DNA of 34,671 nucleotides from a virus. Of this stretch, positions 1 to 34,671 are shown piece after piece. The stretch covers positions 1-34,671 of IMG/VR virus record IMGVR_UViG_3300049847_000060; one strand, written 5' to 3'. The notes under the pieces are model-generated. The model was given only the letters and a program-made list of their open reading frames with translations, had not been told where the DNA came from and searched no databases. The position numbers and the translations under genes were made by a program. Each line of letters starts with the position of its first letter. Position 1 is the stretch's first letter.

Positions 1-127
1 AAATATGGAAACATCAGCGGAGGTCGAAATCTCGCAAGGGGATTCCGAACAAAAAGTTTTAGGCAGGGTCATAGTGAGACAGTCGCTTACGGTCGAAACG
101 ACCCTAGCTAACGGCTGGAGCATTCGG
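1..127. repeat. Terminal direct repeat, left copy (circular contig overlap)
   Basis: These 127 bases are identical to 34545-34671. An exact 127-base end overlap is what a de Bruijn assembler with k=127 leaves on a circular sequence, so this is probably an assembly overlap rather than a biological terminal repeat. It shows that the genome closes on itself with a unit length of 34,544 bp. The repeat contains the 3' end of the WhiB gene and the start of the next gene. Confidence 0.93.
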
Positions 128-271
128 GTAAGTAAGACCGAGGGAGAGTTGTGGCTGGATTTACTAAATGCCAGCTATGCAGAAGAGGTGTCAGTTAGCT
201 TGCAGGCTGCTGACCTAAACGAACTAAGTGACCTATTTAGGGTTGCAGAAGGAACATTGAACAATGGCTAA
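5..271 (+). CDS. Hypothetical small protein (88 aa) downstream of whiB across the junction
   Basis: I do not recognise the family. It is 88 residues, acidic, without membrane segments or cysteines, and looks like a compact alpha/beta protein. In the circle the ATG is at 34549, inside the 3' end of the WhiB gene (58-nt overlap), with AAAGGA about 4 bases upstream. A GTG at base 74, just after the WhiB stop at base 62, is an alternative start preceded by GGCAGGG. The gene overlaps the following SSB-like gene by 8 nt, so it sits inside the early operon. The reading frame is probably real; the start is uncertain. Confidence 0.6.
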   Translation: METSAEVEISQGDSEQKVLGRVIVRQSLTVETTLANGWSIRVSKTEGELWLDLLNASYAEEVSVSLQAADLNELSDLFRVAEGTLNNG

Positions 272-644
272 AATCGAAGTCGAAGCAGTAGTCGCAAAGA
301 TTTTCTATAACGGAAAAGCTGCTTCATTGGTGGAGAACTACAAGGGGATAGACGGTCAAGTCTTTACCCGTCGCTATACCGCATGGTTTGACGAGCCTGT
401 GAAGTTTGAAGAGGGTGCAGTTGGCAAATTCAGCGGCAACCTCTCGGTCAAAATTGAAAAATGGACGGATGCAGAGGGAAATCCAAAGCTAGACCAAAGC
501 GGTCAGCAAGGACAGTCGGCTCGCATCTCTATCAATAACACAGAGTTCGACGGGTTTGGCACTGTAAGAAATGCTCCGCTATCACCAGAGGCTTTTGCTG
601 ATGCGGGTTGGACTGAAATCTCAGCCGATGAAACGCCTTTTTAG
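264..644 (+). CDS. Putative single-stranded DNA-binding protein, OB-fold type
   Basis: A 126-residue protein with alternating beta-strand character over residues 1-95, compatible with an OB fold. It ends in an acidic, Pro-Phe tail, ADETPF, at residues 121-126. Bacterial and phage SSBs end in a DDxPF-like tip that docks partner proteins, and this tail is the main reason for the call. The body is too divergent to assign by eye. The phage also encodes an annealase, an exonuclease and RusA, which fits an SSB. It overlaps the previous gene by 8 nt and is followed 26 nt later by the ParB-fold gene. An unrelated small beta protein remains possible. Confidence 0.5.
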   Translation: MAKIEVEAVVAKIFYNGKAASLVENYKGIDGQVFTRRYTAWFDEPVKFEEGAVGKFSGNLSVKIEKWTDAEGNPKLDQSGQQGQSARISINNTEFDGFGTVRNAPLSPEAFADAGWTEISADETPF

Positions 645-670
645 GCTAAACTGATAGCGGAAGGCTAAAA

Positions 671-1282
671 ATGAAAATTACAACGCTAAGCCCAGACAAT
701 CTGCTGGAGTATCCAAACAATGCCCGAAGAGGCGATGTTGGTGTGCTAGTAGATTCGCTAAAGGTAAATGGGCAATATCGCCCAATCGTGGTGCAGAAGT
801 CAACTAACTATGTGTTGGCTGGTAATCACCTGCTTAGAGCAGCCAGAGTGCTTGGCTGGTCAGAGATTGATGCAGTGGTGGTTGATGTAGATGACCAAAA
901 AGCCCTCAAGATTGTTTTGGCAGATAACAGGACTGCTGACCTTGGAGATTACAACACCGATTTACTCCAGAAACTGCTGGAGGATTTAGAGGACTTCGAG
1001 GGAACTGGATACTCGGAAGCTGACATCGCTGAGCTTGAAGCTGCTATAAATGCTGACCCACTTCCAGAGAGACCAGAAGTCGAGTTTAGCTTGGCTCTCA
1101 GGGAATCTAACAACTATGTGATTTTGATGTTTGATAACGATCTTGACTGGCAAGCCGCTATTACAACCTTCAACCTAACTACCGTCAAGGCTTGGGATAG
1201 TCGCAAGGGCTTTAGCCGAATGGGTATCGGTCGAGTAGTCAGAGGTGCAGACATCGTTAGAAAGCTAAACGGCGATGACTGA
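671..1282 (+). CDS. ParB/sulfiredoxin-fold (ParBc) domain protein
   Basis: 203 residues. Residues 17-41 and 50-63 match the ParB N-terminal fold: NARRGD, a YRPIVV strand, then AGNHLLRAARVLGW, the usual GxHRxxAAxxLG-type motif. It continues with LADNRTADLG at 83-92, frequent in phage ParBc proteins. No C-terminal HTH or partition dimerisation domain is obvious and there is no parA, so this is not a classical partition protein. In phages this fold often sits beside methylases, terminases or base-modification enzymes, and the next gene is a glycosyltransferase. The SD GGAAGG at 659-664 supports the start. The 3' end overlaps the next gene by 8 nt. A second protein with the same kind of motif is at 7457. 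Confidence 0.75.
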   Translation: MKITTLSPDNLLEYPNNARRGDVGVLVDSLKVNGQYRPIVVQKSTNYVLAGNHLLRAARVLGWSEIDAVVVDVDDQKALKIVLADNRTADLGDYNTDLLQKLLEDLEDFEGTGYSEADIAELEAAINADPLPERPEVEFSLALRESNNYVILMFDNDLDWQAAITTFNLTTVKAWDSRKGFSRMGIGRVVRGADIVRKLNGDD

Positions 1283-2021
1283 GCAGGTGACAATCGTTAG
1301 CCCCTCATACAAAAGGGCTGGCGATGTGAAGATTCGCAAATGGCTACCTAATGTAGTTTTGGCAGTTCACGAGTTTGAGGCTGACAGCTATAAGGAAAAA
1401 GAGGGCGGGCAAATCATGGTGTTGCCCGATACAGCTAGGGGAAACATGGCGAAGGTCAGACAAGCCATTCTTGACCAAATCCCTATGGGCGAATGGGTGG
1501 TAATGATGGATGACGATGTCGAGCAGTTCGGCTATTTTGGCTCAGCGACTGGGTTGGATACATTCATCGTTTACGACGCAGACGAGTTCTACCAATTTAT
1601 CGACAAAGGCACAATTATGGCTGAGGAGGTTGGCACGACAATGTGGGGTGTCAATGTATCAACAGACCCTAGGTTTTATCGTGAATACACGCCCCTTAGT
1701 TTCTCAAGCCCTGTGCTGGGGCCATTCTGCGTTCAAAAGAGAATCAAGGGCGTTCAATACGATGCTCGACTCGGTTTGAAAGAGGACTATGACATGTTCC
1801 TTCAGCACCTTCGACTAAGTCACAGGGTGCTCAGAATCAACTCCCATTGGTATCGAGCAGCTCACCTGACACTAGAGGGAGGCTGTGCAAGCTATCGAGT
1901 AATCGAAGAGGAAAAGAAACAGATGGAGATTTTCCAACGCAAATGGGGCAAGAACATCGTGAAGTCAAACCTGCCTAAGTCAACAAACCCTAAGATAAAT
2001 TCGCCAATCGCTGGTGTCTAA
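1275..2021 (+). CDS. GT-A glycosyltransferase, TET-associated (GREB1-like) type
   Basis: 248 residues. The N-terminus IVSPSYKRAG (7-16) is the nucleotide-sugar binding start of a GT-A fold. WVVMMDDDV (74-82) holds the metal-binding DxD. LKEDYDMFLQHL (168-179) and EGGC (201-204) fit the acceptor and catalytic half of the TET-associated glycosyltransferases described next to phage TET/JBP DNA oxygenases. Those enzymes are proposed to add sugar to oxidised methylcytosine in DNA. No TET-like oxygenase, DNA methylase or deoxynucleotide-modifying enzyme is visible in this genome, so the acceptor base is unclear. It is translationally coupled to the ParB-fold gene (8-nt overlap) and to the next gene (TAATG). 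Confidence 0.62.
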   Translation: MTEQVTIVSPSYKRAGDVKIRKWLPNVVLAVHEFEADSYKEKEGGQIMVLPDTARGNMAKVRQAILDQIPMGEWVVMMDDDVEQFGYFGSATGLDTFIVYDADEFYQFIDKGTIMAEEVGTTMWGVNVSTDPRFYREYTPLSFSSPVLGPFCVQKRIKGVQYDARLGLKEDYDMFLQHLRLSHRVLRINSHWYRAAHLTLEGGCASYRVIEEEKKQMEIFQRKWGKNIVKSNLPKSTNPKINSPIAGV

Positions 2022-2443
2022 TGAGCAAGCCGTTCTCACGATTGCTTTACGACCAAGATGATAAGGCTAAAGAGGTTTTCATCCGATGGATTACAAGTCA
2101 GGGTTGGCAAGCTAAGGTAAACCCAGACCAATACGGCATCGATGTTCTATGCAGAAGTGCAGAGGGTGTGGAGTGGGCTGTTGAAGTGGAAGTAAAACAT
2201 TCGTGGAAATCAAGAGAGTTTCCGCATAACTCAGTTCATTTCGCTGCTAGAAAGCTCAAATTCGCTCAAGACAATGCGGTCTTTTTTATGTTCAATCACG
2301 ACCTAAGCAGAGCTTTAGGGGTATCGGGTGAGAGATTTAGACAGTGCAAAATAGTAAGTAAAAAGACGATCTACACAGAGAACGAGCAGTTTGTTGAAGT
2401 TCCAAAAGCAGCCTGTAAGTTCTGGGATGTTTTAGAAAGCTAA
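2021..2443 (+). CDS. PD-(D/E)XK nuclease-like small protein
   Basis: 140 residues. The core reads YGIDVLC (38-44) followed by WAVEVEVKHSW (52-62). Asp41 plus Glu57-x-Lys59 would form a D...ExK metal centre, as in restriction-endonuclease-fold and VRR-type nucleases. A helix precedes the motif, and residues 72-96 form the rest of an alpha/beta core. The start shares one base with the upstream stop (TAATG), so it is probably cotranslated with the glycosyltransferase. Its function could be DNA repair, recombination or host DNA degradation; the sequence does not decide. Confidence 0.5.
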   Translation: MSKPFSRLLYDQDDKAKEVFIRWITSQGWQAKVNPDQYGIDVLCRSAEGVEWAVEVEVKHSWKSREFPHNSVHFAARKLKFAQDNAVFFMFNHDLSRALGVSGERFRQCKIVSKKTIYTENEQFVEVPKAACKFWDVLES

Positions 2444-2451
2444 GAAAATAC

Positions 2452-2889
2452 ATGAGAAGAAAAAACGACCCCGAAGTCATAGAAAAAGAACGCAAGGTAT
2501 TAGAGCTCCGATTGAGTGGAATTACCTTCGAGCTAATTGCTAAACAGGTTGGCTTTGCTTCGGCAGGAGCTTGCTATAACGCATACAAAAGGGCTTTGGT
2601 CAGAACCTTGCAAGAACCAGCGGATGCAGTGAGGGAAGCTGAAGTCGCTCGTTTAGATAGATTGATGCAAGGCGTGTGGATTGCTGCACTTAGGGGTGAG
2701 GTTAGGTCTGTTGAGGCTGTGTTGCGAATCATGGACAGAAGGGCAAGACTGTTAGGACTTGATGCTCCAGCTAAGGCGCAGATGGAGGTGACTACTTATG
2801 ACCGAGACAGCATTGACAGTGAAGTCGCCAAGCTCGCCGCTATCTTGGCTAGTGGCCAGACGAGTGAGATGGACACACCAGCAAGCTAG
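2452..2889 (+). CDS. terS: Terminase small subunit
   Basis: 145 residues, highly helical and basic. Residues 10-50 form a helix-turn-helix-like unit (ITFELIAKQVGFASAGACYNAY), then a helical central part with RLDRLMQG and VLRIMDRRARLLGLDAP at about 89-105. This RARLLGLD motif is common in actinophage small terminases. It binds the phage packaging site and recruits TerL. It lies directly before the large subunit and overlaps it by 92 nt. The SD is weak. Small terminases diverge fast, so the call leans on motif plus position. Confidence 0.75.
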   Translation: MRRKNDPEVIEKERKVLELRLSGITFELIAKQVGFASAGACYNAYKRALVRTLQEPADAVREAEVARLDRLMQGVWIAALRGEVRSVEAVLRIMDRRARLLGLDAPAKAQMEVTTYDRDSIDSEVAKLAAILASGQTSEMDTPAS

Positions 2890-4144
2890 ACCTGAGCAAA
2901 TTCCGACAGATTCTAAAGACTGGAACACTTGGCTAGTGTTGGCTGGTCGAGGATGGGGAAAGACAAGAACGGCAGCAGAGTGGCTGGCATTTGAGGCTTC
3001 GAGAAACCCTAATACCCGTTGGGCTATCGTTGCCCCTACATTCACCGATGCTAGAGATACCTGTGCAGAGGGTGTTTCGGGAGTGGTCAACATTTTGCGA
3101 GAGTATGGCACGCTTCAGGATTACAACCGCTCGATTGGTGAAATCATCCTGAAGAACAAAAGCCGTATCAAGCTATTTTCAGGTGAAGAGCCAGACCGTC
3201 TGCGTGGCCCACAGTTCCATGGTGGCTGGTTTGATGAGCTGGCAGCATTCAAGTATGCAGAAGCTTTTGACCAATACAAGTTCGGCCTTCGCTTGGGAGA
3301 GCATCCGCAAACGGTCATTACTACCACCCCACGACCTACAAAGCAGATTCGGGAGCTGGCTAAGCGTGAAGATGTAAGGGTTGTCAGGGGTTCAACCTTT
3401 GACAATGCTGCTAACTTGTCTGAGAGTGCATTGGCAGAGCTTAGGCTTCGCTATGAGGGAACCAAGCTAGGTCGTCAGGAACTTTATGGCGAAATCATTG
3501 ATGACAACGATCATGCTTTGTGGAATCGCAGAAACATCGATGAGAACAGAGAGACTACCCCGCCCCCGTTGGCTCGCATTGTGGTTGCTATTGACCCAGC
3601 AGTGACAAGCAGTGATGATTCCGACGAAACAGGCATAGTGGTCGCAGGTGTTGCTAATGATGGGCACTATTACATCCTCGAAGATGTATCCCTAAAGGCA
3701 AGCCCTGAGAAATGGGCAAGGCAGGCAGTCGAGGCTTATCACCGATGGAAAGCCGACAGAATCATTGGCGAGACTAATAACGGTGGCGACATGATTGAGG
3801 CTTTGCTAAGGCAAGTAGATTCAAGGGTCAGTTACAAAAAGGTAACGGCGACCAGAGGCAAGGCTGTCCGAGCTGAACCAATCGCTGCTCTATACGAACA
3901 GAAGAGGGCTCACCATGTCGGAGTGTTCCCGAACCTCGAAGACCAGATGTGCAACTGGACGATCGACGACAAATCTTCACCTGACCGCATGGATGCGATG
4001 GTCTGGGCTCTTACTGAGCTAATGACAAGCCAATCAGCTATCATGGGACTAGCGGCTCTCGCCAAGTTCTGCCCTAATTGCAGGATGCCAGCAAGTAAGA
4101 CTGCAACAGTTTGTCCGAAATGCAATACGCCACTTCCAGAATAG
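2798..4144 (+). CDS. terL: Terminase large subunit (ATPase/nuclease)
   Basis: 448 residues; the packaging motor ATPase and headful or cos nuclease. Walker A is AGRGWGKT (49-56), Walker B is GGWFDE (142-147) and the coupling motif is TTTPRP (175-180). The RNase H-fold nuclease begins with VVAIDPA (262-268, Asp266), continues with IIGETNNGGD, and a late acidic motif PDRMDAMVWAL. The ATG has a strong SD, GGAGGTGA at about 2784-2791, which justifies a start 92 nt inside terS. The C-terminus is odd: CPNC (425-428) and CPKC (439-442) form a zinc-ribbon-like tail that I do not expect in a standard terminase. Confidence 0.95.
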   Translation: MTETALTVKSPSSPLSWLVARRVRWTHQQARPEQIPTDSKDWNTWLVLAGRGWGKTRTAAEWLAFEASRNPNTRWAIVAPTFTDARDTCAEGVSGVVNILREYGTLQDYNRSIGEIILKNKSRIKLFSGEEPDRLRGPQFHGGWFDELAAFKYAEAFDQYKFGLRLGEHPQTVITTTPRPTKQIRELAKREDVRVVRGSTFDNAANLSESALAELRLRYEGTKLGRQELYGEIIDDNDHALWNRRNIDENRETTPPPLARIVVAIDPAVTSSDDSDETGIVVAGVANDGHYYILEDVSLKASPEKWARQAVEAYHRWKADRIIGETNNGGDMIEALLRQVDSRVSYKKVTATRGKAVRAEPIAALYEQKRAHHVGVFPNLEDQMCNWTIDDKSSPDRMDAMVWALTELMTSQSAIMGLAALAKFCPNCRMPASKTATVCPKCNTPLPE

Positions 4145-4155
4145 GGAAAGCAAAC

Positions 4156-6024
4156 ATGGGAATCCTCGACAACTTCGCTAAGCGAGTAGCTGACCAATTG
4201 ACGAAAGCGTCACCTACAGTCACACCTATTAGCCAAGCCCAAATAAACGATGCAATCAATCGCAACAATTCTTATGGCAATTCAGTAGGTCTACCAAGAG
4301 ACCCGAACATGGCTAATGTGCCGTTCACTCCAGGCATCCCGCTAGTGCCAGGTGCAATCAACCCATTGCGAGCAGATGGTCGCCCAGACCCTCGCCGTTG
4401 GGAATACACGGTCGCTCAAAACATCAATGTCACAGAGACCCGTCTAGTTCCGTTCAAAACTTTGCGTGCTGCTGCTGAGCAGATTGACATTCTTCGCCGT
4501 TGCATCGAAGTGCTAAAGCACAAGGTGGCTGGATTAGATTGGGACATTGTTCTCAGCGATTCAGCTGTTGAAAAGGTCATGGCGGAATCAGGGGAAAAGT
4601 CATACACCAAAGCCATGGAGTTGGCTAAGGAAAAGTTCAACGACCAAATCAACCGCATGAAAACATTCTGGGAAGTGCCAGACATTTCTAACGGAATGAT
4701 TTTTGCCGACTGGATAAACATGGCACTAGAGGACATCTTGGTGCTGGATGCTTGGGCTATCTGGCCACAAAAGCAGGTCAATGGAGAACTTCGAGGGCTT
4801 CAGATTCTTGACGGTTCGACTATCAAGCCACTTATCGATGACCGAGGAATGAGGCCGACTCCGCCGAACCCAGCGTTCCAGCAAATCCTTTACGGTTTCC
4901 CACGCTCAGAGTTTTCTGCTCCAGAGGAAAAGCTAGAGGCAGATGGCGAATTCAGCTCAGACGAAATGAGTTATCTAATTCGCAACCGTCGTTCAGCTTC
5001 GATTTATGGCTACTCACCAACCGAACGAGCATTACCACTTGCAGACATCTACCTACGCCGTCAGCAGTGGATTCGTTCAGAGTTCACCGATGGTGTCATG
5101 CCTGAAATCATGTTCCAGACCAATGCAACATTCGGCAATGACCCAGACTTGCTTCGAGCTTTTGAGAATGTTTTCAACGACGATCTAGCTGGTCAGACCG
5201 AGCAGAGAAAGCGTGCCCGTCTGCTACCTGAAGGTTTAGTACCTGTCCAAATGCAGGGATACGAGCAAAAGTTCTCAGACCAGCTTGACGAGTATTTGGT
5301 GCTTTCAATTTGTGGACACTATGGAGTTTCGCCAACCGAGATTGGCTTCAACTCTAAGAACAGCTTGGGTGGAGGCGGTCACCAAGCGGGCGAGGCTGAA
5401 TCGTCTGAGGTTATCGGTCTAGTTCCATTGACCAACTGGATTGCCAAGATGCTCTCTCAGCTCAGCTATGTCTATGCAGGAATGCCTAGAGAGCTTGAGT
5501 TCCGCTTTATGCCGTCAATCCGCAATGACAGTTTGGCTGAAGCTCAAGAGATGGACTTACGACTAAAGAACGGCTCAATGACGATCAACGAGGTTCGCTC
5601 TAAGTCAGGCTTGCCGCTTCTCGATGCTCCAGAGGCTGATACGCCTATTTTGAACACTTCGGCTGGCACATTCCTACTAACTGAATCAGGACTAACCCCA
5701 GTTGACCCAATGGCTGGCTTGATGGATGGGCTATTGCCTACCGAAGCTAGTGACGGAACAGACGAGGGTAATGAAGAGGACATCCCAGCCGAAGAACCTG
5801 TAGCTGCTCCAGTAGAAGAGCCGAAGCCAGTGGAAGCCCCAGAGGATACCTCGAAGGCTGTCAAGGATGAAATTAAGCAGTTCTTGCGTTGGTTGCGTAA
5901 GTCACCAAACCGACCATTTGAATTCAAGGCTTGCCCTGCTGTATTTGCCGAGACTCTCAACAAGTTCATCGCCGTCGAAGACCTAGACGGTGCTCGATGG
6001 TATGCGGAGCGTTACCTAGCATGA
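4156..6024 (+). CDS. Portal protein
   Basis: 622 residues from ATG 4156, which has SD AGGGAAAG right after the terL stop; an upstream TTG at 4111 inside terL is unlikely. It forms the dodecameric DNA channel at the head vertex. The central region has portal-type features: helical wing with PTERALPLADIYLRRQQW, and a loop with YGVSPTEIG and LGGGGHQAGEAE. Residues about 515-570 are an acidic, Pro/Glu-rich linker, followed by a basic helical end. It sits between TerL and the MuF gene, the usual order, and overlaps the next gene by ATGA. Confidence 0.93.
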   Translation: MGILDNFAKRVADQLTKASPTVTPISQAQINDAINRNNSYGNSVGLPRDPNMANVPFTPGIPLVPGAINPLRADGRPDPRRWEYTVAQNINVTETRLVPFKTLRAAAEQIDILRRCIEVLKHKVAGLDWDIVLSDSAVEKVMAESGEKSYTKAMELAKEKFNDQINRMKTFWEVPDISNGMIFADWINMALEDILVLDAWAIWPQKQVNGELRGLQILDGSTIKPLIDDRGMRPTPPNPAFQQILYGFPRSEFSAPEEKLEADGEFSSDEMSYLIRNRRSASIYGYSPTERALPLADIYLRRQQWIRSEFTDGVMPEIMFQTNATFGNDPDLLRAFENVFNDDLAGQTEQRKRARLLPEGLVPVQMQGYEQKFSDQLDEYLVLSICGHYGVSPTEIGFNSKNSLGGGGHQAGEAESSEVIGLVPLTNWIAKMLSQLSYVYAGMPRELEFRFMPSIRNDSLAEAQEMDLRLKNGSMTINEVRSKSGLPLLDAPEADTPILNTSAGTFLLTESGLTPVDPMAGLMDGLLPTEASDGTDEGNEEDIPAEEPVAAPVEEPKPVEAPEDTSKAVKDEIKQFLRWLRKSPNRPFEFKACPAVFAETLNKFIAVEDLDGARWYAERYLA

Positions 6025-7466
6025 GCAAATGGGCTTCGATTGACGGAGCCTTGCTACGGCTGATTGTTGCTGAATCGGCAAAGGTTAGGGAGGCTTTGCA
6101 GAAATCAGTGGACGTGCAGCAGATTGCTCACCAGTGGGCAACCTCACACCCTGAAGGCTCAAGTGCTACCCCACAAGAAGCTAGAGAGTGGGCAAGTCTC
6201 AACATCTCGCCCAAGACAAGTGCCGTCAAGGATGCACTGCTCGGAGTTTATGCCAATGGCGCAGAGCTCGGTAAAGATGTAGCCGTTCACATGGTGCAGA
6301 TGATGGTGGCAAATAAAGCCCCAAGCATTAGCGTGAATTGGGATAACTGGAAACCGGGCAATCACCCAGCGGAAAACCTTGTCAGACCCAAGGGTGGCAT
6401 GGCTAGGTTGTTGGCTAAGACCGATACGACAATAAAAGGAATTAGCAAGACGACCTTAGACCGAATTGGCACGAAGTTGGCAGATGGTCTAAAGGCAGGT
6501 TTCAGCGATACCAAGATTGCGGAAAGTCTGGCAGGAGTAATTGAAGACCCATCGAGAGCCTTGGCTATTGCTCACACTGAGATGAACCGAGCGTTCAATG
6601 CTCGCTCGATTGACTATTACAAAGATTCAGGGCTGGAAAAAATCGAATGGGATACTAGCGACCCTTGCGATATTTGTGCAGATAACGATGGCGAGGTTGT
6701 GACGATCGGCGAAGAGTTTCCAAGTGGAGACACTGAACCACCTGTTCACACCAACTGTAACTGCCGTGTAATTCCTTACATTGATTTAGAGGGGCTAGAC
6801 AGTTTCTCAACGGATGCTGCTGCCGAAGATGTGGCTAGTGAAGAGGCAACAAGTCAAGCATCGAGTTTGCTAAGCACTGCTCAGTCAGTAGAACCACAGG
6901 TTAGTGGGATGTTCAGCGGATTAGTTGCTGGCTTTGTTGATGAGGGCAAGGCTGTTCGCATGGTCGGATTAGAGAACAAGCTCAAGAGTCAAGCTTCATT
7001 GGCTCGAAAGATTGACCAGAGAGCTGCCGACTTGGGAGGAAACCACGCCGAGGCTGCCTCTACTATCTCAGACGCCTTGCGTTACACGATGCTGGCTAAT
7101 CCGTCGGCTTATGCAGATGTGGTCAAAGCTACCGAAGAAAAGTTTCAGGCTTTGGGCTATCAAACCAATCTGAAGAATTACTGGATTGGAGCAAGCCCTT
7201 ACAAAGGTGTGAACCTTGCATTGACCGACCCAAGTGGCATGAAGATTGAACTACAGTTTCACACCCCGCAATCGCTCAAGGTAAAAGAGCACGCTAACCA
7301 TGTTCTCTACGAGAGACAAAGAGTTCTTGCTCCAGACAGTAAAGAATCCCAAGACCTTACAAACCAGATGATTAGGAACTCATCGGCTATTGCTACCCCT
7401 AGAGGAATAGACAGGCTCGGTAAGATGGTGGCAGGGCTTATGAGGAAGGCACTAACATGGGCATGA
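6021..7466 (+). CDS. MuF/SPP1 gp7-type minor head protein fused to a RelA/SpoT-like C-terminal domain
   Basis: 481 residues from ATG 6021 (ATGA overlap with portal). Residues 150-252 are a phage head morphogenesis (MuF) domain: AHTEMNRAFNARS, then CDIC (216-219) and HTNCNC (243-248), the usual Cys/His set. After an Ala/Ser/Glu linker, residues 310-465 form a second domain: SDALRYTM (Asp351, Arg354), SPYKGVNLAL (392-401), IELQFHT (409-415) and KEHANHVLYERQR. These resemble the D..R, GYRSIH and ElQiRT motifs of RelA/SpoT nucleotide pyrophosphokinases and toxSAS toxins. MuF proteins with C-terminal toxins are known from temperate phages. It could be injected with the DNA. The domain call is from motifs only. 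Confidence 0.85.
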   Translation: MSKWASIDGALLRLIVAESAKVREALQKSVDVQQIAHQWATSHPEGSSATPQEAREWASLNISPKTSAVKDALLGVYANGAELGKDVAVHMVQMMVANKAPSISVNWDNWKPGNHPAENLVRPKGGMARLLAKTDTTIKGISKTTLDRIGTKLADGLKAGFSDTKIAESLAGVIEDPSRALAIAHTEMNRAFNARSIDYYKDSGLEKIEWDTSDPCDICADNDGEVVTIGEEFPSGDTEPPVHTNCNCRVIPYIDLEGLDSFSTDAAAEDVASEEATSQASSLLSTAQSVEPQVSGMFSGLVAGFVDEGKAVRMVGLENKLKSQASLARKIDQRAADLGGNHAEAASTISDALRYTMLANPSAYADVVKATEEKFQALGYQTNLKNYWIGASPYKGVNLALTDPSGMKIELQFHTPQSLKVKEHANHVLYERQRVLAPDSKESQDLTNQMIRNSSAIATPRGIDRLGKMVAGLMRKALTWA

Positions 7467-8113
7467 CCAGATGGTTTGCACTCAAGAATAACGACGGCAA
7501 CATTCTTGCCGTTTATCGGACTGAGTGGAACGACAATGCGATCGTCAATGAACAGGTCTGGAACAAGACCAATGGCGGTTGGCAGGATACCCGCACGATT
7601 AGCGATTGGCGTGTGAATTCCGATGCCAACATTGACGAGATTGATTCAACAGATGCAAAGTCATTGCTTCCGCATAGTGCTCTAGTTGAAAAAGGTTTGA
7701 AGATTGACCTAGAGCCGGCTAAAGGCGTGGTCGGCCCATTAGAGGTGGCAAGAGGATTGAGCCGTCTGGCTATCTTGCCTAACCCAGTTGACCCGACTAT
7801 AACTGAGCCAGAAAAGTATGTTGAGAGCCCATGGCAGACAGTTCCAGCTCCGACGATTGACCCGTTGGCTTGGGATAACGCAGTCGTCGAGGTCATCGAA
7901 ATCGGTTCACTATTCGGAACAGACACAGTGCTGAAGCGTAAGCGTGTGGCTAAGCACATTGAATCCATGGGGCAAGCTCTTACGCCATTCCGAAGCTATC
8001 CGCTGGTTTATGAAGTAGACAACAAGCCGATAATCATTGATGGCCACCACAGGCTTATGTCTATGTGGTTGCTAGGCTTAGATAAAGCAGCAGTTTGGAT
8101 TGTAAAGGAATAA
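7457..8113 (+). CDS. Unknown head-region protein with ParB-like DGHHR motif; candidate partner of the MuF-fusion
   Basis: 218 residues. The N-terminal half (1-60) is Trp- and Asn-rich beta structure of unknown family. The C-terminal half has SYPLVYEVDNKPIII then DGHHRLMSMWLLGLDKA (195-211), which matches the substrate-loop motif of the ParB/sulfiredoxin fold. The ATG has SD AGGAAGG seven bases upstream and overlaps the MuF gene by 10 nt. A gene fused in translation right after a toxin-like domain is the normal place for an immunity protein, so I suggest that role as a hypothesis. It could equally be a head accessory protein. Confidence 0.6.
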   Translation: MGMTRWFALKNNDGNILAVYRTEWNDNAIVNEQVWNKTNGGWQDTRTISDWRVNSDANIDEIDSTDAKSLLPHSALVEKGLKIDLEPAKGVVGPLEVARGLSRLAILPNPVDPTITEPEKYVESPWQTVPAPTIDPLAWDNAVVEVIEIGSLFGTDTVLKRKRVAKHIESMGQALTPFRSYPLVYEVDNKPIIIDGHHRLMSMWLLGLDKAAVWIVKE

Positions 8114-8119
8114 ACAACA

Positions 8120-8404
8120 ATGGCTCTTCAGCACAAAAATGTAACCGTAAACACTACTCCGACTTTGCTGTTGGAAGTTCCAACAGGAATGCCATCGACT
8201 GCAATTCAAATTTGCAACAACCACACCGCCACCCTATACATCGGGGATGTATCTGTGACAACTTCTGGAGCTACTCGTGGCAATCAACTAGCTGCAAATG
8301 CTTCAGTTCAAATTTGGCTAAGGGGTGGCGACCAGATTTTTGGCGTGACTGCAGCTCAAACCGCAGCAGGCGCAATCTCTCTCGTTTATTCAGGCGATGA
8401 ATAA
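8120..8404 (+). CDS. Small beta-rich structural protein (putative decoration or head protein)
   Basis: 94 residues, rich in Thr, Ala and Val with repeated short strand patterns (VTVNTTPTLLLEV, TAIQICNNHTATLYIGD, SVQIWLRGGDQIFGV). No catalytic motif, membrane segment or charged linker. Proteins of this size and composition between the MuF and protease genes are usually virion components, for example head decoration. SD AAGGA is about 9 bases before ATG. It overlaps the protease gene by 8 nt. The structural role is inferred from position and composition only. Confidence 0.6.
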   Translation: MALQHKNVTVNTTPTLLLEVPTGMPSTAIQICNNHTATLYIGDVSVTTSGATRGNQLAANASVQIWLRGGDQIFGVTAAQTAAGAISLVYSGDE

Positions 8405-10103
8405 GGATAGCTTTACTCCGCCAAAAGAGGTCAGAGATGCTGCAAAGCGTGGCCTTGAGCTAAGAGAAAAGCACAACCGAGGTGGAACTGCCGTCGGTGT
8501 GGCTAGGGCTAGAGACCTATCTAATGGCAAAGGCATTCCGATTGAGACGATCAACAGAATGCTGTCTTATTTTGCTCGCCATGAAGTAGACAAAAAAGGC
8601 GAGGGCTGGGGCGTCGATAGTGCTGGCTACATAGCATGGTTGCTATGGGGTGGAGACGCTGGCAGGGCTTGGGCTACTAGAATAAAAAATGACTACGAAA
8701 AAAAGGAAAAAGCAAACATGGCTGAGTTAGCACACTCGTATGCAGCGATTACCAAGTCAGAGAAACAAGAAGACGGAACCCTAAAGGTCTATGGCAAGGC
8801 TACCGATGATTCATTGGACATCGACAGCCAGATTTGCGACCCTACATGGCTAAAGGATGCCATGCCAGATTGGTTCACTTCTGGCGGTAACATCCGTGAA
8901 CAGCACTCAAACATCGCTGCTGGTGTGGCTACCGATTACGAGGAAAAGGCAGACGGGCACTATATCACTGCTCTAGTTGTTGACCCTGTGTCGGTCAAAA
9001 AAGTGGAGACAGGCGTGCTCAAGGGTTTCTCGATTGGTATTCGTGGGCCTAGAGTTGTAAGAGATGACAAGGCCGCTAATGGTCGAATCATCGACGGGCA
9101 AATTGTCGAGGTTTCGCTAGTTGACAGACCAGCAAACCCAAACGCAAAACTTATGCTAGCGAAGGCAGCAGAAAGCGGTGAACTAATGGCAGTAGAGCAG
9201 AAGGGTGTGCCAACCCCTGCAGAAGTATTCGCATCCCTGAACAAGTCAGACGATGCAGAGGTCGAAGCTCCAGCTGAGACCCCAGAGGCTGAGGAAGTTT
9301 TGGTCGAGAATGTTCCAGCTGACCAGCCAGCCGAGGCGGAGTTGCTAAACACCGCTAAGTCATTCCTAGCTACCCTAAACAAGTTTGACCAAGCAACCTA
9401 TGATGCTGCCCGAATTGCTCTATCTGAGCTAATCGTGGTCGAGGCAAAAGAGATGGCTACCGATGGTCACAGCGAGAAGGAATCAATCGAAGAACTGCTT
9501 GATTCAGTGAAGCACCTTTTCCGCTGGTATGAAGGCGAAGTCGCAAATGGCGAAGTTGCTAACCCAGTAGTCGAGCACGAAATTGTGCCAGATTCAGAGG
9601 CAACTGAAATCTTGCTATCAGCAGATGGCGAAGATGTGCCGGCCGAAGGCGATTCAATGGACGACAAGATGTGCGACAAGTGTGGCGAAGCTATGAAGCT
9701 TTGCAAGTGTGACAAGTCAGATGACGAGGTTGCTGCTGAAAAGTCAGCAGACCTTGATGAGACGATCGTCAACTCAATTTTGGAAAAGGCAATTACAAGT
9801 GCTAAGGCATCTGTTATGGCTGAGCTCGAAATCCTGAAGTCAGCAAAAGAGGCTGCAGAGCAGGAACTCGAATCAACCAAAGCAAGTCTGGCAGATGCTT
9901 TGACCAAGACCGTCGCAGGTGGGCCGAGCCGTCTGGCAAAAGCCGCTAGTGACGAAACCAAAACAAATGATTTGCTACAAAAAGCTGCAGCTTATCGAGT
10001 GAAGGCAGACTCTACTACCGACCGTCAGCTTGCTGAGGGTTACATGGAGATTGCTGCTGACCTTGAGGCTAAAGCTCTAAAGAACGGAAAGGTTCTAGAC
10101 TAA
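8397..10103 (+). CDS. Prohead protease with N-terminal accessory domain and C-terminal scaffold
   Basis: 568 residues, three parts. Residues 1-100 are a conserved phage domain of unknown function (RRGTAVGVARARDLSNG-like stretch, RHEVDKKGEGWG, AWLLWGGDAG). Residues 110-250 are an XkdF/HK97-like serine protease: REQH (167-170), GFSIG (211-215) and VEVSLVDRPANP (237-248). Residues 260-568 are acidic with a coiled coil near 455-515, as expected for scaffold. Inside the scaffold are CDKC (426-429) and CKC (436-438), a possible zinc knuckle. An internal ATG at 8718 with AAAGGA upstream could start a shorter protease form lacking the first domain. The major capsid gene follows with a TAATG overlap. 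Confidence 0.82.
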   Translation: MNKDSFTPPKEVRDAAKRGLELREKHNRGGTAVGVARARDLSNGKGIPIETINRMLSYFARHEVDKKGEGWGVDSAGYIAWLLWGGDAGRAWATRIKNDYEKKEKANMAELAHSYAAITKSEKQEDGTLKVYGKATDDSLDIDSQICDPTWLKDAMPDWFTSGGNIREQHSNIAAGVATDYEEKADGHYITALVVDPVSVKKVETGVLKGFSIGIRGPRVVRDDKAANGRIIDGQIVEVSLVDRPANPNAKLMLAKAAESGELMAVEQKGVPTPAEVFASLNKSDDAEVEAPAETPEAEEVLVENVPADQPAEAELLNTAKSFLATLNKFDQATYDAARIALSELIVVEAKEMATDGHSEKESIEELLDSVKHLFRWYEGEVANGEVANPVVEHEIVPDSEATEILLSADGEDVPAEGDSMDDKMCDKCGEAMKLCKCDKSDDEVAAEKSADLDETIVNSILEKAITSAKASVMAELEILKSAKEAAEQELESTKASLADALTKTVAGGPSRLAKAASDETKTNDLLQKAAAYRVKADSTTDRQLAEGYMEIAADLEAKALKNGKVLD

Positions 10104-11743
10104 TGGAAACTCCAAAAGCATCAGACCTGTTCGGCGATCTATCAGCTAAAAAAGCTGCAGAGCGCATGGAACAGTTTCAGGGCGAACTAAACAAGTCGTT
10201 CGCTAACGCATCGTCAGTGCCTGGTCAGGCTCCAAGCTCAGACCCAGCACGCACCCTTGAGACCCTAGTTGCTAACAAGTCACTAGCTCCAGAGGCTCTT
10301 GGTGCCTTGAACTCAGCTCTTGCTGCACAGCGTTCAGCTTCAGCAGACCTAATCAAGGACATCACCCTAAGCAACCCGCTATCAACTTCATTCGCTCAGT
10401 TTGACCTTGAAGCACCAGCTAAGCTACTAACCCCTCGCCCAACCCCAATCCGTAACAAGATTGCTCGCAAGAAGGGTGTTGGAACTAGCCACCGTATCAA
10501 GAAGATTACTGGTTACACTGGTACTGGCACTGGCGGTCAGGGCAACATCTGGCCTGGTATCACCGAATCAACTACCAACGCTTTCGGTTCAATCAACTAC
10601 GAGCGTGGCCCGAAGATTAGCTACACCGCTGAAGATGCGATTTTCCCTTACTTCAGCTACTCGCTATCTGACAGCGTTTCATTCGACGCAAACTTCTCAG
10701 GTCTTGGCTACCAAGACTTGCGTCAGCTATCAAGCACCAGCACTCTATACGCAACCATGCTTATGGAAGAGCGCATGATGCTAATGGCTCGTGGAACTGC
10801 TTCAGGTCTATCAGGTGCTCTTGCTGCTCCAACCTTCACCCTAACCGCTGCTTCAGCTGGTGCAGGTCAGGTTGCTCTAGCAAACGCAACTTACTATGTT
10901 TACATCACTGCTGATGCAGGTGCTTTCGGTGAATCAGTGCTATCAAGCGTTGTTTCACAGGCAACCACTTCACAGCTACTAAACATCACCATTACCGTTC
11001 CTTCAGCTGGTGCTCTTGGCTACAAGGTCTATGTTGGAACTTCAACTGGTGCAGCTAACGCTCACTATGTTGGCCGTATCTCAGGAACAACTGGAACTCT
11101 TCAGGGTGCAGCTTCAACCAACACCCTTGGCGACAACCTAGTGTTCAACACCACTGGAACCTTGGCTTCAACCATTACTGGTGACACCTCGGCTTACGCA
11201 ACTGGTTACGACGGCATCATCCCTCAGATTGTTGCTGGCGGAACTGTCAACAGCATCAACAGCACATTCTCGACTAGCAACCCAGGTGTTGAATTCCAGA
11301 AGGTATTCAGCGACCTTTACAACTCAGTAAAGGCTGACCCAGACGAGATTTTCTTGAACGGTGCTGACCGCAAGCAGTTGTCAGATGCGATCAAGAACGG
11401 CTCAACCGCTAACTACCGTCTGAACCTAACTCAGACCGAAGCTGGCGACTATGTCGGTGGTGCAGTTATCGGTGGTCTCTACAACGAGATTACTGGCAAG
11501 CTAGTTGACCTAACTGTTCACCCATGGCTACCACAGGGTGTTGCTCCAGTTATGAGCTACACCTTGCCAATTCCAGACACCGAGGTTTCGGATGTATGGG
11601 CTGCAGTTAACGTGCAGGACTACATGGGCATTCAGTGGCCTGTGACCCAGTTCGCATACGAGACCAGCACTTACTTCCGTGGAACTCTAGTTGGTTACGC
11701 ACCAGCTTGGAACGGTCTAGTTACTGGAATCAAGTCAGCCTAA
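10103..11743 (+). CDS. Major capsid protein, HK97-fold, with an inserted beta domain
   Basis: 546 residues. The N-terminal 100 residues are helical and probably removed by the protease; the body from about residue 110 shows HK97-type patterns ending in DVWAAVNVQDYMGIQWPVTQFAYETS-like P-domain strands. Residues about 230-345 (TFTLTAASAGAG, ANATYYVYITADAG, GALGYKVYVGTSTG) form an extra beta-sandwich, Ig/FN3-like, likely exposed on the capsid. Codons are strongly biased (AAC, TAC, GCT, GGT dominate) compared with early genes, consistent with high expression. It is followed by the best intrinsic terminator in the genome. Confidence 0.92.
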   Translation: METPKASDLFGDLSAKKAAERMEQFQGELNKSFANASSVPGQAPSSDPARTLETLVANKSLAPEALGALNSALAAQRSASADLIKDITLSNPLSTSFAQFDLEAPAKLLTPRPTPIRNKIARKKGVGTSHRIKKITGYTGTGTGGQGNIWPGITESTTNAFGSINYERGPKISYTAEDAIFPYFSYSLSDSVSFDANFSGLGYQDLRQLSSTSTLYATMLMEERMMLMARGTASGLSGALAAPTFTLTAASAGAGQVALANATYYVYITADAGAFGESVLSSVVSQATTSQLLNITITVPSAGALGYKVYVGTSTGAANAHYVGRISGTTGTLQGAASTNTLGDNLVFNTTGTLASTITGDTSAYATGYDGIIPQIVAGGTVNSINSTFSTSNPGVEFQKVFSDLYNSVKADPDEIFLNGADRKQLSDAIKNGSTANYRLNLTQTEAGDYVGGAVIGGLYNEITGKLVDLTVHPWLPQGVAPVMSYTLPIPDTEVSDVWAAVNVQDYMGIQWPVTQFAYETSTYFRGTLVGYAPAWNGLVTGIKSA

Positions 11744-11760
11744 TAACATAGGCAAGTGAG

Positions 11761-11799
11761 GGGGCAGGGTTGCCAGAAATGATGACCCTGCCCCTTTTC
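11761..11799 (+). terminator. Rho-independent terminator after the major capsid gene
   Basis: A perfect 10-bp G+C-rich stem, GGGGCAGGGT (11761-11770) with ACCCTGCCCC (11785-11794), a 14-nt loop, and a TTTTCT tail. It lies 17 nt after the capsid stop and 21 nt before the next ATG. It probably lowers expression of the connector and tail genes relative to capsid rather than fully stopping transcription, because no clear promoter follows it. Confidence 0.88.
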
Positions 11800-11819
11800 T
11801 CAATCAACGGAAGGAAAAC

Positions 11820-12110
11820 ATGGCTAAGTTAGTTGGCCCGACTGGAGTTCGTGGCATCGATGTCACAACCGAGCGGGGAAAGCAGTCATACAACGCCGAC
11901 AAGAGCGGCTTCATAAATGTAGAAAATCCAAAGCACGCTCGTCAGGCGAAGGCAGAAGGATTTTTTGAAGCAGCCGCTTATTCAGGCATGGCAACTCAGG
12001 GCTATCCCTGCACTGGTTGCGGATTCAACTCAGTTTTCAAGGCTTACACCTGTTGGAAGTGTGAAACGGTAAACGACTTCAGAGAGGCTCAAAATGACAG
12101 TAGCGATTAG
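11820..12110 (+). CDS. Small zinc-ribbon protein downstream of capsid
   Basis: 96 residues. CTGC (64-67) and CWKC (78-81) form a two-knuckle zinc ribbon in the C-terminal half. The N-terminal part (GPTGVRGIDVTTERG, then NPKHARQAKAEGF) is a short alpha/beta unit. Similar small Cys4 proteins occur after the capsid gene in actinophages; their role is unknown to me. SD GGAAGG lies before ATG. The 3' end overlaps the connector gene by 17 nt. Confidence 0.72.
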   Translation: MAKLVGPTGVRGIDVTTERGKQSYNADKSGFINVENPKHARQAKAEGFFEAAAYSGMATQGYPCTGCGFNSVFKAYTCWKCETVNDFREAQNDSSD

Positions 12111-12987
12111 CCCAATCAAGAGACAGGTTAGCAAGCCTTACCTGACGCTACAGGAGTTCAAGAACGCACCAACAGCCCTAGACTATGGAAACCTAGTCGT
12201 CGGCGGAAATCAGGCCGCTCAGGATGCAGAGCTCTCTAACGCAATTCTTCGAGCATCAAGCTGGATTGACCAATATTGCCGACAAATCATCGGAGCTACC
12301 GTAGATGTTGAGCAGCAGAGAACTCGCATTCGTGCAGATGGAACTCTAAGAGTTCACCCGAAATTTTTCCCTATTGTCGCACTGACCGACTTTGCATGGG
12401 GCACAGACCCTAACAATTTGGTGTCTGCTCCAGATGTTTCGCTGTCATGGCTAGAAGAGCAGCAAATCGTGTTCCCCTATTCTTCGATGCCGACTAACTG
12501 GTCTAGCCAAGGGCCATTGTCTTTTGGTTTTCCATCGTCAGCTCGTGCTGAGGTTTATGTCAAATACAGCTACATAAATGGCTATGCAAACACTTTCCTA
12601 GAGACGATCGCCTCAGCAGGTTCGTCGGTGTTGCTGGTTGATGATGGTGCTGGAATCGTTCCGGGCGAAATGCTTACAATCTTCGATGGGGCTTCAACCG
12701 AGCGAGTTACCGTGGCTTCAACCTATGAATTTGGTTCGACCTCAGTGCCAGTGACTTCACCACTTCTTTACACACACGCCGTTGGCGTATCGGTAAGTGC
12801 TTTGCCAGCTGCCGTAAAAGAGGCGTGCATCCTAGTCACATCTGCTTACCTAAAAATTCGTGGCGATGCAAGCATGGTTATGGATGTCACAAGCAGACCG
12901 ACAACCCAGATTGATGGAGCAGGAAAAGTCGGAACAGACATTGCTCATGCTCAGCAGTTGCTTCAGCCATTCCGCAGGGTTCGCTAA
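12094..12987 (+). CDS. Head-tail connector (head completion/adaptor) protein
   Basis: 297 residues. Residues 15-75 are helical (LTLQEFKNAP, LSNAILRASSWIDQYCRQ), typical of gp6/gp15-like adaptor proteins that dock under the portal. The C-terminal part PAAVKEACILVTSAYLKIRGD is the second adaptor helix. Between them, residues about 85-230 form an enlarged beta region (VLLVDDGAGIVPGEMLTIFD and similar), absent from the smallest adaptors. SD GAGAGG lies inside the upstream gene. The start/stop overlap with the next gene (12987) is one base. Confidence 0.75.
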   Translation: MTVAISPIKRQVSKPYLTLQEFKNAPTALDYGNLVVGGNQAAQDAELSNAILRASSWIDQYCRQIIGATVDVEQQRTRIRADGTLRVHPKFFPIVALTDFAWGTDPNNLVSAPDVSLSWLEEQQIVFPYSSMPTNWSSQGPLSFGFPSSARAEVYVKYSYINGYANTFLETIASAGSSVLLVDDGAGIVPGEMLTIFDGASTERVTVASTYEFGSTSVPVTSPLLYTHAVGVSVSALPAAVKEACILVTSAYLKIRGDASMVMDVTSRPTTQIDGAGKVGTDIAHAQQLLQPFRRVR

Positions 12988-13475
12988 TGAGTAGACAGCA
13001 AGTTCGTCAAGCTGTAGGCGATTGGATTGCTGCTGCCAGCATCCCAAACCTCAATCAGATTTTTACGGCATTTCCTAAGCGAATAAATTTCCAAGCTAAC
13101 TCGACTGCTGGGCAAATGACCAGAGCTGCTGGAGTGGTCTACATCAGCCAAGAGACTGAAGGCCGTATCGCCGTCGGTGGTGCTTATTCAGGTTGGAAGA
13201 GATTGGATTACCAAGTCGAGTTCCAGATTTATTGCCATTCGCTTCAGAACTACGCTCAAGATGCCATGACTGACTTTGATGCGATCGTGGATGCAGTAAA
13301 GGACAAACTTAGGGCTGGAGGGCATAGACTTGGACTACCAACAGGTGATGTTATTTGGCAGGCTGCCGAGCCGGGCATTAGCGTGACTTATGGTGAACCA
13401 AAAACCAATGATGGCGGAGCGACTGAAATTTGGGCGGCCGTCAGCTTTCAAGTAACTCAAATGATTCAGAGCTAG
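12987..13475 (+). CDS. Tail terminator or neck protein
   Basis: 162 residues. The pattern is an N-terminal helix (RQQVRQAVGDWIAAA), beta strands, a central LDYQVEFQIYCHS strand, helix AQDAMTDFDAIVDAVKDKLRAGG, and C-terminal ATEIWAAVSFQVTQM. This is the fold order of lambda gpU/HK97 gp10-region neck and tail terminator proteins, which cap the tail at the head junction. It lies between the adaptor and the major tail protein, where a terminator is expected. Motif-level proof is not available. Confidence 0.65.
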   Translation: MSRQQVRQAVGDWIAAASIPNLNQIFTAFPKRINFQANSTAGQMTRAAGVVYISQETEGRIAVGGAYSGWKRLDYQVEFQIYCHSLQNYAQDAMTDFDAIVDAVKDKLRAGGHRLGLPTGDVIWQAAEPGISVTYGEPKTNDGGATEIWAAVSFQVTQMIQS

Positions 13476-13482
13476 GAACAAA

Positions 13483-13665
13483 ATGGCAACCTACATTTAT
13501 GAGGGCGAAACTGAAGTCGTTTTTCCGTCTATTGGCATTACCGTCAAGAGTGGCGAGACTTTTGAAGCTCCAGAGGGCTTTGCTGCTCAGGGTGTATCAA
13601 TCGCAAAGAATTCAACCAAGACAGCTAAAGTAGTTGTCGAAGAAACCGCAGAAGCAGGAGCATAA
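13483..13665 (+). CDS. Hypothetical small virion-region protein (60 aa)
   Basis: 60 residues with short beta strands (YIYEGETEVVFPSIG, VKSGETFEAPEGF) and an acidic Ala-rich end. Such small proteins that start with a strand and a GETFEAP-like turn occur before the major tail gene in several actinophages. No functional motif is visible. An AGGA SD lies 7 bases upstream; the stop is 2 nt before the major tail gene. Confidence 0.6.
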   Translation: MATYIYEGETEVVFPSIGITVKSGETFEAPEGFAAQGVSIAKNSTKTAKVVVEETAEAGA

Positions 13666-13667
13666 AA

Positions 13668-14654
13668 ATGTCAGTGCAAAACAGTGTTCGTTCCTATCTT
13701 GGAATCGCTAAAGAGACAACCCGTGGCACTGTAGTTGCCCCAACAGCTTTCATTCCTGTTGCTCAGGGCAAGTTCAAGCCTCAAGATGTAATTGACCCGC
13801 TATATGATGAAGGGCTTCGTGGCTCAATCGTCAAGGAATACGGCTACGTGCAGGGTCGCAAGCACTCAACCTTTGACTTTGGTGGAGCAGTATTCGCTGA
13901 CACATTTCCATGGGCACTTGCTGGGCTTCTTGGTTCAGTAGACACGACAGGTGCTTCAGCTCCATACACTCACACAATCAGCATCGAGAACAGCTCAGTT
14001 GCTGCTGCAGATGCTCAGCCAAGCGCATTTACTCTGACTGACTTCTACTCAGCTGCAGTTCGCTCTTATGCAGGCAGCATGATTCACGACGTCACTCTTT
14101 CGTTCAGTGCTGATGGCTTGCTTGAATACGATGCAAAGGCTGTCGGCTTCGCTTCGACAACTGTTTCGACACCAACTCCAAGCTTCAGCACGCTAACCCC
14201 TGTTCCAGTTTGGCAGGCTACCGTGACGATCGGCGGAACTTCAATCTCAAACACCGTAGATGGCAACATCCACATGAGTCGACCAGTGACTCCGATTTTC
14301 GGAATTAGCAACACTCAGAACCCATACTCGATTTTCTTGGGTGCTCTTGAGGTAAAGGGTCAGCTTAAGTTCGTGATGGAAGACGACACCCGTCTGACTG
14401 AATTTTTGAACAACACTCAGCCGGCTATTGCAATCGACTGGTCTAACGGTTCAGGTGCAACTGCTACCCAAATCAAGGCAACTCTAACCAAGGGTGCTTA
14501 CACCGTTGCTCAGATTGACCGCACTAAAGATTTCGTCGAGATTACCATTGACCTAACTGGCATCGCAAACACTACCGATGCAGGTTCAACTTCTGGATTC
14601 TCGCCAATCAAGTGGACTGTTAAGAACGCTGTAACTTCAGGCACTTACCAGTAA
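13668..14654 (+). CDS. Major tail (tube) protein
   Basis: 328 residues, mostly beta with a helix near residues 85-100, Thr/Ser/Gly-rich and with highly expressed codon use like the capsid gene. The start SVQNSVRSYLGIAKETTRGT resembles the opening of siphovirus tube proteins (GxxxETTxGT). The C-terminal half adds a beta domain with SGFSPIKWTV at the end. SD CAGGAG precedes the ATG. It is followed by a G+C-rich hairpin and then the tail assembly chaperone pair, which is the canonical order. Confidence 0.85.
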   Translation: MSVQNSVRSYLGIAKETTRGTVVAPTAFIPVAQGKFKPQDVIDPLYDEGLRGSIVKEYGYVQGRKHSTFDFGGAVFADTFPWALAGLLGSVDTTGASAPYTHTISIENSSVAAADAQPSAFTLTDFYSAAVRSYAGSMIHDVTLSFSADGLLEYDAKAVGFASTTVSTPTPSFSTLTPVPVWQATVTIGGTSISNTVDGNIHMSRPVTPIFGISNTQNPYSIFLGALEVKGQLKFVMEDDTRLTEFLNNTQPAIAIDWSNGSGATATQIKATLTKGAYTVAQIDRTKDFVEITIDLTGIANTTDAGSTSGFSPIKWTVKNAVTSGTYQ

Positions 14655-14660
14655 TAAGTT

Positions 14661-14709
14661 GCGGTGGGGGTGAACTCATGCGGGAGCCTTCCCCCGCCAC
14701 CCTCACCGC
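14661..14709 (+). terminator. G+C-rich stem structure after major tail gene (probable attenuator)
   Basis: GCGGTGGGGGTG (14661-14672) pairs with CACCCTCACCGC (14698-14709) with one mismatch, enclosing a smaller GCGGG (14680-14684)/CCCGC (14693-14697) hairpin. GTGGGGG can also pair with CCCCCGCC, giving an alternative. There is no U-tract after the stem, so it is not a textbook terminator. Its place after a highly expressed gene matches the capsid terminator, so 3'-end protection or partial termination is likely. Confidence 0.55.
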
Positions 14710-14743
14710 TTACAATTAGATAGGAAGGCAGGAAGGTAAAAAC

Positions 14744-15100
14744 ATGAGCAAGACAATCATTTTGCCAGTGAGCAAAGCAACCGTGACCTTGAAAGAGGTC
14801 AAGTCGTTCAAGCAGGGCGACCGTAAGAAAATCTACGAGGGCACAGACGACATCACTAACCGCATGGTCGGTGGCTGGGCAATCATTGAGAACACCCTAG
14901 CTTTGCTAATCGAAGATTGGTCATTGGAGCTACTACTGCCTAGCATCAAGCGAGAATCACTCGATGAGCTAGAGGCAGAAGACTTTGACACTTTGCAAGA
15001 AGAGGCTCAGGCTGCACTAGGGCTACTCTGGCCTAAGCTAACAAAGACGGCAGAGACTGATGCCGACCCAAAAGCGACTACCGCCGACTCCAACGGCTAA
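14744..15100 (+). CDS. Tail assembly chaperone, short form (gpG-like)
   Basis: 118 residues, acidic and helical (LKEVKSFKQGDRKKIYEG, ALLIEDWSLELLLPSIK). The position between the tube and tape-measure genes and the frameshift signal near its 3' end identify it as a lambda G analogue, which coats the tape measure during tail assembly. A strong AGGAAGG SD precedes the ATG. The stop is TAA at 15098-15100. The heptamer CCCAAAA at 15067-15073 lies 24 nt upstream of the stop in the correct phase. Confidence 0.88.
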   Translation: MSKTIILPVSKATVTLKEVKSFKQGDRKKIYEGTDDITNRMVGGWAIIENTLALLIEDWSLELLLPSIKRESLDELEAEDFDTLQEEAQAALGLLWPKLTKTAETDADPKATTADSNG

Positions 15101-15291
15101 AATGGGTATTGCAGGGCAATCAGAGACATGAAGACTTTGACTACCCAGACGAGCAGTGGATGTATTTCCTATTAGCGGAGAGATTCGGCTGGACACCCGC
15201 ACAAGTGGATGAACAACCAGCCGTGTTGATTGACTGGCTGCTTAGCATCGGAACGATCGTTGATGAAGTGAAAGCAGAAAGCTACAAATGA
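14744..15291 (+). CDS. Tail assembly chaperone, -1 frameshift fusion (gpGT-like)
   Basis: A -1 slip at C CCA AAA (15067-15073) joins 110 residues of the short form to 72 residues read from 15073 to 15288, giving about 182 residues. The downstream frame is open from 15061 (after TGA 15058-15060) to TGA 15289-15291 and has no good start of its own (only a TTG at 15109). It encodes an acidic, aromatic domain (EDFDYPDEQWMYFLLAERFGW), typical of T-domains that bind tail tube protein. The slip window is therefore only 40 nt and contains exactly one canonical slippery site. Confidence 0.88.
15067..15073 (+). promoter_or_regulatory. Programmed -1 ribosomal frameshift site CCCAAAA
   Basis: The heptamer fits X XXY YYZ (C CCA AAA) in the zero frame of the short chaperone, and both tRNAs can re-pair after the slip (CCC, AAA). 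It lies in the only 40-nt interval where a -1 shift can produce the fusion. I see no strong stem-loop just after it. Confidence 0.88.
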
Positions 15292-15716
15292 GCGTGACAG
15301 TCACCACCAACATTCCTGAAGTGCTAAATGCACTAGGTGTTGTTGGCGACAAGATGAATGCGGCTGCTCGTGATGCTCTAAAAAGAGTTGGGCAAGCTGT
15401 CGAGGCTCAGGCTGTAAAGAATGCCGACACGGGCAGTCACCCTAGGGGTCAAGGTCACATACCAGGAACGGGGCCCGGCCCCAACACAATGACCAGAACT
15501 CTAAAGCAGTCAATTCGCTCGGAGGATGTTGGCGGCTTTGGTGATTACAAACTGGTGGTCGGTGCTACGACTGAGTATGCAAGAGCTGTCGAAGAGGGCA
15601 GTCCTTTGTGGAAATCGGGAGTAAAATACCCTTATATGCGACCAGCTGCAGACAAAATCAGACCAGTCGCTTATCAGTTGTTCACTGATACCTTCGTTGC
15701 GAGATTGAAAGGCTAG
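15288..15716 (+). CDS. HK97 gp10-like/tail completion protein
   Basis: 142 residues. N-terminal helix (VLNALGVVGDKMNAAARDALKRVG), a flexible loop with GSHPRGQGHIPGTGPGP, then VGATTEYARAVEEGSP and KYPYMRPA near the end. These are the hallmarks of the HK97 gp10 family (neck or tail completion). The usual place is before the tube gene; here it sits between the chaperone and the tape measure. It overlaps the frameshift product stop by ATGA. Assignment is good at family level; precise role is less sure. Confidence 0.75.
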   Translation: MSVTVTTNIPEVLNALGVVGDKMNAAARDALKRVGQAVEAQAVKNADTGSHPRGQGHIPGTGPGPNTMTRTLKQSIRSEDVGGFGDYKLVVGATTEYARAVEEGSPLWKSGVKYPYMRPAADKIRPVAYQLFTDTFVARLKG

Positions 15717-15719
15717 GCA

Positions 15720-18149
15720 ATGTCTGAAATCCCGCCAATTGCAATTAGTGTCTATCTTCAGACCGCCGAACTTACTGCTGGAGTAACCGAGGCAAAAGCT
15801 CAACTTGAATCGCTAGGTGGCACTGCTAAAGCCACCGAAGGCGAAATGAAGGGCATGGGCGAAGGCATCAAGGGATTGGGTGAGGCTTTCAAGGCTTTCC
15901 TAGCTCTTGAGGCTGTCAGGTTTTTGATGGAGACAGGCAAGGCTGCTATTGAGAACCAGCGGTCTATGGCTGAAATGGCTCGAACCATGCACGCCGCTAC
16001 TGGTGCAAACAAAGAGCAAGTCGAAGCTGCAGAAAAGGGAATCGCTGCTCTTGGTGAGATGTCGGCGACAATGGATGACAAACTTCGCCCAGCGTTCGGA
16101 GTTCTCTACCGCTCAACCCATGACACGACAAAAGCGTTGCAGTTGCAAAAGGTTGCTCTGGATGTTGCTGCTGGAACTGGTCGAGATGTTGAATCGGTCA
16201 CAAAGGCGATGGCTCGTGCTTATGAAGGAAACACGGGGGCACTAAGCAAACTTGTGCCGTCGGTCAAGAATGCCAAAGACCCACTGCTTGCCTTGAGCCA
16301 GCAATTTGCTGGTGCTGCTAAATCTGCTGCTGACCAAGACCCATACAAGCGAATGCAGTTTACTTTTGACAAACTAAAGGAATCCATCGGCGGTGCATTG
16401 ATGCCGTTGTTTCAAGCTCTTTCAAAAGCATTCGCTTCAATGCGACCATTCATTGAAAAGACAGCTCAGGTGCTTGGCAAGGTGCTAGATGCGGTTATGC
16501 CTTTGGTGAATGCAATTTTGGATTCATTGATGCCAGCATTCAACGCAATTATGGATGTCGTGCTTATTTTGGTGAATGCAGTAATGCCACCGCTAATGGG
16601 AGTATTCAAAGCTATTACTCCAATTTTTACTTTCATCGGCGATCTAGTGAAGAACATCTTTGTTCCCTACTGGTCAAAACTTGCCGAGGTTCTTGGCGTT
16701 ATTTTGACACCTGTAATCAAGGGTGTGCAGGGAATGTTTGATGCTCTTATGAAGACCCTTAGCCCGCTTTGGAACAACATTCTAAAGCCAATGATTCAGG
16801 GCATTATGGGCTTCCTTGGCCTAAAGATGCCATCGGGAGGCGGTGGCGTAGGAGATAAAGCTACCGAGCTTGCTTTGGCTCAAGCTAGCAACATCGGCTC
16901 TTATTCAGGCGGAGACAGCGTTGTCGCCCCTAAAACTGGAACTTCTGCATCGGCAACTGCTGCCAAGAAACTTGCATCGCAGTTGGCTCAGGCTAAAAAA
17001 GACCTAAAGGATGCCAAGGCAAATGTCCGTGAGGCTCAACAGCAGTATGCCGAGCAGGTGGATTCAGCCTTCGCTGATTACCACAGTGCAGTCTCAAAAA
17101 TCACCAAAGAGCGAGATGATGCTCTGGCTAAGGCTGAGGCTGACCACAACACTAAGTTGTTGGCTATTCAAAAGGATTATGCAAACAAACTGCAGTCAAT
17201 CGTGCAGGAATCAATGGACGGATTGCGTAATGCTTTCAAGTCTGCAGCGACGATCGACGTCGGCTCTATCTTTGCCGCAAGTATTAGCTCAGGCACTCTA
17301 GCCTCGACAGTGACTTCGCAGATGAAAGACGGCATTCAGACCGCAGTTTCATTCTGGGGCTCACCATCGGCCACTGGTGGCGTCTCAGGGCTATTGAAGT
17401 CAATGACCGACAAGCTAAATGCTTCGAAGGCACTGACCGACAACGCTGCCAAGTTATCTGGTGCTGGATTCTCGCAAACCTTTATTGAGCAGATTGTTTC
17501 GCAGGGTGGCGAAGTTGGCAACAAGATGGCTCAGGAAATCCTAGCCTCAACTCCAGAAACTCAGAAAGCTCTGCAAGAAGTATTTACCGAAAGCCAAAAT
17601 GTTGCTAATCACGGCATGGACACTTTGGCTAAGGCGATCTACGACAAATCAGGTCTAGCAACCGAAGGGCTAAAAGACCTATATGCAAATACTCAGGCTG
17701 AGCTAGTCACAGCTATGGCTGATGAAACCGCTGCTTATGCTCAACAGCAGGCTGACATAAAGGCCACCTTTGACCAAGGCATGATTGACCTAAATAACAG
17801 CCTCAAAACTGCACTAAATGATGCTGCTTTGGCGTTGAACCAGTCGCTAGATGACATTGAAGCTACCCTAAACGAAAAGCTTGCGGCTATGAAGGGCAAG
17901 CTATCTAGTCTGTCGAGTTCTATTGGTGCTACCCGCAATCTAATCGCTGGCTCGTATGCAGTGGCTACCCCACAAACTCAAATGAGTTTCGAGGATGCCA
18001 AACTTGCAGCTAGGTATATCACCAATAACTACAACCTAAGCACAACCGTCAATACCAGCGACAGCCCAAGTCAATACACCGATGCCGTTATGTCGGCAAT
18101 CAAGTATGGAATTCCAGCTACCGCTCTAGCTTCTGGTTATGGTGCATAA
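15720..18149 (+). CDS. Tape measure protein
   Basis: 809 residues, the longest gene. Helical throughout, with an N-terminal coiled coil (LTAGVTEAKAQLESLGG), a hydrophobic central segment at about 235-370 with many LVNAIL/VLILVNAV stretches, a Gly-rich break (SGGGGVGD), and a second long coiled coil (residues 410-510 and 645-740). Tape measures set tail length, so a tail around 120 nm is expected from the common 0.15 nm per residue rule. It directly follows the chaperone genes and precedes Dit. No lytic transglycosylase or peptidase motif is seen. Confidence 0.93.
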   Translation: MSEIPPIAISVYLQTAELTAGVTEAKAQLESLGGTAKATEGEMKGMGEGIKGLGEAFKAFLALEAVRFLMETGKAAIENQRSMAEMARTMHAATGANKEQVEAAEKGIAALGEMSATMDDKLRPAFGVLYRSTHDTTKALQLQKVALDVAAGTGRDVESVTKAMARAYEGNTGALSKLVPSVKNAKDPLLALSQQFAGAAKSAADQDPYKRMQFTFDKLKESIGGALMPLFQALSKAFASMRPFIEKTAQVLGKVLDAVMPLVNAILDSLMPAFNAIMDVVLILVNAVMPPLMGVFKAITPIFTFIGDLVKNIFVPYWSKLAEVLGVILTPVIKGVQGMFDALMKTLSPLWNNILKPMIQGIMGFLGLKMPSGGGGVGDKATELALAQASNIGSYSGGDSVVAPKTGTSASATAAKKLASQLAQAKKDLKDAKANVREAQQQYAEQVDSAFADYHSAVSKITKERDDALAKAEADHNTKLLAIQKDYANKLQSIVQESMDGLRNAFKSAATIDVGSIFAASISSGTLASTVTSQMKDGIQTAVSFWGSPSATGGVSGLLKSMTDKLNASKALTDNAAKLSGAGFSQTFIEQIVSQGGEVGNKMAQEILASTPETQKALQEVFTESQNVANHGMDTLAKAIYDKSGLATEGLKDLYANTQAELVTAMADETAAYAQQQADIKATFDQGMIDLNNSLKTALNDAALALNQSLDDIEATLNEKLAAMKGKLSSLSSSIGATRNLIAGSYAVATPQTQMSFEDAKLAARYITNNYNLSTTVNTSDSPSQYTDAVMSAIKYGIPATALASGYGA

Positions 18150-18151
18150 AG

Positions 18152-19006
18152 ATGCCACTAAATAACTATCAATTCCAGTTCGGCTCTTTCGTATTCGGTG
18201 GGGCTGGTTCGCCATACCAGATTCTGGCTGTTGACGGATTAGAGGGCTTACCTGAGCTTCGAGTGCAGGACGACAACCGAGGCTATAACGATGGAATGTT
18301 CTCAGGTCGAGACTTTCTAGCTGGTCGAACAATCATTTTTACAATCAACACTTTTGCAGGTAATGGGCTATCAGCTCAGCAGAACTATCAGCTATTGCAA
18401 GCTGCTCTAGTTCCACAGCAAACAGGCACAACCGTGATGCAGTTTTTGCTATCGGTCTATGACCAGACAGTGCAAATCAGTGGTCGAGTTCGTGCTAACA
18501 AAACGACCGTTGACCCTGAATATACATACGGGTTTATTCGCTCACAAATTAGCATTTTCTGTCCAGACCCTCGCTACTACTCCGCAACTGCGACCGTAGC
18601 CTCGATGACCCCTGCTCCTGCATTGGGTCGTCTCTATAACCGCACATACAACCTGACTTATGGCGGTGGTTCGTCATCGACTACAACCGCTATTGTGAAT
18701 AGTGGCAATACGACCACTTACCCCGTCATAACGATCACGGGCCCAGTGACCAGCCCGACAATCTCTAATAACAACACAGGGCAGTTCATTACGGTGAACT
18801 ATGCTCTTACCAATACCGACACCTTGGTCATTGACCTAGACCAAAAGCTAGTCACCCTCAACGGCGTTTCAGCTCGAAACCTGTTGGCGGGCAACAGTCA
18901 ATGGTTCGGCTGTGGAGTTGGAACTACAAACCTAAGTTTCGTTGGCAGTTTGTATGTGGTCGGAACAACTACGGCAACCGCTACTTATCGCAGTGCTTAC
19001 ATCTAA
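18152..19006 (+). CDS. Distal tail protein (Dit-like minor tail protein)
   Basis: 284 residues. The N-terminal 140 residues carry the Dit pattern: FQFGSFVFGG, GLEGLPELRVQD, GRDFLAGRTIIF, and later YGFIRSQISIFCPDPRYYS, a strand common before the Dit C-terminal galectin-like domain. The C-terminal half (VNSGNTTTYPVITITGP, LVIDLDQKLVTLNG) matches the second beta domain. It connects the tail tube to the tip or baseplate. It starts 2 nt after the tape measure gene with a weak SD. Confidence 0.8.
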   Translation: MPLNNYQFQFGSFVFGGAGSPYQILAVDGLEGLPELRVQDDNRGYNDGMFSGRDFLAGRTIIFTINTFAGNGLSAQQNYQLLQAALVPQQTGTTVMQFLLSVYDQTVQISGRVRANKTTVDPEYTYGFIRSQISIFCPDPRYYSATATVASMTPAPALGRLYNRTYNLTYGGGSSSTTTAIVNSGNTTTYPVITITGPVTSPTISNNNTGQFITVNYALTNTDTLVIDLDQKLVTLNGVSARNLLAGNSQWFGCGVGTTNLSFVGSLYVVGTTTATATYRSAYI

Positions 19007-19030
19007 ACTAGAACTAAGAAAGGCTTCCTA

Positions 19031-20020
19031 ATGGCATTACGCACACCACCAAGCTGGCTGCAGCAAGGCTCGCACCCTGCGGAAAATGACCGCTTGTCTA
19101 TGCAGGCAATCTTTGCCACAACTGGAATTGTCGGTGCATCTTCACTAGCTGTCACTGCAAATGGAACGCCGAACATGAGCGTGAATGTGGCTGCTGGTTA
19201 TGCAGCTATCGTCGGCACTACGCAAAGCAACATGGGTGTTTACCTTGCTTACAACGATGCAGTAACTAACCTGACCGTCACCGCTTCAAACCCAAGCTTG
19301 CCTCGAATTGACCGAGTGGTGGTCACAGTTAACGACGCCTACTACACGGGTTTGCTAAACAATGTGACCTTTACCGTTGTAGCTGGAACGCCTGCTGCTT
19401 CACCAACCGCTCCTGCTACCCCAGCTAACTCAATCTCATTGGCGACCATCGCAGTTGCTGCAGGTGCTACCACCATTGTGTCGGGAAACATTACTGATAC
19501 TCGTGTTGCTACAACTACCTCGCTAGTTGATACCAGCTCGTTAGTTTCATTGACCGGAACACAGACCCTTACCAACAAGACCTTGACTAGCCCAATCGTC
19601 AATACCCCGACGATCTCTAGTGCAATCTTGAATGGTGCTACCCTCGAAGCTGCTTATACAACTGGAACTGGTTTCGCTGGCTACACCTTCGATGTCACCA
19701 CAAACGGCTCGGTTCAATACATCACGGCTTCAGCAACAGCATCGGGAACTGTAAACATCCGCTCGACTTCTGGTCAGGCTCTAAATGCTCTAATGGCTAA
19801 TAACCAAGCAATCACAATCGTGCTTGCAATCACCAATGGTGCTACCGCCTACTATCCAAACGCATGGCAGATTGACGGAACTGGTGTAACTCCAAAGTGG
19901 TCAGGTGGAACTGCACCGACTGCAGGAAATGCGAATGCGATCGACATTTACACATTGACCATCGTCAAGACGGCTTCTGCTACTTATACAGTTTTGGCTA
20001 ACCAGACAAAGTTTGCATAA
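19031..20020 (+). CDS. Minor tail/fibre protein with baseplate-type N-terminus
   Basis: 329 residues, Thr/Ala/Ser-rich beta protein. Residues 1-150 (SWLQQGSHPAENDRLSMQA, RIDRVVVTVND) resemble the tail-attachment part of phage fibre and BppU-like proteins. LTGTQTLTNKTLTSPIVNTP (about 180-199) is a motif typical of trimeric tail-fibre shafts. The C-terminal 100 residues form a small beta domain that may be the tip. A role in receptor binding is inferred. The weak SD GAAAGG lies upstream. Confidence 0.75.
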   Translation: MALRTPPSWLQQGSHPAENDRLSMQAIFATTGIVGASSLAVTANGTPNMSVNVAAGYAAIVGTTQSNMGVYLAYNDAVTNLTVTASNPSLPRIDRVVVTVNDAYYTGLLNNVTFTVVAGTPAASPTAPATPANSISLATIAVAAGATTIVSGNITDTRVATTTSLVDTSSLVSLTGTQTLTNKTLTSPIVNTPTISSAILNGATLEAAYTTGTGFAGYTFDVTTNGSVQYITASATASGTVNIRSTSGQALNALMANNQAITIVLAITNGATAYYPNAWQIDGTGVTPKWSGGTAPTAGNANAIDIYTLTIVKTASATYTVLANQTKFA

Positions 20021-20022
20021 CC

Positions 20023-20910
20023 ATGCCTATTTGGGAAACATTTGCAAATGCGTCTAAGCGTGGCTATGCATCTGGTGTAGCTTTGCCAGTAGTGACTGGC
20101 GGAACGCTTGCTTCTGACGCAACCTATTACTACCGCACTTTTACTAGTAATGGAACATTAACTATTACTGGCGGCAATGTCACTATAGACGTGCTTATGG
20201 TTGCTGGCGGTGGTGGTGCTGGTGGTAATGGTGCTACTGCATCAGGTGGCCCTGGTGGTGCTGGCGGTCTGCTTTACTCAGCTTCACAATCATTGACGGG
20301 TTCAAAAACTATCGTCATCGGCGGTGGTGGCGGTGCACAAGGGCAAGGAAACGCAACTACATTTACTGGCATTTCCAATGCTATTGGTGGTGGTCGTGGT
20401 GGTGATAATACAGCTAGAACTGGTGGAACAGGTGGTTCTGGTGGTGGAACTTGGGTAAACACCTCACCTGCTGGACAAGGAACTGCTGGTCAAGGCAATA
20501 ACGGTGGTGTTGGCTCAAACATAAATGGTGGTGAATCTGGCGGTGGTGGTGGTGCTGGCGGTATTGGTGGTAATCCAACCAATGGAAGCACTGTTGGTGG
20601 TGTAGGTGGTGTAGGTTCTAGTGCTTACTCGACTTGGGGTTCTGTGACAGGTTCTGGTCAGAACGTTTCAGGCACTTATTACTTTGCTGGCGGTGGTGGT
20701 GGTGCTGCCTTCAATGGTTCAGGTGGAGCTGGTGGATATGGCGGTGGTGCTAGTGGTGTAGGCAACGTAAGTGGCCAAGCAACAAATAATGGAACAGCTA
20801 ATACAGGTGGTGGTGCTGGTGGACACTACAGCGGTTTAAACAACGCCATTGGTGCATCTGGTGGTTCTGGCATTGTAATTGTTCGTTATCTAAAGACGGC
20901 GGCGGCATAA
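20023..20910 (+). CDS. Glycine-rich tail adhesin-like protein
   Basis: 295 residues, about half of residues 60-285 being Gly, in runs such as VAGGGGAGGNG, GGPGGAGGLLYS, GGGGGAQGQGN and YFAGGGGGAAFNGSGG. The end SGGSGIVIVRY closes the domain. Phage glycine-rich domains of this type build polyglycine-II sandwiches, as in the S16 gp38 receptor-binding tip, so host-receptor binding is plausible. GGT codons dominate the repeats. The N-terminal 55 residues attach it to the tail. It is probably the variable adhesin of the tail. Confidence 0.72.
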   Translation: MPIWETFANASKRGYASGVALPVVTGGTLASDATYYYRTFTSNGTLTITGGNVTIDVLMVAGGGGAGGNGATASGGPGGAGGLLYSASQSLTGSKTIVIGGGGGAQGQGNATTFTGISNAIGGGRGGDNTARTGGTGGSGGGTWVNTSPAGQGTAGQGNNGGVGSNINGGESGGGGGAGGIGGNPTNGSTVGGVGGVGSSAYSTWGSVTGSGQNVSGTYYFAGGGGGAAFNGSGGAGGYGGGASGVGNVSGQATNNGTANTGGGAGGHYSGLNNAIGASGGSGIVIVRYLKTAAA

Positions 20911-21254
20911 TGGCTCATTGGGCAGAATTAGACGAGAATAACATTGTTCTTCGTGTGACCGTAGGCGACAATAATGACCCTAATGGTGATGAAGGCTATC
21001 AATGGCTAATAGACAACCTTGGTGGAACTTGGGTCAAGACTTCATACAACGGGAACATTCGTAAAAACTTTGCTGGTATTGGCTACACCTTTGACGAACA
21101 GCGTGATGCTTTTATTCCACCACAGCCTTTTGCTTCGTGGACACTTAACGAGGAAACTTGCCAATGGCAAGCACCTGTGCCTTATCCGACTGACGGTGAG
21201 TTCTATCTTTGGAATGAAGATGAGCTTATTTGGAAGCGGCCAGCAGCTCTTTAG
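20910..21254 (+). CDS. Small tail-fibre-associated protein of the cyanophage/actinophage type
   Basis: 114 residues, aromatic and acidic, with NLGGTWVKTSYNGNIRKNFA (37-56), IGYTFDEQRDAFIPPQPF, and a Trp-rich end. Proteins of this pattern are common next to tail-fibre genes in aquatic phages; I know of no proven function. The start shares one base with the glycine-rich gene stop (TAATG). Roles in fibre tipping or assembly are guesses. Confidence 0.68.
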   Translation: MAHWAELDENNIVLRVTVGDNNDPNGDEGYQWLIDNLGGTWVKTSYNGNIRKNFAGIGYTFDEQRDAFIPPQPFASWTLNEETCQWQAPVPYPTDGEFYLWNEDELIWKRPAAL

Positions 21255-21267
21255 GGGAACGCTCGTT

Positions 21268-21279
21268 TAGACTATCTGT
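21268..21279 (+). promoter_or_regulatory. Putative leaderless promoter -10 (TAGACT) for the lysis cassette
   Basis: TAGACT at 21268-21273 is followed by exactly six bases and then ATG 21280, so the last T is at -7 if the A of ATG is +1. Actinobacterial leaderless genes commonly have TANNNT in this place. The gene has no usable SD. The same motif and spacing recur at 22919. Confidence 0.55.
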
Positions 21280-21528
21280 ATGAGCGACCAGCATGACCTA
21301 ACTCCACAATGGGGTGTGAACATTCTTATTGCAATCGAACGCCTTGACGCAAAGATTAGCAGTAACGATGAACGCCACACAGCAGCAGCCGTCTGGTCAG
21401 AGCGAAACATCAAAGACCACGAAACACGCCTACGAACCCTTGAGCAGTTTCGCTGGATTTTGCTCGGTGCAGCCTTAGCTGGTGGCGGTGTCGGCTCAAT
21501 CATTACAAGAGCAATTATCGGCGGGTAA
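21280..21528 (+). CDS. Small membrane protein, holin/XhlA-like
   Basis: 82 residues: an amphipathic N-terminal coiled coil (IAIERLDAKISSNDERH, IKDHETRLRTLEQFR) and one C-terminal membrane helix at about 58-78 (WILLGAALAGGGVGSIITRA). This is the layout of XhlA-type holin accessory proteins. It opens the lysis-like region and may start as a leaderless mRNA. The next gene begins 2 nt after its stop. Confidence 0.62.
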   Translation: MSDQHDLTPQWGVNILIAIERLDAKISSNDERHTAAAVWSERNIKDHETRLRTLEQFRWILLGAALAGGGVGSIITRAIIGG

Positions 21529-21530
21529 AA

Positions 21531-22751
21531 GTGAACCGCTATGCCGTAATCAGTGGGATAGCACTAGGGGTTTTTAGCCCGCTATTTTTTGCAATACCGT
21601 CGCAAGCCGATTGGACTGGCACAAATGCTAAGGTCGCAGATGGAACGGTGCAGTTCGATTTTCGGGGTGGGTCAGCTAGTCAGACCATAACTGCAACATC
21701 CGATGGGATTTTGACCCTCACGATCAATAACACAATTGCAAACAAAATTGGTTGGAATGGTCAGGTTGCTGATTCATGGTCGGTCAGCATCAATGGTCAA
21801 GTGTTCACAGGCAGTGAGATTGAGACAAAAACAATCACCGTTCCAATCGCTGCAGGCTCAACTACCCTTACCGTCTCAGGCATTGACAATGGTTTTTGGG
21901 CTGGATGGTATGGCCCGATTTTTTCTGCCCCTGTAATCAGCTACCCGATTGTGATTGCTCCAGAGCCAACACCAGCTCCCGCTACCGAAAGCGTTAGGCA
22001 AGTCGAAGTAGCACCAATTACCGATACCGTTAGACCTGTCGTGCCACCTGTCGAGACAAGTCCAAGCCCTGCACCAAGTCCAAGCCCTGCACCAAGCCCA
22101 GAGCCAAGTCAATCTTCCCCAGAGCCGGCTCCAGTTCCAGAACCTGCCCCAGCTCCAGAACCTGCCCCTGAGCCAGTTCCTATGCCTGTGCTAGAAGAAA
22201 CACCAGCACCGACAGAGGTGGCATTACCGTCAGAGCCAGCAAGCCCTTCGCCTGCAGTAGAACCTGCCCCGTTGCCAGAAAAGCTGCCTGTGCCCGAACC
22301 AGAGCCGTCGTTGCCAGCAAATGTAGAACCCCCGAAGCAAGCAGAAGTTCCGCCAAAGCTGATGGACGAAATTGCTCAGATTGACCCAAGCAAAATTGAC
22401 CCACAAACCCTAACCGCTTCCGAGGTTGTCGCACTTACTCAGGCAGCCATCGAGACCCTAGCCGTCGCTGAGCCGAGTTCGCCAGAATACCAAATGGCAT
22501 TAGACCAGTTGATGATTGTTGCAGAATCAGATGACCCAGAACTACCTAGCGAGCTTGCAAACATTCCACTGGTTGGCAGTGTTGCATCGGCAGTGTTGGA
22601 TGCGTTCAATAACATCGGAAACATCGGTGCTGACATGAGCCCTAAGCAAAGAAAACAAGCTAAAAAGCAAGTCTTAGTTTCTATCGCAGTGGGGCAGGCT
22701 GTTATGTCAGCAGGTCTAGTTAGTGCAGTCGGTTATAGGAAAGAGGTGTAA
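21531..22751 (+). CDS. Secreted proline-rich type I membrane protein, function unknown
   Basis: 406 residues from GTG. A signal peptide (1-26, cleavage after SQA) leads to a beta domain (27-140) with SWSVSINGQVFTG, IETKTITVPI and GFWAGWYGP. Residues about 144-280 are a Pro/Glu/Ala/Ser stalk with 18-base tandem repeats in the DNA. A helical region follows, and a final hydrophobic helix (about 375-400, SIAVGQAVMSAGLVSAVG) ends in YRKEV, a basic stop-transfer. The product should be anchored in the host membrane with its domain outside. In a lysis cassette it could breach the envelope, block superinfection, or hold lysin at the wall. No family recognised. Confidence 0.72.
   Translation: MNRYAVISGIALGVFSPLFFAIPSQADWTGTNAKVADGTVQFDFRGGSASQTITATSDGILTLTINNTIANKIGWNGQVADSWSVSINGQVFTGSEIETKTITVPIAAGSTTLTVSGIDNGFWAGWYGPIFSAPVISYPIVIAPEPTPAPATESVRQVEVAPITDTVRPVVPPVETSPSPAPSPSPAPSPEPSQSSPEPAPVPEPAPAPEPAPEPVPMPVLEETPAPTEVALPSEPASPSPAVEPAPLPEKLPVPEPEPSLPANVEPPKQAEVPPKLMDEIAQIDPSKIDPQTLTASEVVALTQAAIETLAVAEPSSPEYQMALDQLMIVAESDDPELPSELANIPLVGSVASAVLDAFNNIGNIGADMSPKQRKQAKKQVLVSIAVGQAVMSAGLVSAVGYRKEV
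22058..22093. repeat. Tandem 18-bp repeat in proline-rich stalk
   Basis: Two exact copies of an 18-base unit (AAGTCCAAGCCCTGCACC), followed by a decayed third. It encodes the Ser-Pro-Ala-Pro stalk of the secreted protein. Such repeats change length by slippage, so stalk length may vary between relatives. Confidence 0.8.
22137..22172. repeat. Second tandem 18-bp repeat in proline-rich stalk
   Basis: CCAGAACCTGCCCCAGCT at 22137-22154 is followed by a copy sharing the first 14 bases. It encodes Pro-Glu-Pro-Ala-Pro units. Together with the repeat 44 nt upstream it shows that the stalk grew by local duplication. Confidence 0.75.
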
Positions 22752-22753
22752 AA

Positions 22754-22921
22754 ATGAAGGGATTTCTAAAGGATGTGCTTGGTCAGCTATTTACTTTGCT
22801 GGGCATGGGCGTTGCGTGGATTGTTCTCGAAGGCAGTGCGAGAACGATCGTCGGCTGGGCAATTCTAGGTGCGACCTTGCTATGGTTTGTAAGTTACAAC
22901 ATTCGCAAAGACGGAGATTAG
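22754..22921 (+). CDS. Small holin-like protein with two membrane helices (55 aa)
   Basis: 55 residues starting MKGFLKDVLG. Two hydrophobic segments, about 12-26 (LFTLLGMGVAWIVLE) and 33-48 (VGWAILGATLLWFVSY), flank a short charged turn (GSARTI), and the end is basic (NIRKDGD). This is class II holin architecture. It lies directly upstream of the M23 lysin gene, the expected place for a holin. The ATG is 2 nt after the secreted-protein stop, with weak SD. Its stop overlaps the TAGACT motif of the next gene. Confidence 0.68.
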   Translation: MKGFLKDVLGQLFTLLGMGVAWIVLEGSARTIVGWAILGATLLWFVSYNIRKDGD

Positions 22922-22930
22922 ACTAATAGC
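22919..22930 (+). promoter_or_regulatory. Putative leaderless promoter -10 (TAGACT) for the M23 lysin
   Basis: TAGACT at 22919-22924, six bases, then ATG 22931: the same motif and exact spacing as at 21268. No SD lies at a usable distance (GGAG is 14 bases away). No clear -35 is seen, which is common for extended or activated actinobacterial promoters. Confidence 0.52.
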
Positions 22931-23464
22931 ATGACTTGTTTTTTCGAACCAATAAAAGGCACAGGCGCAGAACGCCGTGATGAGCTAGGCAACACCGCTC
23001 CATACCGCAAGCACCCTCACTTGGGCGAGGACTGGGGCTTCACAAATGGCTCAGAAGGCAAAGAAATCTGGTCAATGCACACAGGCAAAGTAACCAAGGT
23101 CGAAAATAACGAAGCTCTTGGCTGGACTGCTTACATTGAGATTCTTTGCGACAAGTGCCGATTCAATGGCTACACGATTGAATACAACCACATGATTGCT
23201 AAGCCAGACCTAAAGGTTGGACAGGTGCTTCAGGCTAACAAAGACCTAGTTGGCAAAATTGGTGCGACTGGCAGTGCCCTTTCGGCATCTGGTGCTTTTC
23301 ATCTTCACGCTTCGATGGCTAAAATTGCTACCCCTCATGCTGCCCCGCTAGAGCACAAGATTTCGCTGTTCAATGAGATTGACAAATCTACTGCCGAGCG
23401 AGCAGCAATCCGAAAGGCTATCAAGGCTAAGCAGGGTGCAAACCCAGAGGGAACTTCGGCATGA
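22931..23464 (+). CDS. M23 (LytM/lysostaphin-like) peptidoglycan endopeptidase, endolysin
   Basis: 177 residues with no signal peptide. Zinc ligands and catalytic residues of M23 are present: HLGED (30-34, His30 and Asp34), YNHM (85-88, His87) and FHLHAS (123-128, His124-x-His126). These cut peptide cross-links in the cell wall. The C-terminal 30 residues are Lys/Ala-rich. The neighbouring holin-like genes argue for an endolysin released by a holin; its nearness to tail genes leaves a virion-associated lysin possible. The last bases overlap the next gene by 4 nt (ATGA). Confidence 0.85.
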   Translation: MTCFFEPIKGTGAERRDELGNTAPYRKHPHLGEDWGFTNGSEGKEIWSMHTGKVTKVENNEALGWTAYIEILCDKCRFNGYTIEYNHMIAKPDLKVGQVLQANKDLVGKIGATGSALSASGAFHLHASMAKIATPHAAPLEHKISLFNEIDKSTAERAAIRKAIKAKQGANPEGTSA

Positions 23465-23778
23465 GTAAGTCAAGAGCAACTGCAATCGTTTTGGTAATTG
23501 CCGAGATTCTTTGGCGTTCTTTTGGCTTGTTTATGAAATACCTGCCGACAGGTCTAATTATTGGCTTGGTCGCTACTACCGCTACCCAGAACTATTGGCT
23601 TTTGTTTATTAGCATCCTTGGCTCTTTCATCCCTGCATTGCTCGAAGCTTATTCTGAAATCGGCGAGGAAATCGCTCGCACCGCAAAGGTGACTGATTTC
23701 GGTATAAACCGAGGATTCAACAAAGCTATTCGCTTGATTGAAGACAAGGAAAAAGAAGTCAAGGACAAAAACAAGTAG
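23461..23778 (+). CDS. Holin-like protein with two membrane helices
   Basis: 105 residues. Hydrophobic segments at about 27-42 (YLPTGLIIGLVATTA) and 45-61 (YWLLFISILGSFIPALL), with an earlier semi-hydrophobic helix at 5-25 (RATAIVLVIAEILWRSFG), and a charged C-terminal tail rich in Lys/Glu. This fits a class I or II phage holin. It is translationally coupled to the lysin by ATGA. With the 55-residue protein it may form a holin/antiholin pair. Confidence 0.72.
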   Translation: MSKSRATAIVLVIAEILWRSFGLFMKYLPTGLIIGLVATTATQNYWLLFISILGSFIPALLEAYSEIGEEIARTAKVTDFGINRGFNKAIRLIEDKEKEVKDKNK

Positions 23779-23787
23779 GCTGGCTTC

Positions 23788-24876
23788 ATGGCCACTTATC
23801 GCTACTTATTTGCTGACCTGCTGACCAATCAGATTTTGGCAGAATTGCCAATTACATCGGTTGCATTCACTCAGGCTCTAAATGCTGCAGGAACTCTCAA
23901 CGGGTCGCTTCTGCTTTCTGGCGTTCCAGCAACTATGAATGTTGCTAACTCGACGATACCGGGCAGATGTGCTGTCTATGTGGACAGAGACGGGGTGCTG
24001 GTATGGGGTGGAGTTATTTGGGCTAGAGATTACACCTCAAGCGATCAGCACCTAAAAATCTCAGCTAGAGAATTCGAGAGCTATTTTGAGCGACGTCGAA
24101 TCACGACCACTCAGGTTTTCTCGAATGTTGACCAGTTCACTATCTGTCAACAACTTCTAAGCAATGCTCAAGCTGCTACTAATGGCAACATCGGCGTTGC
24201 TGTGCCGTCGAATACTTCGGGCGTGGCCGTTTCAAAAACTTACTATTCTTACGACCTCAAGACGGTCTACTCAGCATGGCTAGATTTGAGCCGTCAGCAA
24301 AATGGCTTCGACTTCAACATTCAAGTTGCTTACGATGGTGGAGGCTTGCCCGCTAAGAGCTTGGTGCTCAGCTATCCAAAATCGGGAACTCGATACAGTG
24401 CGAGCAACATAACTGCTCCAGTGTTTGAATTCCCAGCAGGCAACATCGTGGAATACGAATACCCTGAAGATGGCTCGATTACTGCTAACACGGTCTACAT
24501 CGTGGGAGCTGGTGTCAGTGATGGCAAGTTGATTGCTACCGCCTCAGACACGACAAAGCTGACTGCAGGCTGGCCTTTGCTGGAAGATTCCGCCAACTAC
24601 TCAGATGTTACCGATGCGACTTTGCTTGGTGGCCTAGCTTCCGCTCAGGTCAACGCTGTTTCGTATCCGCCGACGACAATGAGAATCGTTGCACCGCCTT
24701 ATCAGAATCCAGTGCTTGGCTCGTATGTGATTGGTGACGATGTTCGAGTTCGCATCCTTGACGATCGTTTCCCGACAGGGCTGGATACCACCTACCGCTT
24801 GGTTGCTCTATCTCTAACTGCTGGAGAAAATGGCCCCGAAAGAGTAACCCTGACCCTAACCCTGCCTACCGCATAG
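23788..24876 (+). CDS. Tail hub/minor tail protein (Gp37-like/Tal)
   Basis: 362 residues. N-terminal strands (YRYLFADLLTNQILAELPI, GRCAVYVDRDGVLVWGGVIW) and LKISAREFESYFERRRI are the pattern of the siphovirus ReqiPepy6 Gp37-like hub family. The C-terminal part YVIGDDVRVRILDDRFP and YRLVALSLTAGENGPERVTLTL is the second hub domain. It should form the trimeric tail-tip hub next to Dit. Here it is separated from Dit by fibre and lysis genes, an unusual order. Confidence 0.8.
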   Translation: MATYRYLFADLLTNQILAELPITSVAFTQALNAAGTLNGSLLLSGVPATMNVANSTIPGRCAVYVDRDGVLVWGGVIWARDYTSSDQHLKISAREFESYFERRRITTTQVFSNVDQFTICQQLLSNAQAATNGNIGVAVPSNTSGVAVSKTYYSYDLKTVYSAWLDLSRQQNGFDFNIQVAYDGGGLPAKSLVLSYPKSGTRYSASNITAPVFEFPAGNIVEYEYPEDGSITANTVYIVGAGVSDGKLIATASDTTKLTAGWPLLEDSANYSDVTDATLLGGLASAQVNAVSYPPTTMRIVAPPYQNPVLGSYVIGDDVRVRILDDRFPTGLDTTYRLVALSLTAGENGPERVTLTLTLPTA

Positions 24877-24884
24877 GAGAGACC

Positions 24885-25100
24885 ATGCCGTTTATCAATC
24901 TGCCCGACAGCTTGCAGAGAGTGTTTCAGAAAATCGAAGACAGACTTCTCAAGTTGGAAAACATGCAGCACTTTCAAGCTCCTATTTCTGCGACCGACCC
25001 AGTAGCCCCTCGAAATGGCGACATCTGGATAAACTCAACGACTAACACGCTCAAGGCTAAAGATTCAACAGGAACGACCAAAACAATTACTTGGGTTTAG
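24885..25100 (+). CDS. Small tail-tip protein
   Basis: 71 residues. The start is a coiled coil (LPDSLQRVFQKIEDRLLKLENM), followed by PVAPRNGDIWINSTTNTLKA, a turn-rich motif common in tail fibres. A strong AGGAGA SD precedes the ATG. It lies right behind the hub gene. A role as a tail-tip or fibre accessory is inferred. Confidence 0.62.
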   Translation: MPFINLPDSLQRVFQKIEDRLLKLENMQHFQAPISATDPVAPRNGDIWINSTTNTLKAKDSTGTTKTITWV

Positions 25101-25429
25101 TTGACGAGCAGTTGGATGTCCAACTAGACTTCAAATTGGCGGGAGAAATTCTCTCGCAGATGGAGAGAGCTACATTGTCACTAATCGAAGACCTAACTAA
25201 CCCTGAAGAATACAGAGCTCAGCATGGTGCTCGTTGCTCGGTGTGTGCATTGCTAGAAACATTGCCCGCTGATGAAGCTCAAGTTCTATTCATAAAAATG
25301 AACGACCCGAATGTGACTAAGTCTGCAATCGCTCGAATCTTGGCAAGGAATGGTCACGCCATTAGAACGGGCACACTAACCCGTCATGCAAGAGGGGAAT
25401 GCCTTGGCTCTGTTCGACGATCTGAATAA
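25091..25429 (+). CDS. Small unknown protein with Cys pair and helical C-terminus
   Basis: 112 residues if started at TTG 25091 (10-nt overlap with the previous gene); no SD supports this start and later TTG or ATG codons (25112, 25160) are possible. The centre has GARCSVC (45-51) followed by helices with DPNVTKSAIARILARNGHAI and TLTRHARGEC, which read like a helix-turn-helix with three Cys near it. A DNA- or RNA-binding adaptor is possible. The 3' end overlaps the phosphoesterase gene by 44 nt, which supports cotranslation. Confidence 0.58.
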   Translation: MGLVDEQLDVQLDFKLAGEILSQMERATLSLIEDLTNPEEYRAQHGARCSVCALLETLPADEAQVLFIKMNDPNVTKSAIARILARNGHAIRTGTLTRHARGECLGSVRRSE

Positions 25430-26579
25430 CCTAGAGGTCGCTTCAAAAATAGAAGCCCCGCCAGGCTGGAGACCCGCAGTCAATTTTGACAGTGGCAGCG
25501 GAATGGGCGAGGCTACAACTCAAGGGCTCACAAGCCCGCCTAATTTTTCAGAGTTTTTGGCGTCAAGGGGTTATGACCCAAATGCCTACGAGGTCATAAA
25601 CAACTCAATTCGCACCTCGATGTGGCAACAGAGGGAAGATGGCGACTGGCTAACTTCTTATCGGTTCTACTTCCGAATGAAGAATGCAGAGCTAGACCTG
25701 CCGTTGCTTTGGGCTACTGCCAAAAAGAACATAAAGAAAAAGCCCCTAGCTGTGAATACTCCGCAGGCTTTGGTTATTTTGTTCTCAGACCCGCAGGTTG
25801 GAAAAGTTGACCACCGAGGCGGAACTGCTGAGCTAATCGAGAGGTTAGAGAGAATCAAGGCCAAGCTGATTGCTCAGGTCAAAAAGGTAAAGCCTTCAAA
25901 AATTGTTTTCTGCGATGTGGGCGACATCATTGAATCGTTTAGCAATAGTGCAGACATGCAACAGCTCGCAACTAACGACCTTAGTTTGATGCAGCAAGTG
26001 GATTTAAGCGTTAGTATCGTCTGGGATTTTTTGAAAGCCCTAGCTGCACTTGTGCCTGAAGTCACTTACGCAACCGTTGCGTCTAATCACTGCCAAAACC
26101 GAATCAAGGGACAGAAGGTCGGAAAGCCCGGACAGGACGACTGGGGCATCTTCATTGGTCGAACCTTAGCTAGGTTGGCTCAAGAGACAAACCTGCCTGT
26201 GAAGTTTATTCAGCCACATCCGCAAGACGAAAGCCTTGCTCATGATGTATTTGGAGACGGCTATCACATCCTTGGCTTATGGCATGGCCACCAAAGCCCA
26301 AGACCAGATGCTGTGCCTGATTTCTGGAGAAAGCAAAGCTTCGGTCGGCAACCAATAGCAGGAGCGACGATCGGAGTAAGTGGTCACTTCCACCACCTTC
26401 GAGTGCAAGAACTTGGGTCAACACCTAACGGTTCGTCTAGGTTTTGGATTCAGGCAGCAACTCTCGACAATGGCTCAGGATGGTTCAGGTTGAACAATGG
26501 CGAAGATTCTCAGGCAGGGCTTGTGACATTTGTGCTAGAAGCCTCTCAGCCCTTTACAGGAACGGTTTACAAGCTATAG
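25386..26579 (+). CDS. Calcineurin-like metallophosphoesterase
   Basis: 397 residues. The ordered motifs of the superfamily are visible: FSDPQVG (133-139; Gln in place of the usual His), DVGD (177-180), SNHCQN (233-238), WHGH (299-302) and GHFHH (333-337). These bind two metals and cleave phosphodiesters; relatives include SbcD/Mre11-like nucleases and phage phosphoesterases. The Asp-x-Gln change in motif I is notable. The N-terminal 110 residues have no clear family. A start at TTG 25404, with SD AGAGGGG, is as likely as ATG 25386. The gene closes the late block, and a large dyad follows its stop. Confidence 0.75.
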   Translation: MQEGNALALFDDLNNLEVASKIEAPPGWRPAVNFDSGSGMGEATTQGLTSPPNFSEFLASRGYDPNAYEVINNSIRTSMWQQREDGDWLTSYRFYFRMKNAELDLPLLWATAKKNIKKKPLAVNTPQALVILFSDPQVGKVDHRGGTAELIERLERIKAKLIAQVKKVKPSKIVFCDVGDIIESFSNSADMQQLATNDLSLMQQVDLSVSIVWDFLKALAALVPEVTYATVASNHCQNRIKGQKVGKPGQDDWGIFIGRTLARLAQETNLPVKFIQPHPQDESLAHDVFGDGYHILGLWHGHQSPRPDAVPDFWRKQSFGRQPIAGATIGVSGHFHHLRVQELGSTPNGSSRFWIQAATLDNGSGWFRLNNGEDSQAGLVTFVLEASQPFTGTVYKL

Positions 26580-26623
26580 AACATCTGTTCGATAGTTTCA
26601 CATGAAACATTCGAACAAATGTT
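26580..26623. promoter_or_regulatory. 44-bp dyad: parS-like centre with LexA-box-like arms
   Basis: The whole segment is an imperfect palindrome (18 of 21 pairs). The centre, 26594-26609, matches the bacterial parS consensus TGTTTCACGTGAAACA at 14 of 16 positions. Each flank resembles an actinobacterial LexA box: GAAC-N4-GTTCGA at 26579-26592, and TCGAAC-N4-GTT at 26611-26623. It starts at the phosphoesterase stop codon and lies about 50 bp before the first early promoter. It may bind host ParB, a LexA-type repressor or a phage regulator. Confidence 0.72.
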
Positions 26624-26653
26624 ATCTTTGTGAAAATTTTTTTCTAAATGGTG

Positions 26654-26680
26654 TTGCGTTTCTGCGTATCGTGATAACTT
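26654..26680 (+). promoter_or_regulatory. Early promoter P1
   Basis: TTGCGT (26654-26659) and TAACTT (26675-26680), spacer 15. The predicted start at about 26687-26688 coincides with the first base of the 5' hairpin. CGTGATAACTT also occurs at 28907-28918, upstream of another early gene. The first unit of the early region starts here. Confidence 0.5.
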
Positions 26681-26687
26681 AACTGCG

Positions 26688-26705
26688 TGCTGAAGGGGTT
26701 CGGCA
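26688..26705 (+). ncRNA. 5'-UTR GGGG-loop hairpin, copy 1
   Basis: TGCTGAA (26688-26694), loop GGGG (26695-26698), TTCGGCA (26699-26705): a 7-bp stem with one U.G pair. It is located where transcription from P1 should begin and about 20 nt before ATG 26725. Three further copies with changed but still paired stems are at 27124, 31372 and 31991. Confidence 0.7.
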
Positions 26706-26724
26706 AAAGAGAGATGGAGAAAAA

Positions 26725-27072
26725 ATGCAGGAAATCAAGCCAGTGGCCGGAATGATTCTTTACAGTTCATGGGGATACGAGCAGACAAACATTGATTACT
26801 ACAAGGTCGTTCGTGTTAGTGAAAAGGGAACAGTCTGGATTCAAGAGTTGGCAAAAGACAAAATCGAAATGACTGGTTGGGCATCGTTCAATGTCGTGCC
26901 AGTTGATTCACCAATGCAGTTCCCTGATGATTGGGATGAAATCGGAAACCGCACTTACAAGGATGCTCCAGTTAGCCGTCACAAGTGGCAGAGTTATGGA
27001 GTTCGTCTAAACAGTTTTGCCTCAGCATGGGTCTGGGATGGCAAGCCAAAGAATCAAACAGAATACGCATAA
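26725..27072 (+). CDS. Hypothetical early protein (115 aa)
   Basis: 115 residues, aromatic, with GMILYSSWGYEQTNIDYYKV (9-28) and a Trp-rich end, KPKNQTEYA. Small proteins with an ILYSSWGYEQTN-like start are recurrent in actinophages, but no function is known to me. It has a 5' hairpin leader and SD GATGGAG. First gene of the early unit. Confidence 0.65.
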   Translation: MQEIKPVAGMILYSSWGYEQTNIDYYKVVRVSEKGTVWIQELAKDKIEMTGWASFNVVPVDSPMQFPDDWDEIGNRTYKDAPVSRHKWQSYGVRLNSFASAWVWDGKPKNQTEYA

Positions 27073-27088
27073 AAAATAGAAAACGGAC

Positions 27089-27117
27089 TTGTGGTGCTTT
27101 CTGAGTGCCATTAGTCT
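27089..27117 (+). promoter_or_regulatory. Early promoter P2
   Basis: TTGTGG (27089-27094), 17-bp spacer, TAGTCT (27112-27117). Predicted start 27124 is exactly the first base of the hairpin copy 2. TAGTCT recurs as -10 candidate at 29366 and 31359. Confidence 0.6.
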
Positions 27118-27123
27118 GCTAAT

Positions 27124-27143
27124 TAGGTGAAGGGGTTCACCTA
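27124..27143 (+). ncRNA. 5'-UTR GGGG-loop hairpin, copy 2
   Basis: TAGGTGAA (27124-27131), loop GGGG, TTCACCTA (27136-27143): a perfect 8-bp stem. Compared with copies 3 and 4 (GGTCGAA/TTCGGCC), two pairs have changed on both sides (G-C for U.G, U-A for C-G), which is compensatory covariation. Confidence 0.75.
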
Positions 27144-27159
27144 GGAAAGAGATGGAAAA

Positions 27160-27378
27160 ATGCAAAAAGTCGCCGAGGGATTCTTCAGCGTTAGAAATGT
27201 CCAAGACAATCAAGGCAATGAGTGGGTGCAGGTTACTGTGCCAAAGGGTTGTGGCTTGGATGATGCAATCGAGATGTTCGAGTTCATGGAAAATGAGATT
27301 CCTAAGATTGCTCGCCCTATGGGTGAGGGTCGCTATTGGATTCGTTCAGCAGCAATAAATGTCAGCGGTTCAAATTAG
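27160..27378 (+). CDS. Hypothetical early protein (72 aa)
   Basis: 72 residues, no recognised family. A beta start (MQKVAEGFFSVRNVQDNQG) is followed by a helix (GCGLDDAIEMFEFMENEIP). SD AGGAAAGAGATGG and a GGGG-loop leader precede it. It sits between the 115-residue protein and the annealase, so it may act in early takeover or recombination. Confidence 0.62.
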   Translation: MQKVAEGFFSVRNVQDNQGNEWVQVTVPKGCGLDDAIEMFEFMENEIPKIARPMGEGRYWIRSAAINVSGSN

Positions 27379-27414
27379 TTTGAGTAAATAGTCATTCAAA
27401 ACGGAAGGCAAAAA

Positions 27415-28191
27415 ATGACGACAGCACTAGCAGTAAATCAAGAACAGAAGACATGGGATGCTACTCAGTTGGCAGCCCTTCGGCAAATCGGTCTGACCGA
27501 TGCCCCAGCAGGAGACCTTGCGTTATTCCTGCACTATGCCCAGAAAACTGGACTAGACCCGTTTAGCCGGCAACTCTACATGATTGGTCGATGGGATAGT
27601 CGAGCCAATGGAAACCGATACACAATTCAGAGCTCGATTGATGGTCTGAGAATCATCGCTCAGCGTTCGGGGGAGTATGCAGGACAGACTGCTCCGATGT
27701 GGTGCGGCGAAGATGGAGTTTGGAAAGATGTGTGGCTTTCTAAAGAGCCACCAGCAGCAGCAAAAATCGGCATCTATCGTGCAGGATTCCCTGAGCCTTT
27801 GGTCGCAGTGGCTACTTTGTCAAGTTATCTGCCTACGGGTAAAGATGGAAAGCCACAGGGATTGTGGGCGAAGATGCCAGATGTGATGCTGGCTAAAGTG
27901 GCTGAGGCTCTTGCCCTTCGCAAAGCATTCCCTAACGACCTTTCGGGAATCTATACTTCGGAGGAAATGGAGCAAGCCGATGCTAAGAGCATTGAAGTCT
28001 CGCAAGTTGTTATCGACGAAGAGCGAAAGACTCAGTTGCTAAATGCAATCAGTTCGGCAGAGACCGAAGCGGAGCTCAAAAAAATCTGGGCAGAAAACGG
28101 TGACATTGTTTCTATCAAGTGGGAGAATTCACTCGGTGAGATGGTCAGCTTCAACGATCTGATTCGAACCAGAAAAAACGAAATCAAGTAA
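27415..28191 (+). CDS. bet: Single-strand annealing protein, Redbeta/RecT family
   Basis: 258 residues. The N-terminal two thirds match the lambda Bet type: [19 protein letters not shown] (48-66), [21 protein letters not shown], and [21 protein letters not shown], which is the Bet family signature. It anneals complementary single strands on the phage DNA and partners with the Cas4/RecB-like exonuclease at 32329 and possibly the SSB-like protein. The 60-residue C-terminal part is acidic and may bind SSB or exonuclease. SD GGAAGG precedes the ATG. Confidence 0.9.
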
Positions 28192-28205
28192 AGGGGAAAA
28201 AGGAA

Positions 28206-28355
28206 ATGGTTAAGTTCGTTCTAAATGTAGCAACAGTAGCAAGCTGGGTCGGATTGGCTCTAGCTCATGACAGCAAAGATGTGTGGGGAACAGTTGCCCT
28301 ATTCATCCTTGGTGCAGTCGGATTGGCTCGCATGGTTGGAGGGCTAAAGAAATGA
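28206..28355 (+). CDS. Small membrane protein (49 aa)
   Basis: 49 residues: MVKFVLNVATVASWVGLALA, then HDSKDVWG, then VALFILGAVGLARMVGGLKK. Two hydrophobic helices around a short charged loop, with a basic end. SD AAAAAGGAA precedes the ATG. It ends in an ATGA overlap with the next gene. The position after the annealase suggests early expression; perhaps a membrane or defence-blocking function. No family recognised. Confidence 0.62.
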   Translation: MVKFVLNVATVASWVGLALAHDSKDVWGTVALFILGAVGLARMVGGLKK

Positions 28356-28549
28356 GCCAACTAATCGCATGGAGTTTGATTACCGTAGGAATCAGTTCAA
28401 TCACCTTTCTATTGCAGTTGCAGGTGACACGAATTCAAAAGAATCTAAAGACGATTGCTTCAATCCTCAACTCGGTTACTGACATAACCGCTAACAATTC
28501 AATAGCTATCGAAATGGTAAAAATTCAACTAAAGGAAATGGGAAAATAA
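28352..28549 (+). CDS. Small single-pass membrane protein (65 aa)
   Basis: 65 residues from ATG 28352. A hydrophobic helix (residues 3-24, LIAWSLITVGISSITFLLQL) is followed by a helical, polar tail (RIQKNLKTIASILNSVTDI). Probably inner-membrane with the tail inside. It overlaps the 49-residue membrane gene by 4 nt, so both are probably made together. Confidence 0.6.
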   Translation: MSQLIAWSLITVGISSITFLLQLQVTRIQKNLKTIASILNSVTDITANNSIAIEMVKIQLKEMGK

Positions 28550-28551
28550 AA

Positions 28552-28848
28552 ATGGCACAGGCAAGAATTGATGACCCTCAGACAAGTCACGAGGCTGCAT
28601 CTAGCGTTCGTAATGTATCGGAAACACAGCTAGTTATTCTTGGCATACTTCGGAATGCGATGCACGACGAGAAGCTCGTCGCTGAGTATGAAAGCTTAGT
28701 AAGAATCGGCAGTGCTCCAATGGCAAGCCAATCGGGTATTCGTTCCCGTCGAGCTACTTTGGTGGACATGGGGCTAATTGAAGATACAGGCTCAAGAGTA
28801 AAAACTGCGTCAGGTCGCAATGCGATCGTCTGGCAGAGTGTCCGCTAA
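28552..28848 (+). CDS. Winged-helix DNA-binding protein
   Basis: 98 residues. The start DDPQTSHEAASSV and ETQLVILGILR, followed by SGIRSRRATLVDMGLIEDTG (73-92) and SGRNAIVW, is a common actinophage wHTH family in which IRSRR is the recognition region. It may control early or DNA-processing genes. SD is within GGAAATGGGAAAAT before the ATG. The stop shares bases with the next ATG (TAATG). Confidence 0.72.
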   Translation: MAQARIDDPQTSHEAASSVRNVSETQLVILGILRNAMHDEKLVAEYESLVRIGSAPMASQSGIRSRRATLVDMGLIEDTGSRVKTASGRNAIVWQSVR

Positions 28849-28982
28849 TGGCTCGTCACAAAAGGCCAGTGACGTTGCTTCGGGTGGTCATTCGGTTGCT
28901 CAGTAGCGTGATAACTTCGCTAATGGTTTTGCAAGGCAAATTGTTCGTTATGGAGGGAAAGAAAAATGGCTACAACAGTTAA
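28848..28982 (+). CDS. Possible tiny basic protein (44 aa)
   Basis: 44 residues beginning MARHKRPVTLLRVVIRLLSS. TAATG overlap with the preceding stop is a good sign, but it overlaps the next gene by 17 nt and also covers the region with promoter-like bases (GCGTGATAACTT). The basic amphipathic helix would suit a membrane-active or nucleic-acid-binding peptide. It may be spurious. Confidence 0.35.
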   Translation: MARHKRPVTLLRVVIRLLSSVITSLMVLQGKLFVMEGKKNGYNS

Positions 28983-29199
28983 GCACCTAATTGAAATGCT
29001 AGAGAAATACTACGACCCTGAAGAGACGGTAATTTTTCAATTCTTTAGTGCTGAAGACTTCGAAAACGAACAGGGAACTCCATTAGTCACGAAAGAAAAG
29101 TTCGCAGAGTTCGCCCTAAATTACAGGGGCGACTGGGCTGAGGACAACTTCCGTGATGACGTGGAAAGTGAGCTAATTCACTTCTTCAATTTGAAGTAA
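28966..29199 (+). CDS. Hypothetical acidic early protein (77 aa)
   Basis: 77 residues, strongly acidic: HLIEMLEKYYDPEETVIFQF, then FFSAEDFENEQG and FRDDVESELIHFF. The VxxLIEMLEKYDPE start is common in small phage proteins of unknown role. SD ATGGAGGG is strong. Acidic small early proteins often mimic DNA or RNA; this is only a suggestion. Confidence 0.65.
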   Translation: MATTVKHLIEMLEKYYDPEETVIFQFFSAEDFENEQGTPLVTKEKFAEFALNYRGDWAEDNFRDDVESELIHFFNLK

Positions 29200-29226
29200 T
29201 AGCTCAGAGGGCGTAAGCTCTCTCTA

Positions 29227-29314
29227 GGGCTGGACAGATTCCAACAAGTAGCGTTTCCATTTCCACGCAACCCCCCTCGCTTGTTGTTCTGGTGCAATTC
29301 CAGACAGCCCACCA
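29227..29314 (+). ncRNA. Candidate structured RNA with tRNA-like 3' end
   Basis: GGGCTG (29227-29232) pairs with CAGCCC (29305-29310), followed by ACCA. Inside: CAACAAG (29242-29248) pairs perfectly with CTTGTTG (29280-29286), GCGT (29251-29254) with ACGC (29265-29268), and TCTGG with CCAGA around a 7-nt loop (TGCAATT), like a T-arm. There is no D-arm and the acceptor has six pairs, so it is not a standard tRNA. A C-run (29271-29276) between two stems is complementary to GGGG. It lies in the only gene-free part between 29199 and 29385. Confidence 0.48.
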
Positions 29315-29365
29315 AAGCTTTCACCCTAGGTCAATGACTACTAATCTGTTAGTTGTCGCTAAATC

Positions 29366-29397
29366 TAGTCTGAAGGGGTGGCAAATGATTTGCCGCC
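29366..29397 (+). promoter_or_regulatory. Promoter -10 (TAGTCT) and start-codon hairpin of the zinc-protein gene
   Basis: TAGTCT at 29366-29371 would start RNA near 29377-29378. The next 21 bases (29377-29397) form GGTGGCAAA-TGA-TTTGCCGCC, a 9-bp stem with one G.U pair. ATG 29385 lies inside it. The leader is only about 8 nt. The hairpin could hide the start codon until unfolded. Confidence 0.5.
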
Positions 29398-29816
29398 GAT
29401 GCGGAATTGAAGACCAAAGAGGTCAGATACTAAAGAGGGTCGAGAGGGGTGGCTCTCAGGAATGCTCTAGTTGTCTTGCAAGACCATCGAGTTCAATAAG
29501 AACTGCATACGGAATTTGCAGACCGCACAAAGGAGAGCTTGACGAGAACGATCGCCCGTTAGACCATAGGGGCAAGTTATTTAGAGAGGGCAAAAGATTG
29601 TGTGGGAGTAAAGACTGCATAACAAAAAGTCACATCGTAAAGATGACGGCAGAAGAAAAAGCTTTAGAGGCGGAGAGGCTAGACATCAGCTACCGCACTG
29701 GAAAGAAACTAGGCTGGGATGATTTGATTCAATCAGCTAAAAAGGAAGGCAGAAAAATTGCAAGACATAACGAATCCGCAACAGGTCATTCAGGAACTAA
29801 ACCGACTAATTGCTGA
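29385..29816 (+). CDS. Cys-rich zinc-binding protein (143 aa)
   Basis: 143 residues from ATG 29385; an upstream TTG at 29292 would extend it through non-coding RNA-like sequence. CRRC (3-6) and CSSC (27-30) form one zinc site; CRPH (45-48) with C73 and C78 another. The rest is basic with KKLGWDDLIQSAKKEGRKIA. This suggests a nucleic-acid-binding regulator or recombination helper of unknown family. The 3' end overlaps the next gene by 59 nt. Confidence 0.68.
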   Translation: MICRRCGIEDQRGQILKRVERGGSQECSSCLARPSSSIRTAYGICRPHKGELDENDRPLDHRGKLFREGKRLCGSKDCITKSHIVKMTAEEKALEAERLDISYRTGKKLGWDDLIQSAKKEGRKIARHNESATGHSGTKPTNC

Positions 29817-30099
29817 ATCTCAAAAGGGCATAAATGCTCTCTACGAAGCAGAGGTAAAGACCGCTCAGTTAGACCAAGCCTTCGAGAGAGCTTTGGCTTT
29901 GGGATTCTTAGAGGCAGAGGGAACGATCCCCGAAAGAACCGCAAAGAGCAAGCTGGCAGCCTCAGATGCGAAGTTAGAGTATGAAATTGCAAGGGCTGAA
30001 TCGAACCGTGTAAAGGCTAAGCTAAGGGCGATTGATTCGGCTCAGATGGCTGTTAGCGTTATCGCAAAGCAGGTCGAGCTGCAGTGGAGGACTAGCTAA
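29758..30099 (+). CDS. Coiled-coil early protein of unknown function (113 aa)
   Basis: 113 residues from TTG 29758, with SD AAGGAAGG about 9 bases upstream. It is one long helical protein: NPQQVIQELNRLIAESQKGI, YEAEVKTAQLDQAFERA, KSKLAASDAKLEYEIARAES and a C-terminal VELQWRTS. This pattern recurs in actinophage early operons near recombination genes. A scaffold or adaptor for the recombination proteins is possible. TAATG overlap with the next gene. Confidence 0.68.
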   Translation: MQDITNPQQVIQELNRLIAESQKGINALYEAEVKTAQLDQAFERALALGFLEAEGTIPERTAKSKLAASDAKLEYEIARAESNRVKAKLRAIDSAQMAVSVIAKQVELQWRTS

Positions 30100-30278
30100 T
30101 GCCAACTTATGTGTTCAAGTGTCAAGGGCATGAAGAACCTGTCAGCGTAGAACTGACAAAGTCAATCCATGAACAGGTTGAAACTCCAGGCTGCCCCGTC
30201 TGCGAGAAAAAAATGCAAAGGGTTTATGATGTCCCGCCCGTGACATTTCAAGGTCAGGGATGGGCTGCTAGGGGCTAA
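30099..30278 (+). CDS. FmdB-like zinc-ribbon protein (59 aa)
   Basis: 59 residues: MPTYVFKCQGH at the start, GCPVC (31-35) in the middle, MQRVYDVPPVTFQGQGWA near the end. This is the FmdB/zinc-ribbon pattern (C8, H11, C32, C35, then a P-x-F-x-G-x-GW motif). FmdB domains are small regulators or zinc adaptors. It begins inside the previous stop codon (TAATG). Confidence 0.8.
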   Translation: MPTYVFKCQGHEEPVSVELTKSIHEQVETPGCPVCEKKMQRVYDVPPVTFQGQGWAARG

Positions 30279-30280
30279 TC

Positions 30281-30424
30281 GTGTGGCTATTCTTTATCTG
30301 GCTGGCTGGGTTGTTGGTCGGTTTATCTATCTTTACAAGACCTGCTTGGTTTTGGGAATTGGCATTTTGGATTGAAATTAAGTGCATTGAGAAATTTGGC
30401 ATCGTCGAAAGGCTCGACGATTAG
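30281..30424 (+). CDS. Small membrane protein (47 aa)
   Basis: 47 residues from GTG 30281, 2 nt after the FmdB-like gene. Residues 1-18 (WLFFIWLAGLLVGLSIF) form one membrane helix; an aromatic second helix (AWFWELAFWIEIKCIEKFG) follows. No SD, so translation would be coupled to the upstream stop. It overlaps the HNH-like gene by 53 nt. It looks real by hydrophobic pattern but is short. Confidence 0.5.
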   Translation: MWLFFIWLAGLLVGLSIFTRPAWFWELAFWIEIKCIEKFGIVERLDD

Positions 30425-30749
30425 ACCAAAAGAATTTGAAAAGTATCTTCAGAGAGATAACTACCAATGCTGGCACTGTGGCAAATCGGGAGACGATCTA
30501 GTCCCGCAGCATCGAATTGGCAGGGGAATGGGTGGAAGCAAATCCCGAAATGGGTCGGCTAACATACTTGTCTTTTGCTCGTTGGCAAATGGTCTAATGG
30601 AATCCGATGCTGACTTTGCTGAAAAGGCTAGGGCTATGGGCTGGAAGCTGTCTAACTACATGACACCTGAAGTTACGATGGCTTACAACTATGCCGATGG
30701 TTGCTGGTATTTGCTAGATGAAAACACAAGGCGAAGGGCTGTGGCTTGA
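30372..30749 (+). CDS. HNH-fold protein, probable degraded nuclease
   Basis: 125 residues from TTG 30372; a TTG at 30396 is an alternative. FEKYLQRDNYQCWHCGKSGDD (22-42) and DLVPQHRIGRGMGGS (42-56) correspond to the Cys pair and the first His of an HNH domain, and SANILVFCSLANGLMES to the second part. The closing His of the active site is not clear, so it may bind DNA without cutting. HNH proteins often assist packaging, but this one lies in the early region just before the structured RNA promoter, whose -35 overlaps its stop codon. Confidence 0.62.
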   Translation: MKLSALRNLASSKGSTIRPKEFEKYLQRDNYQCWHCGKSGDDLVPQHRIGRGMGGSKSRNGSANILVFCSLANGLMESDADFAEKARAMGWKLSNYMTPEVTMAYNYADGCWYLLDENTRRRAVA

Positions 30750-30775
30750 CAGTCTGCCATCGGATGAATTACATT
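30746..30775 (+). promoter_or_regulatory. Near-consensus promoter for the structured RNA
   Basis: TTGACA (30746-30751, perfect -35), 18-bp spacer, TACATT (30770-30775, -10). It is the best sigma-70-type promoter that I found in the genome and overlaps the stop codon of the HNH-like gene. The predicted start near 30782 is about 25 nt before the first RNA helix and there is no ORF behind it for over 600 nt. Confidence 0.72.
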
Positions 30776-30781
30776 CGAGGC

Positions 30782-31240
30782 TTACAACTGAAAAGGTAAA
30801 AAGAAACCCCCAGCGGAAACTGGGGGAATCTCAACCAAGAAAAATCCTGCTTGTTCTCTAAACAAGATAAGTCTAGCTCGATAAGTCGAGAATAGGCAAG
30901 CAGGTTCACTGAGGATTTTGTCCGTTAGTCAGTGGCTAAAAAACTTCCCGCCTTTTGTCAAGGTGGTTATCGGCCGTTAGAGGGTGTCGAATTAGTCTGC
31001 CCTGAAATGACAAGCTTCAAGGCACATGCTGTTATCTGAGGACAGCGAGAGATGTCTAGTCGAGGTAAAAACGAACTGCCTTGCCTCATTGAAATTGATT
31101 AGGCATCACATGGCGCAGTTGGGCGAAAGCCCCCATGAAACCAACCGAAGACCTAAAGGGTTCGATTTGGGGAGTGGCTGACTAAGCCATTCCCTGCCCT
31201 CAGAGCCTGCGGGTTCGATAGCTCACTATTCTTCACTGTC
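30782..31240 (+). ncRNA. Large structured non-coding RNA, GOLLD/ROOL-like candidate
   Basis: No gene of 30 residues or more is convincing between 30750 and 31372. Helices on the + strand: CCCCCAG/CTGGGGG (30807-30826); AAAATCC/GGATTTT (30841-30847/30913-30919) enclosing TGCTTG/CAAGCA; CTCGA/TCGAG with TAAG loop (30877-30890); CCGCCTT/AAGGTGG (30948-30966, G.U); TGCC..TGAA/TTCA..GGCA (30998-31024); GCTGT/ACAGC (31028-31046); AACTGC/GCAGTT (31074/31115); GGGC-GAAA-GCCC GNRA hairpin (31121-31132); GGGAGTGGCT/AGCCATTCCC (31170-31194, G.U). G.U pairs and the GNRA loop favour the + strand. Size and aquatic phage setting recall GOLLD and ROOL. The 3' end is uncertain; no terminator is seen. Confidence 0.68.
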
Positions 31241-31371
31241 TGTCAGTATCTAAAAAGAGCAAAGACGATCTGATTACTCTCAAAAACTACTAGTTGCTGT
31301 TATCAAAAAGAAATAAAAAAAGTTTTGAAAATGGACTAGACAACTGCCCGCACCGATGTAGTCTAACTGCG
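31241..31371. other. Gene-free A/T-rich spacer after the structured RNA
   Basis: A weak AGAG/CTCT stem and ACTG/CAGT stem are seen, then an A-rich tract (31304-31320). No ORF with start and SD. It may hold the 3' end of the structured RNA and the upstream activating part of promoter P3. Confidence 0.5.
31337..31364 (+). promoter_or_regulatory. Early promoter P3
   Basis: TAGACA (31337-31342; one change from TTGACA), 16-bp spacer, TAGTCT (31359-31364). Predicted start 31371-31372 is the first base of hairpin copy 3. The bases AACTGCGTG after the -10 are shared with P1. Confidence 0.65.
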
Positions 31372-31391
31372 TGGTCGAAGGGGTTCGGCCA
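31372..31391 (+). ncRNA. 5'-UTR GGGG-loop hairpin, copy 3
   Basis: TGGTCGAA (31372-31379), loop GGGG (31380-31383), TTCGGCCA (31384-31391): 8 bp with one U.G. Located at the predicted transcript start and followed by SD AAAAAAGGAAATG. Confidence 0.75.
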
Positions 31392-31408
31392 GAAAAGGAA
31401 AAAAGGAA

Positions 31409-31636
31409 ATGTCAGAAGTCGTAAATGTGAAGGCCGAATTCTATCGGTTCGCAGAAGAGTTTTGCGAGGAAATGGAAAGGGATTACTGGGAGAAGGTTGA
31501 CGAAAGAATCAAGGCCCACTCAAGTGGAATTTCGTCAAGAGTAGAAGAAACAGAAAAAGCTGCGTCCGTTTCTTTCATAAGGATGCAAGCCGTCGCTCAG
31601 TTTGTTTCAGAGTTCGAGAAAAGAATTGCAAAATGA
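31409..31636 (+). CDS. Hypothetical helical early protein (75 aa)
   Basis: 75 residues, charged and helical (FYRFAEEFCEEMERDYWEKVDE, AVAQFVSEFEKRIAK), probably a coiled-coil dimer. SD AAAGGA lies directly before ATG. It is coupled by ATGA to the following gene. No known family. Confidence 0.65.
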   Translation: MSEVVNVKAEFYRFAEEFCEEMERDYWEKVDERIKAHSSGISSRVEETEKAASVSFIRMQAVAQFVSEFEKRIAK

Positions 31637-31797
31637 AGTATTCAGTTTCAATCAACAAAGTAGAAATCGCTCAGTTCTCTGCTCTTATTGATGCCGAAGA
31701 GTTTGCTAACTGGCAGTTCGGAAAGAACCCAAGAATCTTCGTCGAAGTCAATAAAGACAATTCGGTTGTATGGTATCGAGGTGTTCGCAGATGGTAA
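31633..31797 (+). CDS. Hypothetical small protein (54 aa)
   Basis: 54 residues starting MKYSVSINKVEIAQFSAL and ending VVWYRGVRRW; alternating beta strands and one helix, like small phage proteins in which a Trp/Arg end closes the fold. ATGA coupling at both ends (start overlaps the previous stop; the next ATG, 31791, lies inside it). Confidence 0.62.
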   Translation: MKYSVSINKVEIAQFSALIDAEEFANWQFGKNPRIFVEVNKDNSVVWYRGVRRW

Positions 31798-31979
31798 TAA
31801 CAAACGAAGTGCAGTTGACTATCGTTCGTGAGGCAATCAATGACCTTGAGCAAAAGTGGCGATTCGTGGAGATAGACCCAGATTTTGTAAACAAGGAACA
31901 AAAAAAGTTTGTTTTGGCTCAAATAAAAGAGCTAAAAAAATCTCTAAATTTAGCCCCAAATACTTCCAAAAACGAGTAG
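31791..31979 (+). CDS. Hypothetical small helical protein (62 aa)
   Basis: 62 residues from ATG 31791, inside the end of the previous gene. Helical and basic: VQLTIVREAINDLEQKW, DFVNKEQKKFVLAQIKELKK. No known family. The promoter-like TAGCGT of the next unit overlaps its stop codon. Confidence 0.58.
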   Translation: MVITNEVQLTIVREAINDLEQKWRFVEIDPDFVNKEQKKFVLAQIKELKKSLNLAPNTSKNE

Positions 31980-32010
31980 CGTTACTTATGTGGTCGAAGG
32001 GGTTCGGCCG
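31977..32010 (+). promoter_or_regulatory. Promoter P4 (weak -10) and 5'-UTR GGGG-loop hairpin, copy 4
   Basis: TAGCGT (31977-31982) as -10; no clear -35. The hairpin is GGTCGAA (31992-31998), GGGG (31999-32002), TTCGGCC (32003-32009), identical to the copy 3 core, with a further T.G pair outside. ATG 32028 follows with SD AAAAAAGGAA. The 18-nt hairpin core is exactly repeated between copies 3 and 4, 620 bp apart. Confidence 0.68.
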
Positions 32011-32027
32011 AGATAGGAAAAAAGGAA

Positions 32028-32183
32028 ATGAAGAAAATTCGTTGGGTCAACTCATCCAAGGGTTTGAAAGTTTTTATCTACCATGCTCATGTCTGGAAGT
32101 GGCAGCAAATCTCAGCCAAGCAAGCTCAGGCATTGATTGAGGCGGGTCAGGCAGTTGCCGAATCTGGGAAAGTGTGGTTCTAA
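32028..32183 (+). CDS. Hypothetical small protein (51 aa)
   Basis: 51 residues: MKKIRWVNSSKGLKVFIYHA, HVWKWQQISAKQAQALIEAG, QAVAESGKVWF. Basic and aromatic, probably a three-strand plus helix fold. SD AAAGGA and a hairpin leader precede it. The next ATG begins right after its stop codon. Confidence 0.6.
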   Translation: MKKIRWVNSSKGLKVFIYHAHVWKWQQISAKQAQALIEAGQAVAESGKVWF

Positions 32184-32336
32184 ATGTCAGGGGTGCAATT
32201 TATGGTTGTTTGGAATGGGTCAACTTGCACTTACTCAGTGCTAGACATCAGCGGTGTTGGAAACAGAAAAGTTTTAGCTAAAGGATTTGCAACCGCTCAA
32301 GAGGCGGAGGAATGGGGAAACGCACAAAATGGATAA
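32184..32336 (+). CDS. Hypothetical small protein (50 aa)
   Basis: 50 residues: MSGVQFMVVWNGSTCTYSVL, DISGVGNRKVLAKGFATAQEAEEWG. Beta-hairpin followed by a helix, a small single-domain layout often seen for phage inhibitors. Immediately after the 51-residue gene and overlapping the exonuclease gene start by 8 nt. No recognised family. Confidence 0.58.
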   Translation: MSGVQFMVVWNGSTCTYSVLDISGVGNRKVLAKGFATAQEAEEWGNAQNG

Positions 32337-33231
32337 GAACAAACTAATCAAGGCTTTGATTCAAGCTGATAACGACCGAGACAGGTCGAAGCAAACGGCG
32401 ATCGGAGTTAGCCAGCTTGGTGGCTGTCGTCGTCAGGTGTGGCACAAGTTGCAGGGAGATGTGGGAACTAACCCAACTCTTCGCCTTGCCTCAATCATGG
32501 GAACTGCGATTCACGCTCAGATTGAAAAGGTCATGGCAAGCCCAAATGTGATGCTAGAAACTCGCATCGAATTAGAGGGATACCCGCCAGCGACTATTGA
32601 CTACTTCGATAAGGAAACGGGAGAGGTTGTCGACTGGAAGACGATCACCCTAAAAAGCGTGCCTTACTTTGTGAGCAAACAGAAGAGATGGCAAATTCAG
32701 GTTTATGCGTTCTTGCTTGCTAAATCTGGTTATGAGGTCAAGACAGTTAGCCTTGTCGGAATCCCTAGAGATGGTAACGAAAATGACATTGTGATTCACA
32801 CCGAACCTTACGACGAGACGATTGCGTTGGAAGCCTTGCAGTGGTTAGAGGATGTAAAAAGTTTGACCTCCGCTCCAGCCCCTGAGCGTGATGCAGTTAG
32901 TTTCTGCCAGCGGTATTGCGAATTTTATGGGTCGCTATGTGGAGGTGTCGGCAAGGATTTTTCTGGCGAGCCGATTATCGACGAGGTGGCAGATATAGCG
33001 GCTCGTGAATACCTAACGATTTTGCAGAATGAAAAAGAGTTGCAGGCTCGGAAAGATGCTGCAAAAGCTGCCCTCGAAGGATTTTCAGGCGTGACCTTTG
33101 ACGGGGTTAAGGTGTCATGGTCAGAGACCAAAGGCAGGGAGACTCCCGACATCGAGGCGATCGAGAAATTGCTCGGTCACTCTGTGCCGGTAAAAGTCGG
33201 AGCACCGAGCATCCGACTAACAGTGAAATAG
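32329..33231 (+). CDS. Cas4/RecB-like PD-(D/E)XK exonuclease with Fe-S-type Cys cluster
   Basis: 300 residues from ATG 32329 (SD GGGGAAA). RecB-family motifs in order: GTAIHAQIE (58-66, His62), PPATIDYFD with Asp91, VVDWKT (100-105, D102-x-K104) and QIQVYAFLL (122-130, QxxxY). Cys33 and C193, C197, C204 have the spacing of the Cas4/AddB 4Fe-4S cluster. It should resect double-strand ends to feed the Bet-like annealase at 27415. The C-terminal 60 residues are charged helix. It is not a CRISPR Cas4: no cas genes or array are present. Confidence 0.87.
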   Translation: MDKNKLIKALIQADNDRDRSKQTAIGVSQLGGCRRQVWHKLQGDVGTNPTLRLASIMGTAIHAQIEKVMASPNVMLETRIELEGYPPATIDYFDKETGEVVDWKTITLKSVPYFVSKQKRWQIQVYAFLLAKSGYEVKTVSLVGIPRDGNENDIVIHTEPYDETIALEALQWLEDVKSLTSAPAPERDAVSFCQRYCEFYGSLCGGVGKDFSGEPIIDEVADIAAREYLTILQNEKELQARKDAAKAALEGFSGVTFDGVKVSWSETKGRETPDIEAIEKLLGHSVPVKVGAPSIRLTVK

Positions 33232-33243
33232 GAAGGGTAAAAA

Positions 33244-33510
33244 GTGAAGATAACAGTTTGGACTACATCGAATTGTGCCCAGTGCATGATGACAAAAAGG
33301 CAGTTTGACAAGCTAGGCATCCGCTATGACGAGATGGCACTAGAGCAACACCCTGAGAAACTACAAGAATTCAAGGACAAGGGCTTGCTGGCTGCCCCGA
33401 TAGTCGAGACCGATACAAAAATCTGGTCAGGTTTCCGAATTGAAAAAATCAAAAGCCTAGCTAATTACCTAATCGGAGAGAACAGGAGAAGTGAAAATGC
33501 CCCTAACTAG
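33244..33510 (+). CDS. nrdH: NrdH-like redoxin (glutaredoxin-type)
   Basis: 88 residues from GTG 33244, with SD AGGAAGGG. The active site is CAQC (11-14), cis-Pro is in APIV (51-54), and IWSGFRIEKI (60-69) is the NrdH signature. It gives electrons to class Ib ribonucleotide reductase. No nrdE or nrdF is in this phage, so it must feed the host enzyme or another reductase, boosting dNTP supply. The next gene start lies inside its end. Confidence 0.87.
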   Translation: MKITVWTTSNCAQCMMTKRQFDKLGIRYDEMALEQHPEKLQEFKDKGLLAAPIVETDTKIWSGFRIEKIKSLANYLIGENRRSENAPN

Positions 33511-33718
33511 AAATGAAGACTATGTCAGCCCACAGGAAAGCTACGACTTGGGATACAACAAAGGCTGGAATGATGGCAAGGACTATTGGATGCCAAAGCA
33601 AATTGAAAAAACGGTGCAAATCCTAAAGGGGCTACCTTTTATCTGGGTCGGTGAAACTCAGTTTTTGGAAATCTCAAGAGCAGACCTAATCAAACTAATA
33701 GATAACTACGAAGAATAA
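33497..33718 (+). CDS. Hypothetical small protein (73 aa)
   Basis: 73 residues from ATG 33497 (SD AGGAGAA; GTG 33491 is less likely). SPQESYDLGYNKGWNDGKDY is a Gly/Tyr/Asn-rich segment recurrent in actinophage proteins. The rest includes a basic helix and VGETQFLEISRADLIKLI. No family. It overlaps nrdH by 14 nt. Confidence 0.6.
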   Translation: MPLTRNEDYVSPQESYDLGYNKGWNDGKDYWMPKQIEKTVQILKGLPFIWVGETQFLEISRADLIKLIDNYEE

Positions 33719-33720
33719 AA

Positions 33721-33834
33721 ATGAGTTTATGGCTTGAAATTGCAATCGGCATAAGTTTTGGAATCGTTGGAACAGCATTAGCAGCAATAGGGCTGTTGCT
33801 TTTTCTTGGTGCCTTGATGCGAAATTACGACTAA
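33721..33834 (+). CDS. Tiny single-pass membrane protein (37 aa)
   Basis: 37 residues with one long hydrophobic helix (about 4-32: WLEIAIGISFGIVGTALAAI, GLLLFLGAL) and a short polar end MRNYD. Only 2 nt separate it from the previous stop. Codon pattern and spacing suggest it is real. Function unknown; small phage membrane proteins can act as antiholins, exclusion proteins or defence blockers. Confidence 0.55.
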   Translation: MSLWLEIAIGISFGIVGTALAAIGLLLFLGALMRNYD

Positions 33835-33837
33835 TAC

Positions 33838-33886
33838 TTGTCTAAATAGCTGACAAAGTTTCAGCTAGCTGCTACTTTCGAAGCAG
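33838..33886 (+). promoter_or_regulatory. Promoter-like element and two hairpins before rusA
   Basis: TTGATG (33814-33819), 18 bp, TTGTCT (33838-33843) would start RNA near 33849. AGCTGA/TCAGCT (33848-33853/33861-33866) and CTGCT/AGCAG (33869-33873/33882-33886) are consecutive hairpins. Again a stem begins at the predicted first base of the RNA. SD GGAGGG and AAAGGA follow. Confidence 0.42.
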
Positions 33887-33909
33887 AAACAAATGGAGGG
33901 CAAAAGGAA

Positions 33910-34338
33910 ATGGAAGTAACTCAGGTTCTGCAAGTCAAGGTGAAGGGTGCTGCTGCACCGCAGGGTTCAAAAACTGCCTTTACTAACAAATACACAGGTC
34001 GAACTGTTTTGGTCGAAGCCTCAAAAAAGCTAAAACCTTGGAGGGCTGAAGTATCAGAGGCGTTCGCTCAAGAGGCAAAGGCTCAGGGGTGGCAGAAGAT
34101 TGACAAAGATGTGGCTGCTCATGTCACGGTGATTTACCGATTCAAGAAACCAAAGTCAGTAAAGAGAATTCACCACACTGTAAAGCCTGACTTGGACAAA
34201 TTAGCCAGAGGCATTCTTGATGGCATTACTCAATCGGCATTAGTGTGGGCAGATGATAGCCAAGCGGTCTCTATCTTTGTTGCCAAAGAATACGGGGCGG
34301 AAGACGAAACCCTAATTGAGGTTGCCAGCGGTGTTTGA
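33910..34338 (+). CDS. rusA: RusA-family Holliday junction resolvase
   Basis: 142 residues. RusA markers: AAPQGSK (15-21), the central KPDLDKLARGILDGI (92-106) with Asp94, Asp96 and Asp104, and VWADDSQAV (112-120) with Asp115/Asp116. The protein cuts four-way junctions made during annealase-driven recombination or resolves branches before packaging. SD AAAGGA. It overlaps the WhiB gene. Confidence 0.88.
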   Translation: MEVTQVLQVKVKGAAAPQGSKTAFTNKYTGRTVLVEASKKLKPWRAEVSEAFAQEAKAQGWQKIDKDVAAHVTVIYRFKKPKSVKRIHHTVKPDLDKLARGILDGITQSALVWADDSQAVSIFVAKEYGAEDETLIEVASGV

Positions 34339-34606
34339 CATTTTTGGAGATGTGGACAACTGGCAGGGTGCTAAGTGCTCAGAAGCATGGGTTGACCCAG
34401 ACATTTTTTTTATGAAAGAACTAGAAGATTTTTCGCAGACGATCTGCGAGAAATGCCCGCTCATTGAGCAGTGTGCTGAGTATGCCGTAAGCAATCAAAT
34501 AGCCGAAGGTGTCTGGGGTGGGCTAACTGAGAATCAACGAAAGGAAATATGGAAACATCAGCGGAGGTCGAAATCTCGCAAGGGGATTCCGAACAAAAAG
34601 TTTTAG
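34331..34606 (+). CDS. WhiB-family transcription factor (phage WhiB-like)
   Basis: 91 residues from GTG 34331 (GAGG about 9 bases before); TTG 34316 or 34322 are alternatives. Four cysteines, C16, C39, C42 and C48, in the WhiB layout (C...CxxCxxxxxC) hold a 4Fe-4S cluster; EGVWGGLTENQR is the family G(V/I)WGG turn. The basic tail (HQRRSKSRKG) binds DNA. Phage WhiBs can alter host septation and block superinfection. WhiB proteins are essentially confined to Actinobacteria and their phages, which fixes the host phylum. Its 3' end and the next gene (ATG 34549) overlap by 58 nt. Confidence 0.93.
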   Translation: MFDIFGDVDNWQGAKCSEAWVDPDIFFMKELEDFSQTICEKCPLIEQCAEYAVSNQIAEGVWGGLTENQRKEIWKHQRRSKSRKGIPNKKF

Positions 34607-34671
34607 GCAGGGTCATAGTGAGACAGTCGCTTACGGTCGAAACGACCCTAGCTAACGGCTGGAGCATTCGG
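34545..34671. repeat. Terminal direct repeat, right copy (circular contig overlap)
   Basis: Identical to bases 1-127. It contains the end of the WhiB gene and the first bases of the small gene that starts at base 5. One copy must be removed when closing the circle. Confidence 0.93.

Follow-up and report, generated by a model that had tools for sequence, protein, structure and literature searches.

The functions of the GOLLD, ROOL and OLE RNAs remain poorly understood; GOLLD RNAs are often longer than 800 nt and situated near tRNAs, and the ROOL RNA that was studied is 659 nt long (PMC12286853). The put RNA of phage HK022 acts while nascent, suppressing both pausing and termination (PMC9378689). 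The RNA described here is encoded in a 34.7-kb record of a freshwater phage (IMG/VR IMGVR_UViG_3300049847_000060), all 34,671 nt of which were analysed and are referred to below as the window. It differs from GOLLD in its length of about 370-450 nt and in that the window holds no tRNA, and from ROOL in its sequence and fold.

An earlier note, made from the sequence alone, proposed that this RNA could belong to GOLLD or ROOL or could represent a new class. The first of these proposals is not supported, since neither family matched positions 30700-31420 even at E<=10, and cmscan with all Rfam 15 families gave no match at the gathering score, either for the window or for nine related loci. Relaxed Rfam scans returned scattered weak matches to unrelated families only; group I and group II introns were absent from such matches to the window region and to contig L159, and pRNA and tmRNA were likewise absent from the relaxed matches. 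Neither ARAGORN nor Rfam found a tRNA or tmRNA at the RNA, no tRNA was found elsewhere in the window, and ARAGORN made two isolated calls only in 12 relatives (L003 and L005), both kilobases from the RNA. One weak end-to-end match to cold-seep-1 (RF03089) occurred at 3548-3656 of L003, in the P7-P10 area, and none was seen in the window or L159. We rejected this identity, as the match scored 22.5 bits against a gathering score of 125.8 and the outer helix of cold-seep-1 would be incompatible with P7a; it is probably due to chance.

No description of the RNA was found in open-licence papers. The class is very probably absent from Rfam, and the covariation among homologues, together with the lack of any Rfam family at threshold, supports the second proposal, a new class of large structured phage RNA that is neither GOLLD nor ROOL. 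It matched no family in any of the tests applied here; its function may prove to be of a known kind.

The locus and its homologues

Among the genes of the window are those for a large terminase, portal protein, RecT, a Cas4-like exonuclease, RusA and WhiB, the last of which has been proposed as an indicator of actinophages (PMC10202952). An HNH gene (30372-30749) lies directly 5' of an ORF-free gap of 544 nt (30750-31293), and small genes lie 3' of it. The gap is the largest in the window when ORFs of at least 55 amino acids are considered, and the runner-up measures 191 nt, which agrees with the earlier observation that the phage has almost no spare sequence elsewhere. A sigma-70-like promoter is predicted from sequence match on the + strand at 30746-30775, with TTGACA at 30746-30751, a spacer of 18 nt, and TACATT at 30770-30775. 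It had been noticed previously as a near-consensus promoter. Only this one of the 22 exact TTGACA hexamers in the window (both strands) has a -10 sequence with at least four of six matches at 15-19 nt; under loose criteria, 2 such sites were counted where chance alone predicts 2.1. Folding of the + strand gave a z of -4.1 relative to dinucleotide shuffles, none of 100 shuffles equalling it, and that of the - strand gave -2.7. Beyond the gap, a 20-base stretch, GTGGTCGAAGGGGTTCGGCC, is found in identical copies at 31371-31390 and 31990-32009, just 5' of two GGAAATG gene starts, with zero chance copies expected; it is perhaps a repeated leader element with a regulatory role.

The RNA is present in the window and in 31 further IMG/VR contigs. 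Within the modelled domain, 31 of these 32 loci are distinct, and identity to the window there is 48-64%. The first loci were fetched via their nuclease and RecT proteins, the matching stretches lying in the same kind of gap, and the set was enlarged by pattern scans, a nuclease-alignment search and covariance-model searches. Twelve loci, including the window, constitute a first group, of actinophages of about 35-40 kb bearing WhiB, RecT and the Cas4 nuclease. The remaining 20 come from mini-siphophages of about 14-15 kb, and comprise 17 close members (about 84% identical, on contigs of up to about 14.7 kb) and the divergent L031, L036 and L204. In L159 (14,732 bases), taken as the example of this group, the RNA, a small ORF, an HNH gene and the small and large terminase genes are all on one strand, and portal and capsid genes occupy the opposite end of the contig. 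The large terminase of the window has its best match in phrog_979 and that of L159 in phrog_9; because these are different PHROG families, the RNA is common to phages that are far apart at the terminase marker.

The siphophage-like contigs of about 14-15 kb (L159, L150, L172, L183, L188, L193 and others) are smaller than most known tailed phages, and the mini-siphophage capsid protein is just about 24% identical to those of Microbacterium phages such as Quaker (Orlajensenviridae). BLASTN against 50,697 phage records and 72,556 plasmids gave no credible match, and hence no cultured representative is known. The refined covariance model matched none of Microcystis phage Mae-JY09, Microbacterium phage Quaker and Rhodococcus phage RRH1. 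Prophage copies were not found in a one-pattern scan of bacterial genomes; its 31 matches look like chance, many being one Treponema gene and none having the remaining motif. Three contigs (L092, L098 and L100) whose nuclease is 61-64% identical gave no match to the RNA covariance model; their gene neighbourhood is different and tightly packed, and they constitute natural comparators devoid of the RNA.

Covariation and the fold of the RNA

The starting alignment consisted of eight sequences, for which a hand-written structure was scored. In this alignment 90.3% of cells were paired, and the covariation score of 0.628 compares with 0.219 ± 0.025 for shuffled alignments and at most 0.127 for slid structures. 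The covariance model built from it matched loci outside the training set, among them L002 (E = 5e-15), L003 (6e-21), L011 (1e-11), L004 (2e-6), L090 (1e-21), L099 (2e-21) and L101 (7e-18), to which 16 further contigs were added. For the 3' domain in all 32 sequences, 95.1% of cells were paired and 25 of 34 pairs had changed on both sides, in an alignment that was fitted to the covariance model and so leans towards it; its score was 0.594, against 0.194 ± 0.011 for shuffles and at most 0.110 for slid structures, controls neither of which models the tree. In the second group, an independent MAFFT alignment (398 columns) lends support to 12 helices. There 98.3% of cells were paired, and the score was 0.186 versus 0.081 when shuffled and at most 0.047 when slid.

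G.U pairs outnumber A.C by 100 to 22 in the 32-sequence alignment and by 121 to 9 in the second group, and therefore the + strand is the RNA, as the earlier note had argued from the G.U pairs in the window. An RNA of the minus strand, considered on account of a terminator-like hairpin described below, is ruled out by the same counts. The absence of covariation, the presence of a conserved ORF or the use of the other strand had been named beforehand as findings that would speak against such an RNA. The pair counts contradict the last of these, covariation is abundant, and no conserved ORF exists, all six frames being interrupted in at least 29 of the 32 cores and core lengths falling in all three phases. 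These data bear on the possibility that the region encodes no RNA at all, and that its hairpins arose by chance or belong to an element of the DNA itself, for example an origin or a packaging site. Such an element would suit a non-coding stretch situated in the replication and recombination gene region and carrying a hairpin that resembles a terminator on the - strand. However, compensatory changes in the helices and the pseudoknot lie far above the shuffled and slid controls, and the strong asymmetry between G.U and A.C would not arise from DNA pairing, which makes this explanation scarcely credible. Compensatory changes above controls and RNA-type G.U pairs, the two signs by which we recognise a conserved structured RNA, are both found. 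We consider it virtually certain that the RNA is genuine, and the large, ornate non-coding RNA of the + strand postulated earlier is strongly supported by covariation. The 3' domain, with its pseudoknot, is conserved on this strand across two phage groups with unrelated terminases.

About ten local helices were located in the window, most of them backed by homologues, where the earlier note had counted at least nine; P0, P1, P4 and P8 were assigned by hand reading. All the parts lie on the + strand. At the 5' edge, a C-run hairpin (CCCCCAG...CTGGGGG, 30807-30826) has similar counterparts in L002, L099 and the second group, where the corresponding helix (helix 1 of alignment A7) is 96.7% paired. 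Read on the - strand, this hairpin resembles an intrinsic terminator, and in several relatives it follows an A-run (window 30826-30807 on the - strand, L002 about 4735, L099 about 4490, L159 about 11300). It may keep antisense transcription away from the RNA, or may simply be its first helix. The 5' domain is closed by P0b, CCTGCTTG...CAAGCAGG (30846-30904), which is predicted by single-sequence folding; enclosing stems of this kind were recognised by eye in L002, L011 and L006. P1 (30907-30934) is a hairpin with a 3' bulge GUUAG, and the same shape was seen by eye in L002, L003, L005, L008 and L011.

The next two hairpins retain their pairs in homologues. P2 (30948-30966) is made of two 3-bp stems and a 7-nt loop, of the UAACCA type in relatives. 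It keeps 70 of 72 pairs in a hand alignment of the 12 first-group members; in the second group four of its five pairs are doubly changed, and three flip from G-C to C-G in about half of the sequences. P3 (30969-30991) is a tight hairpin with the loop GUUAGAG, which takes the form GUUNGAN, with a T-loop-like UUNRA, in nearly all of 17 hand-aligned sequences; 85 of 99 inner and outer pairs are kept there. Kissing of the GUUAG of the P1 bulge with CUAAC of the P2 loop is suggestive (L005 has GUCAG with UUGGC), but the two are mismatched in the window and L011, and we do not claim this interaction. The variable hairpins P4 and P4b (30998-31046) are drawn from the fold and have positional, unaligned equivalents in relatives.

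The 3' domain begins with P5, in which 31051-31061 pairs with 31097-31107 over 11 bp, two of them G.U, according to the homologue alignment; all eight modelled pairs are doubly changed and 93% paired. Enclosed by it is P6 (31062-31087), in which all seven modelled pairs are doubly changed and 99% are paired. The loop of P6 bears AAACGAACTGCC, and from it AACTGC (31074-31079) pairs with GCAGTT (31115-31120) to form a pseudoknot, missed by the earlier reader. Its six pairs, which were left outside the covariance model, are complete in 32 of 32 sequences with 14 distinct sequence combinations, and swapped partners fit fully in 11 of 182 cases. In the covariation alignments, P7 (ATGG/CCAT, 31110-31136) encloses the second pseudoknot strand and the hairpin P7a (31121-31132), whose GAAA loop was reported earlier as a GNRA loop. 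The hairpin is real, and its loop is GNRA in just a few relatives (L089, L201 and L187), most having AUUA, UUAC, ACUA or UUGUAGUGG. P8 (31146-31164) is variable and weakly supported, with a UAUAC-type loop in several relatives and 96% pairing in the second group. In the homologue alignments the best conserved sequence is that of P9, GGGAGUGGCU-GACUA-AGCCAUUCCC (31170-31194). Conservation suggests that the flank CAGAGCC... (31201-31215) approximates the 3' end of the RNA.

Action in cis or in trans

The best explanation of these data is that bases from about 30776 to 31215 encode a stand-alone non-coding phage RNA of the + strand, approximately 440 nt long by its predicted ends. It consists of a variable 5' domain (P0-P4), in which the loop of P2 and the P3 heptaloop GUUNGAN are short but well preserved, and of a conserved 3' domain, in which P5 encloses P6, the P6 loop pairs inside P7, and P8 and P9 complete the structure. 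Such an RNA may be produced from its own promoter in the infected cell and act in trans as a folded object, a scaffold or the core of a ribonucleoprotein, around the time when early genes give way to late ones; by analogy with GOLLD or ROOL, it might do so as a homo-oligomer. The likeliest role is, in our opinion, that of a structural or scaffold RNA acting in trans, at somewhat less than an even chance; the explanation as a whole appears to us about equally likely to be right or wrong.

Several features point to action in trans. Genes adjacent to the RNA differ between phages, it is lacking from related phages that have the same nuclease, as expected of an accessory RNA, and it has been kept in contigs of about 14.5 kb where space is scarce. 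On the other hand, in the second group the RNA always stands just upstream of the next gene, which would also fit a role in cis. The main rival is a cis-acting leader, a 5' untranslated region that would control the downstream operon by, for instance, attenuation or processive antitermination like that of HK022 put. The next ORF starts 16-37 nt past the modelled core in all 20 mini-phage members and is followed in L159 by the HNH and terminase genes; in the first group a same-strand ORF begins about 45-209 nt past the core. The put RNA provides a precedent, and the likeness is that of a structured nascent phage RNA located 5' of same-strand phage genes (PMC9378689). It differs in belonging to lambdoid phages, and no covariation links it to the RNA studied here.

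Other findings are at variance with a leader. Neither an intrinsic terminator nor a Shine-Dalgarno switch was recognised where the RNA ends, and the two groups have different downstream genes. With two hairpins and about 70 nt, known put elements are much smaller than the 370-450 nt of this RNA. Moreover, all 17 close members of the second group have a motif TGC-TANNNT, resembling an extended -10 element, between the RNA and the gene, exactly 21 nt past P9 and 6 nt before the next start codon (RTG), though these members are about 84% identical and do not amount to 17 independent observations. The pattern TGC-TANNNT-N6 occurs about 0.07 times per kb in the close mini-phage genomes, or about once per genome; in L159 the motif with its start codon is found at 11648-11665, at the start of the next operon. 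By its sequence, TGC-TANNNT-N6-RTG resembles an extended -10 promoter from which a leaderless mRNA would start. Such a fixed element before the next gene suggests that the RNA and the downstream genes have a promoter each. We thus regard control in cis as unlikely; it keeps an appreciable minor share of the probability because the mini-phage RNA always closely precedes the next gene.

The gene neighbourhood also raises the question of a packaging or terminase-associated RNA, similar to the pRNA of phi29, as in L159 a few small genes separate the RNA from the terminase gene downstream of it. In the window, however, the terminase (2798-4144) is far from the RNA, both terminases belong to ordinary large-terminase families which differ between the groups, and no pRNA family matched; this role is very unlikely. 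HNH-like genes adjoin the RNA in the window, L004, L005 and L099, and one is found downstream of it in L159. A guide-RNA system linked to HNH was considered and rejected, since the HNH families of the window and L159 differ and other members have other neighbours.

The occurrence of the RNA in some relatives and its absence from others would be compatible with a decoy or counter-defence RNA as well, one that would sequester a component of the host such as an RNA-binding protein, a nuclease or the ribosome, and the conserved unpaired loops GUUNGAN, UAACCA and AAACG are possible binding sites. No Rfam family of any function matches; we consider a decoy rather improbable. Returning to the trans-acting scaffold, the most far-reaching proposal is that the two unrelated actinophage groups share a large phage RNA machine of a new class, acting in trans, which combines a pseudoknotted 3' core with T-loop-like elements in its 5' part, folds alone or self-assembles, and has a function new for phage RNAs. 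We put it forward tentatively, as possible but short of probable.

Few bacterial or phage RNA classes are known to reach such a size and complexity. The present RNA is compact and has been retained in contigs of about 14.5 kb, which have little space to spare; since some related phages have it and others do not, natural variants exist. The alignment of 32 sequences and the clear pseudoknot make it an immediate target for structure determination and expression tests, and the purpose of large phage RNAs becomes approachable in very small phages.
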